64,000 nt of DNA from Butyrivibrio sp. (GTDB lineage Bacteria; Bacillota; Clostridia; Lachnospirales; Lachnospiraceae). Below the pieces are notes generated by a model. That model was not told the origin of the DNA. It did no database searches and saw nothing but the letters and a program-made list of their open reading frames with translations. The stretch lies in the NCBI GenBank assembly GCA_017470505.1, contig JAFUYO010000036.1, forward strand, positions 21,371 through 85,370, read 5' to 3'. Shown here in pieces: positions 1 to 64,000 of the stretch; the first letter of the stretch is position 1, and each line of letters starts with the position of its first letter. Both the position numbers and the translations under genes were made by a program.

Positions 1-1418
1 TCATAGGCGTTGCCCCTCGGGTACCTTATGGCGCAGGGTCCGTCATGTGCTATGGCAAATTTAAGCATATCCGAGAGCTCCCACTTGTTCTTGGGCGCGC
101 AGACAACCATGTTCGGCATCGACGACATATATGAGAGGTCGAAAATACCCTGGTGCGTCTCTCCGTCGCTCCCCACAAGTCCTGCCCTGTCGATGGCAAA
201 AACCACCGGAAGCTTCTGAAGGCACACGTCCTCCATTATCTGGTCATAGGCTCTCTGAAGGAAAGATGAGTACACCGCAAATACCGGCTTGTAGCCTCCT
301 ATGGCAAGGCCCGCCGCAAATGTAACAGCGTGCTCCTCCGCAATCCCCGCGTCAACAAACCTGTCGGGATACATGTTCTTGAATCTCTTAAGGCCTGTCC
401 CGTCAGCCATCGCAGCTGTTATGGCCACAACCTTCTCATCCCTGCCTCCAAGTTTGCACATGACAGTGGAAAAGATATCCTGGTAATTGGCAGTTGACCT
501 GAGGTTCCTGGGAAGTCCGTTTTCCACAATGAAGGGCTCGGTTCCGTGGAACCTTGCAGGGTGCTTTTCTGCGGGCTCATACCCCTTGCCCTTCTTGGTA
601 ACCACATGGACCATCACAGCCTTCTTGACCTTCCTGGCCTCTTTTATGGCTGTTATGAGGCCCTGCGTGTCGTGCCCGTCAACGGGTCCTAAATATGTAA
701 TCCCAAGGTTTTCAAAAACCATTCCGGGAACAAAAAGCTGTTTAAAACTGTTCTTGGCTCTTCTGATGGAGGAAACAACCTTTGTGTTGCTGCGAAGCTG
801 CGCATACACATCCTCCTTGAGGTTTAAGTACCCCTGGGCAGTCCTGACGTTGTTCAGGTACTTGCCCATTCCGCCAACGCTCTCAGAGATAGACATCTCG
901 TTGTCGTTTAATATGATTATATAATTGGTCTCGAGCTTGGATGCGTTGTTCATCGCTTCGTACGCAAGCCCACCGGTCAGTGAGCCGTCGCCGATGACAG
1001 ACACAACGGCATAGTCCTCACCTCCGAGGTCCCTGGCCTTGACCATTCCAAGCCCCGCTGAAAGAGATGTGGAGCTGTGACCTGTGTCGTAACAGTCCGC
1101 GTCTGACTCCGACCTCTTAGGGAAGCCGCTCATCCCGCCAAACTGGCGCAGATGATCAAAGCCCTCTTTTCTCCCCGTGAGGATCTTGTGGGTATAGGAC
1201 TGATGTCCCACATCCCAGATGATCTTGTCCTTGGGAAGATCGAGGGATAAATGGAGCGCCATGGTGAGCTCAACGACTCCGAGGTTTGAGGCCAGATGCC
1301 CTCCCGTCAGAGATATCCTGTCTATCAAAAACTCCCTTATCTCTGCCGCAAGCTCTTTATAATCTGAAGGGGATATTTTCTTTATATCACCCGTTTTATT
1401 TATCTGATCAAGAAGCAT
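1..1418 (-). CDS. dxs: 1-deoxy-D-xylulose-5-phosphate synthase, C-terminus cut by window edge
   Basis: This enzyme joins pyruvate and glyceraldehyde 3-phosphate to make DXP, the first step of the MEP isoprenoid pathway, using thiamine diphosphate in the cytosol. The visible 472 residues include the TPP signature GDGSLTGG followed by LNDNE, an HPARFHG segment after the first domain, and the RYPRGNAY segment of the pyrimidine-binding domain. The family is about 620 residues, so roughly a quarter is missing beyond position 1. I chose the ATG at 1418 (protein start MLLDQINKTGD) because GGTGGA lies just upstream; a second ATG at 1440 is out of frame. The gene follows ispA by 18 bases and is presumably co-transcribed with it. 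Confidence 0.95.
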   Translation of the reverse strand, partial: MLLDQINKTGDIKKISPSDYKELAAEIREFLIDRISLTGGHLASNLGVVELTMALHLSLDLPKDKIIWDVGHQSYTHKILTGRKEGFDHLRQFGGMSGFPKRSESDADCYDTGHSSTSLSAGLGMVKARDLGGEDYAVVSVIGDGSLTGGLAYEAMNNASKLETNYIIILNDNEMSISESVGGMGKYLNNVRTAQGYLNLKEDVYAQLRSNTKVVSSIRRAKNSFKQLFVPGMVFENLGITYLGPVDGHDTQGLITAIKEARKVKKAVMVHVVTKKGKGYEPAEKHPARFHGTEPFIVENGLPRNLRSTANYQDIFSTVMCKLGGRDEKVVAITAAMADGTGLKRFKNMYPDRFVDAGIAEEHAVTFAAGLAIGGYKPVFAVYSSFLQRAYDQIMEDVCLQKLPVVFAIDRAGLVGSDGETHQGIFDLSYMSSMPNMVVCAPKNKWELSDMLKFAIAHDGPCAIRYPRGNAY

Positions 1419-1436
1419 GCTTTTCCACCGTTATCT

Positions 1437-2384
1437 TCATTTCTTTCTGTAGATCAGGTACTCAAATAAGCGTTTAAGGAATGAACTGTCGCCGTCAAAC
1501 TCATCAAGGAGCGTTATCGCTTCCTGCGTAAGGCTGTAGACCTTTTCCTTTGCTTCGTCCATTCCGTAGAGGCTCACGTATGTGCTCTTCTCATTGCGGA
1601 TATCAGAGCCTGTCGGCTTTCCGAGTTCGCTCATGTTCCCCTCGATGTCCAAAATGTCATCCTGTATCTGGAAAGCAATACCGATATCGGAGCCGATCTT
1701 TTCCATCTTTGATACTGCTCCAAAGTCAGCGCCTCCGAGCAGGGCTCCTATCATGAGACTGCTCTCTATGAGCGCTCCTGTCTTGTTCTCATCTATATAT
1801 GAAAGAATTTCCTTTTCTTTGTCAGTATCCGGCTCATGCGAGTTCTCCGCGCAGATATCTGCGCACTGTCCGCCGACCATTCCGTAGATTCCGGCCTTTT
1901 TGGTAAGTATCCTAAGTGCAGCCAGATATCTGTCAGTGGTCTCCTCCCCGTCATAGGGCGAAAGCTTTTTGCCCTTTATCGCACCGAGAACGGCTGTCTC
2001 GTACGCAAGATTCAGAAGCCCGTCCCCTGCGAGGGTAGCCATTCCCGGTCCGTAAACCACATGTGTAGTCTTCCTGCCCCTCCTGTAGTCGTCGTTGTCC
2101 ATTGCCGGGAGGTCGTCGTGCACCAGCGAATAGGTGTGTATCATCTCCATGGCAACCATAAAAGGATATACCGTAAAGGCATCCTCCCTGCTGCCAAAGA
2201 GCCCATATGACTCGTACATCATCACCGGTCTCAGGCGCTTGCCTCCTGCTAAAAGACTGTAGTTCATCGCCTCTATCACAGTCCTGGCGCAGCCCTTCTC
2301 CTCAGGAAGAAATTCCTTTTTAAGTATATCCTCAAAAAAATCTGCTTTTGCCTGCAGCTCTTGTTCAATATCAGAAAGTCCCAT
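1437..2384 (-). CDS. ispA: Polyprenyl (geranyl/farnesyl) diphosphate synthase
   Basis: This is a class I trans-prenyl transferase that condenses IPP with allylic diphosphates, probably to farnesyl diphosphate, in the cytosol. The first aspartate-rich motif appears as VHDDLPAMDND and the second as IQDDILDIEG, with GGKRLRPV binding the diphosphate. The 315-residue length is usual. An in-frame TTG lies 15 bases further upstream, but it sits inside the TGAGG ribosome site, so I place the start at the ATG encoding MGLSDIEQ. The gene lies between nusB (20 bases) and dxs (18 bases). Product chain length cannot be fixed from sequence alone. Confidence 0.93.
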   Translation of the reverse strand: MGLSDIEQELQAKADFFEDILKKEFLPEEKGCARTVIEAMNYSLLAGGKRLRPVMMYESYGLFGSREDAFTVYPFMVAMEMIHTYSLVHDDLPAMDNDDYRRGRKTTHVVYGPGMATLAGDGLLNLAYETAVLGAIKGKKLSPYDGEETTDRYLAALRILTKKAGIYGMVGGQCADICAENSHEPDTDKEKEILSYIDENKTGALIESSLMIGALLGGADFGAVSKMEKIGSDIGIAFQIQDDILDIEGNMSELGKPTGSDIRNEKSTYVSLYGMDEAKEKVYSLTQEAITLLDEFDGDSSFLKRLFEYLIYRKK

Positions 2385-2404
2385 CGAAAGTAACCTCAAA
2401 ATAC

Positions 2405-2815
2405 TTAATCCTGGCTATTGGCAAACCTGGCCAAAACACCGTTTACAAAGGCAGGAGATCCGTCCTGTCCGAATTTCTTGGCAAGTTCGACCGCTTCATT
2501 GATGGCAACCCCTGCGGGAACCGTGTCATCATATCTGATCTCATAGACCGCAAGTCTTATGATTGCCAGATCAACCTTGGCAATCCTGGATGTGTTCCAC
2601 CCTGTGGTCTTACTGTTTATGGCCTCGTCTATCTCGGTGAGCTTCTCTGCGATGTGCTCATATCTGTCCCTGACAAAGTCCGCATCCTTAGAGGAAAACT
2701 CAATGTCCGAGGTCTGGGCAAAGAGCTCTTCCTGCTCTGCCATATCCTCCATAGAATTAAATTCAACACGAAAGAGCAGCTTAAAAACCTGCTCCCGTAG
2801 TTCTGTTCTGTTCAT
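2405..2815 (-). CDS. nusB: Transcription antitermination factor NusB
   Basis: NusB is a small all-helical RNA-binding protein that, with NusE/S10, joins the antitermination complex on rRNA operons. The 136-residue product begins MNRTELREQVFKLLFR and ends with the conserved VAINEAVELAKKFG and FVNGVLARF segments, which identify the family. I start at the ATG at 2815, preceded by AAGGAATTGTTT; an in-frame TTG two codons upstream is too close to the ribosome site. The gene follows an Asp23 gene by 11 bases and is followed directly by ispA. The xseA/xseB pair often found at this junction in relatives is absent. Confidence 0.93.
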   Translation of the reverse strand: MNRTELREQVFKLLFRVEFNSMEDMAEQEELFAQTSDIEFSSKDADFVRDRYEHIAEKLTEIDEAINSKTTGWNTSRIAKVDLAIIRLAVYEIRYDDTVPAGVAINEAVELAKKFGQDGSPAFVNGVLARFANSQD

Positions 2816-2826
2816 AAACAATTCCT

Positions 2827-3180
2827 TTATGCCTCAGGCATTGTGATGCCTGCAATCCTGATATTGACGTCTGTGACATGAAGCCCTGTCATATTCTCAA
2901 GGGAAGCCTTGACACGGGTCTGTGCCTGCTGGCATGTAGCAGGTATGTTAAATCCATAGGACATCATAAGTGCAAGATCCACCTTGACCTCGCCTCCGCC
3001 CACGACCACCTTGGCACCCTTGGAAAGATTCTTGCGGCTCACCTTCTCCAATATGTCGCTCGTGAAGTTCCCGGCCATCGCTGAAACACCGTCCACCTCA
3101 AGAGCTGCTAAAGCTGCAATCCTTGCAACTACGTCATCCGCAATCTTAATTGTTCCTATCTCTGCTATCTCTTTTCCCAT
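2827..3180 (-). CDS. Asp23/Gls24 family envelope stress protein
   Basis: This 117-residue protein belongs to the Asp23/Gls24 family (DUF322), whose members are membrane-peripheral and linked to cell-envelope stress in Gram-positive bacteria. The family pattern is clear: GTIKIADDVVARIAALAA near the N-terminus, EVDGVSAMAG, then VDLALMMSYGFNIPATC and a C-terminal VTDVNIRIAGI. GAGGTG lies just upstream of the ATG. Its place immediately before nusB is the common arrangement in Firmicutes and suggests co-transcription with the nusB-ispA-dxs genes. No membrane segment is visible, so it probably relies on a partner for anchoring. Confidence 0.9.
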   Translation of the reverse strand: MGKEIAEIGTIKIADDVVARIAALAALEVDGVSAMAGNFTSDILEKVSRKNLSKGAKVVVGGGEVKVDLALMMSYGFNIPATCQQAQTRVKASLENMTGLHVTDVNIRIAGITMPEA

Positions 3181-3243
3181 TTATCGCACCTCACTTACCT
3201 AATATCTTCATAATTATACCATATTTATTTACTCGAAAAAACC

Positions 3244-4680
3244 TCACAGCCAAAACATGATGGTTCTGGTGTCCTCAAAAGTCGTGTAGGAAATCTGTGA
3301 TGTATCACCCTGCATATAATCAAAGACCTTGTGCTCTGTTATGAGCTGTTCAAAGAGCTCATCATACACCTCATCGGTTGCGCACTTTATAGTCACGTTG
3401 CCTGAGCCGTCCTTGTATCTTCTGTCGAAGAGTTCATCGACAAGGGTGAGCTCAGCCCGTGTGAAATACTCATCCTCTCTCACGTAAAAATTGTCCGTCA
3501 GGCTGCTGCATACAGGCATGTAGATCTCGTCGGAAATCCTGTGGGTTCTCTCGATCTCATCGGTAGTAACATTCAGATAGTCGTAATTTACATCGGGGAG
3601 CTTGCTCGCATCCGCGCTCTCTCCCGACACTGTCTGATATGAGGCATCGCCCCATGTCACGTCAAAGTAGTAATACGCGTTGTTGCACCTGACCAGATTC
3701 CAGGCGTGCCTCACTTCGCTGCTGTTCTTGGTGTTTACAAATCCCGTGACCAGGGTACTGGATATACCGAGCTTTCCCAGCAGGTACTGCGCCGCCTTGG
3801 CGTAGCCGTTGCACACGCTCCTGCCATCTAAGAATACCGAGCAGATATTCTGATTGTCGTTTGCGGACATGTCGTAATCCGTGTTCTCTATCAAATATTC
3901 ATAGACATATCTGATGGCGTAGTAGTCATCGTCCGAAGATGGAGCCTTTGCAAGAGCCCTGTTCACAACCTCGTTTATCCTTCTCTTCCTGCTCTTCACC
4001 TCATCGCTGTCATAGATGTAGTTTCCCGTAAAAGATATCTTGGTGATGGTATCTCCGACCGAATAATTGGTGTAGTGATATCCGTCCACGTAAAAAATTT
4101 CCGGATGATCTGCCATGCAGTAGTCAAACACCAGCTCAATTGCCTCGTCGCTGGTTGTTGAGACGCATACATCCTCAGCCAGATTCTCCATTATAGTCAG
4201 GATCTCCACATATAATGTCTTTCCGGAATCCGTTAGCCTCTCATAGGCATACAGCCCCTCCTGCTGCCTCTTTTTGGCCTCCATCCCGTCATCGGTGATC
4301 CCGATATCCTCTCTCTTTTTCTTGTCGTCAGCATCGAGCCCGCTTCCCCCAAAGCCCTGATACCCCATGAAAAAATCCGCATCCGGCGCATGGAAATCAA
4401 AGCCCTCAAAAAGCGATGTCTCATCGTCCTTGGGCTCATCTGTACTCGAATACTCAGCGGCAGCCTCTTCTTCCTTGGTATCATCCACTACGATCGGCTC
4501 AAACAGATCGGCTGATGACACATCTTCAGTCTGTTCAATAACCACCTGGTCGTCGTACTCCATGGGATCGAGTATCCCGAGTGCCTTGAGATAATCCTCG
4601 AGGCTCTCGTACCTGCATCCTGTCAGGAGCGCCATAATGAGTATCAGCACCGCTGTAACAATCGCTGTTCTGGATTTCAA
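3244..4680 (-). CDS. Lipoprotein with transglutaminase-like (cysteine protease fold) domain
   Basis: The 478-residue product starts with a lipoprotein signal peptide whose lipobox LLTGC places the lipidated cysteine at residue 22, so it should be anchored on the outer face of the membrane. An acidic linker covers about residues 30-130. A transglutaminase-like core lies near residues 250-345, with a complete putative catalytic triad: Cys in RSVCNGYAKA, His in RHAWNLV and Asp in FDVTWGD. The substrate is unknown; such domains act as peptidases or cross-linkers of cell-wall or protein substrates. Translation appears to start at a TTG five bases after GGAGGAG. It lies between prfC and the asp23 gene. 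Confidence 0.82.
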   Translation of the reverse strand: MKSRTAIVTAVLILIMALLTGCRYESLEDYLKALGILDPMEYDDQVVIEQTEDVSSADLFEPIVVDDTKEEEAAAEYSSTDEPKDDETSLFEGFDFHAPDADFFMGYQGFGGSGLDADDKKKREDIGITDDGMEAKKRQQEGLYAYERLTDSGKTLYVEILTIMENLAEDVCVSTTSDEAIELVFDYCMADHPEIFYVDGYHYTNYSVGDTITKISFTGNYIYDSDEVKSRKRRINEVVNRALAKAPSSDDDYYAIRYVYEYLIENTDYDMSANDNQNICSVFLDGRSVCNGYAKAAQYLLGKLGISSTLVTGFVNTKNSSEVRHAWNLVRCNNAYYYFDVTWGDASYQTVSGESADASKLPDVNYDYLNVTTDEIERTHRISDEIYMPVCSSLTDNFYVREDEYFTRAELTLVDELFDRRYKDGSGNVTIKCATDEVYDELFEQLITEHKVFDYMQGDTSQISYTTFEDTRTIMFWL

Positions 4681-4713
4681 AAAAACTCCTCCAAAGGGGC
4701 CGTGTTATTACAA

Positions 4714-6318
4714 TCAGTTCTTCTTGAACTCTGAAAGAACAAGCCCCTTGTTTCTCTCCATTGTCATACCGACACTCCACTCATTCACAAACAGAAGGAG
4801 CGGTCTGTCGTGCATATCCTTGATCTTCTTCATATCGGAAGTGCCGACAAGTGAAGACATATCCACGTCCTCGTTGTCTACCCATCTGATGTACTCATAC
4901 GGAAGGGACTCAAGGATGATATCAACATTGTACTCGCTTTCAAGCCTGAACTTCAAGACATCAAACTGAAGTACGCCCACAACTCCTACTATGATCTCCT
5001 CAAGTCCTGTGTTGTACTCCTGGAATATCTGGATAGCGCCCTCTTGGGCGATCTGTGTGATGCCCTTTACAAACTGCTTTCTCTTCATGGTGTCCACCTG
5101 ACGTACCCTCGCAAAATGCTCAGGTGCAAAGGTGGGGATTCCTTCGTAGGTCACGCTGTCCTTGGGCATGCAGACCGTATCTCCTATTGAAAAGATACCC
5201 GGGTCAAACACGCCCATTATGTCCCCGGCGTAGGCTTCGGAGAGGATTTTTCTCTCATCTGCCATCAGCTGCTGGGGCTGGGAGAGGCGCATGACCTTGC
5301 CGCTCTGCATATGCTTTACTTCCTTGTCGGCGTCGTACCTCCCGGAACATATCCTCATGAAGGCCACCCTGTCTCTGTGGGCCTTGTTCATGTTGGCCTG
5401 GATCTTGAAAACAAAGGCTGTAAAATCGTGCTCCAAAGGGTCTATGACCTCTCCCTCTGCCGACGACCTTCCCGTTGGCGGTGTCGCCATCTTGAGGAAG
5501 TGGTGCAAAAACAGCTCGACGCCGAAGTTCTGAAGTGCTGAGCCGAAAAATACCGGTGTCAGCTCTCCCTTTCTGACCTTTTCAAGGTCGTACTCAGCGC
5601 CCGCTCCGTCCAAAAGCTCGATCTCGGAGCTGAGCTTATCTAAAGCGTCCTGCCCGATTTCCGAGTCGAGCAGAGCCTTATCGTTCATTGTTATGATAGT
5701 CTCTTTTCCCTCTTTGGTTCCCTTCTGGGTCTCAGAGAAGGTGACTATATGAGCCTCACGCCTGTCGTAGATGCCCTTGAAATTCCTGCCCGATCCGATA
5801 GGCCAGTTCATGGGGCAGGTCGCGATTCCGAGGTTGTTCTCGATGTCATCCAAAAGATCGAAGGTGTCCATCGCATCCCTGTCCAACTTGTTGATAAAGG
5901 TAAAGATCGGGATATGGCTCATTGCGCAGACCTTGAAGAGCTTTCTGGTCTGTGCTTCAACGCCCTTACCGGCATCAATTACCATGACCGCCGAGTCCGC
6001 AGCCATCAGGGTTCTGTACGTATCCTCCGAGAAATCCTGGTGCCCCGGGGTGTCAAGGATGTTGATGCAGCATCCGTCAAAATTAAACTGAAGGACGGAG
6101 CTGGTTACAGAGATACCTCTCTGCTTCTCAATCTCCATCCAGTCAGATACCGCATGTCGTGCAGTTGCCTTGCCCTTGACAGAGCCGGCCATATTGATTG
6201 CCCCGCCGTACAGAAGAAACTTCTCCGTCAGAGTCGTCTTCCCCGCATCCGGGTGCGAAATAATGGCAAACGTACGCCTCTTATTAATTTCCTGTATCGT
6301 ATCCTTACTATTGCTCAT
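4714..6318 (-). CDS. prfC: Peptide chain release factor 3
   Basis: RF3 is a GTPase that recycles RF1/RF2 from the ribosome after peptide release. The 534-residue product has the full G-domain set: Walker A SHPDAGKTTLTE near residue 20, switch region around RGISVTSS, DTPGHQDFSEDTYR and NKLDRDAMD. The TARHAVSDWMEIEKQRGI segment is typical of RF3 rather than EF-G, as is the length. The ribosome site is weak (GGGAAAAACAAA before ATG). It follows pnp after a 155-base gap that holds repeats and a palindrome, so it may be transcribed from pnp or from a weak promoter in that gap. Confidence 0.96.
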   Translation of the reverse strand: MSNSKDTIQEINKRRTFAIISHPDAGKTTLTEKFLLYGGAINMAGSVKGKATARHAVSDWMEIEKQRGISVTSSVLQFNFDGCCINILDTPGHQDFSEDTYRTLMAADSAVMVIDAGKGVEAQTRKLFKVCAMSHIPIFTFINKLDRDAMDTFDLLDDIENNLGIATCPMNWPIGSGRNFKGIYDRREAHIVTFSETQKGTKEGKETIITMNDKALLDSEIGQDALDKLSSEIELLDGAGAEYDLEKVRKGELTPVFFGSALQNFGVELFLHHFLKMATPPTGRSSAEGEVIDPLEHDFTAFVFKIQANMNKAHRDRVAFMRICSGRYDADKEVKHMQSGKVMRLSQPQQLMADERKILSEAYAGDIMGVFDPGIFSIGDTVCMPKDSVTYEGIPTFAPEHFARVRQVDTMKRKQFVKGITQIAQEGAIQIFQEYNTGLEEIIVGVVGVLQFDVLKFRLESEYNVDIILESLPYEYIRWVDNEDVDMSSLVGTSDMKKIKDMHDRPLLLFVNEWSVGMTMERNKGLVLSEFKKN

Positions 6319-6352
6319 TTTGTTTTTCCCATTTCACAGTTCATATGAGTAA

Positions 6353-6377
6353 GGGCTGTGGAAATTTTCCACAGCCC
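6353..6377. repeat. 25-base near-perfect palindrome upstream of prfC
   Basis: GGGCTGTGGAAA and its complement TTTCCACAGCCC are separated by a single base, giving a 12-bp inverted repeat. No T-run follows on either strand, so it does not look like a normal intrinsic terminator. It lies about 35 bases before the prfC start and would form a strong hairpin in the prfC leader. A TTGACA hexamer at 6384-6389 (minus strand) lies just upstream but has no convincing -10 partner. Confidence 0.5.
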
Positions 6378-6391
6378 GTATTATGTCAATA

Positions 6392-6470
6392 ACCTCGCCA
6401 AGCGGAAGTCATGCTCTCGCTTCGCTCGCCATGACAAGCTTCACACTAGGCTCGAAAGGACCTCGCCAAG
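6392..6470. repeat. 11-bp direct repeats bounding a small palindrome-bearing segment
   Basis: The sequence ACCTCGCCAAG occurs at 6392-6402 and again at 6460-6470, 68 bases apart. Between the copies lies the inverted pair GTCATG/CATGAC around a CGCTTCGCTCGC-like core. The segment fills most of the gap between pnp and prfC. It could be a small intergenic repeat unit; nothing protein-coding is visible. Confidence 0.4.
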
Positions 6471-6473
6471 TGT

Positions 6474-8564
6474 TCAGCTTTGTGCACAATCCTTGATTGA
6501 GAAGCTTATTCTGCCCATCTTGTCCTTGCCAAGGCATACAACCCTTACTGTGTCACCGAGAGTGAGCACATCCTCAACACGGTCAATCCTCTCCTTGGAG
6601 ATCTTGCTGATGTGTACCATTCCCTCTTTTCCGGGTGCAAACTCAACGAATGCTCCGAACTCCTTGATGCTCACAACCTTACCTGTGAAGATCTGTCCTT
6701 TCTCAAAGTCTGTAACGATGGTCTTGACCATATCAACAGCCTTTGCGATCGCATCCTTGTCCTCCCCGCAGACTGAAACCTTGCCGTCATCCGTGATGTC
6801 GATCTTGACACCTGTGCGTGCGATGATCTCATTGATCGTCTTGCCGCGCTGTCCGACAACATCTCCGATCTTCTCGGGATCAATCTGGATAAACTCAATC
6901 TTGGGAGCGTACCTGGACACTTCCTTGCGGGGCTCGGCAATCGCCTTGCTCATGCACTCATCCATGATGAAGAATCTGGCCTCGCGGCACTGTGCAATAG
7001 CTGTCTCAACGATAGGCTTTGTGAGACCGTGGATCTTGATATCCATCTGGATAGCTGTGATACCGTCTTTGGTGCCTGTTACCTTAAAGTCCATGTCTCC
7101 GAAGAAATCCTCAAGACCCTGGATATCTGTAAGTACGATGAAATCATCGTCTGTATCGCCTGTTACAAGACCGCATGAAATACCTGCAACCATCTTCTTG
7201 ATCGGAACACCTGCTGCCATGAGTGACATGCAAGAAGCGCAGGTAGAAGCCATTGATGTTGATCCGTTTGACTCAAAGGTCTCCGATACTGCACGGATGG
7301 CGTAAGGGAACTCCTCAACGCTGGGAAGTACAGGAAGGAGTGCTCTCTCGGCAAGTGCGCCGTGACCGATCTCTCTTCTTCCGGGACCTCTTGAAACCTT
7401 CGTCTCACCTACTGAATATGCAGGGAAGTTGTACTGGTGTACATATCTCTTGTCTGCTGCAAAAGCGTCGAGTCCCTCAACCTTCTGAGCCTCTGAGAGA
7501 GGTGCAAGCGTTACAACGTCACAGATCTGTGTCTGTCCACGGGTGAACATTGCGCTTCCGTGTACTCTCGGAACTGTGTCAACCTCTGCTGAAAGAGGTC
7601 TGATCTGCTTGATGTCACGTCCGTCGGGTCTCTTGTGATCCTTTAAGATCATCTTGCGGACTGTCTTCTTCTCATACTGATAGATAGCCTCTCCGAGGAT
7701 TGCAAGCCACTCCTCGTTATCAGCAAACTTCTCTGTGAGCCTGTCTGTGATCTGTGCTATATTGTTCTCCCTTGTCTGCTTGTCGTCTGTAAATACAGCC
7801 TTCTCCATCTCCTCGGGAGGAACAACCTCTTTGATTGCAGCAAAGAGCTCCTCAGGTACTGCGCAGCTGGTGTACTCATGCTTGGGCTTTCCAACCTCAG
7901 ATACGATCCCCTTGAAGAACTCGATGATCTGAAGGTTTACGTCGTGTGCCTTGTAGATGGCTTCCTTCATCTTTTCCTCGGGTATCTCGTTGGCTCCGGC
8001 CTCGATCATGATGACCTTCTGTCCTACAGAAGCAACGGTGAGCTTTAAGTCTCCCTTGTTCCACTGTTCCTGAGTGGGGTTTACGATGAGTTCTCCGTCG
8101 ATCATACCGATCTGTGTCATTGCGCAGGGACCATCAAAAGGAATATCTGAAATTGAAACAGATACAGAAGCGCCGAGCATTGCTACAAGCTCCGGACGCG
8201 CCTCGGGATCAACAGCCATTACCATTGTCTCGATCGTCACGTCGTTTCTGTAATCCTTGGGGAAAAGAGGACGCATAGGACGGTCAATTACTCTGCTGGT
8301 CAGTATAGCGTTCTCTGAGGGCTTACCCTCTCTCTTGTTGTATCCACCGGGGAATTTTCCGACTGCATAGAACTTCTCGCCGTACTCAACTGAAAGCGGG
8401 AAGAAATCAATTCCGTCTCTGGGCTTTGCTGAAGCTGTAGCCGTGCAGAGAACCGTCGTGTCTCCGTACTGCATGAATGCGCATCCGTTAGCCTGTTTTC
8501 CAACCTTGCCGATCTCAACCTTGAGAGTGCGGCCTGCAAGTTCCATTGTGTAAGTTTTTACCAT
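6474..8564 (-). CDS. pnp: Polynucleotide phosphorylase
   Basis: PNPase is a trimeric phosphorolytic 3'-5' exoribonuclease central to mRNA decay. The 696-residue protein has the two RNase PH repeats (about 1-220 and 310-550; the second includes TRGQTQICDVV and the catalytic-core DIKIHGLT), then a KH domain (IGDVVGQRGKTINEI) and a C-terminal S1 domain (FTGKVVSIKEFGAFVEF). GGAGAG precedes the ATG. It lies downstream of rpsO, as in many bacteria, with a hairpin between them. The S1 domain ends almost at the C-terminus, leaving only a short tail. Confidence 0.98.
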   Translation of the reverse strand: MVKTYTMELAGRTLKVEIGKVGKQANGCAFMQYGDTTVLCTATASAKPRDGIDFFPLSVEYGEKFYAVGKFPGGYNKREGKPSENAILTSRVIDRPMRPLFPKDYRNDVTIETMVMAVDPEARPELVAMLGASVSVSISDIPFDGPCAMTQIGMIDGELIVNPTQEQWNKGDLKLTVASVGQKVIMIEAGANEIPEEKMKEAIYKAHDVNLQIIEFFKGIVSEVGKPKHEYTSCAVPEELFAAIKEVVPPEEMEKAVFTDDKQTRENNIAQITDRLTEKFADNEEWLAILGEAIYQYEKKTVRKMILKDHKRPDGRDIKQIRPLSAEVDTVPRVHGSAMFTRGQTQICDVVTLAPLSEAQKVEGLDAFAADKRYVHQYNFPAYSVGETKVSRGPGRREIGHGALAERALLPVLPSVEEFPYAIRAVSETFESNGSTSMASTCASCMSLMAAGVPIKKMVAGISCGLVTGDTDDDFIVLTDIQGLEDFFGDMDFKVTGTKDGITAIQMDIKIHGLTKPIVETAIAQCREARFFIMDECMSKAIAEPRKEVSRYAPKIEFIQIDPEKIGDVVGQRGKTINEIIARTGVKIDITDDGKVSVCGEDKDAIAKAVDMVKTIVTDFEKGQIFTGKVVSIKEFGAFVEFAPGKEGMVHISKISKERIDRVEDVLTLGDTVRVVCLGKDKMGRISFSIKDCAQS

Positions 8565-8663
8565 TTTCTCTCCTTCTTAGCTCATCCGCGATCCCTCATC
8601 CGAAATAAAGTTTCGCTTCGGGGGCGTGTGCATTAAATAAAATTTTTTTCTTTTATAAACACC

Positions 8664-8709
8664 AAAAGACGGAATAGAGCTGACATGTGCCAGCCATATC
8701 CCGCCTTTT
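8664..8709 (-). terminator. Hairpin between rpsO and pnp, possible partial terminator or processing site
   Basis: On the minus strand AAAAGGCGGGATA pairs imperfectly with TATTCCGTCTTTT, with an inner GGCTG/TCAGC stem. The hairpin begins 14 bases after the rpsO stop and ends in TTTT, followed by AT-rich sequence with further T-runs. In E. coli the equivalent place holds a terminator and an RNase III site controlling pnp; that parallel is inference here. Confidence 0.5.
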
Positions 8710-8722
8710 ACAGTTTCAAAAA

Positions 8723-8989
8723 TTACTTTCTCAGACCAAGGTCTGCTATAAGCTTACGATAGCTCTCGATATCCTTCTTCTTGAGGTATCCTAAAAGGCT
8801 TCTTCTCTGACCTACCATCTTGAGAAGTCCTCTTCTTGAGTGGTGATCCTTGGGGTTCTTCTGAAGGTGGTCGTTGAGCTCCTTGATCCTCTCTGTGAGG
8901 ATAGCTACCTGAACCTCAGGTGAACCTGTGTCTCCCTCTTTTCTTGCAAACTTGCTGATAACTTCTGTTTTCTTTTCCTTTGTGATCAT
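8723..8989 (-). CDS. rpsO: 30S ribosomal protein S15
   Basis: S15 is a primary 16S rRNA-binding protein of the small-subunit platform. The 88-residue product shows the family hallmarks [34 protein letters not shown] and [14 protein letters not shown]. The length is exact for the family. GGAGAAG precedes the ATG. It has its own promoter (9124-9152) and a leader of roughly 125 bases that could serve in S15 autoregulation. It is followed by a hairpin and then pnp. Confidence 0.98.
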
Positions 8990-9123
8990 TTTCTTCTCCT
9001 TTTAAATCTGTGTTTCAAAATCCGCCTGTTACCAGGGCCCGGTTGGAGTTTCCGCCGCCGTAGTAAAGGTAAACTCTGTACCATCTGCGCCCGCATGACT
9101 GTTTTTCGGACGCCAGCCTACTT

Positions 9124-9152
9124 ATGTTAGCACAGAACTCTTCTTCTGTAAA
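9124..9152 (-). promoter_or_regulatory. Promoter and leader for rpsO
   Basis: On the minus strand TTTACA (9147-9152) and TAACAT (9124-9129) are spaced by exactly 17 bases. Transcription would start near 9117, giving a leader of about 125 bases before the rpsO ATG. The leader is GC-rich and contains several GG/CC-rich segments that could fold. S15 represses its own mRNA through structured leaders in several bacteria; whether this leader does so is inference. Confidence 0.55.
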
Positions 9153-9159
9153 GGACTAT

Positions 9160-10062
9160 TTATGTCTTCTTTATATCTTCCTGCATCCGGGCCTTTAACG
9201 CTTCTATGCTGTCAAACTTCATCTCCGGGCGCATGAACCTCGTCAGCTTAAGGCTCATAAACTTCCCGTAGACATCGCTGTCAAAGTCGTAGATATATGT
9301 CTCTGCGCCAACCCTCTCCCCGTCGGAGATAGTCGGTTTTCTCCCGATATTGGTCATACCCCTGTAGCTTTTGCCATCGAGAGTAACTATACTGCTGTAG
9401 ACTCCGTAGGGCGGAAGGAGCTTGTTGTCGGGAGGAAGCAAATTCACTGTCGGAATGCCGATAGTGTGCCCGAGATGCCTTCCGTGCTCAATTATCCCCG
9501 AGATGCTGTAGTAGTCGCCAAGGAGTCTTTTGGCCATCTCCATGTTTCCGTCCGCGACTTCCCTTCTGACTCTAGACGAGCTGACTTCCTCTCCGTCAAC
9601 CCTCACCTTGTCGATGAGCTCAAGGTCGTACCCAAGCTCCCTCGAGAGATTCCGCAAAAGAAAGCAGTCTCCCCTTCCCTTGTCGCCGAAGCTCACATCC
9701 ACTCCCGCGGCAATATAGGAGGCTCTGAGTTTTCCCACCAGTATTTCCCGGACAAAGGTATCCGGGGGCGTCGCCGCGCTCTCCTTCGTGAGCGGAAATT
9801 CCAGCAGGTAGTCGATCCCCATCTCCTCAAAGGCCCTGCGCTTTTCATCCCTTGTGAAGAGCTGCGGTATCTTCCTGCCGGTGAAGAACTCCTCGGGTGA
9901 TGGCTCAAACGTGAATACCACGCTCGCAAGAGAGTCCGCTTTTTCATTGGTAATAAGCGACAACAGCTTTTTATGACCGATGTGGATACCGTCAAACTTG
10001 CCCATAGCAACCGCGCATCTGCCATCTGTATTCAGTTCGCCGGGATCTGATAATATCTTCAA
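9160..10062 (-). CDS. ribF: Bifunctional riboflavin kinase / FAD synthetase
   Basis: RibF phosphorylates riboflavin to FMN and adenylylates FMN to FAD. The N-terminal nucleotidyltransferase half contains AMGKFDGIHIGHKKLL, the HxGH-type motif, and VSSSRVRR. The C-terminal flavokinase half contains GRHLGHTIGIPTVNL, the PTAN-like loop, and MTNIGRKPTI. The 300-residue length is normal. The start is a TTG, with GGAGAG just upstream; the nearby ATG is out of frame. It lies between truB and rpsO, a common Firmicute order. Confidence 0.96.
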   Translation of the reverse strand: MKILSDPGELNTDGRCAVAMGKFDGIHIGHKKLLSLITNEKADSLASVVFTFEPSPEEFFTGRKIPQLFTRDEKRRAFEEMGIDYLLEFPLTKESAATPPDTFVREILVGKLRASYIAAGVDVSFGDKGRGDCFLLRNLSRELGYDLELIDKVRVDGEEVSSSRVRREVADGNMEMAKRLLGDYYSISGIIEHGRHLGHTIGIPTVNLLPPDNKLLPPYGVYSSIVTLDGKSYRGMTNIGRKPTISDGERVGAETYIYDFDSDVYGKFMSLKLTRFMRPEMKFDSIEALKARMQEDIKKT

Positions 10063-10097
10063 AACATCTCTCCAAATCTCAGAAAATGCACTGCCTG

Positions 10098-11057
10098 TCA
10101 GCTCTCGTAAAAAAACTTTTCGACGTCAAACACTCTGGTCCGTCCGTTGTATCTGTAGATACCGAAAAAAACTCCATCCTCTGAATAGACTCTCACCCTG
10201 TCGCCGCCCTTGTACATCTCACCTGAGTACTCCTCATCGGAAATACCTTCAGGGTCCTCACAAAATACGTTGTCAATCCTGAAGCTGTTGCCGTTTACAA
10301 GGAGCTTGTAAGCGCTGTCCTTGACCTTGATGGCATCGAGGTCCCTGAAGATGTACTCGGGTGATTCTATGATTTCAAAAATCGTTCCATCATCCCGCAT
10401 CTGCTCGATCTCTTTGAGCGTATGCGCACTTTCAAGGTGAAATGCCCCGACGCTCGTCCTCGTCAGATGCTGCATGGCCGCCCCGCACCCGAGCCTTAGA
10501 CCTATATCGTGGCACAGGGTCCTGATATATGTCCCCTTCGAGCACTTGACTTCCATGGTAAAAAGATGCTCCGAATCAAGCAAAGAATCGTCAAGGACAG
10601 AGATTGCTCCAATATGTACCTTCCTCGGCTCTCTCTCAATCTCTTTTCCCTCCCTTGCAAGCTCATAGAGCTTTTTGCCGTCCTTCTTAATGGCCGAAAA
10701 CATGGGAGGTACCTGGTCATAGTCGCCGACAAAGGCCTGCACCGCGCCGTGAAGCTCATCTCTTGTGACGTTAACATCCTGCATATCAAGAACTTTTCCC
10801 GACATGTCCTGAGTGTCAGTCGTAACTCCAAGCCTGCAGACGCAGATGTACTCCTTGTCGTGGTCGGTCAGCATCTGCACGAGCTTCGTCCCCGTCCCAA
10901 GGCACACAACAAGGACTCCGACCGCATCGGGGTCAAGTGTCCCGGTGTGACCTATTTTTTTCTGGTGCAGGATCCCGCGAAGCTTTGCGACCACATCGTT
11001 CGATGTGTATCCCGCCTCTTTATATACATTAATCAGACCATTGTACTTATTAGCCAT
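10098..11057 (-). CDS. truB: tRNA pseudouridine-55 synthase
   Basis: TruB makes the universal pseudouridine 55 in the T-loop of tRNAs. The catalytic motif is GHTGTLDPDAVGVLVV near residue 37, with the active Asp in TLDPDA; YEYIC-like and SKGTYIRTLCHDIG motifs follow. A C-terminal PUA-like region is present (residues about 245-319), giving 319 residues. GAGAG precedes the ATG. An intrinsic terminator separates it from nrnA upstream, so its expression may be partly uncoupled from the rimP-nrnA genes. Confidence 0.96.
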   Translation of the reverse strand: MANKYNGLINVYKEAGYTSNDVVAKLRGILHQKKIGHTGTLDPDAVGVLVVCLGTGTKLVQMLTDHDKEYICVCRLGVTTDTQDMSGKVLDMQDVNVTRDELHGAVQAFVGDYDQVPPMFSAIKKDGKKLYELAREGKEIEREPRKVHIGAISVLDDSLLDSEHLFTMEVKCSKGTYIRTLCHDIGLRLGCGAAMQHLTRTSVGAFHLESAHTLKEIEQMRDDGTIFEIIESPEYIFRDLDAIKVKDSAYKLLVNGNSFRIDNVFCEDPEGISDEEYSGEMYKGGDRVRVYSEDGVFFGIYRYNGRTRVFDVEKFFYES

Positions 11058-11107
11058 GCATTTCTCTCTTCAAAACGATCATTCAGAACACTTCTCTGAA
11101 CAGTTAT

Positions 11108-11145
11108 CAAAAAACAGATAAATGCAAAAAGTCACATTTATCTGT
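11108..11145 (-). terminator. Intrinsic terminator between nrnA and truB
   Basis: On the minus strand an 11-bp perfect stem, ACAGATAAATG with its complement, encloses a 10-base loop (11114-11145) and is followed immediately by TTTTTT (11108-11113). This is a textbook Rho-independent terminator seven bases beyond the nrnA stop. It would end or attenuate transcription of the rimP-nusA-infB-rbfA-nrnA operon before truB. Confidence 0.85.
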
Positions 11146-11151
11146 CTGTTC

Positions 11152-12102
11152 TTATCCCTCTAACTGTCTGTGAATATATTTCGTGATATTGTTGATGACA
11201 TCGTGCTGTGTTCCGTTGACAATGCACCCTGCGGCTCTCACGTGTCCGCCGCCTCCGAGCATCTTGGCAACCTCTTCCACATTCACTATGCCGCTTGAGC
11301 GCAGAGAGACCTTGTACTCCAGGGGCGCTATCTCATACATGAATATGGCACATTCGACACCGACAGTCAAAAGCAGCTGATTGACAATGCCGTCGAGATC
11401 ATTGCTCTCGGCGCCGTAGAACTCCATGTTCTGTCTCGATACCACTGAGACAATGCACTTTCCGTCCATCAGCATGATGCTCTCCAAAAGAGCTCTTCCG
11501 AGTATCTGGTTCTGGAGATATGTCTTTTCATAAAAGACGTGATCGATAAGTTTCCCAAAATCAAAGCCGTAGGAAATGAGCTCTGCCGCAACACGCAATG
11601 TCTTGGGCGAAGTGTTGTTGTACTTGAATACACCCGTATCCGTCACAATTCCCGTGTAGATGGCCTTGGCGATATCAAGGTCAATCCTGTCTTTGTCAAG
11701 CACATCATATACCAGCTCACAGGCGCTGCTGGCATCAGGTACGATATAGACCTCGTCACCCGTGCCAGTGTTTGATACATGATGGTCAATATTTACTGTT
11801 TTTTTGGCCGCGTCAAAAAACTTTTCAGCTTCGCCAATCCGATCCTTGGAGCAGTCCACAACTATAAACAGATCGTAGCTCTTTACATCCGTCTTAAACT
11901 CCGTATTAACTATGTCTGAACCCTCAATAAAAGTTAGCTCCGGCAAAACCTTTTCAAGGAATACATCCACCCTGACCTTTGGATAGTTCTTTTTGATGTA
12001 AAGGTACATAGCAAGTGACGATCCTGTTGCATCCCCGTCAGGCCTGACATGGGAGCTGATCCCTATGGTCTTTGCGCCGCCAATGAGCTGATCAATATTC
12101 AT
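11152..12102 (-). CDS. nrnA: DHH-family bifunctional oligoribonuclease / PAP phosphatase, NrnA-like
   Basis: This 316-residue DHH/DHHA1 phosphoesterase probably degrades short RNA oligonucleotides and dephosphorylates pAp, as NrnA does in Firmicutes. The DHH domain shows SSHVRPDGDATGSS, VVDCSKDR and NIDHHVSNTG, the metal-binding motifs. The DHHA1 domain ends in MLGGGGHVRAAGC. The ATG overlaps the rbfA stop codon by four bases (ATGA), indicating translational coupling. The pairing after rbfA and before truB is standard in this operon. Confidence 0.92.
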   Translation of the reverse strand: MNIDQLIGGAKTIGISSHVRPDGDATGSSLAMYLYIKKNYPKVRVDVFLEKVLPELTFIEGSDIVNTEFKTDVKSYDLFIVVDCSKDRIGEAEKFFDAAKKTVNIDHHVSNTGTGDEVYIVPDASSACELVYDVLDKDRIDLDIAKAIYTGIVTDTGVFKYNNTSPKTLRVAAELISYGFDFGKLIDHVFYEKTYLQNQILGRALLESIMLMDGKCIVSVVSRQNMEFYGAESNDLDGIVNQLLLTVGVECAIFMYEIAPLEYKVSLRSSGIVNVEEVAKMLGGGGHVRAAGCIVNGTQHDVINNITKYIHRQLEG

Positions 12103-12524
12103 TCATCCTCCTGATTCGTAAATGAGGCATCGGCATCATCTATTTCTTCCCCTCTTGCCAGTCTCGCCTCATTGTCCCTGGCTGTCACTTCATCAATCTT
12201 TTTGGACATGTTGATCGCATATTCAATGGAATCGTCCATGATGAAACGAAGCTCAGGTGTATATCTCATGTTTAGTTCTTTTGCAAGGGTACTGCGTATG
12301 TAACCCGCAGCCGATCCAAGTCCCTCCTCGCATCTCTTTCTCTCCTCGTCATCCCCCATGACGCTGACCCACACCTTGCAGGTCTTGAGATCCGGTGCGA
12401 CCTCCACATCCATAACGGAAGTGAAGGGGCTGATCCTGGGATCCTTGCTGTATCTGATGGCTTCTGAGATCACCTTCATGACCTCGCCATTGATTCTTCT
12501 GTTCTTGTTGCTGTTTTTACGCAT
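12099..12524 (-). CDS. rbfA: Ribosome-binding factor A
   Basis: RbfA is a KH-like protein that matures the 16S rRNA 5' end in late 30S assembly. The 141-residue product has the family segments EAIRYSKDPRISPFTSV, DLKTCKVWVSVMG and LNMRYTPELRFIMDDSIEYA. The last 35 residues form an acidic tail. GGAGGTAATCATT precedes the ATG. It lies between infB and nrnA, and its stop overlaps the nrnA start. Confidence 0.95.
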   Translation of the reverse strand: MRKNSNKNRRINGEVMKVISEAIRYSKDPRISPFTSVMDVEVAPDLKTCKVWVSVMGDDEERKRCEEGLGSAAGYIRSTLAKELNMRYTPELRFIMDDSIEYAINMSKKIDEVTARDNEARLARGEEIDDADASFTNQEDE

Positions 12525-12580
12525 AATGATTACCTCCGTAATAAACGCAGCGCTCCGCGAAGGTCTGCGGGAACAGGTAG

Positions 12581-15415
12581 TTACTCCCGAGGTACCTCTA
12601 CCATCTCGTATGCCTCTACCAGGTCGCCCTCGTTTATCTGGTCAAAGCCGTCAAAGACAAGACCGCATTCGAAGCCTTCCTTGACCTCCTTGACATCGTC
12701 CTTGAATCTCTTCAGGGATGCAAGGTCGCCCTCGAAGATCTGTTCTTCGCCCCTTGTAATACGAACCTTGCAGTCTTTCTTGATGACACCGTCCCTGACA
12801 AAGGCACCTGCGATATTGCCGACCTTGGAGGCCTTGAATATCTGGCGGACCTCTGCGTGTCCGGTTATCCTCTCTTCATAGACAGGAGCAAGCATACCCT
12901 TCATGGCATACTCGATCTCCTCGATAGCCTGGTAGATTACCTTGTAGAGCTTGATCTCGACGCCCTCGTGCTCCGCCATTCCCTTTGCTGTGGCATCGGG
13001 GCGAACGTCAAATCCGATGATGATCGCATTTGAAGCAGCAGCCAGCGTCACGTCGGACTCGTTGATGGCACCTACGCCGCCGTGGATGACCTTGACTACA
13101 ACCTCGTCGTTGGAGAGCTTAAGAAGGCTCTGCTTGAGTGCTTCTACGCTGCCCTGTACATCAGCCTTGATGATGATGTTGAGCTCCTGAAGCCTGCCCT
13201 CCTCGATCTTGGAGTACAGATCATCAAGAGACATCTTGGCTTTGGTCTCCTCAATAAGATCCTTCTTGTGCTGCTGAAGGTAGGTGTTCGCGTACTGCTT
13301 GGCCTCCTTGTCTGTCTCGTGGCCAAGGAATACCTCTCCGGCGTTTGGAACGTCCGAGAGTCCGAGTATCTCGACAGGCTGTGAAGGACGGGCTTCCTTA
13401 AGCTTGTTGCCCTTGTCGTCAACCATGGCCCTCACCTTACCTGAACTTGCACCGGCAGAGATGAAATCTCCGACGTGTAGTGTACCCTTCTGCACAAGCA
13501 CGTTGGCAACAGGGCCTCTGCCCTTGTCGAGCCTTGCCTCAAGCACAAGGCCTCTCGCCTCCCTGTTGGGGTTGGCCTTGAGCTCTAAGATATCCGCTGT
13601 GAGGATGATCGTCTCCAAAAGGGTCTCAATTCCCTCTCCTGACTTGGCTGATACAGGTACAAACTCTGTTGTTCCGCCCCAGTCGGTGGATATGAGGCCG
13701 TACTCTGTCATCTCCTGTTTAACCTTGTCTATATTTGCATTTGGTTTATCAATCTTGTTGACTGCGACGATTATCTCAACCTCTGCTGCCTTTGCGTGAT
13801 TGATAGCTTCAACAGTCTGAGGCATCACGCCGTCGTCGGCAGCTACAACCAGGACCGCAATATCCGTTGAATTGGCACCTCTCATACGCATTGCTGTGAA
13901 TGCCTCATGACCGGGCGTATCAAGGAATGTGATCTTCTGGTCATTTACCGATACTGTATAAGCACCTATCCTCTGTGTGATTCCGCCGGCCTCTCTGTCA
14001 GTGACGCTCGTCTTACGGATGGCATCGAGAAGTGATGTCTTACCGTGGTCAACGTGACCCATTACGCAGACAACCGGAGGTCTCTTTTTGAGTGTCTCGG
14101 GTGCGTCCTCATCCTCTTTTAAGAGTTCCTCGATGATGTCAACGGGAACCTCCTTCTCGCAGATGATGTCGTACTCGATTGCAATATTCTCGGCTTCCTC
14201 GTAGGAAAGCTCTGTATTTACCGTAGATACCCGGCCTGCCATAAAGAGCTTTTTGATGATGACAGAAGGCTGCATCCTCATCTTCTCGGCGAGCTCCTTG
14301 ATGGAAACCTTCTCCGGGATGGAGATTACCTTGATCTGCTCCTCGGGCTCTGCAGCTTTCTTGACCTCAGGCCTTATGAACCTGCCGACGCGCTTGCTTC
14401 TTGGCATCATCTCTTCCTGATCATAGGCGAGGTCCTTTTTGTTTCTCTTGTCCTTGTCCTGACTTCTTCTCCTGTCATCGTGACCTGAGCCGGGCTTTTC
14501 TGAATGAGCGTCAAACCCTCCGCGGCCGCCCTGACTCTTGTCAAACTTGCCGCCAGACCTGTTGTCGTTCTTGCCCTGGAACTTGCCGCCCTGGCCGTTT
14601 CTGTCGGGGCGCTCTGACGGATTTCTGTCTCCCCTGTTCTGGAATTGGGCGTTTCTGTCAGGCCTTGCACTGCCTCTGTTTTCTCTGTTGTCTCTGTTAT
14701 TATCTCTGTTATTGTCCCTGTTCTCTCTCAGCTTAACATCAGCCTGTACAGCTGCAGGAGCCTTGGAAGGAGCGCTGCTCTGCGCCGGAGCCTGTGGCTG
14801 AACCGGAGCCTCCTTCCTGGGTGCCGGCTTTGGCGGCGTCACAGACTTTGGAACAGTCGTGTTGTAGCTGTCCAGCTGTGATGGTGCCGTCAAAGGCTTT
14901 ATAGGATGATAGACGTTCTGCGACTGGGCAAAGGTTCCTCTCCTCTGGCCCTGACCGCCCTGGTTATTATTTCTGTTGTCGCGCCTTTGGCCGCCATTTC
15001 CCTGACCGCCCTGTGGCCTGTTCTGAGAATTGCCGGTGTTTGTGACAACAATGATCGTCTTCTTTTTCTTTGGCGCAAGAGGCTTTGAGCCATCCTGCCT
15101 CACCTGTCCTTTTCCCTCGGGAGCCTTTTCACTTTTCACAGCTGCCTTGCCTTCAGGTTTTGCCATGGCCATTTCTGTATCCTTCCTCGGTGCCTTTTTG
15201 GGCTCTTTATCTTCCTTTTCTTCTTTGGGCGAAGCTTCACTGCCAGAGGGTTTCTCCGACGCACCGAAATGCTTCCTCGCAATAAGCGCATCTGCGTCCT
15301 CGATAGAACTGTTTGAACGTTTTGCCTCTATCCCCTTTTCCTGCAAAAAAGCTATCAGCTCCTTTGACTCGCATCCTAGCTCTGTTGCAAGTTCGGATAT
15401 TTTAATCTTTGCCAT
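12581..15415 (-). CDS. infB: Translation initiation factor IF-2
   Basis: IF-2 is the GTPase that delivers initiator tRNA to the 30S subunit. The 944-residue product has an N-terminal IF2_N domain ([16 protein letters not shown]), a long low-complexity linker (about residues 60-370) rich in Arg, Asn, Gly and Gln with repeated RDNN units, and a second IF2_N-like domain. The G domain follows with [22 protein letters not shown] and NKID near residues 450-560, then domains II-IV. I chose the ATG at 15415, eight bases after GGAGG; the ATG at 15421 is only two bases from it. It overlaps the end of ylxQ by 14 bases. Confidence 0.97.
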
Positions 15416-15743
15416 TAACATTTCCTCCGTCTGATTTTTCTACGGGTAAGTTCTTCAAAAGCGCATCTGCCAGTCCCTTGTCTGTTATCGCCAGACTTGT
15501 CCGGACTTCCTTACCTATTGCGTGCCCGATGTCATCCTTGAGTCCAAAAATGACGATCGGAATATTATAATACTTACATTTATCAGAAAACTGCTTGGTG
15601 GTATTATCTGAGGCATCCTCGCTCACTATCACCAGTCGGGCAGTCCTTTTACGGATTGCTTCCATCACAGGAAGCTCGCCGCTCTTTAACTTGCCGGCTC
15701 TCTGACAGAGCCCCAAAAGTGAATATGTCTTATTCAGATCCAA
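15402..15743 (-). CDS. ylxQ: YlxQ-like ribosomal L7Ae-family RNA-binding protein
   Basis: This small L7Ae/L30e-fold protein probably binds kink-turn RNA; its exact role is unknown. The product shows [17 protein letters not shown] and [16 protein letters not shown], which are characteristic. Reading on from an ATG at 15815 would extend far into ylxR, so I prefer the TTG at 15743, five bases beyond the ylxR stop and 13 bases after AGGAG; an ATT at 15746 is an alternative start. That gives about 113 residues, slightly longer than usual because of a C-terminal tail. The end overlaps infB. Confidence 0.85.
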
Positions 15744-15747
15744 AATA

Positions 15748-16005
15748 TCAGATAAGCTCCTTTTCCATTCGCTCGTAAACGTCCTGTGGCAGCTTTGACT
15801 TAAGCGACCTCTCAAGGCCTTTGTTTTTGAGAGCTTTCTTCAGGCATTCAGCGCTCCTGCACATATAGGCGCCTCTCCCGTTAGCCTTGCCCGAAAGGTC
15901 TATCATGATCTCGCTATCAGGCGTCTTTATGACCCTTATAAGATCTTTCTTTTCCTTCATCTCGCCGCAGCCGACGCATTTTCTCATGGGAATTTTCTTT
16001 TGCAT
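15748..16005 (-). CDS. ylxR: YlxR-family RNA-binding protein (DUF448)
   Basis: This 85-residue protein belongs to the YlxR family, a small nucleic-acid-binding fold found between nusA and infB in Firmicutes. The family core is seen in RKCVGCGEMKEKKDLIRV and KANGRGAYMCRSAECL, with the GRGAY motif. Family members have been linked to gene regulation, but the role here is unproven. The gene keeps the standard order nusA-ylxR-ylxQ-infB. Confidence 0.93.
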   Translation of the reverse strand: MQKKIPMRKCVGCGEMKEKKDLIRVIKTPDSEIMIDLSGKANGRGAYMCRSAECLKKALKNKGLERSLKSKLPQDVYERMEKELI

Positions 16006-16059
16006 AAGCTGTTACTCTTTGTAAATTACTGCAAGCATACTAATTGCTCGCTGTAACTT

Positions 16060-17247
16060 TTATTCCTCATCAGTAATTTCTGTATCTGTATCGGCGATAT
16101 CCTCAGAGTACTCCTCATCGTACTCGCCCTCTTCGTATTCCTCGTCGTACTCATCATCGTACTCGTCATCCATGTAGTCTTCCATACGGAATCCCGGAGT
16201 ATCCTTGGCGTGAGTCTCGTCCTTGATATCGATCTTGTAGCCCGTAAGTCTGGCTGCAAGCCTCGCGTTCTGTCCCTCCTTGCCGATTGCAAGTGAGAGC
16301 TGGTAATCGGGAACTACTACCTTGGCGCTCTTCTCCTCAGGATCGGCGAACACCGCAACGATCTTGGCAGGTGAAAGAGCATTCTGTATAAGATTTCCGG
16401 GATTCTCATCCCAGTTGATGACATCTATCTTCTCTCCGCCGAGCTCGTCGACGATGAGGTTGACCCTGTTTCCGTTGACACCGACACATGCACCTACGGC
16501 ATCGACGTTGGGGTCCCTGGAGTAAACAGCAATCTTGGTTCTTGACCCTGCCTCTCTTGCGATCGACTTGATCTCAACGGTTCCGTCCTGAATCTCTGCA
16601 ACCTCCTGTTCAAATAGCTTCTTGACAAGATCGGGATGTGTGCGGGAAACAAGGATCCTCGGCCCCTTTGAGCCGTTGTTCTTTACCTCCAGAACATATA
16701 CCCTGAGGCGCTGTGTAGGTCTGTAGACCTCAGTCCTCACCTGCTCGTTCTCGTTGAGAATGGCATCTGCGCGCCCTAAGTTGATGCTGATGTTCTTTCC
16801 GATAAATCTCTGAACTACGCCTGTTACAATGTCGTGCTCCTTCTCGAAGTACTCGTTGTAGATAGCGCCCCTCTCCTCCTCGCGGATTTTCTGGAGGATG
16901 ACGTTCTTGGCGTTCTGGGTGGCAATACGTCCGAACTCCTTGGAATTTAAGGGAACACTGACGATATCTCCTATCTCAGCCTTTTTGCTGATCTTTTTGG
17001 CATCGTCCAGAGATATCTCGATCGCGGGATCCATTACGTCGTCCGCTGTCTCAACGACCTCTTTCTCCTGAAAGCACTTGAAATCACAGTTTTCCCTGTC
17101 GACTTCCACCCTGATGTTGTCGGTCTTGCCGAAGTTGTTCTTGCACGCTGTCAGAAGAGAAGTCTCAATAGCATCAAACAGTGAATCCTTGCTGATGTTC
17201 TTCTCCTTTTCCAAAAGCTCAAGGGCATCCATTAATTCTTTACTCAT
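16060..17247 (-). CDS. nusA: Transcription termination/antitermination factor NusA
   Basis: NusA binds RNA polymerase and modulates pausing, termination and antitermination. The product (395 residues from the ATG at 17247) has an N-terminal polymerase-binding domain, an S1 domain (about 135-200), then KH domains with CVGVNGNRVNLIVDELGGE and SLAIGKEGQNARLAARLTG. It ends in a strikingly acidic tail, about 40 residues rich in Asp, Glu and Tyr. The ATG at 17247 has GGAG seven bases upstream; in-frame codons further up lie in poorer context. It is 23 bases after rimP. Confidence 0.96.
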   Translation of the reverse strand: MSKELMDALELLEKEKNISKDSLFDAIETSLLTACKNNFGKTDNIRVEVDRENCDFKCFQEKEVVETADDVMDPAIEISLDDAKKISKKAEIGDIVSVPLNSKEFGRIATQNAKNVILQKIREEERGAIYNEYFEKEHDIVTGVVQRFIGKNISINLGRADAILNENEQVRTEVYRPTQRLRVYVLEVKNNGSKGPRILVSRTHPDLVKKLFEQEVAEIQDGTVEIKSIAREAGSRTKIAVYSRDPNVDAVGACVGVNGNRVNLIVDELGGEKIDVINWDENPGNLIQNALSPAKIVAVFADPEEKSAKVVVPDYQLSLAIGKEGQNARLAARLTGYKIDIKDETHAKDTPGFRMEDYMDDEYDDEYDEEYEEGEYDEEYSEDIADTDTEITDEE

Positions 17248-17270
17248 CGTAGTCTCCATTTCCGTCCGGA

Positions 17271-17735
17271 TCAAAAATCCAGAGCAAGCTTAATAACTGA
17301 AATTTCTTTTCTTATAAAAACTTCGTCTTTGTCGTTTATAGTTACGGTAACCTCTGTGTCGCTAAAGCTTTTAAGGATACCGGAAAACTCCTTCACACCG
17401 TCCCTTGGCTTAAACAGCCTTAGCTCAACTTCGCTTCCAAGGCTGTTCTCAAAGTGCCTGTCCTTTTTCAGTTGCCTCCCGAGTCCCGGGCTGCTCACTT
17501 CCAGCGTGTATGCCTCATCGATGAAATCGTCCTCATCAAGGGCATCCGAGAGCGCATGATTCACATCAACACAGTCGTTGATGTTCACTCCGCCTTCCTT
17601 GTCAATATAGGCCCTGAGATACCACTCACCACCTTCCTTGACAAACTCAACGTCGTAGATGGACACACCGCATTTTTCCGCAATCGGCTCCAAAAGAGCC
17701 TCTGTCTTTTTTTCTATCTCGCTTTTTTTTGACAT
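17271..17735 (-). CDS. rimP: Ribosome maturation factor RimP
   Basis: RimP is needed for 30S subunit maturation. The 154-residue product has the two-domain family pattern: YDVEFVKEGGEWYLRAYIDKEGGVNI in the N-terminal domain, with YTLEVSSPGLGRQLKKD and a C-terminal SH3-like part with LRLFKPRDGVKEFSG. It is the first gene of the rimP-nusA-ylxR-ylxQ-infB-rbfA-nrnA operon, expressed from the promoter at 17851-17879, with an attenuator-like hairpin in the leader. Confidence 0.94.
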   Translation of the reverse strand: MSKKSEIEKKTEALLEPIAEKCGVSIYDVEFVKEGGEWYLRAYIDKEGGVNINDCVDVNHALSDALDEDDFIDEAYTLEVSSPGLGRQLKKDRHFENSLGSEVELRLFKPRDGVKEFSGILKSFSDTEVTVTINDKDEVFIRKEISVIKLALDF

Positions 17736-17802
17736 CAGATTGCCTCTCTTAAAACTATTCAGAAACAGTTACAGCGCAAATAGCGCTGCGCAACCGCACA
17801 TA

Positions 17803-17829
17803 AAAATAGTGAGCTCCGAAAAGCTCACT
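17803..17829 (-). terminator. Attenuator-like hairpin in the rimP operon leader
   Basis: On the minus strand AGTGAGCT and AGCTCACT form an 8-bp stem around a TTTCGG loop (17808-17829 region), followed by ATTTTTATG. It begins about 15 bases downstream of the expected transcription start and about 70 bases before rimP. Its position between promoter and first gene suggests premature termination control. A second stem, CAGCGC/GCGCTG, lies just downstream and might compete. Confidence 0.6.
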
Positions 17830-17850
17830 TTCTAACCTGTCACTTTATGT

Positions 17851-17879
17851 ACAATACCACAGGAATCAGCTTCCGTCAA
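17851..17879 (-). promoter_or_regulatory. Sigma-70-type promoter of the rimP-nusA-infB operon
   Basis: On the minus strand TTGACG (17874-17879) is followed after exactly 17 bases by TATTGT (17851-17856). Transcription would start near 17844. The promoter is back to back with the tRNA-Glu promoter at 17933-17961. Confidence 0.7.
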
Positions 17880-17932
17880 GGGGATAATCACACAGTACCT
17901 TCAATCTGTATTAATTTTTTTGAAAAAAGTAC

Positions 17933-17961
17933 TTGCATTCTTTTTTAATTTGTACTATGAT
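17933..17961 (+). promoter_or_regulatory. Promoter of tRNA-Glu
   Basis: TTGCAT (17933-17938) and TATGAT (17956-17961) are separated by 17 bases, placing the start of transcription about 25 bases before the mature tRNA 5' end. It diverges from the rimP promoter. Confidence 0.6.
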
Positions 17962-17993
17962 AATCAAGTCGCGACAATACGACGGAAACAAAT

Positions 17994-18065
17994 GCCTCGT
18001 TGGTCAAGCGGTTAAGACGCTGCCCTCTCACGGCAGAATCAGCGGTTCGATTCCGCTACGAGGTA
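17994..18065 (+). tRNA. tRNA-Glu (anticodon CUC)
   Basis: A full cloverleaf can be folded. The acceptor arm pairs GCCTCGT with ACGAGGT (one G-T pair), the D-loop contains TGGTCAAGCGGTTAAGA, the anticodon stem CTGCC/GGCAG encloses CTCTCAC so the anticodon is CTC (reads GAG, Glu), and the T arm is AGCGG-TTCGATT-CCGCT. The gene is 72 bases with discriminator A. The following bases are CTA rather than CCA, so the CCA end appears not to be encoded. Confidence 0.93.
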
Positions 18066-18093
18066 CTACCTGTTTTAGCAGCCCAACCCTAAG

Positions 18094-18125
18094 CCTGAAA
18101 CATAAACGTTTCAGGTTATTTTTTT
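18094..18125 (+). terminator. Intrinsic terminator after tRNA-Glu
   Basis: CCTGAAAC and GTTTCAGG form an 8-bp stem with a six-base loop, followed by TTATTTTTTT. It lies about 30 bases past the tRNA and should end its transcript. A second inverted pair (CGCTCG/CGAGCG) follows at about 18130-18158 without a T-run. Confidence 0.88.
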
Positions 18126-18180
18126 GCAATCGCGCTCGGCGCAAGAATGCTGCGAGCGACATTCTCATTATATTCCAAGG

Positions 18181-18555
18181 TCAGAAAAACTCCCGTGAAT
18201 AATAAGGAACAATCAGACTCTCACCTGCATAAATGCAATCTGCATCCTCGAGGTGGTTGATTGACATAACCTCGGCTACGTACTCCTCTATGTTCCTGTA
18301 GTCATCGGTTATATATTCGCCGGCAATACTGCACAGGGTATCACCGCTGTGAACGGTTATCTGCCTGTAATACTTGTAGGAGACATCTCCTGTCTTTGCT
18401 TCAAGCATCAGAACAGCCCCAACAAAAATGAAGAGAAACAACAGTACCGCTGCCACAGCAAAAAGAATCAGCCTCTGGCGCGCAACTATTCTCTCTCTTC
18501 TCTTTTTGTTTTTGATAATAGCGATTTCTCTGTAGGTCATATATGCAGTGTCCAT
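18181..18555 (-). CDS. Single-pass membrane protein with LysM domain
   Basis: This 124-residue protein has a basic N-terminal segment (KNKKRRERIVARQR), one membrane helix at about residues 29-50 (LILFAVAAVLLFLFIFVGAVLML), and a C-terminal LysM domain (ITVHSGDTLCSIAGEYI ... AGESLIVPYY) facing outside, which should bind peptidoglycan. The architecture resembles the cell-division suppressor YneA of Bacillus, but no lexA gene is adjacent, so that assignment is only a suggestion. GGGAGGTAAGGT precedes the ATG. An 11-bp inverted repeat (18579-18589/18604-18614) lies in its leader. Confidence 0.8.
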   Translation of the reverse strand: MDTAYMTYREIAIIKNKKRRERIVARQRLILFAVAAVLLFLFIFVGAVLMLEAKTGDVSYKYYRQITVHSGDTLCSIAGEYITDDYRNIEEYVAEVMSINHLEDADCIYAGESLIVPYYSREFF

Positions 18556-18578
18556 ACCTTACCTCCCTGACAACATCC

Positions 18579-18614
18579 GTGAGATGATTATTTCTGATGA
18601 TGAAATCATCTCAC
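18579..18614. repeat. 11-bp inverted repeat in the leader of the LysM gene
   Basis: GTGAGATGATT and its exact complement AATCATCTCAC are separated by 14 bases, about 25-60 bases before the LysM gene start. No T-run follows on either strand. It could be an operator or an mRNA hairpin; no known binding-site consensus was recognised. Confidence 0.45.
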
Positions 18615-18683
18615 ATAAGCTGTCCTATAAATGACACTTAATGCCCTCTTTCAAAATCTTTTTCAAAGTATTTGAATATCCGA

Positions 18684-19238
18684 TCAGTTTTCTTTTTCTG
18701 TCACAAAGCATGCCACCAGGCCGTAGATGATGGTCGGTCTGATCCAGATCTCGGTGAGCAGATAGGTTGTATATTCATTTATGGGATTAAAATAAATGAC
18801 AAAGTTGTACAAACCGGCGATGACCATGTCAATGATAAACATCGCCATCAGATTTCCTCTGGTGTAGCTCTTGTAGTCCTTGCGGGCGTAAAAGTAAGTC
18901 AGCATCAAAAGAAGCGTCACCGAAAGCGTAAGGCAGATCAGGTGTACTGCATAGTTTTCAAGAGGCGGCTGAAAGAGAATATCCCGAAGCAGCACTGTGA
19001 TACCTATACATACAGAACTAAGGTAGTTGAAGTGCCTTGTGTCGAGCCGCCTGAAAAAATACATCACCATCATAACAATACAGGCAATATAGAACAGATT
19101 GAGCACAAGTTCGGGCCACGCCTCCGATAATCCGAAATGAGCTACCGCATAGAGCATGACGCCCACTGAAAAAACAGCACCTATCGCAGTAACTGCGATG
19201 TCAAAAATCCGGGACTTCTGAGTGAATCTTGTTTTCAT
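18684..19238 (-). CDS. Uncharacterised multi-pass membrane protein
   Basis: I do not recognise this 184-residue protein. It has about five or six hydrophobic segments: IFDIAVTAIGAVFSVGVMLY, LVLNLFYIACIVMMVMYFF, SVCIGITVLLRDILF, HLICLTLSVTLLLMLTYFY, MAMFIIDMVIAGLYNFVIYF and a C-terminal stretch near WIRPTIIYGLVACFV. No catalytic motif is visible. I start at the ATG at 19238, preceded by GAGGTG, rather than the in-frame GTG that is part of that site. It lies downstream of the Rnf operon but beyond the terminator at 19266-19316, so a functional link to Rnf is not implied. Confidence 0.72.
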   Translation of the reverse strand: MKTRFTQKSRIFDIAVTAIGAVFSVGVMLYAVAHFGLSEAWPELVLNLFYIACIVMMVMYFFRRLDTRHFNYLSSVCIGITVLLRDILFQPPLENYAVHLICLTLSVTLLLMLTYFYARKDYKSYTRGNLMAMFIIDMVIAGLYNFVIYFNPINEYTTYLLTEIWIRPTIIYGLVACFVTEKEN

Positions 19239-19261
19239 AAAATGCACCTCGCCTTATTTGT

Positions 19262-19316
19262 AAAAACAGAAGAACACTTATTTCTTTGAATGACATGAAA
19301 TGAGGTGCTCTTCTGT
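19262..19316. terminator. Bidirectional-looking terminator after the Rnf operon; member of a repeat pair
   Basis: ACAGAAGA pairs with TCTTCTGT (19266-19273/19309-19316), with further inner pairing CAC/GTG and ATTTC/GAAAT. On the minus strand the stem is followed by TTTTT, ending the rnf transcript. The plus-strand side continues with CTTTGTTTTTT. The arrangement and much of the sequence recur in the hairpin at 49323-49367. Confidence 0.8.
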
Positions 19317-19325
19317 CTTTGTTTT

Positions 19326-20120
19326 TTAAACAGCCTTTATTACCTTCTTGGGGCACTTTGTTACACAAATGCCGCAGTGTGTACACTTCTCCTGATCGAT
19401 CCTCGCCACGTTGTTCTCGACAGTGATAGCGCCGGACGGGCAGTTCTTTTCGCAGATGTGGCATGCTATGCAGCCGACCTTACAGTACTGATTGACAAAT
19501 TTGCCCATATCCTGTGACATGCAGGATACGACCTCTTTTGCCTCGTAGGGAACAAGGTCAATAAGGTGTCTGGGGCAGATCTCGATACATTTGCCGCAGG
19601 CCTTGCACTCCTCCTTGTCCACTACTGCCACGCCGTTCACTACATGAATCGCATCAAACTGGCAGACAGATACGCAGCTGCCGCCGCCCAGGCACCCGAA
19701 TGAGCAGGTCTTTGCTCCGCCTCCCGGAGCCTGAGTCATCAGTCTGCAATCTGAAACTCCGTTGTATTCATACTTGCTTGTCGCTTTTTCGCAGTCACCC
19801 TGACAGTGAACATATGCGACCATTTTCGCCGCTTCTCCTGCCTCAACTCCCATGATCTCGGAGATAGCCTTTGCTACAGGTGCTCCTCCGACGGGACACT
19901 GATTGACTGCCGCCTCACCCTTGGCAATTGCCGCCGCACATCCCGAGCATCCCGGGAATCCGCAGCCGCCGCAGTTGTTGCCGGGGAGGGCTTCCAAAAT
20001 AGCCTGTTCTTTTTCATCTACATCAACATGCAGCTTCATGTCCGCAACGCCCAGGATCATGCCAATTATTATTCCGGCGCCGGCGACCACCAAAGTTGCA
20101 ATGATTATTCCAGTGATCAT
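19326..20120 (-). CDS. rnfB: Rnf electron transport complex subunit B (ferredoxin-type)
   Basis: RnfB is the iron-sulfur subunit thought to accept electrons from reduced ferredoxin in the membrane-bound ferredoxin:NAD+ oxidoreductase. An N-terminal membrane helix (residues about 3-25) is followed by the four-cysteine domain C50-x2-C53-x4-C58-x2-C61. Further ferredoxin motifs follow: a cysteine-rich segment around SFGCLGGGSCVSVCQFDAI, then CKACGKCIEICP, CIACHICEKNCP and CTHCGICVTKCP. At 264 residues it resembles the multi-cluster form of anaerobes. It is the last gene of the operon, followed by a terminator. Confidence 0.96.
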   Translation of the reverse strand: MITGIIIATLVVAGAGIIIGMILGVADMKLHVDVDEKEQAILEALPGNNCGGCGFPGCSGCAAAIAKGEAAVNQCPVGGAPVAKAISEIMGVEAGEAAKMVAYVHCQGDCEKATSKYEYNGVSDCRLMTQAPGGGAKTCSFGCLGGGSCVSVCQFDAIHVVNGVAVVDKEECKACGKCIEICPRHLIDLVPYEAKEVVSCMSQDMGKFVNQYCKVGCIACHICEKNCPSGAITVENNVARIDQEKCTHCGICVTKCPKKVIKAV

Positions 20121-20132
20121 ATATAAATCTCC

Positions 20133-20720
20133 TTATTTCAATGCACTAAATCCGGTAAACGCTATTGCCATAAGTCCGGAGGTCAGAAGTACCATGGGCA
20201 TTCCCTTGAATGGCGCAGGTATGTCGTTGTACTCCATCTTCTCACGGAGTCCCGCGAGGATAACGATTGCGATCGTAAATCCTACTGCCGTCGCAAAACC
20301 GCATACTGTACTCTCTAAGATTGAATATCCGTCAGTTACATTGTTGAGTGCAACACCCAAAACCGCACAGTTGGTTGTGATCAGGGGAAGGTAAACACCC
20401 AGAGCCTGATACAGTGAAACCACGTACTTTTTGAGTACCATCTCAACAAACTGAACCAGCATCGCAATAACAAGGATGAAAACGATGGTCTGGAGGTATG
20501 AAAGATCCAGAGGATTCAATATGAACTTATAGATGATGCTGCAGACCAGGGAAGCCATCGTGATTACGAAGATACATGCGGCTCCCATGCCCAGGGCCGT
20601 GTCAGTCTTCTTGGATACTCCAAGGAAAGGGCACAGACCAAGGAACTGGCTGAGTACTACGTTATTTACAAGTGAGGCCGTTATCATAAGGCCAATAAGA
20701 CTTACTATTGTTTCTCCCAT
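20133..20720 (-). CDS. rnfA: Rnf complex membrane subunit A
   Basis: RnfA is an integral membrane subunit of about six helices; with RnfE it forms the membrane core of the Rnf ion pump. The 195-residue product shows the paired family motifs NNVVLSQFLGLCPFLGVSKK near the N-terminus and LPLITTNCAVLGVAL in the middle; the conserved cysteines in these segments are thought to hold an iron-sulfur cluster between RnfA and RnfE. Its ATG overlaps the rnfE stop by one base (TAATG). Confidence 0.96.
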   Translation of the reverse strand: MGETIVSLIGLMITASLVNNVVLSQFLGLCPFLGVSKKTDTALGMGAACIFVITMASLVCSIIYKFILNPLDLSYLQTIVFILVIAMLVQFVEMVLKKYVVSLYQALGVYLPLITTNCAVLGVALNNVTDGYSILESTVCGFATAVGFTIAIVILAGLREKMEYNDIPAPFKGMPMVLLTSGLMAIAFTGFSALK

Positions 20721-21502
20721 TACTTAGCCTCCTTTCCTGCTTCTTTATCTGCCATGATCTTGTCGGCAGCTGCCTCCTCTGCCGATGAGCAGCACCCGTT
20801 TCCGAACTTGGAGGTATCCTTTCCTTTGGCAGAAAGGTTACTCTTAACCTTGTTCATGATTGCAATGAGGAAGGCGAGTACGAAGAACGCGCCAGCCTGC
20901 TGTATGAAGATGCTGATGGGCTGATAGCCTGAGAGTAACGAGCCGACCACACCGGGAACAACCGTGCCCTCTCCTAGTATCTGTACATCAAAAGCAGTTC
21001 CTGCACCAATAAATTCCCTGACAAGACCGATGCAGGTGATCGCGCAGGTAAAGCCCAGGCCCATGCCGATACCGTCAAAGAACGAAGGCACGATGCCGTT
21101 TTTGCTTGCGTAGGCTTCCGCTCTTCCGAAGATGATACAGTTAACAACGATCAGAGGTATATACACTCCGAGTGCATTGTTAAGCGAAGGAAGATATGCC
21201 TGCATAAGGAGCTGTACCAGCGTAACGAATGAAGCTATAACTACGATGAAGGAAGGGATCCTGACTGTAGAGGGGATCGTCTTCCTGAGGGCTGCTATAA
21301 CCGCGTTTGAAAGAGCGAGAACGAAGGTTGTAGCAAGTCCCATGCCGAGTCCGTTGATGGCTGATGAGGTTACCGCCAGCGTAGGACACATACCTATCAT
21401 GAGAACAAGAGTAGGGTTTTCAGCAATGAGACCGTTGAAAAATCTCTCGGCAGGTGTATTTGCCTTAAAGCCTAATGCACCTTTTTTAACTTCTGAGCTC
21501 AT
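20720..21502 (-). CDS. rnfE: Rnf complex membrane subunit E, with cytoplasmic tail
   Basis: RnfE is the membrane partner of RnfA. The conserved segments are NPTLVLMIGMCPTLAVTSS and IPLIVVNCIIFGRAEAYAS, matching the cysteine-bearing motifs of the family. From the ATG at 21502 (six bases after GGAGGACAGTG) the protein has 260 residues. The last 45 residues are hydrophilic, with Gly-Cys-Cys followed by an Ala/Glu/Lys-rich tail, which is longer than in the family members I know. The start overlaps the rnfG stop by one base. Confidence 0.95.
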   Translation of the reverse strand: MSSEVKKGALGFKANTPAERFFNGLIAENPTLVLMIGMCPTLAVTSSAINGLGMGLATTFVLALSNAVIAALRKTIPSTVRIPSFIVVIASFVTLVQLLMQAYLPSLNNALGVYIPLIVVNCIIFGRAEAYASKNGIVPSFFDGIGMGLGFTCAITCIGLVREFIGAGTAFDVQILGEGTVVPGVVGSLLSGYQPISIFIQQAGAFFVLAFLIAIMNKVKSNLSAKGKDTSKFGNGCCSSAEEAAADKIMADKEAGKEAK

Positions 21503-22110
21503 CACTGTCCTCCTTTCAGTACATTTTCAAAATATGAGACCGCTGCATTTACACCGTTTGTCACCGCTCTTGATGTGATGGTGGCACCGGAGATAGCCTC
21601 TATCTGTGATGCGGGATCTGAGAGCTGTCCGCTCTTTGCCACGGTAAACTCTGTAGCTGCCTTGTCTGCAAACTGGGGAACGATGACCTTGTCAGCGTTC
21701 ATTCCAAGTCCGGGAGTCTCGGCGATGCTGATGATGGAAATGCCGTTGATATTTCCTTCGTTCGTAATACCTACCGTGTAGGTGATGAAATCTCCGTATC
21801 CCTTTGACTTAACCTGTATTACGTACCCAAGGGTATTTCCCGATGAGTCCATGGCTTTCTTGACTGACTCTATCGAAACTCCCGCAAACTCAGATGATGC
21901 CGAGAGAGCGGCCGCCTCATCAAGAGCAGCGTCATCAAATGTATCTGCCAAAGCAAACACCGACTGATTGGCCTTGTCCTGCGCAAGCTTTTCCTGATAG
22001 GCGATAGGGTCCTTGGTTATCTGGTACACAACGCCCAGAAGAACGCCCGCCACAAGAGTTATCGTAAAGAGGATAAGAGCATTTTTTATCATTGTTTTTG
22101 TGTCGTTCAT
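21502..22110 (-). CDS. rnfG: Rnf complex subunit G (covalent FMN)
   Basis: RnfG has an N-terminal membrane anchor (IKNALILFTITLVAGVLLGVVY) and a soluble FMN-binding domain, probably on the outer face. The covalent flavin motif appears as EAISGATITSRAV, with FMN expected on the second Thr of SGATIT. The GYVIQVKSKGYGDFITYTVGI and ETPGLG segments are typical. Its ATG overlaps the rnfD stop by four bases, and its stop overlaps rnfE. Confidence 0.95.
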   Translation of the reverse strand: MNDTKTMIKNALILFTITLVAGVLLGVVYQITKDPIAYQEKLAQDKANQSVFALADTFDDAALDEAAALSASSEFAGVSIESVKKAMDSSGNTLGYVIQVKSKGYGDFITYTVGITNEGNINGISIISIAETPGLGMNADKVIVPQFADKAATEFTVAKSGQLSDPASQIEAISGATITSRAVTNGVNAAVSYFENVLKGGQ

Positions 22111-23057
22111 GCCTTCTTAACCTCCTTCCTTGCAGCTTTCTTGATACCGAAGGCTCTCGGGATCGTGAACTTCTCGATAAGCGGAACCAGAAGGTTTGTG
22201 ATGATGATAGCGTATGACACGCCCTCTGCGTTGGCTCCGAATATTCTGAATATTCCCGTCAAAAGACCTAAGATCACGCCGTATATAACCTTGCCTTTTG
22301 GCGTTATCGGACATGTGACATAGTCAGTTGCCATGAAGAAGGCACCCAGCATAAGTCCGCCGCCTGCCAGGTGTGCGGAGATGTATGAGAAGTTAAGCCC
22401 ATATCCTCCGAACAGCGCAACGAATACTACAAATGTGATGATATAGGTAAAAGGGATCACGTAGTCAATGATGCCTAAGATGAACAGGATCATCGCGCCT
22501 ATCATGATGCAGAGCATTGAAGTCTCACCGATGGTACCGCCTGTCCTTCCGATTATCATATCCATCACGTTTACCTCAACACCGTTCTTTAAATTGGCAA
22601 GAGGTGTTGCACCGGTATATGTATCTGTTATGAAATTGGTCATGATCGCCGGGAAGGAGATCATGAGGAAACACCTGCCGCCGAGGGCGGGGTTCATGAA
22701 GTTCTGACCCAGTCCTCCGAATATCTGCTTCACCATGATGATCGCAAATATGCTGCCCAAAACCGGTATCCACCACGGCACTGTGGAGGGGAGGTTTAAT
22801 GCCAGCAAAAGACCTGTCACTACTGCCGAGAAATCTCCGATGGTGATAGGTTTTTTCATGGCCTTCTCATAGCAAAACTCGGCCAGTACCGCAGTACCCA
22901 CCGAAAGAACAACTGTAATAAGTGCATTCAGTCCAAAGTTATATATACCAAAACCTGTTGCAGGGAGCAGTGCAATTACAACCCACATCATGATATTGGA
23001 TGTGGTCGTCTTGGATCTCACATGCGGATTGGATGACACTTTTCTCATATCACTCAT
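22107..23057 (-). CDS. rnfD: Rnf complex subunit D (membrane, covalent FMN)
   Basis: RnfD is a polytopic membrane flavoprotein of the Rnf complex, related to NqrB. The 316-residue protein has about eight or more hydrophobic segments and begins with the SSNPHVRSKTTTSNIMMWV segment typical of the family. The flavin attachment region is TYTGATPLANL, where the Thr of the TGAT motif should carry FMN. KQIFGGLGQNFMNPALGGR and MATDYVTCPITPKGK are further family signatures. It overlaps rnfG and follows rnfC by 13 bases. Confidence 0.95.
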   Translation of the reverse strand: MSDMRKVSSNPHVRSKTTTSNIMMWVVIALLPATGFGIYNFGLNALITVVLSVGTAVLAEFCYEKAMKKPITIGDFSAVVTGLLLALNLPSTVPWWIPVLGSIFAIIMVKQIFGGLGQNFMNPALGGRCFLMISFPAIMTNFITDTYTGATPLANLKNGVEVNVMDMIIGRTGGTIGETSMLCIMIGAMILFILGIIDYVIPFTYIITFVVFVALFGGYGLNFSYISAHLAGGGLMLGAFFMATDYVTCPITPKGKVIYGVILGLLTGIFRIFGANAEGVSYAIIITNLLVPLIEKFTIPRAFGIKKAARKEVKKA

Positions 23058-23070
23058 TCAAATGTCCTCC

Positions 23071-24384
23071 TTATTTCTTTCTCTTGCCGAGCTGGATCTT
23101 TCTCATGCCCTTTATCAGCTGTGTCAGCTGACGCCTTGCAGGGCAGATAAAGCTGCAGCATCCGCACTCGCAACATTCCATTCCGTACATGGCAAGGAAC
23201 GTCTTCTCATCGTTGTGTTCCACCGCATCTGCAAGATTCTTGGGAACAAGTCTCTCAGGGCAGACCTCAACACACCTCGCACAGTTGATGCAGGCTGAGG
23301 GCTCAAGCGCTGACACCTCATCACTTGACAGGCACGTCAGAGCCGATGCAGTCTTGGTCGTAGGAACGTCCAGATCAAATACTGCAAAGCCCATCATGGG
23401 ACCGCCCGAGATGATCTTGGCTGGCTCAGACTTAAGTCCTGCATCCTCCAAAAGCTCGCGGTAATTGGTTCCGATCCTTACTTTATAGTTCTGAGGATTC
23501 TCGACAGCCTCACCGGTTATGGTAACTATCCTCTCCATGAGGGGTCTTCCCTCTTTTACAGCCCTGCATACCGCGCAGAGTGTATCCACGTTATCGACGA
23601 TACATCCGGCATCCGCCGGGAGCATGGAGGAGTTGATCTCCCTTCCCGTGCAGGCATAGATAAGCATACGCTCAGCGCCCTCAGGATACTTGGTCTTGAC
23701 GGCCTTTACGCTTATCTTGTCCTCATCTTTGGTTAATTCAGTGAATTTGGCGATCGCATCGGGCTTGTTGTCCTCAATTGCAAGAATGCCCCTTGCATTC
23801 GGGAAAATGCTGACTGCGATCTTGAGACCTTCCAAAAGAAGCTCCGGCTCTTCTATCATCCTCCTGTAGTCAGATGTGAGGTATGGCTCACACTCTGAAC
23901 AGTTGGCTATAACATAGTCGATCCTGTCCGGCTCCTTTGGAGAAAACTTGACAGCGGTAGGGAATCCTGCACCGCCCATTCCAACTACGCCTGCGTTTCT
24001 GACTGCGTCGATCTTGTCCTGAGCAGTCATCTCCTCGTACGGCTTCATTGGTTTAAACTCTACTTCTTCATACTTTTCATCGTTCTCCACGATGATGCTG
24101 TTGCACATAGCCCCGGTAGCGAGGCGTCTCGGTTCGATTGCCTTGACAGTTCCCGAAACGGTTGCAAAAATTGGAGCGGATACAAATCCGCCGGCTTCTG
24201 CAATCATCTGGCCCGTGAGGACGTGGTCCCCAACCCGGACTACCGGCTTAGCAGGTGCGCCAATGTGCTGTGATACCGGATAAACCAGTTCACCCTTTGG
24301 CATAACGATTTTGATGGGCTTATCCTTGGAAAGCTCTTTGCCTTCGTAAGGATGAATACCACCAGTGAAAGTACCTCTTGCCAT
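23071..24384 (-). CDS. rnfC: Rnf complex subunit C (NADH-binding, iron-sulfur)
   Basis: RnfC is the peripheral subunit that reduces NAD+. The 437-residue product begins with the RnfC barrel-sandwich domain (GGIHPYEGKELSKD), then the Complex I 51-kDa-like NAD/FMN domain with GMGGAGFPTAVKF and ANCSECEPYLTSDYR. The C-terminal part has two cluster motifs: CINCARCVEVCPERLVP and CCECGCCSFICPARRQL. It is the first gene of the six-gene operon and has a GGAGGAAGGGTAGGAA ribosome site. Confidence 0.96.
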   Translation of the reverse strand: MARGTFTGGIHPYEGKELSKDKPIKIVMPKGELVYPVSQHIGAPAKPVVRVGDHVLTGQMIAEAGGFVSAPIFATVSGTVKAIEPRRLATGAMCNSIIVENDEKYEEVEFKPMKPYEEMTAQDKIDAVRNAGVVGMGGAGFPTAVKFSPKEPDRIDYVIANCSECEPYLTSDYRRMIEEPELLLEGLKIAVSIFPNARGILAIEDNKPDAIAKFTELTKDEDKISVKAVKTKYPEGAERMLIYACTGREINSSMLPADAGCIVDNVDTLCAVCRAVKEGRPLMERIVTITGEAVENPQNYKVRIGTNYRELLEDAGLKSEPAKIISGGPMMGFAVFDLDVPTTKTASALTCLSSDEVSALEPSACINCARCVEVCPERLVPKNLADAVEHNDEKTFLAMYGMECCECGCCSFICPARRQLTQLIKGMRKIQLGKRKK

Positions 24385-24455
24385 TTCCTACCCTTCCTCC
24401 GATTATTTAGATAATTGGTAACTCTACAGCGCAAAGAAACTGTACAGATACACAT

Positions 24456-24461
24456 ATTATA
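24456..24461 (-). promoter_or_regulatory. Probable -10 element of the rnf operon
   Basis: A perfect TATAAT on the minus strand lies 72 bases before the rnfC start. No good -35 is seen at 16-18 bases, so the promoter may be weak or need an activator. It lies in the 180-base gap shared with the divergent plus-strand nuclease gene. Confidence 0.4.
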
Positions 24462-24501
24462 ACTGATTTTGCTCAAAAAATTACGATTTATATCAACTTT
24501 T

Positions 24502-24530
24502 TTGGTTATTATTTTCACATGTGATATACT
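24502..24530 (+). promoter_or_regulatory. Promoter of the YprB-like nuclease gene
   Basis: TTGGTT (24502-24507) and TATACT (24525-24530) are spaced by 17 bases. The start of transcription would be near 24537, leaving a leader of about 30 bases before the ATG at 24566. Confidence 0.6.
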
Positions 24531-24565
24531 TGAGCAGTAAGAGTTTTTTGGAAAGAGAGAAAAAT

Positions 24566-25777
24566 ATGATCAGAGCAGACGATACATTTACCGGAATAGA
24601 TGAAAAAGCATTGAAGATCCTCACCGATTTTGCCGGGTGCAAAAAGGAGGACCTGCTTTTTATCGACATTGAGACGACAGGGCTCTCAGCAAAAAGCGCT
24701 GATATCTATCTCATAGGGTGCGCTTGTTTTTCAGACGGCACCTGGCTGATAAACCAGTTCTTTGCGGAGTCACATGAAAACGAGGAGGAGATTCTCTCTG
24801 CGTTCTCGGATTTTTCGCGCCCTTTTGGCAAGGTCGTACACTTCAACGGAGACAAGTTTGACATTCCCTTCCTGCAGGCCAGGTACGAGCAGCACATGCT
24901 GTCAGACCCCTTTGCAGGCAAGGAGTCCATTGACCTCTACCGCCTGATACGCCCCTTCAAGACTCAGCTCGGACTCCCCGACTGCAAGCAAAAGACAATC
25001 GAGCTCTACCTCGGCATAAACAGGGAGGACAAATACAGCGGAGGAGGGCTGATCCCCGTCTATCAGGAGTTTTTGAAAACAGGCAACGAGAACCTTCTCA
25101 TGCTGCTGCTCCTTCACAACTTCGATGACATAAGGGGCATGATGCAGCTGCTTCCCATGCTGTACTACGACGCCTTCTTCAATATGTTCAGAAATCTGCC
25201 CCAAATATCCGTCAGGACAGATGAAGCCATTGATGAGAGCGCATATATGGCTGAAGGCAGCGCTGAAAGTGATCTGGCGGGTCTTCCCTTGCGCGCTCTC
25301 AAGGTCCAGGCCAACAAGTACAAGGACTTCGACGGCACAAACAAAAAGGAAGTCTACATGAAGCTCTCGCTTCCATTCTCACTTCCTGCATCGCTTTCAG
25401 GCAACGAGAACGGATGCTTTTTCAAGACGGAAGGAAATGAGGCGACTCTCAGGGTTCCTCTGTATGAGACTGAGCTCAAGTACTTCTACTCAAATTACAA
25501 AGACTACTACTATCTTCCAAAAGAGGATATGGCAATCCACAAGTCTCTCGCAACCTTTGTTGACGCCTCTTTCCGTGAAAAGGCAAGCCCCGAGAACTGC
25601 TACACCAAAAAACAGGGACAGTACCTCATGGAGTGGGATCTTGTCTTTGCCCCCTTCTTTAAGCGCGACTACGGGGACAAGAGCTTCTTCTTTGACCTGA
25701 ACGAGAACATGAAAAAGAGCCGCTTTGCAATGAGTCTCTACGCGTGCCATGTGATATCGCACGTCCTCGACCTTTGA
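24566..25777 (+). CDS. YprB-like ribonuclease H-fold (DEDD) exonuclease domain protein
   Basis: The 403-residue protein carries a YprB-type RNase H-like domain in its first 190 residues. The DEDD acidic residues can be placed: FIDIETTGLS (D, E), HFNGDKFDIPFL (D) and LLHNFDDIRGM (D). It is therefore probably a 3'-5' exonuclease on DNA or RNA. The C-terminal 200 residues have no motif I recognise. An upstream in-frame GTG overlaps the promoter -10, so the ATG at 24566 (protein start MIRADDTF) is the better start, though its ribosome site (AGAGAG) is weak. It is one of few plus-strand genes and stands alone before a strong terminator. Confidence 0.85.
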   Translation: MIRADDTFTGIDEKALKILTDFAGCKKEDLLFIDIETTGLSAKSADIYLIGCACFSDGTWLINQFFAESHENEEEILSAFSDFSRPFGKVVHFNGDKFDIPFLQARYEQHMLSDPFAGKESIDLYRLIRPFKTQLGLPDCKQKTIELYLGINREDKYSGGGLIPVYQEFLKTGNENLLMLLLLHNFDDIRGMMQLLPMLYYDAFFNMFRNLPQISVRTDEAIDESAYMAEGSAESDLAGLPLRALKVQANKYKDFDGTNKKEVYMKLSLPFSLPASLSGNENGCFFKTEGNEATLRVPLYETELKYFYSNYKDYYYLPKEDMAIHKSLATFVDASFREKASPENCYTKKQGQYLMEWDLVFAPFFKRDYGDKSFFFDLNENMKKSRFAMSLYACHVISHVLDL

Positions 25778-25800
25778 ACACTGCATGGCAGTTTTCCTGT

Positions 25801-25837
25801 AAAAAAAAGTCCGACTCGGCGGTCGGACTTTTTTTGC
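25801..25837. terminator. Bidirectional intrinsic terminator
   Basis: AAGTCCGAC (25807-25815) and GTCGGACTT (25822-25830) form a 9-bp stem with loop TCGGCG. T-runs follow on both strands (25829-25837 on plus, complement of 25801-25808 on minus). It serves both the nuclease gene and the convergent cheR. Confidence 0.92.
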
Positions 25838-25838
25838 T

Positions 25839-26624
25839 TTATGCCTTGGGCTTTTCGTAGTAGAAAGAATTCTTTCTCACAAAACCGATTTCCTTATAGT
25901 TGATGATCTGCTCTGTGCTGCCGATGAAGAGGATTCCGCCGGGCTGAAGTGTCGCAAAGTACTTTCTGAAAATGTCGTCCTTGGCCTCCTCAGTGAAGTA
26001 GATCAGAACGTTTCTGCACACTATCAGGTGGCAGTCCTTCGGATAAGGATCACGGAGAAGGTCAGCCTGCTTGAAGGTTACTCTTGACTTGATCTCATCA
26101 GATACCTTCATCTTGCCGTCTGCAGTCTCTGTGAAGTATTTCTTTTTGAATTCCTCGGGAACTCCCGCAACTTCCTTTTTGTCATAGATGCCGGCCTTGG
26201 CCTTGGCAAGTACAACCGCGTCGAGGTCTGTCGCCATAACGCTTATCTGGTTGAGAGGAAGATGCTTTGAGAGCATCATAACGATAGTGTAGGGCTCGTC
26301 ACCTGTTGAGCACGCAGCACTCCAGATCTTAAGGTTCTTGCCGAACTTGCTCATGAGCTCCGGAACCATCTCCTTGTCCATGAGCTGCCACTGCTCTTTA
26401 TTTCTGAAGAACTCTGATACGTTAATTGTCAGATACGATACAAATGCATCAAGAGCCTCTCTGTCCTTCTTTATCAGATCAAGGAACCCGTCATAGCCCT
26501 TGACCTCATATTTACCGATAAGGGTGTCGATCCTTCTCTTCATCTGCTTCTCTTTGTAAGCATTGAGATCGATCTTAGTGAGGTCATAAACTCCCTTTTT
26601 AAACCACTCGTAATCAGCTGCCAT
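25839..26624 (-). CDS. cheR: Chemotaxis protein methyltransferase CheR
   Basis: CheR methylates glutamates on chemoreceptors using S-adenosylmethionine, setting adaptation. The 261-residue protein has the N-terminal helical domain (about 1-70) with YLTINVSEFFRNKEQW, then the SAM-binding domain with IWSAACSTGDEPYTIVMML and the family signature VCRNVLIYF. No CheR-binding pentapeptide or TPR extension is present. It is monocistronic, between a promoter (26669-26697) and a terminator. Chemotaxis partners are not in this window; the FliG-like gene at 48.2 kb is the only other motility-related sequence. Confidence 0.93.
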   Translation of the reverse strand: MAADYEWFKKGVYDLTKIDLNAYKEKQMKRRIDTLIGKYEVKGYDGFLDLIKKDREALDAFVSYLTINVSEFFRNKEQWQLMDKEMVPELMSKFGKNLKIWSAACSTGDEPYTIVMMLSKHLPLNQISVMATDLDAVVLAKAKAGIYDKKEVAGVPEEFKKKYFTETADGKMKVSDEIKSRVTFKQADLLRDPYPKDCHLIVCRNVLIYFTEEAKDDIFRKYFATLQPGGILFIGSTEQIINYKEIGFVRKNSFYYEKPKA

Positions 26625-26668
26625 AAAGCTATATTCCTCCTATGGGTTAATTTTTTGTCACTATACTA

Positions 26669-26697
26669 ATTCTAGCTTAATAAAGATTGTATGTAAA
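26669..26697 (-). promoter_or_regulatory. Promoter of cheR
   Basis: On the minus strand TTTACA (26692-26697) and TAGAAT (26669-26674) are separated by 17 bases, about 45 bases before the cheR ATG. The pattern is vegetative (sigma-A type); I see no flagellar-sigma motif. Confidence 0.6.
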
Positions 26698-26723
26698 ATT
26701 AAATAATTCTTAAATAAAAAAAC

Positions 26724-26756
26724 GTAAAAAGAGAGACGGAAAGGTTTCCGTCCCTC
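26724..26756 (-). terminator. Intrinsic terminator after the S1-domain gene
   Basis: On the minus strand GAGGGACGGAAA pairs with TTTCCGTCTCTC across a two-base loop, with one G-T mismatch, followed by TTTTTACGTTTTTTT. It closes the tetR-rpiR-flavoprotein-cmk-ispH-rpsA transcript. Confidence 0.85.
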
Positions 26757-26773
26757 ATGAATATACCGCTTAA

Positions 26774-27919
26774 CTATGCATTCTCTTCGCTCTGCTCAGC
26801 GATAACCTTGTCGATATTTACAGATACAACATCGCCGTCATCAGCGGCAGGTGCCTCTTCCTGGACAGGAGCAAACATAGCCTTGATAGAAAGACTGATC
26901 TTCTTGTCCTCCTCGTTGAAGTCAACAATCTTGGCCTCAACCTCCTGACCTACCTTGAGAACGTCAGCAGGCTTCTCGATGTGCTCTCTGGCAATCTGAG
27001 ATACGTGGAGAAGTGCGTCAATTCCCGGCTCAAGCTCAACAAAAGCACCGAAGTCTGTCATTCTTGCAACCTTGCCCTTCACAACATTGCCGACTGTATA
27101 CTTCTCAGTTGCGTCCTTCCAGGGATTCTCATCCTCAAACTTCCTGGAGAGAGCAATCTTGCTGCCGTCGATGCTCTTAACGAGAACCTTGACTGTATCT
27201 CCGATCTTGAATACCTTCTTGGGGCTCTCAACTCTTCCCCAGCTCATCTCTGAGATGTGGAGGAGTCCGTCTGCTCCGCCGAGGTCAATGAATGCACCGA
27301 AATCTGTGACGTTCTTGACTACACCCTCTACAACGTCGCCGGCCTTGATCGTCTCAAAGAGCTTTCTGGCAGCTTCAGCCTTCTCAGCTGTCACAAGCAT
27401 CCTTCTGTTTCCGATATATCTTCTTCTCTTGGGGTTGTATTCAGTTACAACAAACTGGATATCCTGATCCTGATACTTGGTAAGATCCTTCTCATAGCTG
27501 TCTGATACGAGTGATGCGGGAATGAATATCCTGACCTCATCAACAACTACTGTGAGTCCGCCCTCGAGTACCTGTACAACCTTGGCTGTAAGTACCTCTT
27601 TGTTGTTGAATGCCTCTTCAATCCTCTTGTTGCCTCTGTCGATTGCAAGTCTCTTGTATGAAAGAATGACCTGACCGTCTGCATCATTGGTCTTGAGGAC
27701 CTTGACGTCCATAGTGTCGCCAACCTTAACGGCGGTTGTAAGGTCAATGCTATTGTCGTTCGAGTATTCGTTCTTGGTTAATACACCGTCGGACTTGTAA
27801 CCAATGTTAAGGATTATCTCGTCAGGCTTAACGTCAATAACAGTTCCCTCTACTACCTCCCCTGTGTGAATTGTTTTGAACGATTCGTTAAGCATCTGTT
27901 CAAAAGTTTGTTCTGACAT
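26774..27919 (-). CDS. rpsA: Four-domain S1 RNA-binding protein (ribosomal protein S1-like)
   Basis: The 381-residue protein has four S1 domains: about residues 18-85 (GEVVEGTVIDVKPDEIILNIG), 100-165, 185-255 (GDVVEGVVKNVTDFGAFIDLGGADGLLHISEMSW) and 270-345 (GNVVKGKVARMTDFGAFVELEPGIDALLHVS). Firmicute homologues are annotated S1 but may not be stable ribosomal components. The ATG at 27919 follows GAGGAGG; an in-frame TTG six codons up is part of that site. It overlaps the end of ispH by 20 bases, reflecting the ispH-rpsA linkage known from Clostridia, where the two are sometimes fused. Confidence 0.92.
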   Translation of the reverse strand: MSEQTFEQMLNESFKTIHTGEVVEGTVIDVKPDEIILNIGYKSDGVLTKNEYSNDNSIDLTTAVKVGDTMDVKVLKTNDADGQVILSYKRLAIDRGNKRIEEAFNNKEVLTAKVVQVLEGGLTVVVDEVRIFIPASLVSDSYEKDLTKYQDQDIQFVVTEYNPKRRRYIGNRRMLVTAEKAEAARKLFETIKAGDVVEGVVKNVTDFGAFIDLGGADGLLHISEMSWGRVESPKKVFKIGDTVKVLVKSIDGSKIALSRKFEDENPWKDATEKYTVGNVVKGKVARMTDFGAFVELEPGIDALLHVSQIAREHIEKPADVLKVGQEVEAKIVDFNEEDKKISLSIKAMFAPVQEEAPAADDGDVVSVNIDKVIAEQSEENA

Positions 27920-28751
27920 GTTTCTGAACCTCCTCAATAATGTTCTTTGGGGTTGAAGCCCCGGCGGTAATGCCCACCAGTTTCGCTGAAGACGGAATAT
28001 TCATCTCCAGGTCCTCCGGTGTATGAATAAAATATGTATTCAAACAGCTCTCTTTGCATATTTCATACAGTTTTCTTGAATTGGAGCTGTTCTCGTCACC
28101 GATTACGATCATGGCATCTGCCCTCGCCGCAATTTCACGCGCTTCGGACTGCCTCTCATCAGTGGCGTTGCATATAGTATTCACAATATTAATATTGTAA
28201 CCATAATTATTAAAGATTTCAATGGTTTCTTGAAATTTATTCTTGTTAAAAGTGGTCTGGGATACAACAGTGTAATTCAGTTCCCTGTTTTCGTTAAAAT
28301 TTCGGGCTTCCTCAGGCGACTCCACTACGTATACCGGTCCGTCGGAATAGCTCACGATTCCCTCGACCTCGGGGTGAGTGCTGCTGCCCACAACTATGAT
28401 GCTGTTGCCCTTTCTGCTCTCCTCCGAGACGATCTTGTGTATTCGCTTCACAAAGGGGCAGGTGGCATCAATTATATCAAGTCCTGTCGCCTTCAGATCC
28501 TCATAGACCTGTCTCGTAACACCGTGGGACCTGATGATCACGACGCCCTCTGATACGCCTTTAAGCTCAGAGACATCGCTTATGACCTTTACGCCCTTAT
28601 CCTTTAAATCATTAACGACAATGTCATTGTGGATTATCGGACCGTATGTATAAATATTCGTCTTTTTTTCTTTTATCTTCTCATACACGGTCTCAACCGC
28701 CTTGGTGACGCCAAAGCAGAAGCCCGCGTGAGCGGCAAGTACAACTTCCAT
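27900..28751 (-). CDS. ispH: 4-hydroxy-3-methylbut-2-enyl diphosphate reductase
   Basis: IspH is the last MEP-pathway enzyme; it makes IPP and DMAPP from HMBPP with an oxygen-sensitive iron-sulfur cluster. The three cluster cysteines are in HAGFCFGV, IDATCPFVKRIHK and VNTICNATDERQ, and SHGVTRQ and GSSTHPEVEG carry substrate-binding histidines. The length, 283 residues, is typical. Its end overlaps the S1-domain gene, and cmk lies 47 bases upstream. Confidence 0.97.
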   Translation of the reverse strand: MEVVLAAHAGFCFGVTKAVETVYEKIKEKKTNIYTYGPIIHNDIVVNDLKDKGVKVISDVSELKGVSEGVVIIRSHGVTRQVYEDLKATGLDIIDATCPFVKRIHKIVSEESRKGNSIIVVGSSTHPEVEGIVSYSDGPVYVVESPEEARNFNENRELNYTVVSQTTFNKNKFQETIEIFNNYGYNINIVNTICNATDERQSEAREIAARADAMIVIGDENSSNSRKLYEICKESCLNTYFIHTPEDLEMNIPSSAKLVGITAGASTPKNIIEEVQKHVRTNF

Positions 28752-28798
28752 TTGTGCCTCTTTTTATACAGGAAAACAAAGATTAAGTTTCCATAGTG

Positions 28799-29458
28799 TT
28801 ATCTTGAAAAAAGCTGAAGTATTCTCTCTTTTACATCCTCAACAGTCATATCCGAGGAGTCAAGGTAAACTGCGTCATCAGCCTGTCTGAGCGGGGATAT
28901 CTCCCTGTGCATATCGCGGTCATCCCTCTCGATTATGTCCTTCTCGATCACATCGAGGTCGCACTCCTGTCCCTTCGCCGTGAGCTCATCATACCTTCTC
29001 TTCGCCCTCACCCCGGAGCTCGCAGTCAGATATATCTTGAGATCGGCACCTGGTAGTACGACCGTTCCGATATCCCTTCCGTCCATGACAACGTCTGTTG
29101 TCGCGGCAAGCTTCTGCTGCAGCTCCACAAGTTTTTTCCTCACGTCGCCGTTTACGGAGCTGGCTGATGCCATCTGCCCGACCTCCTCGGTGCGGATGAG
29201 GCCGTTTACATTCTCTCCGTTTAAAAAGACAACCTGCTCACCGTTTTCATGCCTGATGGTGATGTCCGCATCCGTGCAGGTCTTACTTATCTTCTCCGAA
29301 TCCGATGGTTCAACATTATTCTTTATCATATAGAGCGCCATCGCCCTGTACATTGCACCTGTATCAACATAAATAAAGCCAAGTTCCTTTGCAACCATTC
29401 TTGCGATGGTGCTCTTTCCGGCGCCTGCCGGCCCGTCAATGGCTATGCTCTTGCTCAT
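28799..29458 (-). CDS. cmk: Cytidylate kinase
   Basis: CMP kinase phosphorylates CMP and dCMP using ATP. The 219-residue protein opens with the Walker A segment IDGPAGAGKSTIARMVA, followed by YVDTGAMYRAMAL, the NMP-binding part with VVMDGRDIGTVVLP, and DDRDMHREISPL. It has AAGGAAG before the ATG. The cmk-ispH-rpsA order is common in Firmicutes. Confidence 0.97.
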   Translation of the reverse strand: MSKSIAIDGPAGAGKSTIARMVAKELGFIYVDTGAMYRAMALYMIKNNVEPSDSEKISKTCTDADITIRHENGEQVVFLNGENVNGLIRTEEVGQMASASSVNGDVRKKLVELQQKLAATTDVVMDGRDIGTVVLPGADLKIYLTASSGVRAKRRYDELTAKGQECDLDVIEKDIIERDDRDMHREISPLRQADDAVYLDSSDMTVEDVKERILQLFSR

Positions 29459-29499
29459 TTTGTATCTTCCTTCCTTAAACTATATTCGGCGATATCTTT

Positions 29500-30756
29500 T
29501 CACCCGCCTGCTGCGCACTCGCCGGCCAGATGTCCCGTGGACCAGGCTGCCTGAAGGTTAAAGCCCCCGGTCTCAGTGTCGATATCTATGACCTCGCCTG
29601 CAAAAAAGAGCCCCTTTATGATCTTTGACTCCATCGTGGACGGGTCGATTTCCTTAACGCTGACGCCTCCCCTTGTGATAATCGCCTCAGCAAAATCCCT
29701 TGTACCGGTGACCGTCATCGGAACGCTCTTAATCAGGGATACAAAGGAGAGCCTCTCCTGCCTTGTCACGTTGTTTACAGATTTTTCCGGATCGATACCT
29801 GAGAGCTTTATCATAACAGGTATGAGCCTCACCGGGAAAAGACCTCCAAGCGCGTTCTTAAACTGTTTGTTCGGGGCATCATCGAAGTCCCTCAGAATCC
29901 TCTTATCCAGCTGCTCCGGTGAAAGAGCAGGTTTGAGGTCAAGAAGGAGCCTTCCCTGCTTTCCCGCCTCGTAGTAGGAGCTTGCTGTCAGTATAAGCGG
30001 CCCGCTCACGCCAAAGTGCGTAAAGAGCATCTCGCCAAAGCCCTCATATACAGGCTTTATTCTCCCTTTGCCCTCCCTGTCGAAAAAGAGCTTAACGCTC
30101 ACGTTTTTAAGTGACAGGCCCTGGAGATCAAAAACCCACTCATCAGTTGTGACAAGAGGAACCAGTGACGGGTACGCCTTCACCACGCTGTGTCCGAGAT
30201 CCCTGGCAAACCTGTAGCCGTCTCCCGTAGAGCCGGTTGATGAGTATGAGAGTCCTCCCGTGCAGATGATGACGCTCTCAAACTCCTCTCTCGTCATCGG
30301 GTCGTTCCCGACAGAGTAAACGACCTCGCTGACTCTTCCCATCGACGCCTCAACGGAATGAACCTTTGCTCCGAACAGGATGTTTACACCTGCCTTTTTG
30401 AGTGCATTAAAAAGCGTCTTAATGATATCAGATGAGTGGTCGGATACGGGAAATACCCTCTCTCCCCTCTCAACCTTGAGCCTGCAGCCGTTGTTCTCAA
30501 AAAAATCCATGACAGCCCTGTTGTCAAAGCTGTAGACAGCGCTGTACAAAAATCTTGGATTTCTCCTGACGTGATCAAAATAATCCGCCACATCACAGGC
30601 ATTTGTCACATTGCATCTGCCCTTGCCTGTTATGTATATTTTTTTTCCGGGCTTGTCATTCTTTTCAAAAACAGTGACGCTTCCTCCGCTCTTTGCAGCA
30701 GAAAGCGCCGCCATCATACCGGCTGCGCCGCAGCCGATCACTGCTACTTTTTTCAT
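29500..30756 (-). CDS. HI0933-family FAD-dependent oxidoreductase
   Basis: This 418-residue flavoprotein of the HI0933 (YhiN-like) family has an N-terminal FAD-binding Rossmann motif, VAVIGCGAAGMMAALSAAKSG, followed by the family signature GKKIYITGKGRCNVTNA. The C-terminal part has FAGEVIDIDTETGGFNLQAAWSTG, which closes the FAD site. The substrate is unknown. A longer in-frame start would place 22 basic residues ahead of the Rossmann motif and overlap rpiR, so I use the ATG at 30756, preceded by GGAGGAAGAG. It starts just past the rpiR stop and is followed by cmk. Confidence 0.9.
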   Translation of the reverse strand: MKKVAVIGCGAAGMMAALSAAKSGGSVTVFEKNDKPGKKIYITGKGRCNVTNACDVADYFDHVRRNPRFLYSAVYSFDNRAVMDFFENNGCRLKVERGERVFPVSDHSSDIIKTLFNALKKAGVNILFGAKVHSVEASMGRVSEVVYSVGNDPMTREEFESVIICTGGLSYSSTGSTGDGYRFARDLGHSVVKAYPSLVPLVTTDEWVFDLQGLSLKNVSVKLFFDREGKGRIKPVYEGFGEMLFTHFGVSGPLILTASSYYEAGKQGRLLLDLKPALSPEQLDKRILRDFDDAPNKQFKNALGGLFPVRLIPVMIKLSGIDPEKSVNNVTRQERLSFVSLIKSVPMTVTGTRDFAEAIITRGGVSVKEIDPSTMESKIIKGLFFAGEVIDIDTETGGFNLQAAWSTGHLAGECAAGG

Positions 30757-30757
30757 A

Positions 30758-31699
30758 TCAGGTCTCTTCCTCCGGCTCTTTGGCGCCGCTACCCAGATGT
30801 ATTGTAAGGTCGTCGGAGGCAAAATCTATCTCATCGTTCAGGTAGACCTGATAGTTGTTCCAGGTCTCCTCGAGCATCTTAAGTCCCGCTTTTACTTCGT
30901 TTGGATTTCTCATGCAAAGGGCGACAATAAGCGCATTTATGACTGACAAAGGAGCCACGAGTGAATCCACGATGGAAGCCATCTCGCTCCTTGCCAAAAT
31001 GTTGCAGGACGAGTACAGATTCATGGGTGAATGTATGGAGTCCGTTATCGTGATGACCTTGGCATTTCTGTCGTTGGCAAACTCAAGGCACTTAAGCGTG
31101 CGCATCGAATACCTCGGGAAGCTGATGCCGATAATGCAGTCCCTGTCGCCTATCCGTATCATCTGCTCGAACATCTCGGAGACGCTTGTCGTCCTCAGAA
31201 GAACGTTGTTCCCTCTTATCATATTCAGATAAAAATGGAGAAAATCCGCGAGGGGCTCACAGCTTCGAAGTCCGACTATGTATACGCACCTCGCCTTCAG
31301 GATGATATCGACAGCTGTCTTAAAAGCAGCTACGTCGATACTGCTTATCGTATTTTCTATATTTGAAATATCAGACTTTAGAATAGCCCCGAGTATTTCT
31401 CCCTCGTTGCTCTTTCCGAAGCGTTTGCCCACCTTCTCGACTGAGCCGAACCTGTCTGAAACCCAAGTGGCAAGTGCCTTCTGAAACTCCGGATAGCCCT
31501 CATAGTCAAGGCTCATAGCAAATCTCACGACGGTGGATTCACTCACCCCGACCACCTTCCCAAGCTCTGCCGCAGTCATGAAAACCGCCTGCTCGTAGTG
31601 CTCGGTGATGTAGGACGCAATGTTCTTCTTGCCCTTGCTCATCCTGGAGTAGCCTTCATTTATTCTGGTTAAAACATCCAAATCCTGATCAAACTTCAT
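30758..31699 (-). CDS. MurR/RpiR-family transcriptional regulator with SIS domain
   Basis: The 313-residue protein has an N-terminal RpiR-type helix-turn-helix (about residues 20-75, with MTAAELGKVVGVSESTVVRFAMSLDYEGYPEFQ) and a C-terminal SIS domain (about 125-250, with CVYIVGLRSCEPLADFLHFYL and CIIGISFPRYSMRTL) expected to sense a phosphosugar. The starts upstream lie within tetR; I use the ATG at 31699, which has no strong ribosome site, so it may be translated by coupling with tetR. It leads, with tetR, an otherwise housekeeping transcript. Confidence 0.88.
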   Translation of the reverse strand: MKFDQDLDVLTRINEGYSRMSKGKKNIASYITEHYEQAVFMTAAELGKVVGVSESTVVRFAMSLDYEGYPEFQKALATWVSDRFGSVEKVGKRFGKSNEGEILGAILKSDISNIENTISSIDVAAFKTAVDIILKARCVYIVGLRSCEPLADFLHFYLNMIRGNNVLLRTTSVSEMFEQMIRIGDRDCIIGISFPRYSMRTLKCLEFANDRNAKVITITDSIHSPMNLYSSCNILARSEMASIVDSLVAPLSVINALIVALCMRNPNEVKAGLKMLEETWNNYQVYLNDEIDFASDDLTIHLGSGAKEPEEET

Positions 31700-31709
31700 A
31701 TTATTACCG

Positions 31710-32261
31710 TCAACGGCTGAAAGCCATATACGCAGATTCAAGCATCTTCACCGATGAAGCCTCATCAAGATCGTAGTCACCCGTGACAGCCATGCAGCCT
31801 GCCCCGTGAATGAATATCCACATCTGCATAAAGAGATTCTGGGCATTTGCAGCGCCCTGCGAAGAGGCGCGGTTGATCTCCCTTACAACATTCTCAGAGT
31901 TTCCGTTAACGAGATCATACATGCTCTTTCCTTCAGTTCCCTCATGCGATATGAAAAGAAGTCTGAAAAGATGAGGGTATTTCTCGGCAAAGCCGATATA
32001 TGCAAGCCCAAGGTCCACAAACGGAACGTCGTGTGTCTTCTTGTACTCGTCGTAGAACTCAAGGTAAAACTCGGCAGCCTTGTCATACAGGTCCTTCTTG
32101 AGCTCATCCATGTTCTCATAGATGCGGAAAATAGGCTGGGTGGAGCACCCTGCCGCCGCTGCGAGTTTCCTGGAAGTGATCGCCTCAAAGCCTTCCTTTT
32201 TGGTTATCTTGAACGCTGCATTAACTATTTCCTTCTGCGTTATAGTCGCTTTCCTTGCCAT
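31710..32261 (-). CDS. TetR-family transcriptional regulator
   Basis: This 183-residue regulator has the TetR helix-turn-helix at about residues 8-50: TQKEIVNAAFKITKKEGFEAIT then SRKLAAAAGCSTQPIFRIYEN. The C-terminal ligand domain, with FAEKYPHLFRLLFIS and WIFIHGAGCMAVTGDY, resembles the WHG-type domain found in several Firmicute TetR proteins. The ATG at 32261 follows GGGAGGATGCT. It has a near-consensus promoter (32312-32340). AT-rich imperfect inverted repeats between promoter and gene could be its own operator. Confidence 0.88.
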   Translation of the reverse strand: MARKATITQKEIVNAAFKITKKEGFEAITSRKLAAAAGCSTQPIFRIYENMDELKKDLYDKAAEFYLEFYDEYKKTHDVPFVDLGLAYIGFAEKYPHLFRLLFISHEGTEGKSMYDLVNGNSENVVREINRASSQGAANAQNLFMQMWIFIHGAGCMAVTGDYDLDEASSVKMLESAYMAFSR

Positions 32262-32311
32262 AGCATCCTCCCTGTACATATCACACAGATAATATAATTG
32301 CGTGCGTTATT

Positions 32312-32340
32312 ATTTTACCTTGTGGCAAAAAAGGTGTCAA
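32312..32340 (-). promoter_or_regulatory. Near-consensus promoter of the tetR-rpiR operon
   Basis: On the minus strand a perfect TTGACA (32335-32340) is followed after 17 bases by TAAAAT (32312-32317). The -35 element overlaps the mnmA stop codon. An AT-rich segment with ATAAT/ATTAT dyad symmetry lies immediately downstream, a plausible site for autorepression. Confidence 0.75.
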
Positions 32341-33422
32341 ATTTTATCAATAATCCCGCCGCCAAGCACCGTGTCGCCGTCGTAAAAAACCGCGCTCTGT
32401 CCCGGGGTTATGGCTCTCTGCGGCTCATCAAACAAAACCCTTGCTCTGCCATCTCCAAGGATTGTTACATGGCAGGGCTTTTCGGGGTGTCTGTACCTTA
32501 TCTTGGCAGAGCAGTCAAAATCGCCTTCCGGAATGTCACCCGTAATCCAGGAGAAGTCCCTGACAACGAACTCCCTGCTGAACAGGTCCTCATTATCAGC
32601 AAGTACAACTCTGTTACCTGCGGCATCTATTTTCTTAACGTAGAGCCTCTTCTCTGCGGGGATTCCAAGTCCTCTTCTCTGCCCTACCGTGTACCCGATT
32701 ATGCCGCTGTGCTCACCCAGGACCTTTCCCTCAGGGTCGACAAAGTCGCCGTGGGGGTAATCCTTTTTCCTGTATCTTCTGATCATCCCGGCGTAGTCTC
32801 CGTCGGGGACAAAGCAGATGTCCTGACTCTCCTTTTTGTGGGAGGTAACAAAACCGTTCTCCTCGGCAATCCTGCGCGCATCAGCCTTGGTGATGTCTCC
32901 GAGAGGAAAGTAAGTGTGCCGCAGCTGCTCCTCTGTAAGATTATACAGCACATAGCTCTGATCCTTTGACAGATCAACGGCTTTTTTCAGATAGAGATGA
33001 CCGTCATTCTCCTCAATTCTTGCGTAGTGGCCGGTCACTATGTTGTCGTACCCAAGCTCTTTCGCCTTCTCATAGAGGATGTCAAACTTGAGATACCTGT
33101 TGCAGAGAGTGCAGGGGTTCGGGGTCTCACCTCTCTCGTAGCTGCACACAAAGGGCTCTATCACCTTCTCCCTGAACTGGGACTCATAGTGGAAGATGTT
33201 GTAAGGGATCCCTATCCTCTCACAGACAGCCCGCGCATCCTGCGTGTCAGACAAAGAGCAGCAGGTGCCAAAGATGTCCTCTCCTATCATGTCATTTTCA
33301 TACAGACGCATGGTGCAGCCCATGCAGTCAAAGCCGTTTTTTGCCATAATAAAAGCGGCGACGGAACTGTCAACGCCACCGCTCATGGCAATCAGAGCTT
33401 TCTTTTTGCCTTCATTTCGCAT
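32337..33422 (-). CDS. mnmA: tRNA-specific 2-thiouridylase MnmA
   Basis: MnmA thiolates U34 of Glu, Gln and Lys tRNAs. The 361-residue protein starts with the PP-loop ALIAMSGGVDSSVAAF. The catalytic cysteines are in CTLCNRYLKFD and SQDICFVPDGDY, and the C-terminal beta-barrel includes HSGIIGYTVGQRRGLGI. It starts seven bases after the DHH gene stop with a poor ribosome site, suggesting coupling. No separate terminator is visible before the tetR promoter. Confidence 0.97.
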   Translation of the reverse strand: MRNEGKKKALIAMSGGVDSSVAAFIMAKNGFDCMGCTMRLYENDMIGEDIFGTCCSLSDTQDARAVCERIGIPYNIFHYESQFREKVIEPFVCSYERGETPNPCTLCNRYLKFDILYEKAKELGYDNIVTGHYARIEENDGHLYLKKAVDLSKDQSYVLYNLTEEQLRHTYFPLGDITKADARRIAEENGFVTSHKKESQDICFVPDGDYAGMIRRYRKKDYPHGDFVDPEGKVLGEHSGIIGYTVGQRRGLGIPAEKRLYVKKIDAAGNRVVLADNEDLFSREFVVRDFSWITGDIPEGDFDCSAKIRYRHPEKPCHVTILGDGRARVLFDEPQRAITPGQSAVFYDGDTVLGGGIIDKI

Positions 33423-33428
33423 AGTATA

Positions 33429-34364
33429 TCATCCATTTAATATCCTGATGATCTCCGGAAGGAGCTCATCGACCTTGTCGTTGTCAATCTGGCAGGTTCC
33501 CGCATTGGCATGTCCGCCTCCGCCGTACTCAAGGCACAGATCACCAATGTTGAAGTTTGAAGCCTTATTGATGATCGACTTTCCGATCATGACGGCAGTG
33601 TTCTGCTTTTTAAAGCCCCAGGCCACATGGACAGAAATCTCAGCCTCGGGATACATGGCGTAGATCATGAAACGGTTGCCGGCGTAGATAATATCGCCTG
33701 CTGCCTTCTGATCCACAACAACAACCTTGCCCTCCATATGTGATATATCCTTTAACTGCTGCTTGAAGAGCTCAGCCTGCTCCATGTAAAGATCAACTCT
33801 CTCCTTGACATCGGGGAGCTCCAGAACATCCTTGATGTTGTGGTTTACACAGTATCCGATGAGCTCCATCATAAGGTCGTAGTTGGAGATCCTGAAGTTG
33901 TGGAACCTTCCAAGTCCCGTCCTCGCATCCATGAGGAAGTTCATGAGAACCCAGTCCTTGGGATCAAGTATCTCCTCCTTGGTAAAGTCAGCTGAGTCGC
34001 CCTTGTCGACAGCTGTCATAATTTCATCGGAGATGCCGCCGAGATCGTACCCCGCCTCGATATAGTAGTTGTATACAACTCTTGCAGCCGACTTGGCATA
34101 GCCGTCGATATGCCAGTTGGTATTGTTCTTCATGTCAGCATTTCTGGTAAGCTCTGACTCGTGGTGGTCAAAGCACATATACACCCTTGAATCGTAGGGA
34201 AGGTTTGTGGTTATGTCGTTTCCTGAGAGTTCGATCTTGCCATCCTGAACATCCTTGGGATGAACAAATTTGATTTCCTCGATAAGGTCGCACTCCCTCA
34301 GGATCATTGCGCAAACCAAACCGTCAAAGTCACTTCTGGTTACAAGTCTCATTTTATCGCTCAT
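33429..34364 (-). CDS. DHH-family phosphoesterase, exopolyphosphatase-like
   Basis: This 311-residue protein belongs to the DHH/DHHA1 superfamily. Metal-binding motifs appear as VTRSDFDGLVCAMIL, YMCFDHHESE and the C-terminal LEYGGGGHANAGTC. Between them lies an unusual spacer with many charged residues. It is distinct from the NrnA-like protein at 11.2 kb. Its substrate, whether short oligonucleotides, cyclic dinucleotide breakdown products or polyphosphate, cannot be read from sequence. It is the first gene of a pair with mnmA; a promoter-like TTGAAA/TATACT lies upstream. Confidence 0.85.
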   Translation of the reverse strand: MSDKMRLVTRSDFDGLVCAMILRECDLIEEIKFVHPKDVQDGKIELSGNDITTNLPYDSRVYMCFDHHESELTRNADMKNNTNWHIDGYAKSAARVVYNYYIEAGYDLGGISDEIMTAVDKGDSADFTKEEILDPKDWVLMNFLMDARTGLGRFHNFRISNYDLMMELIGYCVNHNIKDVLELPDVKERVDLYMEQAELFKQQLKDISHMEGKVVVVDQKAAGDIIYAGNRFMIYAMYPEAEISVHVAWGFKKQNTAVMIGKSIINKASNFNIGDLCLEYGGGGHANAGTCQIDNDKVDELLPEIIRILNG

Positions 34365-34400
34365 AAGTCCCTCTCAAAATAAATTTTTGTACTAACATAT

Positions 34401-34428
34401 AGTATATCACTGAACACGGCTTTTCAAA
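34401..34428 (-). promoter_or_regulatory. Promoter-like sequence before the DHH-mnmA pair
   Basis: On the minus strand TATACT (34401-34406) lies 16 bases from TTTGAA (34423-34428), or 15 bases from TTGAAA. It is 37 bases before the DHH gene ATG. Confidence 0.45.
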
Positions 34429-34450
34429 ATAATAAAGTTAATTATTATTG

Positions 34451-34479
34451 TTTACTTCAGCACTTTATTGTGGTAAACT
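34451..34479 (+). promoter_or_regulatory. Promoter of the symporter gene
   Basis: TTTACT (34451-34456) and TAAACT (34474-34479) are spaced by 17 bases. Transcription would start near 34486, about 30 bases before the gene. Confidence 0.55.
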
Positions 34480-34517
34480 ATCACGTGTTAAAAAAGTATA
34501 AAAAGGGGAAAATGCAT

Positions 34518-36071
34518 ATGACAACTGCACAAATTGGTATTGTTATCTCTATCTTTTTGTATCTGGCAATGATGCTCCTTGTGGGCTTTGTCAGTTCAAG
34601 AGAGACAAACGATGTAAAAGATTTTTACCTCGGAGGGCGAAAGCTCGGCCCGCTGGTTACCGCCATGAGCGCCGAGGCCTCCGACATGAGTTCCTACCTT
34701 CTGATGGGCGTCCCGGGACTTGCTTACCTGACCGGTATCGCAGATGCGGGCTGGACAGCTGCGGGACTGATCGCAGGAACTTACCTGAACTGGCTCTTCA
34801 CGGCGAAGAGACTCAGAAACTACACTGAAAAGCTGGACGCAATTACCATTCCCGATTATTTCAAAAAGAGGTTTAAGGATGACAGCAACATAACCCTCTG
34901 CATAGGAGCAATCTTCATCCTTATCTTCTTCGTTCCGTACACGGCGTCGGGATTCTCTGCCTGCGGAAAGCTCTTTTCATCACTCTTTGGCATAAACTAT
35001 CAGCTGGCAATGATAGTTTCGGCGGTCATTATCGTAGGCTACACTACGACAGGAGGGTTCCTCGCGGCATCCAAGACAGACTTTATCCAGTCGATAGTAA
35101 TGACACTGGCTCTTTTATTTGTCCTTGGCTACGGCATAGTGACGGCCGGCGGACTTGGAGCGGTTATTGATAACGCAGGCGCTCTTCCAGGGTTCCTGAA
35201 TATAAGCGCTACCTATGACAACGCTGCAAATGCTGCTGCGCCCTATGGGATATTCAACAAGATCACGATGTTCTGCTGGGGACTTGGATACTTCGGAATG
35301 CCACATATCCTCCTCAGATTCATGGCGACCAGGAAGGCGAGCGAACTCACCTTATCGAGGAGGATCGCCTCAGTGTGGGTTCTTGTATCCCTTGGCATCG
35401 CTGTATTCCTCGGAGTCGTAGGAAGGGCAATGACTCAGTCAGGGGTGCTCACAAGCCTTGTCGATCCTGCAAATCCCGGAAGCTCATCCACCGCCGAGAC
35501 TCTGATCGTAGTGCTCGCGCAGCAGATAAGCGAAAACGGATTCTTCTTTGCGCTGATCGCGGGACTCGTCCTTGCGGGTATACTGGCATCTACCATGTCA
35601 ACTGCGGACTCACAGCTTATCGCAGCTTCCTCCGCAGTATCCGAGAACATCGTACAGGAGACCATCGGAATCAAGCTCTCCGAGACAGCTGCCATGCTGA
35701 CAGCAAGGGCGACACTCATAGCCGTTGCAATATTCGGAATACTCATTGCGTGGAATCCCAACAGCTCGGTATTCGGAATCGTCTCCTTTGCCTGGGCCGG
35801 TTTCGGAGCAGTGTTCGGTCCCATCATGATTCTCTCACTCTACTGGAAGCGCACAAACCGGGCAGGCGCCATCGCCGGCATGATCTCGGGAGGTCTCATG
35901 GTATTCATCTGGAAGTACCTCGTTCGCCCCATGGGCGGCGTGTGGGATCTGTATGAGCTGGCTCCCGCCTTCCTCGTAGCCATTATCGTCATCGTGGTTG
36001 TGAGCCTTCTCACCAGGGAGCCCGAAAAAGAGATCATCGACAAATTTGACCAGGTCGCCAAGATGAGCTGA
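34518..36071 (+). CDS. putP: Sodium/proline symporter (SSS family)
   Basis: This 517-residue membrane protein of the sodium:solute symporter family has about 13 hydrophobic segments. DVKDFYLGGRKLGPLVTAMSAEASDMSSYLLMGVPG matches the PutP substrate and sodium-site region, and ILASTMSTADSQLIAASSAVSENI is the family segment in helix 8. Proline is the likely substrate by similarity, but related betaine or pantothenate carriers cannot be excluded. I start at the ATG at 34518, nine bases after AGGGG; the ATG at 34512 is only four bases from it. It is monocistronic. Confidence 0.88.
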   Translation: MTTAQIGIVISIFLYLAMMLLVGFVSSRETNDVKDFYLGGRKLGPLVTAMSAEASDMSSYLLMGVPGLAYLTGIADAGWTAAGLIAGTYLNWLFTAKRLRNYTEKLDAITIPDYFKKRFKDDSNITLCIGAIFILIFFVPYTASGFSACGKLFSSLFGINYQLAMIVSAVIIVGYTTTGGFLAASKTDFIQSIVMTLALLFVLGYGIVTAGGLGAVIDNAGALPGFLNISATYDNAANAAAPYGIFNKITMFCWGLGYFGMPHILLRFMATRKASELTLSRRIASVWVLVSLGIAVFLGVVGRAMTQSGVLTSLVDPANPGSSSTAETLIVVLAQQISENGFFFALIAGLVLAGILASTMSTADSQLIAASSAVSENIVQETIGIKLSETAAMLTARATLIAVAIFGILIAWNPNSSVFGIVSFAWAGFGAVFGPIMILSLYWKRTNRAGAIAGMISGGLMVFIWKYLVRPMGGVWDLYELAPAFLVAIIVIVVVSLLTREPEKEIIDKFDQVAKMS

Positions 36072-36090
36072 TCAATTTCCTATTGGATTA

Positions 36091-36137
36091 AAAAATCTGA
36101 CTTCTGAATGTGATGTCTTATCAGAAGTCAGATTTTT
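36091..36137. terminator. Bidirectional terminator between putP and the PNP operon
   Basis: AAAAATCTGACTTCTGA (36091-36107) pairs with TCAGAAGTCAGATTTTT (36121-36137), a 17-bp perfect stem with a 13-base loop and T-runs on both strands. The stop codon of the small minus-strand gene at 36128 lies inside the stem. Confidence 0.93.
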
Positions 36138-36397
36138 TTGTTTTCCTCAAGTCTTATCCACTCGGAAAGTGACAGCGGCTCGTAGTCACTTCTCTTGCAG
36201 AAGCAGTTTATCAGGTTGCATGGAATGAAGCTCTCATGCTCCGAGTGGACCGGCGTAAAGGCGGTGTCCCTGACCTTGTCGTTCCACCTTTTTATCATGT
36301 ATTCGTTCATCTCTTCCGCGCCGGCAAAGCCCCGCTCATCCATCCTGGTGTTGAGCGCCTCGTGGAAAAAATGGCAGTCTGCTATATAGTAGATCAT
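36128..36397 (-). CDS. Shortened metallophosphoesterase-like protein, probable internal deletion
   Basis: The 89-residue product begins like a calcineurin-type phosphoesterase: [14 protein letters not shown] carries the first Asp and His ligands, and [16 protein letters not shown] matches the helix that normally precedes the GD motif. At about residue 43 it jumps to a segment ([19 protein letters not shown]) that resembles the C-terminal end of such enzymes. The GD, GNHD and GHxH motifs are missing, so it is unlikely to be catalytic. Its ATG overlaps the rnhA stop by four bases. I read it as a remnant with an in-frame deletion of roughly 80-100 residues; a genuine small protein is the alternative. 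Confidence 0.55.
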
Positions 36398-36888
36398 CTT
36401 AAGTAGAGCCCTTCCCCGTCGTCGTGCAAAAGAGCCCCGGGGACGGAGTCAGCGGCTCTTGTGGCAAGACTGTCACATCTCTCGTTCTCGGGGTGGCCGT
36501 TGTGTCCCTTGACCCATATCCAGGTTATGTTGTGGGGCTTTGCTGCATTTAAAAGCCTCTTCCAGAGTTCCACGTTCTTTACCGGCTTTTTGCCGGCGGT
36601 CTTCCAGCCGTTCTTAAGCCAGTTGTCAAGCCAGCCCTCATTGAAGGCGTTTACGACATACTTGGAGTCTGAGTACATGTCAACATCGCAGGGGCGGTTC
36701 AGGTTCTCCAGCCCGATGATGGCGCCCATGAGCTCCATTCGGTTATTTGTGGTCTTGTCGTACCCTGCGCTTATCTCTTTTTCATGGACCTGCCCCCCGG
36801 CATCGACATAGCGCATCACAACACCATATCCGCCGGGTCCCTCAGGGTTTCCGCGCGCTGAACCGTCTGAAAAAATGCTTACCTTCAT
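36394..36888 (-). CDS. rnhA: Ribonuclease HI
   Basis: RNase HI cleaves RNA in RNA-DNA hybrids. The 164-residue protein has all four catalytic carboxylates in family context: [18 protein letters not shown] (Asp), [10 protein letters not shown] (Glu), [11 protein letters not shown] (Asp) and [11 protein letters not shown] (Asp), with the HNGHPENE loop before the last. No N-terminal hybrid-binding domain is present. The ATG at 36888 overlaps the stop of the MutS-like gene (ATGA), and the end overlaps the shortened phosphoesterase gene, so all three are translationally coupled. Confidence 0.95.
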
Positions 36889-38564
36889 GTCTTCTCCCAT
36901 TTTCCTTCTCTTGTGAAAGCATCAGCTTTTTTCTGTGCTTTCTCAACTACCCTAAGGTCGTAACCAAGTACTCCCAAAAGCTTTATTGCATTTCTCGTAG
37001 TGGCGGCGCCGATCCGTATCCTGTAGTCAAATTTAACATCGTCACCCGAGATGTCTCCCTCAAAGTGACAGACATCGAAGCAGTCATCCAAAAGAGCTGT
37101 GAGCTCAATATCGTGCGTCGCAGCAAAGCAGGTGACGTTCCTTGCTGAGAGCTCCCTTAGTATCTCCGTCGATGCCGCTATCCTCTCAACGGTATTGGTG
37201 CCGCGAAGGACCTCGTCGACAAAGCACAGAACTCTTCTGCCCTCCTCCCCCGCTGCGTCAAGTATCCTCTTAATAGACTTGATCTCAACCATGTAGTAGC
37301 TCTCGCCCATAAAGATGTCGTCGCGAAGAGCCATTGATGAGTACACCCTGTAAAAAGGCGCCCTGTAGGATGACGAAAGGCTCGTGTGTATGCTCTGTGA
37401 AAGACATGCATTTATGGCGCAGGTCTTAAGGAAGGTGGATTTTCCCGAGGCATTTGAGCCTGTAAGGAGAACTCCCCTTTTTGTAGTGATGTCGTTTGGA
37501 ACCGCCGACTCAATAAGAGGATGGATCAGTTCTTTTGCGTCGTAACCTGATCCCGTAAATTCGGGCAGAGAGTATCTGCCGTCAAACGATGCGCGAAAGC
37601 ATGCGACAGAGATTTCCGCCTCTATCCTTCCCGTGATCCTAAGAATATCGTCGAGCCTGTCCTTTTTTTGCATGATCTGACGGTACATCTGGTTGAACTT
37701 TATTATGTCGATGTGGGTCACCATCCTGACATAGTCCATGACAAGGTCCACGGGGTTTCCGCTTGAGTTCATCCCGGTGGGCGACAGGATTATGTCCGCC
37801 CCCGCCTTAAAAGACCCGAGCTCGGATGCCGCTTTCTTCAGCTCCTCCATGTCTTTGGCAAAAGCCGCCTCTCTTACTCCCGAAAAAGAGCCGACTCCCT
37901 TTATCACCCTCATTATGTAGCCGTAGGTCACAAGATACGGATCGATCTGCGCCTTTATCTGAAAGTACATGACGATCTGAGCGAGCATCAGCACGATCAG
38001 AGCCACAAATCCAAGAGCGAAATTAAAAAAGCATAAAAGGACAGAGAGCGCCATGAGAAGGAGCATCACAAAGTGCCTTGCGTTTGTGCTTATCCTGGCG
38101 CTGTCCAGAAAATCAAGATAGTCATATATTGAATACTTGCTGCTCTTACCTATATCCGCGTAGATGAGCTGCATCCTGAGCCTGAAGTCCCTGTTCTTCA
38201 AAAAGACCTGAACCTGCTCCTCAAAGAACGCAAAATCATCTTCCATCTCAGGGCACCTCAGCATATAGTAGAGGTACTCCTCGCCCGCAGCAGAGAGGCA
38301 GTAGTTCATCCTCTTGTAGACGCTGTCCATGTCAAGGTCGTTCCAGGTGATGTCGTCAATGTAAAAGCTCTCCGTGTGCTTTTTGAAATAGCCCGTGATA
38401 TGGGACAGCTCCCCCTCTTTGTACTCTCTCTCAGGTGCCTTTCCGTAGTTGTTATTCAGTTTTTCCGTGAGCCTTTTTCTGGCATTTTGTCTGTCGCGCA
38501 GCCCCAATAAAAAAGCTGCGACTATGACCGCCAGAATAACGCCCAGAATTGTATATAGGTCCAT
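36885..38564 (-). CDS. Membrane-anchored MutS-family ATPase
   Basis: The 559-residue protein has a C-terminal MutS-type ABC ATPase: Walker [17 protein letters not shown] near residue 362, [12 protein letters not shown], Walker [16 protein letters not shown] and ATHDIELT. It lacks the mismatch-recognition domain I of true MutS. Instead it has an N-terminal membrane helix (residues 1-21) and two more hydrophobic helices at about 165-205, placing the ATPase at the membrane. MutS-like proteins of this layout are known but poorly characterised. It begins two bases after the amidohydrolase stop and is coupled to rnhA, hinting at nucleic-acid metabolism. Confidence 0.82.
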
Positions 38565-38566
38565 TG

Positions 38567-39868
38567 TCAGGCGTATATCCTTTTACTTATTCTCATGGCC
38601 TCTTCGTATATCTTCGAAGGCTCCTCTCCGATAAAGAACTCCCCGTTCTCGTAGCGGATTATACCGCCTATCATGGTCAGCTTCACGTTGTCCTTGCTGC
38701 CGCTGTAGACGATGTTCTTAACTATATTGTTGACAGGCTGCATGTTTGGCCTGTCCATATCGAGCATTATTATGTCCGCCTTTTTGCCCGGTGCAAGTAC
38801 GTCGCAGTCATAAAGCCCCATTGCGTGAGCTCCGTTTACGGTGGCCATCTTAAGGACCTCCGTTGCGGGAACGCTCTTTGCATTCATGTCCTTTAACTTG
38901 GCAAGTCCCGTCACAAGGAACATCTCCCTGAACATATCAAGGCAGTTGTTGCTGGCAGGACCGTCCGTCCCGATCGCGACCGGTATCCCCTTCTCAAGGT
39001 ATTTGGCGATCGGTGCGATGCCGCTTGCAAGCTTGGTGTTGGAGCCGGGATTTGTCACAACATAAAGGCCTCTATTTTTCATGATCTTTCTGTCATTGTC
39101 GCTTGTCCAGACCATGTGATATCCGCCGCCTCCAAAGTCAAAGAGGCCAAGTGAGTCAAACAGTTCAACCGGCGTGCATCCGTACCTGTCCATGCACTCC
39201 CTTGTCTCTTTCTCAGTCTCCTGGATGTGAGCCCAGAAGGGCGCCTTGTACTTATGGACGAGCTTTGCGGTATCCTCCAACAGCTCCCTCGAGCAGGTGT
39301 ACTCTGCGTGAAGCCCCAGGATAAATGAGTTGTAATCATCGATGCCGTTTATCTTGTTGTAGTAATCTTCCAACAGTTCCAGCGACTGGCTGAAGTTGTT
39401 CACGCAGCTGGTCTGCACGCACCTGAAGCCGCACTCCGCGAACGCTTTTGCGACCGAGTACGGCGTCAGGTACATCTCAAAAGCTGCTGTCATGCCGCTT
39501 GTGAGGTACTCCATGATAGATATCTTGGACAGGTGGCAGATGTCCTCGGCAGTCATCTTCGCCTCAATTGGGAATATCGCATTATTCAGCCACTCATCGA
39601 GAGGAAGGTCGTCGGCCTTTGACCTCATGAGTGTCATCGCAGAGTGGGTGTGGGCATTCTTAAAGCCGGGCATCAAGAGATTCCCCCTGCAGTCGATCTT
39701 CCTGTCCCACTCTATGTATCTGCCCTCTTTGGTCTGTGCAAATTCATCTGCCTCCGTGTCACTTCCGACAAACAGTATACTGTCACCCGTAACCCATATC
39801 TGACCGCAGAAGACGTCTTCATCATCTCTCATGGTTAAAATTCTTGCATTGTAAAAAAGTATATTCAT
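38567..39868 (-). CDS. Amidohydrolase, probable SAH/MTA or related purine deaminase
   Basis: This 433-residue metal-dependent amidohydrolase of the TRZ/ATZ-MtaD group probably deaminates an adenine or guanine-type ring. The metal ligands are in GFKNAHTHSAMTLMRS (HxH), LGLHAEYTCSRELL (His), APFWAHIQETEKE (His) and IGTDGPASNNCLDM (Asp). The C-terminal composite domain closes with DIIMLDMDRPNMQP. MtaD-type deaminases act on methylthioadenosine or S-adenosylhomocysteine. Its place three bases after purine nucleoside phosphorylase supports a purine-salvage role, with deamination followed by phosphorolysis. Confidence 0.85.
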   Translation of the reverse strand: MNILFYNARILTMRDDEDVFCGQIWVTGDSILFVGSDTEADEFAQTKEGRYIEWDRKIDCRGNLLMPGFKNAHTHSAMTLMRSKADDLPLDEWLNNAIFPIEAKMTAEDICHLSKISIMEYLTSGMTAAFEMYLTPYSVAKAFAECGFRCVQTSCVNNFSQSLELLEDYYNKINGIDDYNSFILGLHAEYTCSRELLEDTAKLVHKYKAPFWAHIQETEKETRECMDRYGCTPVELFDSLGLFDFGGGGYHMVWTSDNDRKIMKNRGLYVVTNPGSNTKLASGIAPIAKYLEKGIPVAIGTDGPASNNCLDMFREMFLVTGLAKLKDMNAKSVPATEVLKMATVNGAHAMGLYDCDVLAPGKKADIIMLDMDRPNMQPVNNIVKNIVYSGSKDNVKLTMIGGIIRYENGEFFIGEEPSKIYEEAMRISKRIYA

Positions 39869-39871
39869 ATG

Positions 39872-40696
39872 TCAGAACCTCTTTATTGACTCTGAAACAA
39901 GTTTTGTGAAAAGCGGTGCCGCCTTGTCAGCCGCCTCCTGTACCTCCTCATGTGAGAGAGCCTCACCGTTTATCCCTGCTGCCAGATTGCTGATACAGGA
40001 TACTCCGCACACCTTTATCCCCATGTGGTTGGCGGCGATTGCCTCGACAACCGTGCTCATGCCAACTGCCGATACTCCAAGTTTTCCAAGAAGGCTTATC
40101 TCAGCAGGCGACTCGAAGGACGGGCCGGTGAGCTGGCAGTAAACTCCCTCCTTGAGGTCGATATTATTTTCATGCGCGATGGTTCTTATTTCGTCGCACA
40201 GATCCTTTTGGTAGACACTGCTCATATCCGGGAATCTGGGCCCGAGCTCGTCAAAGTTTGCACCGATCAGAGGGTTGGGCGCAAAGATGGAGACGTGGTC
40301 AGTTATCAGCATCAGATCTCCCGCATTAAAGCCCTCTCCGAGTCCTCCTGCGGCATTTGTGAGGAAAAGAACTTTTGCTCCGAGAAGCCCCATAAGCCTT
40401 ATGGGAAGTACGACATCACTGATGTCATATCCCTCGTAGAAGTGAACCCTTCCCTTCATGCAAACTATTTTTTTATCGCCGAGGCGCCCGAAGATAAACT
40501 TTCCGGCGTGTCCCGGAACAGTCGACACAGGAAATCCCGGGATGTCACTGTAGGAAACCTCTGTCTCCACATCTATGTTGTCAGCAAAAGCCCCAAGGCC
40601 GGAGCCCAGTATGAGGGCAACCTCCGGCTCAAAGTCAGTGACCTTCCTCACTGCCTCTTTACACTTTATAAGTTTTTCATAAGCTTCATTCTGCAT
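39872..40696 (-). CDS. Purine nucleoside phosphorylase (trimeric type)
   Basis: This enzyme splits purine nucleosides (typically inosine and guanosine) to base and ribose 1-phosphate. The 274-residue protein has the phosphate-binding VALILGSGLGAFAD, VPGHAGKFIFG, RVHFYEGY and the signature LFLTNAAGGLGEGFNAGDLMLITDH. ALNAxGxN-type residues appear in GVSCISNLAAGING. Length and motifs fit the trimeric PNP class rather than hexameric DeoD; Firmicute names for this class are punA or pupG. It is the first gene of a five-gene operon with its own promoter and a leader hairpin. Confidence 0.93.
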   Translation of the reverse strand: MQNEAYEKLIKCKEAVRKVTDFEPEVALILGSGLGAFADNIDVETEVSYSDIPGFPVSTVPGHAGKFIFGRLGDKKIVCMKGRVHFYEGYDISDVVLPIRLMGLLGAKVLFLTNAAGGLGEGFNAGDLMLITDHVSIFAPNPLIGANFDELGPRFPDMSSVYQKDLCDEIRTIAHENNIDLKEGVYCQLTGPSFESPAEISLLGKLGVSAVGMSTVVEAIAANHMGIKVCGVSCISNLAAGINGEALSHEEVQEAADKAAPLFTKLVSESIKRF

Positions 40697-40731
40697 GCAA
40701 TCACCTCTCTAAATAAATGGTATGATGAGCG

Positions 40732-40760
40732 GGCCAAAAGTCCGACCCGGACTTTTGACC
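40732..40760 (-). promoter_or_regulatory. Leader hairpin of the purine nucleoside phosphorylase operon
   Basis: On the minus strand CAAAAGTCC and GGACTTTTG form a 9-bp stem, extended by outer GG/CC pairs, around GGGTC. It lies about 10 bases after the predicted transcription start and 35 bases before the gene. No T-run follows, so it is more likely an mRNA-stability or regulatory element than a terminator. Confidence 0.5.
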
Positions 40761-40776
40761 CTGACATCATTAGTAT

Positions 40777-40805
40777 ATCATAATTGAAATGGTGAGTGGC
40801 AGCAA
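40777..40805 (-). promoter_or_regulatory. Promoter of the purine nucleoside phosphorylase operon
   Basis: On the minus strand TTGCTG (40800-40805) and TATGAT (40777-40782) are spaced by 17 bases. A TATACT lies five bases further on and could be an alternative -10. It starts about 25 bases beyond the stop of the serine-hydrolase gene. Confidence 0.5.
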
Positions 40806-40826
40806 GGTGCGCCTTGCCTGCTTAAA

Positions 40827-42809
40827 TCAAACACCACCGGGCTTTCCCCTGGCGACCGGCTGCATCGTGCCCGTCAGGGCAAGGCTTAGCGCCTCCTTCA
40901 TTCCGCCCTTCATAAATCTTGCTATGAACGGATTTGCAGATTCAATTCCGTCGGTTGCAAGGCTCTCTATGGCACTCTTTAACATATCCGTGCCCGGAGT
41001 CTCAAAGAACCTCACTTCTATTCCGGAAGGAGCTGATGAAATCTTTTCTGTTTCTGCAGCTGTATGCGGGCCGGTTTCCTGATTGTCCTCAAAGTACACA
41101 TTCAGTATGCGAAGGCACGCCTCCTCGAGGAAATATATCTCATTTCGCAGAACCGCCCTGCCGTACTCATCCCTTGTAAGGCAGGACTTAACCGCCACCT
41201 TGTAGTTCTCGCCGTGCATGTTGATGTCGCTCACATATCTTTTGCCGCTAAAGCTGCACCTTAAGCGAAATATGTTCTCGCCCTCATATATGTCCATGAA
41301 AAAAGCTCTGTCGCTCTCAAGTCTGAAGCCGATGCTCCTGATGCCGTCAGTGAAGTTGTTGTGGACCACCTGCATCATTATGGGAAAGATACCGACTCCC
41401 GTTGTCTCAAGGTCATACTTTGAGTCTGATATTCTCTTTAGAAAAGCCTTTGACATAGTGTTTCCGATATTTCCAAAAGGAACAGGTCCTCTTCTTCCCT
41501 CAGCCAAAACTCCCGGCAAAAAGACTTCCGGAGGAAAAGCGCTTATCCTGCCGGGCCTTGCTGCCCTTCGCACGTGCCTTGTGCGCCGGGTACTTCCCGA
41601 AGTCATGGCTGAGCTTTTATCTCTCCAGCCGCCTCCTGTTATGGAAAGCATGCAGGTCTCACCCTTTCCCTCAGCCAGGACTATGGCGCGCCTTAGTCTT
41701 TCAGAGGCTTTACTCTCTTCGGGTAGTGGTTCATCTGATACCTTAAGCTCTTTCATGGCAGCCCTTACCTTAAGCGCCATGTTGCTCGTCTGGAATATCT
41801 CCCTGTTACCGGCGTTTGTGACAATTACCATATCGAGGTCAGGATAAACAAAGACGTTCTGCCCGAGCATGCCGTTGAAAGCATATGAGCCCTTCCTGTC
41901 GTCATTGATCCAGATCTGGTATCCGTAGTGAGGATTGTCCTCGCTGTCCGTGACGATCTGCCAGGCCGTCGACTCGACGATCCACTGCCTTGGGATTATC
42001 CTTTTTCCATTGTAAACGCCGTTATTCAGGTACATGACTCCGAGCTTTGCCATGTCCTCTGCTCTCATGAAAAGACCCCAGCCGCCCTTTGTTATGCTCT
42101 GAGGGCAGCTCTCCCAGAACACTCTCTTTATGCCCATGGGATCAAATATCCTCTCCCTGCAGAAGTCAAAGAGCGACTGCCCTGTTATCTCAGTAACGAT
42201 TGCCGAGAGCATATAGGAATTCATGCTGTTGTATTCAAATCTTGTCCCCGGCTCAAATTTGACAGGTGACTCAAAAAAGCTCCTTCTCCAGTCGTTGCCG
42301 CTCACAGCGCCCGCCTCGTTGAACTCGACGCCGCTCGACATGTCGAGAAGATTTTTGACCGTGATGGGTCTTTTGAACATATTGAAGGTTCCCATCCTGG
42401 CTCCGAATATGTCGCTCAGCCTATCTTCAAGGGAGAGCTTTTTTTCGCTAACCAAAAGACCTATCGCCATACCTGTGATGCTCTTGCACATCGAGTAGGT
42501 GACATGCCACATATCCATGTCGTAGGGGTAAAAGGCGCACTCTGCTATCACCCTGCCGTGGCGCAGGGCAATAAACTTGTGGATGTGCGAATCCTTATCC
42601 TCAGAGAGCTCTTTTATCAGGTCAGCAAAAAAAGCAGAACTTACGCCCTGGGACTCGGGAGTTGTTCTCTCCAGAAACTCCTCATCCGGGTATGGGAGAG
42701 AATTAAAAGCCCTCTTCTGGGGCTCGTAGTCCACCTTGCTGATCTCGCCGGTCTGACGGCCTATCAGCTTAAGGAGAAGCTCTCCCACGTAAAGTTCTGC
42801 TCTTGGCAT
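40827..42809 (-). CDS. Beta-lactamase-fold serine hydrolase with C-terminal extension
   Basis: The first 380 residues form a class C beta-lactamase/penicillin-binding-like hydrolase: the nucleophile motif SMCKSITG (SxxK) near residue 109, the tyrosine motif FEYNSMNSYML, and a later NGMLGQNVFVYP region in the place of the third motif. No signal peptide is visible, so it seems cytosolic; substrates may be esters or amides rather than antibiotics. About 200 further residues have no family I recognise. An Arg/Pro-rich stretch at about residues 400-440 looks out of character and might be a local frameshift pair. The gene follows the metal-efflux ATPase by 27 bases. Confidence 0.8.
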   Translation of the reverse strand: MPRAELYVGELLLKLIGRQTGEISKVDYEPQKRAFNSLPYPDEEFLERTTPESQGVSSAFFADLIKELSEDKDSHIHKFIALRHGRVIAECAFYPYDMDMWHVTYSMCKSITGMAIGLLVSEKKLSLEDRLSDIFGARMGTFNMFKRPITVKNLLDMSSGVEFNEAGAVSGNDWRRSFFESPVKFEPGTRFEYNSMNSYMLSAIVTEITGQSLFDFCRERIFDPMGIKRVFWESCPQSITKGGWGLFMRAEDMAKLGVMYLNNGVYNGKRIIPRQWIVESTAWQIVTDSEDNPHYGYQIWINDDRKGSYAFNGMLGQNVFVYPDLDMVIVTNAGNREIFQTSNMALKVRAAMKELKVSDEPLPEESKASERLRRAIVLAEGKGETCMLSITGGGWRDKSSAMTSGSTRRTRHVRRAARPGRISAFPPEVFLPGVLAEGRRGPVPFGNIGNTMSKAFLKRISDSKYDLETTGVGIFPIMMQVVHNNFTDGIRSIGFRLESDRAFFMDIYEGENIFRLRCSFSGKRYVSDINMHGENYKVAVKSCLTRDEYGRAVLRNEIYFLEEACLRILNVYFEDNQETGPHTAAETEKISSAPSGIEVRFFETPGTDMLKSAIESLATDGIESANPFIARFMKGGMKEALSLALTGTMQPVARGKPGGV

Positions 42810-42836
42810 ATATGTTCCTCCGTTTAGTGCGTGGCA

Positions 42837-44735
42837 CTACTCGGTCTTCATCGCTCTCATGGAGTTAAGTATGGCGATCACCGCAACTCCCACATCCCCG
42901 AATACCGCAAGCCACATGGTCGTAAGTCCAAGGGCTCCGAGTACCAGGATAATGAGCTTGACCGCAAGTGCAAAGACAATGTTCTGTTTAACTATCGTAA
43001 CTGTCTTTCTGGCGATCTTCATAACCTTTGAGATCTTGCGTATGTCGTCATCCATTATGACTATATCCGCAGCCTCGATGGCCGCGTCACTTCCAAGAGA
43101 TCCCATGGCAATACCGACATCCGCCCTCATAAGGGTCGGAGCATCGTTGATACCGTCGCCCACAAAGACAACCTTATTCCCATTATCCTCTTCGGAAAGT
43201 ATTTTTTCAACTGCCTCAACCTTGTCGGCAGGAAGAAGCTCTGCCTTCACATCATTGATCCCCACCTTGTCGGCGACGTGCTGTGCCACTTCCCTGTTGT
43301 CACCAGTGAGCATGACAGCTCTCTTTACGCCAAGGTCGTACAGGGCAGCAATTCCCTCTTTTACGCCCTCTTTTATGGAGTCAACGATCACGATGGCGCC
43401 TGCGTAGAAGCCGTCGTATGAGACATAGACAACTGTCCCCGCGCTCTCATCGACAAGCCCTATGGATGCGGGAACCTCTATGAGCCTCTCGTTGCCGACA
43501 AGGAGCTGTTTGCCTTCGAGAACAGTCTGTATGCCGTTACCCGCAACTTCTTTTACGTTCTTCTCATCGACATAGGAGGCGTCGGGGAGCTTCCCGCCGT
43601 TCTTTTGTCTGTAGCACTCGAGGATGGACCTCGCGATCGGGTGATTTGAATATAGCTCACCAAAGGCAGCAAGGGATAGAAGCTCGTCCTCATTTATATT
43701 GGACCGGCTTGACGGGATAATCTCGCCGACCTTGAACTCACCCTTTGTGACAGTTCCCGTCTTGTCAAAGACAACCGTATCAGCAAGTGCAACTGCCTCA
43801 AGGAAGTTGCTGCCCTTTACAAGGACTCCGATTTTGGATGAAGCGCCGATTCCGCCAAAGAATCCAAGGGGAACCGATATAACAAGCGCGCACGGGCATG
43901 ATACGATCAGGAAGATGCACGCTCTCCTGATGCTGTCCGAAAAAGGAATCTGCAAAAGAAAAGGCGGGATCACAGCAAGAAGGAGAGCGCCTACAGTCAC
44001 AACAGGAGTGTAGTATCTGGCAAACCTTGTTATGAAGTTCTCCATGGTGGACTTCTTGTTGCTGGCGTTCTCCACAAGCTCTAATATCCTTGCAACCGTG
44101 GAGTCCTCGTAGGCCTTGTCCACCCTTACCTTTAACAGCCCCTCTCCGTTTACGCATCCGCTTATAACCGCATCGCCCTTAGTTACGCGCCTCGGAACAG
44201 ACTCACCAGTAAGAGCCGCCGTATCAACAAACGATTCTCCCTCTATAACGGTGCCATCAAGAGGTATCTTCTCTCCGGTCTTGACCATTATGATGTCGCC
44301 AATTGTGACCTCCTCGGGATCAACCTCCTCGCACTCTCCGCTTTCCCTGACAATATTGGCGTACTCGGGAGCGATGCTCATAAGGTCCGTTATGGACTGG
44401 CGCGACTTTGCGACAGCAACCGACTGGAACAGCTCTCCCACCTGGTAAAAGAGCATTACCGCCAGCGCCTCGGAGTACTCACCTATTCCAAAGGCTCCGA
44501 AGGTCGCGATCATCATGAGGAAGTTCTCATCGAAAACCTGACCGTGGCTGATGTTGATAGCCGCCTTTCTGATGACGTCATAACCGATAATGATATACGG
44601 AACCAGATAGATAAAAAATAGGGCAATCTTCGGAACATGCTCCAAAACTCCGGTCTTGTCCAGTATGAGAAGCACAACAAACATGCACAGCACTATGATT
44701 ATCCTGTTTCTGACTTTCTTCTGCTTTTTTGTCAT
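42837..44735 (-). CDS. cadA: Heavy-metal P1B-type ATPase (Zn/Cd/Pb type)
   Basis: This membrane pump uses ATP to export divalent metal ions. The 632-residue protein has the transport-site motif SCPCALVISVPLGF, the phosphorylation site VFDKTGTVTKGEF, the actuator TALTGESVP and the hinge VGDGINDAPTLM. CPC followed by VISVPLGFFGG fits the Zn2+/Cd2+/Pb2+ (ZntA/CadA) group rather than copper pumps. The N-terminal metal-binding domain usual in the family is missing and is encoded separately just upstream. I start at MTKKQKK (44735) after GGAGG; the spacing is short, and an in-frame TTG six codons up is possible. Confidence 0.92.
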   Translation of the reverse strand: MTKKQKKVRNRIIIVLCMFVVLLILDKTGVLEHVPKIALFFIYLVPYIIIGYDVIRKAAINISHGQVFDENFLMMIATFGAFGIGEYSEALAVMLFYQVGELFQSVAVAKSRQSITDLMSIAPEYANIVRESGECEEVDPEEVTIGDIIMVKTGEKIPLDGTVIEGESFVDTAALTGESVPRRVTKGDAVISGCVNGEGLLKVRVDKAYEDSTVARILELVENASNKKSTMENFITRFARYYTPVVTVGALLLAVIPPFLLQIPFSDSIRRACIFLIVSCPCALVISVPLGFFGGIGASSKIGVLVKGSNFLEAVALADTVVFDKTGTVTKGEFKVGEIIPSSRSNINEDELLSLAAFGELYSNHPIARSILECYRQKNGGKLPDASYVDEKNVKEVAGNGIQTVLEGKQLLVGNERLIEVPASIGLVDESAGTVVYVSYDGFYAGAIVIVDSIKEGVKEGIAALYDLGVKRAVMLTGDNREVAQHVADKVGINDVKAELLPADKVEAVEKILSEEDNGNKVVFVGDGINDAPTLMRADVGIAMGSLGSDAAIEAADIVIMDDDIRKISKVMKIARKTVTIVKQNIVFALAVKLIILVLGALGLTTMWLAVFGDVGVAVIAILNSMRAMKTE

Positions 44736-44755
44736 AAGCCTCCGGTCCTCCAAAG

Positions 44756-44814
44756 TCCCTGTATCATCCGGATGATTCTACGGATTGCTCCGCTTTGAAT
44801 CCCTGTATCATCCG
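44756..44814. repeat. 15-bp direct repeats around the end of the HMA gene
   Basis: TCCCTGTATCATCCG occurs at 44756-44770 and 44800-44814. The second copy spans the stop codon of the metal-binding protein gene, and the first lies just before the ATPase gene. The 44-base period suggests a small local duplication, or two copies of a site in the mRNA. Confidence 0.55.
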
Positions 44815-45020
44815 ATTTCGCAGTCGGGTTCTACTTTTTTGCAGGCCTTTACGGCATCGTCAAAGACCTTGTCGAAGATTTCGTCCTCAGCTTCAAGTGT
44901 AAATTTCTGTGTCATGAAATTTACTCTCGCGCTTATGACTCCCTCAATCTTCTTTACTGCATCTTCCATCTTGGCTGCACAGTTTGCACAGTCCACCTCG
45001 CATTTAAATGACTTTTTCAT
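44808..45020 (-). CDS. Stand-alone heavy-metal-associated (HMA) domain protein
   Basis: This 70-residue protein is a single ferredoxin-like HMA domain. Its metal site is CANCAAKMEDAVKKIEGV, with the CxxC pair at the usual position, and an extra cysteine in EVDC just before. Such proteins bind soft metal ions and deliver them to P1B ATPases. It probably replaces the missing N-terminal domain of the adjacent pump. It lies between the ArsR regulator (21 bases) and the pump gene. Confidence 0.88.
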   Translation of the reverse strand: MKKSFKCEVDCANCAAKMEDAVKKIEGVISARVNFMTQKFTLEAEDEIFDKVFDDAVKACKKVEPDCEIG

Positions 45021-45040
45021 ATTCTATTGTCCGCCTTTCT

Positions 45041-45400
45041 TTATTCTTCTATATGATTTATGCCCTGATCTATTATGGTCCTGACATGGTCATCCGCCAG
45101 AAAATATATGACCTGCTTGCCCTCGCGGCGATTGCCTACAAGCTTACTCTGCTTCAGGATCCTCAGCTGGTGCGATATCGCCGACTGCGTCATATTGAGC
45201 GTATCCGCTATGTCACACACACACATTTCCTGCTCAAACAGTGCAAACAGAATCCTGATCCTCGTGGAATCCCCGAATACCTTGAACAGCTCCGCCAGGT
45301 CGTAGAGTTCATCGTCCCCCGGCATCTCTGTCCTCATCCTCAGTACGATCCCGTCATGTCTGTGCACCTCATCGCAGTGCTCCACATCACTTATCGCCAT
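45041..45400 (-). CDS. ArsR/SmtB-family metal-sensing repressor
   Basis: The 119-residue winged-helix repressor should release DNA when it binds metal. The helix-turn-helix is VCDIADTLNMTQSAISHQLRILKQSKLV, followed by the wing GNRREGKQVIYFL. Candidate metal ligands are the N-terminal CDEVHRHDG and EMCVCDIA in helix 3 (as in CadC-type sensors), and DDHVRTIIDQGINHIEE in helix 5 (as in SmtB and CzrA). Having both kinds points to Zn/Cd/Pb sensing. I use the ATG at 45400 after GGGAGGTGCC; the longer in-frame reading would run into the operator-promoter region. It is the first gene of the operon. Confidence 0.92.
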   Translation of the reverse strand: MAISDVEHCDEVHRHDGIVLRMRTEMPGDDELYDLAELFKVFGDSTRIRILFALFEQEMCVCDIADTLNMTQSAISHQLRILKQSKLVGNRREGKQVIYFLADDHVRTIIDQGINHIEE

Positions 45401-45458
45401 GGCACCTCCCTTCTGTCTGTATCCCGTGACCTGTATATAAGTAATTAATCCAAAATTA

Positions 45459-45514
45459 AACATATGAATAAATGTTCATGTGTTTAATATAATATAAGGG
45501 CTGACATCTGTCAA
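45459..45514 (-). promoter_or_regulatory. Promoter and ArsR/SmtB operator of the metal-efflux operon
   Basis: On the minus strand a perfect TTGACA (45509-45514) lies 17 bases from TATATT (45486-45491). Directly downstream, covering the expected start site, is a palindrome with the core TGAA-N6-TTCA (45465-45468 and 45475-45478), the established half-site pattern of SmtB/ArsR-family operators. Binding there would block transcription until metal is sensed. Confidence 0.8.
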
Positions 45515-45520
45515 CCCAAC

Positions 45521-45680
45521 ATGATATATTTTACCGTAAAATATCAGCCTTATCCGTACAAAGAAGATTACGATAACGCAGCTGAACAGATAAAAGTTAT
45601 GGAAATGTCATTTTTATCCGTTCAAGAGAGAATTTGTACCCGCCCGCCTGGCTGACAACTGAATTGTAACTGCAAATATT
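45521..45680 (+). other. Rest of the gap upstream of arsR: palindrome and a 44-codon plus-strand ORF
   Basis: This part of the 326-base gap holds a 19-base palindrome, ATATTTTAC-C-GTAAAATAT (45526-45544), with no recognised binding protein. A plus-strand ORF of 44 codons runs from ATG at 45521 to TGA at 45655 (start MIYFTVKYQPYPYKEDYDN). It has no ribosome site, and its start overlaps the palindrome, so it may be a gene remnant or chance. Confidence 0.25.
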
Positions 45681-45681
45681 A

Positions 45682-45719
45682 TAAAAAAGTGGTTAGACCC
45701 CTTAGTTGGAATCTAACCA
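45682..45719 (-). terminator. Intrinsic terminator after the inositol-monophosphatase gene
   Basis: On the minus strand TGGTTAGA and TCTAACCA (45690-45697/45712-45719) form an 8-bp stem with a 14-base loop, followed by CTTTTTTATAA. It lies eight bases beyond the gene stop. Confidence 0.85.
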
Positions 45720-45726
45720 TATAATC

Positions 45727-46524
45727 TTAACTAAATGACATTGCAACTGAATAGTAACAGTGGAAGCACTCAGGTATCTCTTTAATTCCGCGTGACATAC
45801 AAAGTGCGGAGGATGGTCCCGTGTAGGAAAGCGTTTTCCCTTCTATGTCGGTCACTCTGCAGCCTGCCTCCTCTGCGATCAGCGCTGCCGCAGCGTAGTC
45901 CCAGATCTGGAGCCGAAGTTCAAAGTACAGCCCGCACCTTCCGATTGCGACGCAGCACATATCCCAGGCTGCCGTTCCCGAGCGGCGCAGATCAACGCAG
46001 AGAGGCAGGAGCTTTTTGGCAAGGTCAAAGGATCTGTCCCTCAGTTCCTCGTAATACGGCGAAGTTCCAAAGAGCGCAAGTGAGTCAGAAAGCGGCGCAT
46101 CGGACGACTCTATCCTCTCGCCGTTCATGTATGCGCCCTGCCCCCTGACCGCGCTGAACATCATATCGTCATAGGGGTTGTACACCACTGCCATATATGG
46201 CCTCCCGTCCTGCAAAAGAGCTACCGATATGACAGATGGTCTGTAGCCATAGATAAAATTTGAGGTCCCGTCGATCGGGTCAATGACAAAGCACAGGCCG
46301 TCCTTCATCTTGGAGGAAAATTCGTCCTGCCCGTCCTCCTCGCCCAGAAACTCAGCGCCCGGAAAAGCCGCTGAGAGGCGCTCTATCAGATACCCCTGCA
46401 CCTTTTCATCGGTCTCGGTGCAGAAGTTTGCATGTCCCGATTTCTCCATGACCTTTGGTCTCTCTGCCGTGAGTATTATGTTTCCGGCATCTCTTACAAT
46501 TCCTATTATCTCATCAATCGTCAT
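45727..46524 (-). CDS. suhB: Inositol-monophosphatase family phosphatase
   Basis: This 265-residue Mg2+-dependent phosphatase of the SuhB/IMPase family dephosphorylates inositol phosphate or a related sugar phosphate or nucleotide such as pAp. The metal-site motifs are FLGEEDGQ (Glu), VIDPIDGTSNFIYGY (the DPxDGT signature) and RLQIWDYAAAALIAEEAG (C-terminal Asp). The substrate cannot be fixed by sequence. AAGGAG precedes the ATG. It follows the MATE gene by 43 bases and ends at a terminator. Confidence 0.88.
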   Translation of the reverse strand: MTIDEIIGIVRDAGNIILTAERPKVMEKSGHANFCTETDEKVQGYLIERLSAAFPGAEFLGEEDGQDEFSSKMKDGLCFVIDPIDGTSNFIYGYRPSVISVALLQDGRPYMAVVYNPYDDMMFSAVRGQGAYMNGERIESSDAPLSDSLALFGTSPYYEELRDRSFDLAKKLLPLCVDLRRSGTAAWDMCCVAIGRCGLYFELRLQIWDYAAAALIAEEAGCRVTDIEGKTLSYTGPSSALCMSRGIKEIPECFHCYYSVAMSFS

Positions 46525-46567
46525 TATTTCTCCTTATCTCTATTCGTCACAATTCTATGATGTCTCC

Positions 46568-48007
46568 TTAGAATAATCCTTTCCTCCAGTCCTTCATGTG
46601 GTAGCGGATAAACGCAGTGACTCCGACAATCGTCCATGTAACTCCCGTTGCAACCCAGAGCCCCCACGATCCAAGGAAGGGAAGCGAACAGAAAAATGCA
46701 GGGAAGACAACTCTTCCAACCATCTCCGACACGCCTGATATAAGTGGGAACTTCGCATCGCCCGCTCCGTTGAGGATTCCCCTGCAGACATAGATGGTTC
46801 CAAGCGGCAGGTAGAAGGATGAGAGGATTCTCATCGCTGTTTTTCCGAAGTTGATGACCTCGGGCTCGTTCACAAAAATCCTCATGCAGAAGTCTCCAAA
46901 GAGCCACATGAGAGGTATCATCACAAGGGCGTAAAGAGCCATCATGCTCATTCCTACGCGGTACCCTTTCTTTACGCGGTCACCCTTCCTGGCGCCAAAG
47001 TTCTGACCGGTGAAGGTGGACATGGAATCACCGAGCGCCTTGAACTGCATATTGATTATATTCTCAATCTTGCTGGTTGCGGTAAACGCCGCCACAACAA
47101 CCGCACCAAAGGAATTGATGACTCTCTGCAGCACTACGAAAGACAGGGCTATGAGCCCGCTCTGCAGAGCCATCGAACCTCCGAGTGTAAAGCATGTTTT
47201 TACGATATCCCTGTCAAAAGAAAAATCTTCTCTTGTAAATCTAAATACAGGGTTGCGCATGAAAGCGTAGCCTATGGATGCCACTGCGGACAGAGCCTGA
47301 GCCGTGACAGTCGCAACTGCGAGCCCCATAACCCCCATCCCGAGATATATTACAAAGGCAAGGTCCATGGCTATATTCAAAAAGCTCGATATTATCAGAA
47401 AGTACAGCGGTGTCTTCGAATCGCCCACTCCTCTCATAACGTATGAGATCGTATTGTAGAGAGCTGTTCCTATAAAGCCGATGCAGGTGACAGACATGTA
47501 GATAACGGCATCGTCCAGGATTTCCTCGGGAGTCCTCAGTGCGTAGACAAGTATGGGTCTTGCCAGAAGCGCCCCGAGGACCCCGACCAGGACAGATGTT
47601 CCGCCGACCATGAAAAAGGCGTTGGTGATCGTCTTTCTCACTCCTCTGTTATCGCCCGATCCAAAGAACTGCGATACCACGATGCCTATTCCCGTTGCCA
47701 GGCCGTTTCCCAGTGCAAAAAAGAGATTGGTGATGTGTCCTGTGCTTCCTACAGCAGCAAGTGCGTTTGCATCGATATATTTTCCTGCGATGATCGTGTC
47801 CACAATGTTGTAGAACTGCTGAAAAATATTTCCCAGCATCATAGGAAACATAAACGCGAAAATCAGTGGAAATACACTTCCCTTCGTCATGTCCCTGGTG
47901 GTTGATCCGGCGGGGGCTTTTTTTATATTTCCTGTCTTTACGCCGCTCCCTGTTGTGTCTCTGCTCATACCTGATATATTTGATTTTGGTGTCATCCGAA
48001 TAATCAT
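46568..48007 (-). CDS. MATE-family multidrug/solute efflux transporter
   Basis: This polytopic membrane protein (479 residues from the ATG at 48007, or 475 from the ATG at 47995) has about 12 hydrophobic helices in two similar halves. The MATE signature PMMLGNIFQQFYNIVDTIIAGKYI starts the first half, and YVMRGVGDSKTPLYFLIISSFLNIAMDLAFV follows. About 40 hydrophilic residues precede the first helix, longer than usual, so a later start at the Met before TKGSVFPLIFAF is also possible. The exported compound is unknown. It is the upstream partner of suhB. Confidence 0.88.
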   Translation of the reverse strand: MIIRMTPKSNISGMSRDTTGSGVKTGNIKKAPAGSTTRDMTKGSVFPLIFAFMFPMMLGNIFQQFYNIVDTIIAGKYIDANALAAVGSTGHITNLFFALGNGLATGIGIVVSQFFGSGDNRGVRKTITNAFFMVGGTSVLVGVLGALLARPILVYALRTPEEILDDAVIYMSVTCIGFIGTALYNTISYVMRGVGDSKTPLYFLIISSFLNIAMDLAFVIYLGMGVMGLAVATVTAQALSAVASIGYAFMRNPVFRFTREDFSFDRDIVKTCFTLGGSMALQSGLIALSFVVLQRVINSFGAVVVAAFTATSKIENIINMQFKALGDSMSTFTGQNFGARKGDRVKKGYRVGMSMMALYALVMIPLMWLFGDFCMRIFVNEPEVINFGKTAMRILSSFYLPLGTIYVCRGILNGAGDAKFPLISGVSEMVGRVVFPAFFCSLPFLGSWGLWVATGVTWTIVGVTAFIRYHMKDWRKGLF

Positions 48008-48129
48008 CTCTTTTTCTCTGAAGTTCCTTTATAAGTCTGCTTCAGTATAGTACAGGATTTAAACAAACGCTTATGCAATCATCGCTCATAAAGCGCCAAA
48101 ATTATTAAATCTTGTCATTCATATCAGTA

Positions 48130-48157
48130 TTGTCACAAAGTTCATATTTGTTATAAA
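48130..48157 (+). promoter_or_regulatory. Promoter-like sequence before the FliG-like gene
   Basis: TTGTCA (48130-48135) and TATAAA (48152-48157) are spaced by 16 bases. It lies in the 200-base AT-rich gap between the divergent MATE gene and the FliG-like gene, about 50 bases before the latter. Confidence 0.45.
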
Positions 48158-48210
48158 ATTATTTTACACAATTTCGTTATACATTACATTATTTTATGAG
48201 GAGTATTGAC

Positions 48211-49203
48211 ATGACAAGCGAAAGAAAGATCCATCTTCCTTATTCACTGACAACAACAGGGTGTTTCTCTGAAAAGATCCTCGAGCTTTTGCTAAATTCC
48301 CTAAGTGACAATGATCTGAAAACCATCCTTGGCCAGGTGCACCTCGGCCACCTCTCTATCGTCTGCCAGGGAAGCGACAACGTAAGGTTCATCCTGGAGC
48401 ACCTGAGCAGCAATATCAGGGGGATGATGGAAAATCACATCTCTTCCATGGGGCTCTACACCCACACCGAGATTGCAAACAGCTGCGACAGGCTCCTTGC
48501 CTCCATACTCCTTATCATGAAAAAAGACGGCATAACCCTTCAGGATTCACCCGCCCTCAACGCTGTAATAGATGAGTTTACCCCGAGCATCGAGGAGTCC
48601 GAGATCAGGTCGAGGCAGTGGGATGCCCGCCAGGTAAATGCCGCAGTAAAAGAGTTCTGCGAGGTGATGGGAGCTCCTCTTCCCGACGCGATAAGCGAAG
48701 AGATTGAGGAAAAGGACGAGCTGTACGCATCTGGCTGCATCGAGGTTCAGGAGGTTGATCCTGACTTTGAGTGTACCTTTGACTACAACGACATCAAGGT
48801 CGGACTTGAGAGCGCGGATCCGGGATACCTCAGGATCAAACTCGTATCCTTCTTCTACAAGAACCTCGATCCTCTCATCCTCGATGTGATAAATAACGAG
48901 GCAGGGCTTGTGGCACTGACAGCCATAACGCCAAAGCTCTCCCCAGATGTAAAAGAGATCCTCTTCTCCCGCCTCTCTCCCGAAGCTGCAGCCGCAATCG
49001 AGGAGCGCATTTCAAGCGGCAACACGGGAGATCATGTCATCGGCGCAAACTCCGTACTCATGGCGATAGGCAAGGCCGAGCAGGACAGGCAGCTCTTCAC
49101 AGGCGCCCTCGGCAGCATAATCCACCTGTTCCTCGGAACAGCGACCTGCGACTACGCACTGAGCGTCGCCAAGGCAAGGCTCAACATAATCCAGACCATC
49201 TGA
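48211..49203 (+). CDS. Orphan protein with FliG-like helical repeats
   Basis: I do not recognise this 330-residue cytosolic protein as a named family. Two segments resemble the armadillo-like repeats of the flagellar switch protein FliG: residues about 56-115 (VRFILEHLSSNIRGMMENHI ... SCDRLLASILLIMKKDGI) and about 205-300 (DVKEILFSRLSPEAAAAIEE ... NSVLMAIGKAEQ). FliG has the pattern of failing units followed by a helix and a variable middle-domain helix, which both halves echo. The N-terminal membrane-ring-binding motif and charged motor helix of true FliG were not identified. The ATG at 48211 follows GAGGAG. It stands alone on the plus strand. Confidence 0.55.
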   Translation: MTSERKIHLPYSLTTTGCFSEKILELLLNSLSDNDLKTILGQVHLGHLSIVCQGSDNVRFILEHLSSNIRGMMENHISSMGLYTHTEIANSCDRLLASILLIMKKDGITLQDSPALNAVIDEFTPSIEESEIRSRQWDARQVNAAVKEFCEVMGAPLPDAISEEIEEKDELYASGCIEVQEVDPDFECTFDYNDIKVGLESADPGYLRIKLVSFFYKNLDPLILDVINNEAGLVALTAITPKLSPDVKEILFSRLSPEAAAAIEERISSGNTGDHVIGANSVLMAIGKAEQDRQLFTGALGSIIHLFLGTATCDYALSVAKARLNIIQTI

Positions 49204-49322
49204 TAGCTTAACCGCTGTGATAATCCAAGGAACTGTAGCGAATTAACTTACTCATCTTGCTTGCCTTCTTTACCTATATCAGCATCAGAAAGCCTCAACA
49301 AATGATTTTAATATAATAAAAC

Positions 49323-49367
49323 AGAAGTACACCGATTTCTCTAAAGTTAGAAATGAGGTGTACTTCT
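49323..49367. terminator. Bidirectional-looking terminator after polC; member of a repeat pair
   Basis: AGAAGTACACC (49323-49333) pairs with GGTGTACTTCT (49357-49367), with an inner ATTTCT/AGAAAT stem. On the minus strand it is followed by GTTTTATT and on the plus strand by TTTATG. It lies 11 bases beyond the polC stop. Its sequence and layout closely match the hairpin at 19266-19316. Confidence 0.78.
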
Positions 49368-49377
49368 TTTATGTGTA

Positions 49378-52300
49378 TCACATCTTCATCAGATCGAAGA
49401 GACTTATCTGGTTGGAGTCGGGTATGTCACCCAAAAGCCCCATCTCTGCCATCTTGTCGATAACTGTCTGTGGGCACTTGGTCCTCTGGCGGAAATCATC
49501 CTTTGAGAGGAACGGTCCGTCCTTGGCAGCTTCAACTATCTGGTCTGCAGCCTTTTCACCCATGCCGTCGATACTGGTAAGCGATGGCATTATCTTGTCG
49601 CCGATCACCTGGAAGTCGCGGCTCTTTACCTTGAAGATATCGATCGGGACAAATTCTATTCCCCTCTCATACATCTCCTCAACAAGTCTCATATCGCCGT
49701 ACTCAGCCAGCTGGGCGTTTGTGAGCTCTTCCTTTTTGCTGTTGTACTCGTGCATGACAGCGTGAAGGTGGTTCTCGCCCTGACACATGTGCTCGTAGTT
49801 GAAGGCCTTGGCTCTTATGGAGAACCAGGCTGCATAGAAGGCCTGCGGAACATATACCTTGAAGTACGCAATCCTCCACGCCATCATTACATAAGCTGCG
49901 GCGTGTGCCTTGGGGAACATGTAGGCGATTTTCTCGCAGGACCAGATGTACCAGTCGGGCACACCGTGTTCCTTCATATCCTGCTTCCACTCATCCCAGT
50001 TGCCCTCCTTGTGCTTGGCGACCTTACCCTTTCTGACAGACTCCATGATCTTGAAGGACTTCGAAGGGTCCAGGCCCTTCTGTATCAGGTAGATCATGAT
50101 ATCATCTCTGCAGCAGATACAGGTATCGATAGTTGCGGTTCCTTCCTGTATGAGTGTCTGGGCATTGCCGAGCCAGACGTCGGTTCCGTGGGCAAGTCCC
50201 GCGATACGTATGAGGTGCGAAAAAGTTGAGGGACCTGCATCTATAACCATCTGCATGGCAAAGTCAGTTCCAAACTCAGGGAGCCCAAGACATCCCAGCT
50301 TTGTCCCGCCTATCTGGTCAGGTGTAATATTGAGAGCCGTCGTGTTCATGAATAGACTCATTACGTTCTTGTCATCCAGCGGAACAGTCTTGGGGTCAAG
50401 GCCAGTGCAGTCCTGCAAAAACCTTATCATGGTGGGATCATCATGCCCCAGGATATCGAGCTTTAGCAGGTTGTGGTCGATTGAGTGATAGTCGTAGTGC
50501 GTCGTTATCGTGGCGGTTGTCATGTCGTTTGCCGGGTGCTGTACAGGACAGAAGGAGTAGATATTCTCTCCCACCGGGAGGACGATTATACCGCCGGGGT
50601 GCTGACCGGTTCCTCTTCTTATGCCGGTGCAACCCTTTACTATTCTGTTGATCTCACTTCTCCTCTTGCTGGCGCCTATGCCGTCATAGTACTTCTTGAC
50701 AAAGCCGTAGGCGGTCTTCTCGGCAAGGGATGCTATTGTTCCGGCTCGGAAGGTCTGTCCGTACCCGAATATAACCTCCGTATATTTGTGGGCCTTGGAC
50801 TGATACTCACCCGAGAAGTTCAGATCGATATCAGGCTCCTTGTCGCCCTTGAACCCCAGGAATGTCTCAAAGGGAATATCAAAGCCGTCCTTGTTCATCA
50901 TTGCGCCGCACTTCGGGCACCTTCTGTCGGGCATATCACAGCCCGAATTGCCGCCGTAGCTCTTTACCTCCTCGGAGTCAAAATCACTGAACTTGCACTT
51001 CGGACAAACGTAGTGCGGGCTAAGCGAGTTAACCTCAGTGATACCGGAGGTGAACGCGACAAAAGATGAGCCGACAGACCCTCTGGAACCGACAAGGTAT
51101 CCGTCCTCGTTTGACTTCCACACGAGCTTTTGGGCTATTATGTACATAACGGCAAAACCGTTTTTGATAATGGAGTTGAGCTCCCTCTCAAGTCTCTCGG
51201 AAACTATAGTGGGAAGATCCTCTCCGTAAATCTCATGAGCCTTGTCGTAGCAAATCTTGGTCAGTATCTCGTCGCTGTTCTCAATTACGGGAGCACACTT
51301 GTCAGGGCGGACAGGTGAAATCGAATCGCACATATCCAGGATTTTCCTGGTGTTGTCGATGACGATCTCCCTCGCCTTGTCGCCTCCAAGGTAGTCAAAC
51401 TCCTGCATCATCTCATCCGTTGTTCTGAGGAAAAGAGGTGCCGGCTCCTCGTCGCTCATGCCCTTTCCTGCCATGATGATGGTCCTGTATATCTCGTCCT
51501 CAGGGTTTAAAAAGTGCGCATCGCACGTAGCTACAACCATCTTTCCAAACTGCTCACCCAGCTTTATGATCTCTTTGTTTATCTCCCTTATGTCATCGTC
51601 GGAATTAATATCCTCATATTTCTCGGACTCCACCATAAAGTGATTGTTGGCAACAGGCTGTATCTCAAGGTAGTCGTAGAAGCTGACTATTCCTGCTATC
51701 TCCTCAGGGGGCCTGCCCTCAACCACGGCGCCGTAGAGCTCACCTGCGCAGCAGGCCGAACCCACGATGAGTCCCTCTCTGTATTTTATGAGCTCGCTCT
51801 TTGGGATGAGCGGAAATCTCCTGAAGTAGTCAATATGCGACTTGCTGACAAGCGTGTAGAGATTAACTCTCCCAAGAGTGTTCTTGGCAAGTATGATGCA
51901 GTGGTTGGGGCGCAGATGCCTTATCATCTCCGGTGTGGGCTTACCCAGGATGTTTACCTGAGTCAGGTTCTGAGCTCCCTGCTCTTCTAACATCGGCAGG
52001 AACTTACCGAAGATGAGCGCCGTACACTCAGCGTCATCCACAGCTCTGTGATGATGCCCCAGCACGATATTGAGCGTCTTTGCCACCGCATCCAGAGTGT
52101 GCTTTGCCTGGAGCGGATAAAAGAACCTCGAGAGCCACAGCGTATCCACCGTGGTGTAGTCCACATCAATCCCGAGTTCCTTGCAGTTCTGGTTGATAAA
52201 GCTGATATCAAAAGCGACGTTGTGTCCGACAAGGACTGCACCCTCGCAGAACTCTACAAACTTCGGTATTATCACATCGCGCCTTGGCGCACCTATCACC

Positions 52301-53925
52301 ATGTCGTCGGTTATGCTGGTGAGCTTGGTTATCCTGTAAGGAATTGGAACCTCAGGATTTATGAACTCCGAGAACCTCTCTATTATCTCGCCGTTCCTCA
52401 TCTTGACAGCGCCAATTTCTATGATCCTGTTCTTTATGGGAGAAAAGCCCGTTGTCTCTATATCAAAGACGACAAAGGTGGTGTCATTAAGGCTCTGCCC
52501 CTTGTCGTTTACCACTATCTCCTTGAGGTCATCAACCACATAGGCCTCAACGCCCAGGATCAGCTTAAAGAAATCCTGCCTGTCGATCGGAGGCTCGCCC
52601 GCTTCCTTTCTCTTTTTGCACTCACTGCTGTACAGATCCTCCCAGACGTGGTTGGCGTCAGTGAGAGCCTGAACAACGCCGTGGTCAGTTATTGCGATTC
52701 CAGGCATTCCCCACTTGTAGGCCTGCTTTACAATGTCCTTTACCTCGGAGACGCCGTCCATATCGCTCATCTTGGTGTGGCAGTGCAGCTCCACTCTCTT
52801 GACTTCAGCGTTGTCCACTCTCTTTGTGGTGAAATCAGGGATCTTTTTTACACCGACAACAGACTGGATCGAGAGCTCATGGTCAAATCTGTCCACGGCT
52901 GCAATGCCCTTTATCTTTACAAAAGCCCCCGGCTTTATGTCCTTTGTTATCTCCGGCACATCCTCGGTATTTACAAACATCTTGACCGCAATCGAATCCG
53001 TGAAATCCGTCACTGCAAATATGAGGATAGACTTCTCGTTCCTGATATCCCTCTTGTCAAACTCGGTTATCTGACCGTGGATAGTCACCTCTCCGATCTC
53101 ACCCATAAGCTCAGAGAGGGCCATGGTCTCATCGTCAAAGTCCCTTCCGAATATGACATCCGGATTGTCAGATTTTTTGTAGCTACCGCCAAAATCTCTT
53201 TTGCCGAAGGTCTTGCCCTTGCCGTGTCCGCCCTTGAAGGCGCCACTGTCAGCACTCTTTTCTGCAGGAGCTTTACCTGCATCCGAATTTGGTGAACCGG
53301 AAGATGCAGCCGGAGCGCTCTTTCCGGCCTTCTTCAAATCGTCCTGATGCTCGAGTTTTTCAAGCTTCTGCGCCATCTTTGCAGTCTCAGCCATGTAGTC
53401 GGGCTCTTTCTTTTCCCTGTCCACCTTGACAAATTCAGGCGAGATTACAACAGAGAGTCCGCATCTCTCATTGATTATCTTGTCGAGAACCCGCATAAGG
53501 TCAGGCGCCTTCTTCTGCCCGACAACGCTGTCCTCGAGGCGCACCACGACATTTCCCTCATCGGGATAGAGAAAATCCGCAGCGCGAAAAAGACTATACT
53601 CCATATGGTCATAGTCCCTAAGCTCCATCTCTATGCTCTCTCTGTACAGATCAAGGAGATTCTTTACGGTATACTGCGCGGAAAGCGCGAACTTCTCGTA
53701 GATCTTGATCGTGACGTCGACACCCTTAAAAAGCTGCCTTTTGATGCTGCTCTCTGTCTTGTAGATGTCAGACTTGTCGATCAGGTTATTGCTTGCAATA
53801 TATATTCTGATAAAATCCTGCTTGCGGGTTGTGGATACCTTCACAACCTCGGTCTGCTCCATTATCTCTTTGGTGTGTCCCTCCAGGGTCAGTCCCGGAA
53901 AGACATCAAAAAAACTCTTCCCCAT
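49378..53925 (-). CDS. polC: DNA polymerase III, PolC type (alpha subunit with proofreading exonuclease)
   Basis: PolC is the main replicative polymerase of low-GC Gram-positive bacteria. The 1515-residue product has an N-terminal domain, an OB-fold segment (about 270-370), a PHP domain opening with VELHCHTKMSDMDGV, the DnaQ-like exonuclease inserted in PHP (FVVFDIETTGFSP, LVGHNVAFDISF, HHRAVDDAECTAL), a zinc-finger-like CPKCKFSDFDS ... RRCPKCG, and the polymerase core with PDIDLNFSGEYQ. Length is slightly above the usual 1430-1470, owing to a Lys/Ala/Gly-rich linker near residues 185-250. It is the last gene of the dxr-rseP-ispG-polC operon. Confidence 0.98.
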   Translation of the reverse strand: MGKSFFDVFPGLTLEGHTKEIMEQTEVVKVSTTRKQDFIRIYIASNNLIDKSDIYKTESSIKRQLFKGVDVTIKIYEKFALSAQYTVKNLLDLYRESIEMELRDYDHMEYSLFRAADFLYPDEGNVVVRLEDSVVGQKKAPDLMRVLDKIINERCGLSVVISPEFVKVDREKKEPDYMAETAKMAQKLEKLEHQDDLKKAGKSAPAASSGSPNSDAGKAPAEKSADSGAFKGGHGKGKTFGKRDFGGSYKKSDNPDVIFGRDFDDETMALSELMGEIGEVTIHGQITEFDKRDIRNEKSILIFAVTDFTDSIAVKMFVNTEDVPEITKDIKPGAFVKIKGIAAVDRFDHELSIQSVVGVKKIPDFTTKRVDNAEVKRVELHCHTKMSDMDGVSEVKDIVKQAYKWGMPGIAITDHGVVQALTDANHVWEDLYSSECKKRKEAGEPPIDRQDFFKLILGVEAYVVDDLKEIVVNDKGQSLNDTTFVVFDIETTGFSPIKNRIIEIGAVKMRNGEIIERFSEFINPEVPIPYRITKLTSITDDMVIGAPRRDVIIPKFVEFCEGAVLVGHNVAFDISFINQNCKELGIDVDYTTVDTLWLSRFFYPLQAKHTLDAVAKTLNIVLGHHHRAVDDAECTALIFGKFLPMLEEQGAQNLTQVNILGKPTPEMIRHLRPNHCIILAKNTLGRVNLYTLVSKSHIDYFRRFPLIPKSELIKYREGLIVGSACCAGELYGAVVEGRPPEEIAGIVSFYDYLEIQPVANNHFMVESEKYEDINSDDDIREINKEIIKLGEQFGKMVVATCDAHFLNPEDEIYRTIIMAGKGMSDEEPAPLFLRTTDEMMQEFDYLGGDKAREIVIDNTRKILDMCDSISPVRPDKCAPVIENSDEILTKICYDKAHEIYGEDLPTIVSERLERELNSIIKNGFAVMYIIAQKLVWKSNEDGYLVGSRGSVGSSFVAFTSGITEVNSLSPHYVCPKCKFSDFDSEEVKSYGGNSGCDMPDRRCPKCGAMMNKDGFDIPFETFLGFKGDKEPDIDLNFSGEYQSKAHKYTEVIFGYGQTFRAGTIASLAEKTAYGFVKKYYDGIGASKRRSEINRIVKGCTGIRRGTGQHPGGIIVLPVGENIYSFCPVQHPANDMTTATITTHYDYHSIDHNLLKLDILGHDDPTMIRFLQDCTGLDPKTVPLDDKNVMSLFMNTTALNITPDQIGGTKLGCLGLPEFGTDFAMQMVIDAGPSTFSHLIRIAGLAHGTDVWLGNAQTLIQEGTATIDTCICCRDDIMIYLIQKGLDPSKSFKIMESVRKGKVAKHKEGNWDEWKQDMKEHGVPDWYIWSCEKIAYMFPKAHAAAYVMMAWRIAYFKVYVPQAFYAAWFSIRAKAFNYEHMCQGENHLHAVMHEYNSKKEELTNAQLAEYGDMRLVEEMYERGIEFVPIDIFKVKSRDFQVIGDKIMPSLTSIDGMGEKAADQIVEAAKDGPFLSKDDFRQRTKCPQTVIDKMAEMGLLGDIPDSNQISLFDLMKM

Positions 53926-53965
53926 AAAAACAAATTCCCATTTCTACAACAAAACCATGTTACTT

Positions 53966-55030
53966 TTAATTGCCGCTATTCCAGTTATCGAGCTCTTCCT
54001 TGAGCGCATCCAGAAGCTCATCCTCTTTTACCTTGCGAACAACTTCTCCCCCTTTGATAAGAAGTCCCTCGCCGATGCCGCCGGCTATACCTATGTCAGC
54101 TTCCCTCGCCTCGCCCGGTCCGTTGACTGCACAGCCCATGACCGCAACCCTGATATCGAGATCGTACCCCGACACAAGAGTCTCAACCTGATTTGCAAGA
54201 CCGATGAGATCTATCTTGGTCCTTCCGCAGGTCGGGCAGGATACAACATCGATTCCGCCCTTGCGAAGCTCCAGCGTCTTCAGGATCATCTTCGCGCTCT
54301 TTATCTCCTCAACAGGGTCACCGGATAATGACACCCTTATGGTATCGCCAATGCCCTGCCCCAGGATGATGCCAAGTCCCACAGCCGACTTGATATTGCC
54401 GCTGTAGACGGTTCCCGCCTCGGTTATACCGACATGAAGCGGATAGGCGCACTTTTTGGCAAGGAGCTCATGCGCCTTTACGCAGAGCATGACATTTGAT
54501 GACTTGATGGAGACCACCATGTTGTCATAACCAAGATCCTCAATTATGCCGACCTTGTCGAGGGCACTCTCAACAAGTCCCTCGGCAGTTACACCGCCGT
54601 ACTTCTGAACGAGCTCTTTCTCAAGGGAGCCGCTGTTTACGCCGACTCTGATGGGGATGTTTCTCTCCTTCGCACAGGATACGACAGCTGCAATCCTCTC
54701 TCTCGATCCGATGTTTCCGGGGTTTATCCTTATCTTGTCAGCACCGTTTTCCATGGCCGCGATCGCCATCCTGTAGTCGAAGTGAATGTCGGCAACGATG
54801 GGTATGCTGATCCTCTTTTTAATCTCGGAGAGCGCTCTGGCAGCCTCGATATTTGGAACCGTGCTGCGGATTATCTCGCAACCTGCCTCCTGAAGCCGCA
54901 GGATCTGGGCGACTGTCCCCTCAACATCCTCGGTCCGCGTGTTTGTCATGGACTGGATCAGGACAGGATTGCCGCCTCCTATTACTCTGTCGCCTATATG
55001 AACAACCTTAGTGTTATCTCTGTAAGACAT
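53966..55030 (-). CDS. ispG: 4-hydroxy-3-methylbut-2-enyl diphosphate synthase (flavodoxin)
   Basis: IspG converts ME-cPP to HMBPP in the MEP pathway with a [4Fe-4S] cluster. The 354-residue protein begins MSYRDNTKVVHIG and includes IQSMTNTRTEDVEGTV, GADKIRINPGNIGS and the cluster cysteines in VSCPTCGRTKIDL and VAVMGCAVNGPGEA. I place the start at the ATG at 55030 after AGGAGATTAT; a longer in-frame reading adds ten residues without a better site. It lies between rseP and polC. Confidence 0.97.
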   Translation of the reverse strand: MSYRDNTKVVHIGDRVIGGGNPVLIQSMTNTRTEDVEGTVAQILRLQEAGCEIIRSTVPNIEAARALSEIKKRISIPIVADIHFDYRMAIAAMENGADKIRINPGNIGSRERIAAVVSCAKERNIPIRVGVNSGSLEKELVQKYGGVTAEGLVESALDKVGIIEDLGYDNMVVSIKSSNVMLCVKAHELLAKKCAYPLHVGITEAGTVYSGNIKSAVGLGIILGQGIGDTIRVSLSGDPVEEIKSAKMILKTLELRKGGIDVVSCPTCGRTKIDLIGLANQVETLVSGYDLDIRVAVMGCAVNGPGEAREADIGIAGGIGEGLLIKGGEVVRKVKEDELLDALKEELDNWNSGN

Positions 55031-55092
55031 ATAATCTCCTATGTCGTCGTGCGGACTCATCTATCCGAAAAGTAATGAATCCGTGCACAATC

Positions 55093-56142
55093 TCACCTTG
55101 TAAACTTTGTGATGTCGTTGAACAGCACAAACACCATGAGCCCTAAGAGCGCTATCATTCCGATCATGTGAACGAAGCCTTCCTTCTCTGCGGGAACTCT
55201 TTTTCCGATTATGACCTCGATAAACTGGAACACGAGCCTTCCTCCGTCAAGCGCGGGGAACGGCAAAAGATTCATCACCCCGATGTTCACGGACAAAAGA
55301 ACCGTGAGCGACAGCATCGTCAGTACCACAGCCGACAATCCGTAGGGCTTGACCTCCTCATAGGTGTCATCCACCATCTTGACCATCCCGACGGGGCCTG
55401 ATACGTCGTCCTTGGAGAGCTTGCCCTTTACGAGGAGCGCAAGACTTCTGTAGGTAGACTTGAAGTAATACCTCACTTCGTACCACGCATATTTGAGCGC
55501 CTCAGCGCCTTTGATGTCGCCGTACTCACCCATGTAAACGCCCATATAGTAGCGCTTATCCTCTTCGCTCCACTTAGGTACAAGGGTTGTCTGATGCCTC
55601 TCCCCGTCCCTCTCATACACAATGTCCATGGGAGAGCCTTCCGCAAACTGCGAGATCAGAGTCACCTCTCCCGACATGTAAACCTTCTCACCGTCTATGC
55701 TTATGATCTTGTCGCCCGGCTGTATTCCTGCCTCTGCTGCCGCCGAGTTATCAGTCATCTTGTTGATGACAGGGAAGTTCCACGATGAAAAGCTGACTAA
55801 AATGACCGCCAGAATATAAGCGATCAGAAAGTTTGCAAAAGGTCCCGCAAAAAGAGTCGCTATCCTTCTCCAGACCGGTGCATTCCTGAAGGAGTGCTCA
55901 TCACCGCTACCCTCTTCTCCCAGGATGTCCTCGCCGTCAAATACGCAGGCACCCCCTATCGGCAGGAGCTTGATGCTGTAGAGGGTCTCTCCTTTTTGCT
56001 TTTTCCAGAGGGTCGGTCCCATGCCCACAAAAAATTCATTGACCCTTATACCGCCCGACTTGGCGATGATGAAGTGCCCGAACTCGTGGCTTGTGACCAG
56101 AACTCCGAATATGATTAAAAAAATGATTATACTTACTGCCAT
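55093..56142 (-). CDS. rseP: Site-2 protease family intramembrane zinc metalloprotease RseP
   Basis: RseP-type proteases cut transmembrane segments, for example of anti-sigma factors or signal peptides, inside the membrane. The 349-residue protein has the zinc motif VTSHEFGHFIIAK in the first helix, a PDZ domain at about residues 165-245 (AEAGIQPGDKIISIDGEKV), and the second zinc-site motif MNLLPFPALDGGRLVF with the Asp ligand. Three or four membrane helices are visible. I use the ATG at 56142, preceded by AAGGAAATAAC. It lies 10 bases after dxr. Confidence 0.95.
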   Translation of the reverse strand: MAVSIIIFLIIFGVLVTSHEFGHFIIAKSGGIRVNEFFVGMGPTLWKKQKGETLYSIKLLPIGGACVFDGEDILGEEGSGDEHSFRNAPVWRRIATLFAGPFANFLIAYILAVILVSFSSWNFPVINKMTDNSAAAEAGIQPGDKIISIDGEKVYMSGEVTLISQFAEGSPMDIVYERDGERHQTTLVPKWSEEDKRYYMGVYMGEYGDIKGAEALKYAWYEVRYYFKSTYRSLALLVKGKLSKDDVSGPVGMVKMVDDTYEEVKPYGLSAVVLTMLSLTVLLSVNIGVMNLLPFPALDGGRLVFQFIEVIIGKRVPAEKEGFVHMIGMIALLGLMVFVLFNDITKFTR

Positions 56143-56152
56143 GTTATTTCCT

Positions 56153-57304
56153 TCAAATCTTATATTTTCCCGAGAGGTAGGTGTAGGTCTCCTGCTCTGC
56201 AAGCAATATTGCATCCACGTCAGGATCATCCACTTTTCTGTGGTGCTCCATCGCCTCCTCTATCATTGAATAGATCTCGAGATAAGCAATATCGCCCTTT
56301 AAGAATCTCCTGACCGCCATCTCGTTGGCCGCGTTAAAGACAGTGGGCATGCTGCCCCCTGTCCTTGCTGCGTCAAAGGCGAGCTTAAGTCCCCGGAAAG
56401 TCTTGATATCAGGCTTTTCGAATGTAAGACTCCCCAGTTCAAAGAGGTCAAGCCTCTTTTCCGCCATAGGCCTTCTGTCCGGGTAAAAGAGCGCATACTG
56501 GATAGGAAGCTTCATATCAGGAACGCCGAGCTGGGCTATGACCGCTCCGTCCACAAACTGTACTGCGCTGTGGACTATGCTCTGGGGATGTACCACAACC
56601 TCGATGTTATCAAGACTCACATCAAACAGCCACCTTGCCTCCATGACTTCAAGTCCCTTGTTCACAAGGGACGAGGAGTCAATGGTTACCTTGGGACCCA
56701 TATCCCAGTTGGGGTGCTTAAGTGCATCCTGTGCCGTCATGGATGCCAACTCTTTTCGCTTTTTGCCCCTGAAGGGACCGCCGCTCGCAGTCAGGAGTAT
56801 CTTTTCAACCTTGTCACGAGGCTCCCCGCACAGAGACTGGAAAATAGCGCTGTGCTCCGAGTCGACAGGCAGCATCTTAACGCCCATCTTTTTAATAAGA
56901 GGCATTATGATGTGCCCCGCGCAGACGAGCGTCTCCTTGTTGGCAAGGGCAATGTCCTTGCCCGCCTCTATCGCCCTGATGGTCGGCCTTATCCCGATCA
57001 TTCCGACAACTGCAGTCAGCACCGTATCGGCCTCCGGAACGGATACAATTTCCAGAAGTCCGTCCATCCCGGCCATGACCTTTATGCCAAGGTCAGATAT
57101 CCTGTCCTGAAGCTCTTTGGCCGCATCGGAATCGTACATGCAGACGTAAGCGGGGTGAAACTCCCTGACCTGCTTCTCAACCTCGGCTGCCCTCTTGTTC
57201 GCAGCAAGTCCCACGACCTTAAGCTCACTCCTGTTGGCCCTCACAACGTCAAGTGTCTGGGTCCCGATGGACCCGGTGGAGCCCAGTAATACAATGTTTC
57301 TCAT
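56153..57304 (-). CDS. dxr: 1-deoxy-D-xylulose-5-phosphate reductoisomerase
   Basis: Dxr converts DXP to MEP with NADPH, the committed step of the MEP pathway and the target of fosmidomycin. The 383-residue protein starts with the NADPH motif VLLGSTGSIGTQTLDV, then IALANKETLVCAG, and the metal/substrate site LPVDSEHSAIFQ, with SLVNKGLEVMEA and HPQSIVHSAVQF. It lies 26 bases after the adenylate-forming enzyme gene. The cdsA and uppS genes that often precede dxr in Firmicutes are not here. Confidence 0.97.
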   Translation of the reverse strand: MRNIVLLGSTGSIGTQTLDVVRANRSELKVVGLAANKRAAEVEKQVREFHPAYVCMYDSDAAKELQDRISDLGIKVMAGMDGLLEIVSVPEADTVLTAVVGMIGIRPTIRAIEAGKDIALANKETLVCAGHIIMPLIKKMGVKMLPVDSEHSAIFQSLCGEPRDKVEKILLTASGGPFRGKKRKELASMTAQDALKHPNWDMGPKVTIDSSSLVNKGLEVMEARWLFDVSLDNIEVVVHPQSIVHSAVQFVDGAVIAQLGVPDMKLPIQYALFYPDRRPMAEKRLDLFELGSLTFEKPDIKTFRGLKLAFDAARTGGSMPTVFNAANEMAVRRFLKGDIAYLEIYSMIEEAMEHHRKVDDPDVDAILLAEQETYTYLSGKYKI

Positions 57305-57330
57305 AAGAATATAACCTTTATTCCTTAGTT

Positions 57331-59727
57331 TTAATCCAGTTCCTCAGCGTCAACATCAACGATATCATCATCATCGTCATCACCGAAGGTGGCGGGCTGC
57401 GGAGTGGCCATCTTCACAACCGCATCAAACATCTTGTCGCCAAATAATCTGTTCATCTCGATGACATTATGGAGCGTATCAAATGCGAGCTGATCCATGT
57501 AAGAGAACCACTGAGCAGATCTCTCGTGGAACATCGGCATCATACCCTGGAACATGCCGGGCATCATAAGCGGCATAGGCGGCATCATTCCGGGGAATGC
57601 CCTGTTCTTCATTCCAAACATCTTCTCCTCTATATCAGGCATGATTTCCAATAAACTCTGAAGCTCCGGTGACTTTTTGAAGGACTCAAACTGATTGGCC
57701 CAGGGGAACCACTGCTCCATCATACTTTGCATATTTTCCATCATCTTCCTGTTCATATCCCACTGTGATCTGAAATTCTTATATAGCATGTTGTTCTTCC
57801 CCTTCGGAGTCTTATTCTTAATTTCACGAATGATCTTTTTACCCGGAGTATTGTTTTTGATGTCGGCAGATATGCTGTCGAGAACCTGCTCGACGATGTC
57901 ACCGGTCTCATCCTGGCAGAGTGAGAGTGTAAAGTCTGAGAGCTGATCCTCACTGCGGACCTGCTCAACATTGTACACGTCTCCGGAGACCTCTCCCTTG
58001 TTGAGCTTGTACAGGTCGATCTTGCCGTTGGAGTTTCTGGGAAGGTCCTTCGCCAGCATTACCCTACTCGGGATATCATCCTCGGGGAGCTTTTTCTTTT
58101 CGATGAAGACCTTGCAGAGAGCATTTCGTACAACATCAAGCGGATCATCAGCCCCGTCACGGAGTTTGATGCAGAGCATCGGAATGGTATCATGCTGAAT
58201 CTTGTAGTATACAGGTACAATAGCGCAGCTCTCAATTTCCCTGAGGCGTGAAAACTCTGTCTCGACTTTGCCGGACTCATACTTCCTTCTGCCCGCATCG
58301 CGCATGAAGAAGCGGTTAGCCCGCCCGAGGTAGTGAATCCGCCCATCAGGATCCATGCGCACAAAATCGTTGGTGCACACGTAAGGCTTGTCATCAATGA
58401 TTTCAACCTTGATAACTTCTTTTCCATCCAGGGTCGAACCGGCCATGCAGGGAGCTGTCAGATAGAGAACGCCTTCTCCTCCCTTTCCCTCAGGTGCAAA
58501 GAATTGCTCTTTGTCTTCATCGTACAGCCTGATTGTGATTCCCGGCATCGGATAGCCAATCGATTCATCATCCAGATCCGGTGTGGAGAGGCAGCATGCG
58601 CCGGCCATCTCTGAGAGTCCGTAGCCGTTTAAGATTATCACGTTATCTCCTCCGTGGGAAGAAAGGAACTCGTGGAAGCGCCTCTTTTCTGCCGCAGATA
58701 CCGCCGTGCCTCCGAGTGCCACAAACTTCAGGCTGGAGAAATCAAAATCGGTATCCTCCGGAAGCTTCATCCATCTCTCCAGCATGTAGCTTGCGCTGAA
58801 CAGGAAGGAAATGTGATACGCCGAAATAGCCTTGTAGAACCACGGATTCAAGAATCCAAGCGGTATGGTGACCAGCGTTGCGCCCATTGCAAAGGGCAGA
58901 TGTACCTGGTCGATGATGCCGTAGGAATTGCTCAGATCCAGCATGGTCGCGGTCACAAGATTGTCGTAGGGAAGTGACAGATTCCTGATCATCATAAAGC
59001 TTGCCACTGCCTCATTCATCGCCAGATCCGACATAGGCACGGGCTTTCCCGTCCCGCTGGTAGTTCCGGTGGTATGCATGATCAGCGCATTTTCGTCTGT
59101 CTCCTGCAGGGCATAACGCACCTGACGGCCGCCGTAAGATGACAGCAGCGTTTCCATACAGATCGGACGAACCAGTGCCTTCATGGAAGCAAACTTAGCC
59201 TCCTGCATCGTTGTCAGCACCTGAATGGAGGTAGCGCCCTTAATTGTAACATGCAGAAGGATCACATTGTTAATTCCAAGCTCTTTCCGCTTAAGCATAA
59301 GCTCCCGGACCAGATCCGGCTGAGCCAGGTCATCAGTTATGATGAAATCCGTCAGTTTCTCCTGACGTATAGTCTCCTCGATACGCTCAAAGTTAAAGGC
59401 TGACCAGGACGCCACCAGAGAAACCTGCGCGCCCACCATATTGAGGCCGTAAAACGAAAAAGTAACCTCTGCACAGGTAGAACCCAGAACGCCTACACGG
59501 GCATGGTTCTCCTCCGTCATGCCCAGCTTGGTAAATACCGCGGCATAGCGCTCCCATTCCCTGAACATACGGCCATAAGTATACTTTTTGTCGCCGTCTA
59601 TAATTGCTGTCCTGTTCAGAGCCCTGCCATTCAGGCCACACAGCTCCCGAATATACTTCCAGGCCTTTTGGTTCTTATTAACTTTCCTTTTTTCTTCTGT
59701 TGCATCAAAAATACTTACGTTTTCCAT
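57331..59727 (-). CDS. Adenylate-forming (acyl-CoA synthetase-like) enzyme with Met-rich, acidic C-terminal extension
   Basis: The first 580 residues form an AMP-binding (ANL) enzyme: P-loop TTGTTSGTGKP near residue 225, LNGYGLSEMAG, TNDFVRMDPDG and the C-terminal catalytic lysine segment PRNSNGKIDLYKL. It should activate a carboxylic acid, fatty or aryl, as an acyl-AMP. The last 200 residues are novel to me: a helical region, a Met/Pro-rich stretch (FPGMMPPMPLMMPGM), another helical region and an acidic tail DDDDDDIVDVDAEE. No carrier-domain serine motif is seen. It leads the dxr-rseP-ispG-polC transcript from its own promoter. Confidence 0.82.
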   Translation of the reverse strand: MENVSIFDATEEKRKVNKNQKAWKYIRELCGLNGRALNRTAIIDGDKKYTYGRMFREWERYAAVFTKLGMTEENHARVGVLGSTCAEVTFSFYGLNMVGAQVSLVASWSAFNFERIEETIRQEKLTDFIITDDLAQPDLVRELMLKRKELGINNVILLHVTIKGATSIQVLTTMQEAKFASMKALVRPICMETLLSSYGGRQVRYALQETDENALIMHTTGTTSGTGKPVPMSDLAMNEAVASFMMIRNLSLPYDNLVTATMLDLSNSYGIIDQVHLPFAMGATLVTIPLGFLNPWFYKAISAYHISFLFSASYMLERWMKLPEDTDFDFSSLKFVALGGTAVSAAEKRRFHEFLSSHGGDNVIILNGYGLSEMAGACCLSTPDLDDESIGYPMPGITIRLYDEDKEQFFAPEGKGGEGVLYLTAPCMAGSTLDGKEVIKVEIIDDKPYVCTNDFVRMDPDGRIHYLGRANRFFMRDAGRRKYESGKVETEFSRLREIESCAIVPVYYKIQHDTIPMLCIKLRDGADDPLDVVRNALCKVFIEKKKLPEDDIPSRVMLAKDLPRNSNGKIDLYKLNKGEVSGDVYNVEQVRSEDQLSDFTLSLCQDETGDIVEQVLDSISADIKNNTPGKKIIREIKNKTPKGKNNMLYKNFRSQWDMNRKMMENMQSMMEQWFPWANQFESFKKSPELQSLLEIMPDIEEKMFGMKNRAFPGMMPPMPLMMPGMFQGMMPMFHERSAQWFSYMDQLAFDTLHNVIEMNRLFGDKMFDAVVKMATPQPATFGDDDDDDIVDVDAEELD

Positions 59728-59825
59728 CTGTGCCAGTCTCCTCTGTTTATTTGTGCAGTAATTTATCCATGCCCGTATCTCTTATCTGCCCTAAACCGGC
59801 TTCTACGGACAACGAACATAAATCA

Positions 59826-59855
59826 ATTATAACCCAAATAACCCTGTTGTCTCAA
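59826..59855 (-). promoter_or_regulatory. Promoter of the adenylate-forming enzyme gene and dxr-polC operon
   Basis: On the minus strand TTGAGA (59850-59855) and a perfect TATAAT (59826-59831) are spaced by 18 bases. Transcription would start near 59819, giving a leader of about 90 bases. It lies just past the end of the small membrane protein gene. Confidence 0.65.
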
Positions 59856-59857
59856 CC

Positions 59858-60106
59858 TCACATTGTCACCGCTTCTCTGATGCTCCAGTACAGCACAAGT
59901 GTTATGTAAACGCCAAGCATTATTAAGAACAATCCCCTGCACAGCCAAAACGATATAAAAAAAATGACATATGAAATTCCAAAGAGCACCCTTACTACAT
60001 ACCGTTCACCAACAAATACGTATTTTAAAATATGGCAGGCTGTAAAGACCATATATAAAAAGAACACAATGATTGTCAGGATTGCTATTCTAAGCAGCTT
60101 ATACAT
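59858..60106 (-). CDS. Small membrane protein of the VirD4-ClpP cassette
   Basis: I do not recognise this 82-residue protein. It is almost wholly hydrophobic with two or three membrane helices: about residues 4-27, 37-55 and 57-75. A short loop with GERYVVR separates the first two. Its ATG directly follows the clpP-like stop (TGAATG), so translation is very likely coupled. It may anchor a partner; the upstream VirD4-like protein lacks its own membrane segment. Confidence 0.65.
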   Translation of the reverse strand: MYKLLRIAILTIIVFFLYMVFTACHILKYVFVGERYVVRVLFGISYVIFFISFWLCRGLFLIMLGVYITLVLYWSIREAVTM

Positions 60107-60706
60107 TCAGTCAATACTCATCGCAGGTGAAATCAGGTCACAGATTCCAAAAGAGATTGCCTCTTCGGCATTCATGTAATTGTCATACCTTGTCGCACTG
60201 TTTATCTCCTCAAGCGTCTTACCTGTATGACCGGCAAGAATCCCGTTTACAATATCCCTTGTCTCAAGGATTGAATCGGAGATATTTTTTATTGATGTGG
60301 CAGAGCCACCGGCTCCGCCTGATATCAGCGGTTCATGTATCATCACCTTGCTGTGCGGGAATATGAATCTGTGTCCCTTTTCGCCTCCTGCGAGGATGAT
60401 TGCTGCCATACTCGCTGCATAGCCTGAGCAGATCGTATTTATAGGAGCCTTGCACGCCTGCATCGCATCGTATATCAGAAGTCCTGCGTTCACCTCTCCC
60501 CCCAGGCTATTGATGTAGATGCTGACAGGGTCTGTGCTTTCATCTTCGAGAAACATAAGCTGGGACATAATACTGCCCGCGACATATGAATCAATATCAC
60601 CTTGTAAAAAAATCTTTCTATTCATGAGATGTCTTGTTGCCAGGCTGACCTCTCTTACGCCGTTTGAGCTTTCAACTTCAATGTATGGAAACCATTTTTC
60701 TGTCAT
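60107..60706 (-). CDS. ClpP-family serine protease next to a VirD4-like ATPase
   Basis: The 199-residue protein is a ClpP-fold (S14) protease. The catalytic triad is intact: Ser99 in CSGYAASMAA, His124 in HSKVMIHEPL and Asp175 in ATRYDNYMNAEEA. SIYINSLGGEVNAGLLIYDAM is the family core. The ATG at 60706 has GAGGAGG upstream, overlapping the end of the VirD4-like gene. No Clp ATPase gene is nearby. Housekeeping clpP usually sits with tig and clpX, so this is likely a second, accessory copy. TepA-like or phage-type roles are alternatives. Confidence 0.85.
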   Translation of the reverse strand: MTEKWFPYIEVESSNGVREVSLATRHLMNRKIFLQGDIDSYVAGSIMSQLMFLEDESTDPVSIYINSLGGEVNAGLLIYDAMQACKAPINTICSGYAASMAAIILAGGEKGHRFIFPHSKVMIHEPLISGGAGGSATSIKNISDSILETRDIVNGILAGHTGKTLEEINSATRYDNYMNAEEAISFGICDLISPAMSID

Positions 60707-60726
60707 ATTCAACTTCCTCCTCTTCA

Positions 60727-62187
60727 TCAGTAAAACATCCAGTCGTTGTCTGAGCCTAAACCTGTACCCGAACTATCATCTGCGTTCTTTTGTGCGCCAA
60801 CAGATGACGCAATTGAGTTCACCCTTTCCGGACACAGTCTGCGCTTAACAAAACGCCCCGGACTTATTTCATGCATTTCAATATTCTCTTCCTTCTTCTC
60901 TGCTTTTCCACGAAGTTTCTCGCGCAGCGTCTTTGTGTCCACACGCTGTTCTTTAGTTTCAACCGGCACAGTATATCCAAAGTCCTTTTCAAATTTCTCC
61001 AGATCTATACCTCTGCCGATTACAGGTGGCTCTCCGCGCCTGAAGATTATAGCAGTTCCCACCGGGAGGTTCAGAATCTTTTTTAGCGGAATGTCTGCTC
61101 TCTCAGAGACTCTCCGCGCAGTCTCAATGTCAGAGCCACCGAGATATACATATGTATCGCAATTACCTATCACAGTTTCCTTGTCATAGCCGTATGCATT
61201 TCCAAGCTGTGCTTCAGACTGTATCATCAACATCGTCGATATTCCTCTGGATCTGATTGAGGATATCATCCTGGGAAAATCACCGATTATGCAGTTGGTT
61301 GCAAAATCGTCCAATATAAACCTGACCGGCACCGGGAGAGTGTTATCTTTGCACTCCTTATCCGCGTATCTGCAAAGCTCATTTATCGCCTGAGTAAAAA
61401 AGAGATTAGCCAATGTATCAAGTGATCTGTCAGTGTCGCTCACAACAACAAACAGCGCTGTCTTTCTCTGCCCAATGCTTACGATGTCCACCTCATCTGA
61501 ACTCATCATATAGCTGATCTCTTCAGACGAGAATTCTCTGAGCTTGGACGTAAGTGATATAAGAATTGAGTCAAAAGTTTTATCCGGAGCAACTGCAACA
61601 TTTTTGTACTGCGCAATAGCATAACTATTTGGATATTTCATTTCTGCCTGATTCATCAGCTTGTCAAGACCGGATAAGCTTGAAGATATATTCTCATCGC
61701 AGCGTCTTCCAAGTTGCAGCAGTTTTTCAATGCTCTTAAAGTTATGTTCATCAGGGCGGCAGAACTCTAATACGTACGAGATCATTGCTGTGAGCAGCAT
61801 TGTGGCCGTCTGATCCCAGAATGGATCTCTGGTGCAAATCTCCTGATTCGCTATTACATGCGCTGCCTTGTAAATATCTCTTGGCTCTTTTATGTAGTTT
61901 AAAAAATTGTAGTGGGATGAATTCATAGGATCGGTGAAGTCGATTTTTTTAACTTCGTATCCCATCGACCTTAGATACTGTTCGTACTTGTGATACAGAT
62001 TGCCTTTTGGATCAGAGATGATATAACTGCCTGTCGCCAGAAGTATGTTGGGTGAAACAATCCCTCTTGTCTTTCCGCTTCCGGACGCGCCGACAACGAG
62101 AACGTTGTTATTGAGCTTCGTCTTTCGGCTGTCCATGCTGTACATCCGGTCTTCTGCAACTACCATTACTCCTTGTTGTTTGTCCAT
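60727..62187 (-). CDS. VirD4/TraG-like ATPase lacking an N-terminal membrane domain
   Basis: The 486-residue protein is a type IV coupling-protein-like ATPase. Walker A VVGASGSGKTRG starts at residue 31, ISDPKGNLYHKYE follows, and Walker B is PVRFILDDFAT near residue 290, with IQSEAQLGNAYG and TYVYLGGSDIETA typical of TraG/VirD4 proteins. Family members normally have about 100 residues of membrane domain before Walker A; here only 30 soluble residues precede it. No relaxase, VirB4 or other transfer gene is in the window. GGAGGTTGAACA precedes the ATG. It is followed at once by a ClpP-like protease gene. Confidence 0.88.
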   Translation of the reverse strand: MDKQQGVMVVAEDRMYSMDSRKTKLNNNVLVVGASGSGKTRGIVSPNILLATGSYIISDPKGNLYHKYEQYLRSMGYEVKKIDFTDPMNSSHYNFLNYIKEPRDIYKAAHVIANQEICTRDPFWDQTATMLLTAMISYVLEFCRPDEHNFKSIEKLLQLGRRCDENISSSLSGLDKLMNQAEMKYPNSYAIAQYKNVAVAPDKTFDSILISLTSKLREFSSEEISYMMSSDEVDIVSIGQRKTALFVVVSDTDRSLDTLANLFFTQAINELCRYADKECKDNTLPVPVRFILDDFATNCIIGDFPRMISSIRSRGISTMLMIQSEAQLGNAYGYDKETVIGNCDTYVYLGGSDIETARRVSERADIPLKKILNLPVGTAIIFRRGEPPVIGRGIDLEKFEKDFGYTVPVETKEQRVDTKTLREKLRGKAEKKEENIEMHEISPGRFVKRRLCPERVNSIASSVGAQKNADDSSGTGLGSDNDWMFY

Positions 62188-62305
62188 TGTTCAACCTCCG
62201 CAAATCAATCTGATTTTGTCTATTCACTTTTCTCTCATAACCAATATATCTCGAAACGGCAATTTGCATAACTGTCGCCAAAGTTTAGTCAGGAACATCC
62301 ATCAG

Positions 62306-62674
62306 TCATTTTCCTAAATCGAGCAGGGAAAAGAGTTCTAATGCCAGATTGCCGCGTTGACCGTCAACTGTGCGCTCGTAAAAGCAGAGCGAACGCCTTA
62401 CGTTCTTATCGTGCAAAACAGGAAGAAGGGGCTCATCGCCCCTTCCCTCTCTCTGAATTATATCGTCCATCGGTGTGTCAAACAAACTGCTGAGGACCAG
62501 CAGGTTATCGATGGTTGGCAGGCATTCCCCTCTCTGCCATTTAAAAATGGTGTTTTGAGAGCTGTGCATTATCTCAGCGAACTCCTCAACCTTCAGCTTG
62601 TTGCGGATTCTCAGTTCCCTGATCTTTCTGCCGGTTGCTTTCATGTCAACTTTTACTGAGTAGCTGTCAAACAT
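62306..62674 (-). CDS. XRE-family helix-turn-helix regulator
   Basis: This 122-residue protein has an N-terminal Cro/cI-type helix-turn-helix (about residues 12-66): IRELRIRNKLKVEEFAEIM then HSSQNTIFKWQRGECLPTIDNLLVLSSLF. The C-terminal 50 residues are charged and unassigned. AAGGAGGCAAAAC precedes the ATG. It lies 118 bases ahead of the VirD4-like gene on the same strand and is the obvious candidate regulator of that cassette. A good promoter lies upstream (62845-62872). Confidence 0.88.
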   Translation of the reverse strand: MFDSYSVKVDMKATGRKIRELRIRNKLKVEEFAEIMHSSQNTIFKWQRGECLPTIDNLLVLSSLFDTPMDDIIQREGRGDEPLLPVLHDKNVRRSLCFYERTVDGQRGNLALELFSLLDLGK

Positions 62675-62907
62675 GTTTTGCCTCCTTATAAAGAACCATA
62701 TTCAGTTGCACTTAAGTTACTCCATCCTCTGCCTCCGGGGGACGTACGGCAATTCATTATAAAGCTCCAAGTGTAATTCATGCTAACACATAAGATAATT
62801 AAGATTGGTAAACAAGATTTTTAAGAATTTTTGAATGTAACTATATTATACTCCATTGTATAAATTGTGCAACTGACCTATTGGAAAAATAAATTGCAAT
62901 CTTTGTT
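62675..62907 (-). promoter_or_regulatory. AT-rich control region upstream of the XRE gene
   Basis: The region holds a promoter on the minus strand: TTGCAC (62867-62872), 16-base spacer, TATAAT (62845-62850), and a second TATAAT-like box nearer the gene. A 10-bp inverted repeat, TCAGTTGCAC (62702-62711) and GTGCAACTGA (62867-62876), brackets most of it; one arm overlaps the -35. That placement would suit autoregulation by a looping repressor, but chance is possible. Confidence 0.45.
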
Positions 62908-63489
62908 TTATTTCTCTTTAGTTACTTCTTTGATTTTTTCCCCATCAAAATTTCTTTCAGACAGCAATTGCCTGACGTCAATCTGTCTATCCAGTATCCT
63001 GAGCGCCTTATCTGCAAGCGGCTCTATAAAACCGCCCGCTTTTGAGAAATAAATACTCTTCGCCAGAAAAGGCCCAAGCCTGTACTTCTTAAAATCTTCA
63101 AACACCACGTCATCAAGGATCACCAGTCCTGTTATGTTTTCATCCCTGTGTAGATAAAGCCATGTCATTATTTCACGCCCTCGATGATTACTGTAACCAT
63201 CCTTAGAATATCTGATAACCGGTGTCTCATCATAGATTTCCATTCCTCTTGCTTTGAGCCTTTCATTCAGATACTTAAGATGATCCGGAATTTTCTTCCC
63301 GTCTTTATCTTCACCTGCTCTCCAGGAGGAAGAAAGGACAATTTTAGTTTCATCTTTGATAGAGCTCTTCATTACAAGGCCAGACAGATTCCCAATGAAC
63401 CTCTCGTCCAGTCCAATCATTCCTTTGTACCTGTCTTTTGTCAGCGCACTGTTAAGCACGCCATCCACATCGAGGAAAATAATTCTCAT
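62908..63489 (-). CDS. HAD-superfamily hydrolase-like protein
   Basis: The 193-residue protein has the first HAD motif, IIFLDVDGVLN, with both catalytic aspartates, a motif II-like VLSSSWR, and an acidic LVILDDVVFEDF in the place of motif IV. The layout matches small HAD proteins sometimes associated with RNA-repair or phage-like contexts. The substrate is unknown. I use the ATG at 63489; GGGAGAG lies upstream and a GTG immediately precedes it. No operon partner is clear. Confidence 0.75.
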   Translation of the reverse strand: MRIIFLDVDGVLNSALTKDRYKGMIGLDERFIGNLSGLVMKSSIKDETKIVLSSSWRAGEDKDGKKIPDHLKYLNERLKARGMEIYDETPVIRYSKDGYSNHRGREIMTWLYLHRDENITGLVILDDVVFEDFKKYRLGPFLAKSIYFSKAGGFIEPLADKALRILDRQIDVRQLLSERNFDGEKIKEVTKEK

Positions 63490-63580
63490 CACGTTCTCTC
63501 CCTGTACTTAAATCTTTTGCAAACTGACTTGAAAGTTTATTCTTATGAAGTTTCATTCTCATTCGTCACATGAAAGTCAT

Positions 63581-63898
63581 CTAATCTTCGCAATTACCAT
63601 CTAAGGTTACCGGAATTGCTTTACATCTGTTAAGTCTTTTATAGTCCTCATCGGTGAGTCCAATCGGAGTAGTTTCCATATCATTCCAGTCATAGTCAAA
63701 TCCAACATCTGCCGAATAGTCAATCCCGATAACTACACGCCTCTTATATCCATCCCTGATGTTATCGCAGAGTTCAGATAGTGAAATATTCTGCTCATAT
63801 CCATCCAAATATGCAGCATATGCCTGATTGGCCGATTCCAGTAATCTCTCCAGATACCATACCAATGTTAACAACTTAGAATAACTCGACCACAACAT
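63581..63898 (-). CDS. Hypothetical protein
   Basis: I do not recognise this 105-residue protein. It is acidic in its C-terminal half and contains many Asp and Tyr residues (IDYSADVGFDYDWND). The N-terminal third (LLTLVWYLERLLESANQAYAAYLDG) is predicted helical. No motif, membrane segment or metal site stands out. The ribosome site is poor, so the true start may be downstream. It is about 90 bases before the HAD gene and could be a small accessory-region gene. Confidence 0.5.
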   Translation of the reverse strand: MLWSSYSKLLTLVWYLERLLESANQAYAAYLDGYEQNISLSELCDNIRDGYKRRVVIGIDYSADVGFDYDWNDMETTPIGLTDEDYKRLNRCKAIPVTLDGNCED

Positions 63899-63934
63899 AT
63901 TGCGGTTATGGCCTTAGAGTGTCGTTCATGTTAT

Positions 63935-64000
63935 TCAAATTAAATCCACCGTATTTTCAATGATCGCAGCAAGTCCTGCGGTCTTTTTTAATTTGTCATA
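63935..64000 (-). CDS. C-terminus of a gene running off the right edge
   Basis: A minus-strand reading frame enters at 64000 and ends with TGA at 63935-63937, giving about 21 residues (KLKKTAGLAAIIENTVDLI). It is open to the edge and has plausible composition. The same bases on the plus strand look like a weak terminator (CGCAG/CTGCG then TCTTTTTT), so the coding reading is uncertain. Confidence 0.35.
   Translation of the reverse strand, partial: YDKLKKTAGLAAIIENTVDLI

What the first reader, a model, noticed from the sequence alone, without database searches (positions are those of the whole stretch)
59858..62674. XRE - soluble VirD4-like ATPase - ClpP-family protease - tiny membrane protein cassette
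Seen: four minus-strand genes in close order, with the VirD4-like and ClpP-like genes nearly touching and the small membrane protein gene starting at TGAATG. The VirD4-like protein has Walker A at residue 31 and no membrane domain, and the protease has an intact Ser-His-Asp triad. Known: VirD4/TraG ATPases move DNA-protein complexes through type IV systems and normally carry their own membrane anchor; in some Gram-positive plasmids the anchor is a separate protein. ClpP needs an AAA+ partner. Inference: this may be a split coupling complex with a dedicated protease, a decayed conjugative element, or a new ATPase-protease system. No relaxase or VirB4 is present.
Basis: partly seen in the sequence, partly recalled or inferred. 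Interest (0 to 1): 0.72.

Follow-up and report, generated by a model that had tools for sequence, protein, structure and literature searches.

The report
ClpP protease paired with VirD4-like ATPase
Gut and rumen bacteria carry a small, apparently mobile gene pair that joins a ClpP-type protein shredder to a soluble cousin of the ATP-driven pump that bacteria use to push DNA into each other, which looks like an unrecognised ATP-dependent protease built with an unusual motor.

Summary
The four genes are real and at the stated places. The conserved unit is two of them: the soluble VirD4-like ATPase and the ClpP-like protease. Across 115 distinct loci of this VirD4 clan (Lachnospiraceae, Oscillospiraceae/Ruminococcus and unnamed relatives), 109 have the ClpP gene within 1.5 kb on the same strand, in either order. 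Of six exceptions, three are cut by contig ends, one has ClpP 1,563 bp away, and two have such a ClpP elsewhere in the genome. Controls: 0 of 20 full-length VirD4 loci, 0 of 30 other VirD4 loci. The ATPase lacks a membrane anchor and reads "DD" in Walker B (95 of 95). The protease stands apart from housekeeping ClpP, keeps the catalytic Ser (84 of 84), but has lost the docking-pocket aromatic (present in 1 of 84 against 19 of 19). Partner distances agree (rho 0.71) but not with the host's housekeeping ClpP (-0.06). Conjugation genes: 0 of 94 loci. Best reading: a self-contained ATP-dependent protease with a VirD4-type motor; contact between the two is inferred. The small membrane protein is not conserved; XRE, or a macrodomain-HTH protein, is a likely regulator.

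The parts
60727..62187 (-). soluble VirD4/TraG-like ATPase (CD1115-related, Walker A G33-T40, Walker B D293-D294), no membrane anchor; core gene 1
60107..60727 (-). ClpP-like serine protease (Ser106, His131, Asp182); probable true start 60706; core gene 2
62306..62674 (-). XRE-family (HTH_3) protein, probable regulator of the pair; same order XRE-VirD4-ClpP in L056, L038, L229
59858..60106 (-). 82-aa hydrophobic protein directly after ClpP (TGA|ATG); not conserved with the pair, probably accessory or local
62423..62447 (-). hairpin with T-rich tail inside the 3' part of the XRE ORF; possible terminator or attenuator before VirD4 (consensus match only; 4 found in the region against 2.4 in shuffles)
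62908..63492 (-). HAD_SAK_2 (HAD domain of RNA-repair proteins) gene upstream of XRE; relatives lie near the VirD4 of L057, L062 and L132; membership in the system not shown

Best explanation
The two core genes encode a self-contained, horizontally moving ATP-dependent protease. The soluble VirD4-like protein is expected to form a hexameric pumping ring, as VirD4/TrwB proteins do, but with the membrane anchor lost and the ring docked on a ClpP-type double ring instead of on a secretion channel; it would pull a protein substrate through and feed it to the ClpP chamber, where Ser-His-Asp sites cut it. The neighbouring XRE protein, or in the Ruminococcus-type branch a macrodomain-HTH protein, would switch the operon in response to a signal, in that branch possibly an NAD-derived one. 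Shown: linkage in 109 of 115 loci, each partner a clan of its own, co-inheritance of the two that does not follow the housekeeping ClpP of the host, intact active sites in most members, loss of the AAA+ docking aromatic and of a conserved Arg, absence of conjugation genes from the loci examined. Inferred: physical contact, direction of pumping, hexamer, substrate, regulation, and the biological role (protein turnover under stress, or conflict with mobile elements).
For: Linkage 109 of 115 distinct loci within 1.5 kb, same strand; median gap 13 bp and both gene orders, 76 ClpP-VirD4 and 9 VirD4-ClpP of 85 measured. The two exceptions with complete loci have a ClpP of this type elsewhere in the genome. 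Controls: 0 of 20 full-length VirD4 loci and 0 of 30 other VirD4 loci, 24 of which show no N-terminal membrane segment. One-clan trees for both partners (SH-aLRT 100; 100/100). VirD4-ClpP distance correlation 0.71 in 17 genomes (0 of 2000 permutations) against -0.06 for VirD4-housekeeping ClpP. Docking-pocket aromatic (B. subtilis F82 equivalent; role from passages of PMC11005422; equivalence by my alignment) present in 19 of 19 housekeeping and 1 of 84 module ClpPs; Arg177 in 19 of 19 and 0 of 84. All 17 genomes tested also have a ClpP of housekeeping score. No hydrophobic segment before Walker A in 0 of 90 members where Walker A was found by pattern, against 19 of 20 full-length ones that have it. 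Predicted ClpP fold, TM about 0.84-0.90 to the 50 listed solved ClpPs. In Butyrivibrio L228 the detached ClpP stands beside GrpE and Hsp70 genes, a single case. VirD4-family pumps move proteins (established knowledge).
Against: No physical contact was tested: no complex was modelled and the VirD4 model could not be run. No ClpP-VirD4 fusion in 80 loci. Walker B Glu is replaced by Asp in 95 of 95, which could slow or abolish ATP hydrolysis. Catalytic His is lost in 4 of 84 and Asp in 7 of 84 ClpPs, so some act without proteolysis or are decaying. The Tyr62 equivalent of the docking pocket is mostly kept (Y 54, F 10 of 84), so docking of a Clp ATPase is not excluded. No stretch of the VirD4 alignment is a proven ClpP-docking loop; the family consensus MP[VI]G (LPVG at window residues 374-377) is only a candidate. 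A defence role finds no support in neighbour enrichment.
Confidence: 0.52

Rival explanations
1. Sensor-effector pair: the VirD4-like ring binds DNA or a nucleoprotein of an invading element (as coupling proteins do) and on binding activates or delivers the ClpP-like protease, which then cuts a few host or invader proteins; the ATPase is a switch and not an unfoldase.
For: T4CP ancestry is DNA-handling (NF045973); HerA-DUF4297 is a two-component ATPase-effector defence complex (title and start of abstract of PMC11291478 in the listing; ring geometry recalled); the pair does not follow the host; some loci lie near RAMP genes, and Csx20/CARF models are matched in the near set; Walker B DD may favour slow turnover.
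Against: Immediate neighbours are not richer in defence models than genes more than 5.5 kb away (74 against 176 PADLOC families matched in 130 sampled proteins each); ClpP rings normally need an unfoldase to admit folded substrates (established knowledge).
Confidence: 0.24
2. Adaptor model: the module ClpP still works with the host's ClpX or ClpC, and the VirD4-like protein only brings the substrate.
For: Tyr62 equivalent kept in most (Y or F in 64 of 84); ClpP fold ordinary.
Against: F82-equivalent aromatic absent in 83 of 84 and Arg177 absent in 84 of 84; module ClpP distances do not follow the housekeeping ClpP of the host (0.05).
Confidence: 0.12
3. Split conjugative coupling complex or decayed conjugative element, with the 82-aa protein as membrane anchor and ClpP incidental.
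For: VirD4 family name and homology; small membrane protein next door.
Against: PrgI, VirB4-like, MobA/MobL, Maff2, Relaxase and VirB6-like families (10, 9, 8, 7, 4 and 13 of 30 control loci) found in 0 of 94 module loci; no relative of the 82-aa protein in 94 loci; conserved active sites and long-term linkage are not decay.
Confidence: 0.03

Closest known systems
ClpXP / ClpAP / ClpCP proteases
   Same: ClpP fold, Ser-His-Asp triad, N-terminal ESxxG region; an ATPase gene as partner
   Different: Partner is a VirD4/TraG-type ATPase, not AAA+; docking-pocket aromatic and Arg177 replaced; a two-gene unit that does not follow the host and, in the 17 genomes tested, stands beside a separate housekeeping ClpP
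VirD4/TraG coupling proteins, CD1115 family (NCBIfam NF045973)
   Same: NTPase core with Walker A, motif Q323 and alignment to the family model (10-364 of 486 residues)
   Different: No membrane anchor, Walker B DD for DE, no conjugation genes nearby, ClpP partner
HerA-DUF4297 and HerA-Sir2 two-component defence complexes; archaeal HerA-NurA
   Same: Two-gene unit of a pumping-class ATPase and an effector enzyme (design principle; HerA-DUF4297 and HerA-NurA from the listing, HerA-Sir2 and ring geometry recalled)
   Different: Enzyme is a ClpP-type protease and the ATPase is VirD4-like; no defence activity known
ClpP-related phage head-maturation proteases (PHROG 94 and others)
   Same: ClpP fold, hits down to E=4.6e-41
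   Different: Head-maturation model NF045542 not reached (80.5 against 120 bits) while ATP-dependent ClpP models score higher; no capsid genes noticed nearby
Soluble VirD4-like ATPases of L232, L240-L243 (this work)
   Same: VirD4-like, 4 of 5 without a hydrophobic stretch by my measure; one of five (L232) has a ClpP in the same operon
   Different: Walker B DE in the four copies outside L232, only 166-225 bits to this family's model, and another ~260-305 aa gene beside it

Membership tests
ClpP (peptidase S14) | PF00574 fold and score over cut-off | tested here: met
   184 bits against 20.2; model TM about 0.84-0.90 to the listed solved ClpPs
ClpP (peptidase S14) | Ser-His-Asp triad | tested here: met
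   Window intact; family Ser 84/84, His 80/84, Asp 77/84
Housekeeping ClpP equivalog (TIGR00493) | Score over equivalog cut-off, clusters with housekeeping ClpP | tested here: not met
   174 bits against 308.6; separate clan, 100/100
ClpXP-type AAA+ protease | AAA+ unfoldase partner with LGF loop and matching ClpP pocket | tested here: not met
   Linked ATPase is T4SS-DNA_transf, not AAA+; pocket aromatic absent in 83 of 84; actual docking not tested
VirD4-like conjugal transfer protein CD1115 (NF045973) | Score over equivalog cut-off | tested here: met
   336 against 250 bits
VirD4 type IV coupling protein (as a conjugation component) | N-terminal membrane anchor | tested here: not met
   Hydrophobic segment before Walker A in 0 of 90 members with a Walker A pattern (95 examined), 19 of 20 controls
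VirD4 type IV coupling protein (as a conjugation component) | Linked relaxase and mating-pair genes | tested here: not met
   0 of 94 loci; right flank of the window itself cannot be read
HerA-effector two-component defence complex | HerA ATPase plus effector with anti-phage activity | not testable with these tools
   No HerA model among the matches; activity needs an experiment
Known anti-phage systems of PADLOC-DB 2.0.0 | Match of the core proteins to a system's models | tested here: not met
   ClpP none; VirD4 only mad8, E=8e-8, 30 bits

The most novel reading that the evidence does not exclude
A class of energy-dependent protease in which the unfolding motor is not AAA+ but a VirD4/TraG-type pumping ATPase recruited from conjugation machinery, re-targeted from a secretion channel to a ClpP double ring, spread between gut bacteria as a two-gene cassette, and in one branch governed by a macrodomain-HTH sensor of ADP-ribose-like signals.
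Probability: 0.45. Interest if true: 0.9.

Novelty: new variant of a known kind. Interest (0 to 1): 0.74.

Why it matters
Every ClpP partner known to me is an AAA+ ring (recalled). If a VirD4-type ring can feed ClpP, then secretion pumps and proteolytic unfoldases are interchangeable modules, which makes a long-standing question directly testable: whether coupling proteins unfold and thread proteins by themselves. The docking change in ClpP gives a natural experiment on how ring ATPases and peptidases recognise each other. By their record titles some carriers are isolates (Butyrivibrio sp. CB08, XPD2006; Ruminococcus flavefaciens Y1), so it can be studied. Model-based annotation as 'conjugal transfer protein' plus 'ATP-dependent Clp protease' hides it.

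Tried and rejected
Chance neighbourhood: rejected by the counts and controls. Association with any anchor-less VirD4: rejected, 24 of the 30 control loci show no N-terminal membrane segment and none of the 30 has ClpP. Conjugation remnant: rejected. Housekeeping ClpP displaced: rejected. Gene fusion as direct proof of contact: 0 of 80. C-terminal docking motif on VirD4 (window ends in WMFY): not shared by the 20 relatives. Small membrane protein as conserved partner: 0 of 94; an unrelated ~113-148 aa membrane protein stands upstream of ClpP in 7 loci, so a membrane partner could recur by different routes, unproven. Defence-island enrichment: not found (130 of 367 near and 130 of 188 far proteins sampled). 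Viral contigs with single proteins as queries: nothing confirmed. Phage records: 39 with a relative, all under 60% identity, not examined for ClpP. Plasmids: 1,763 records; 10 of the 15 listed are annotated CD1115 family; not examined for ClpP. Papers: the ten searches listed nothing that names a ClpP-VirD4 pair; I saw listings, and passages of PMC7824862, PMC11005422, PMC6669625 and PMC10300472 (both words occur there, apart and unrelated). The library holds only openly licensed papers; Burroughs and Aravind 2016 (recalled as possibly relevant) is not held. A second VirD4-like family (L232, L240-L243) has ClpP in 1 of 5, which neither refutes nor proves.

Selection to bear in mind: the 20 loci were chosen by eye's capped list as short open frames; 15 other loci of that list, mostly short open frames too, were fetched later and none has ClpP. 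Three of its 80 (L068, L071, L108) are duplicates of L037, L038, L036. L080, L117 and L134 dropped out of the neighbourhood, tree and residue counts because my ORF picker kept an antisense ORF; the three module loci listed under family 0 are those antisense ORFs. The same call has one module locus (L057) with a 607-aa family that looks by eye like a reverse transcriptase. L169, L204, L205, L209, L211, L216 and L219 are duplicates and are not in the 115. In L040 the ClpP is cut by the contig end. Walker B of L166 and of two control loci (L188, L189) was not matched by my pattern. The VirD4 tree holds 94 of the 95 rows. The window's assembly is 84% complete.
Full report
What is there. The window is G000:C14:21371-85370 of an 84%-complete genome; the contig ends at window base 64000, so the right flank cannot be read. 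The ATPase hits NCBIfam NF045973 (VirD4-like conjugal transfer protein, CD1115 family) at 336 bits against a cut-off of 250 and Pfam T4SS-DNA_transf at 1.3e-44; the protease hits PF00574 at 4.1e-54 but stays below the cut-off of all 11 NCBIfam models it matches. The 82-aa protein and the 105-aa ORF have no Pfam match; the gene at 62908-63492 is HAD_SAK_2. The genome search found one further ClpP (294 bits) and one further VirD4 (674-aa open frame).

Linkage. VirD4 relatives occur in 122 of 299 genomes drawn from the family. I took 20 loci with short open frames; 20 of 20 carry a ClpP-like gene beside the VirD4-like gene, one of them cut by the contig end. A scan of named genomes with their alignment gave the best 80 of 513 relatives; 74 of 80 have ClpP within 1.5 kb on the same strand. 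Later draws gave 5 of 5 and 19 of 19. After removing duplicates the total is 109 of 115 distinct loci: window 1 of 1, 20 of 20, 71 of 77, 4 of 4, 13 of 13. Of the six exceptions L070, L106 and L132 are cut by contig ends, L090 has ClpP 1,563 bp off behind another gene, and L057 and L079 lack it locally; in the genome of L057 an XRE-VirD4-ClpP copy sits on another contig (L229), and in that of L079 a ClpP of this type lies about 125 kb away on the same contig. Gene order is ClpP-VirD4 in 76 and VirD4-ClpP in 9 of 85 measured, with a median gap of 13 bp, so the link survives inversion of order. The 95 aligned VirD4s fall into 85 clusters at 80% identity, median pairwise identity 43%, so this is not a handful of copies.

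Controls. No ClpP lies within 1.5 kb of 20 full-length VirD4 genes, nor in stretches of 5.5-9.5 kb around 30 other VirD4 genes, 28 of which show Walker B DE by my pattern and 24 of which show no N-terminal membrane segment (one locus is shared). Loss of the anchor alone therefore does not bring ClpP; this particular clan does.

The ATPase. Of the 95 members, 90 matched my Walker A pattern and 0 of these 90 have a hydrophobic segment before it, against 19 of 20 full-length relatives; 1 of 95 has such a segment anywhere. Walker B reads DD in 95 of 95 against DE in 20 of 20. In the tree (94 members, 20 full-length) the members form one side of a fully supported, long branch (SH-aLRT 100, 1.06 changes per column). 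Solved relatives found by sequence profile are Cag5 (8dol, 6e-15) and, weakly, TrwB (1e9r and others, 0.001); the hexameric pump is inferred from that family.

The protease. Ser is kept in 84 of 84, His in 80, Asp in 77. The aromatic that forms the AAA+ docking pocket with Tyr62 (F82 in B. subtilis; PMC11005422, passages read; the equivalence to column 89 is my alignment) is Tyr or Phe in 19 of 19 housekeeping and in 1 of 84 module ClpPs (mostly Gly, Ser, Ala). Tyr62 is kept as Tyr or Phe in 64 of 84. The Arg of the ERD stretch (recalled as part of the contact between the two rings) is kept in 19 of 19 and in 0 of 84, where Phe or Tyr stands in 64. All 17 module-bearing genomes tested also hold a ClpP at 278-299 bits. 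The window protein is predicted with pLDDT 89.8 and matches solved ClpPs with TM about 0.84-0.90 in the 50 rows listed.

Co-inheritance. Pairwise distances of the two partners correlate over 84 loci (Spearman 0.73, 0 of 500 permutations) and over 17 genomes (0.71, 0 of 2000). In those 17 genomes VirD4 against housekeeping ClpP gives -0.06 (1386 of 2000 permutations as high) and module ClpP against housekeeping ClpP 0.05 (824 of 2000). Taking housekeeping ClpP as the measure of the host, the pair is inherited together and not with its host; horizontal movement is the inference.

Surroundings. By eye and by Pfam, neighbours are mostly ordinary chromosomal genes, with some signs of mobile DNA: Resolvase in 4 and phage antirepressor (ANT) in 2 of 130 sampled near neighbours, and a resolvase-like gene cluster in 7 of 94 loci. 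Gene families that recur around other VirD4 genes, identified by Pfam as PrgI, VirB4-like (P-loop_TraG), MobA/MobL, Maff2 and Relaxase and, below its cut-off, VirB6-like (10, 9, 8, 7, 4 and 13 of 30 control loci), were found in 0 of 94 module loci. A relative of the window's XRE lies in 18 of the 80 named loci, three of them duplicates. In 22 of 94 loci, 21 of them in one 34-row branch of the VirD4 tree whose titles are largely Ruminococcus, Oscillospiraceae and Clostridia, a different gene stands there, 20 times upstream on the same strand: a macrodomain (Pfam E=1e-28 in L055, E=2e-4 and just under the cut-off in L082) followed by a C-terminal HTH (Pfam HTH_3 E=3e-5 in L055, weak XRE-profile matches in others). 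I read both as the operon's regulator, the second with a built-in sensor for an ADP-ribose-like ligand. Single or few loci add KptA, ADP-ribosylglycohydrolase with a nucleotidyltransferase, zeta-toxin and VWA genes, HAD_SAK_2, metallophosphoesterase, WYL and CRISPR-RAMP genes. This has the flavour of RNA-repair and conflict loci, but a comparison of near and far neighbours in PADLOC shows no enrichment near the pair (74 against 176 families), so I do not claim a defence role.

Mechanism. The simplest account of a tightly linked, co-inherited pair of a soluble pumping-class ATPase and a ClpP whose AAA+ pocket has changed is that the ATPase is the ClpP's motor. Binding, geometry, substrate and signal are untested. 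The rivals are a DNA-sensing switch for the protease, or an adaptor working with host ClpX/ClpC. The DD Walker B, the kept Tyr62 and the few active-site losses are the facts that fit least well.

Novelty. Each protein belongs to a known family by score; the pair fails defining features of conjugation coupling proteins (anchor, conjugation genes) and of Clp AAA+ proteases (AAA+ partner, intact pocket). The nearest design is HerA with an effector enzyme (HerA-DUF4297; listing). Ten text searches of the held open-access library found no description (of which 44 and 114 had other aims); two listed papers that hold both words do not link them (passages).

Noticed in passing
L232:3712-6623 and L240-L243: A second family of VirD4-like ATPases (Walker B DE in the four copies outside L232; 4 of 5 without a hydrophobic stretch) with a ~260-305 aa gene beside it, whose likeness between loci was not tested; in L232 a ClpP gene heads the same operon, 1 of 5.
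   Followed up: partly
L118, L120, L121, L122, L124, L126, L130: An unrelated ~113-148 aa multi-pass membrane protein directly upstream of ClpP in one branch; a ~550-aa unknown gene (cluster 18) lies nearby in L118, L122, L125, L126, L130.
   Followed up: partly
L096, L104, L118, L124, L126, L129, L130: A resolvase-like (serine recombinase) gene within 3.5 kb of the pair in seven loci, six times upstream on the same strand; a possible vehicle for its spread.
   Followed up: no
L060, L061, L063, L066, L112: A branch whose ClpPs lack the catalytic His and/or Asp although the pair is kept; L063 has VirD4-ClpP-VirD4. Possible non-proteolytic or decaying forms.
   Followed up: partly
L228:4824-11166: Detached module-type ClpP of a Butyrivibrio (genome of L079) in line with GrpE, Hsp70, two unknown genes and a uridine-kinase-like gene.
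   Followed up: partly
L055:11899-14388: Zeta-toxin-like, VWA and macrodomain-HTH genes in a row near the pair.
   Followed up: partly
L171-L177, L181-L184: Short VirD4-like proteins (314-530 aa) with no N-terminal membrane segment and Walker B DE, without ClpP, in genomes of other families; function not examined.
   Followed up: no
window 57331-59727 (-): AMP-binding (acyl-CoA ligase-like) protein with an unusual Met-rich and Asp-rich C-terminal extension, next to a gene at 56153-57304 that looks like dxr (by eye).
   Followed up: no
window 62423-62447 (-): Hairpin within the end of the XRE coding sequence, at a 'RGDEPLLP' stretch shared with L056.
   Followed up: no
L094:6882-7247, L087, L047, L075: A small protein family in four loci; the PADLOC matches of the near set include Csx20/CARF models (which member is not told), and RAMP-like genes lie in L094, L045 and L047.
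   Followed up: no
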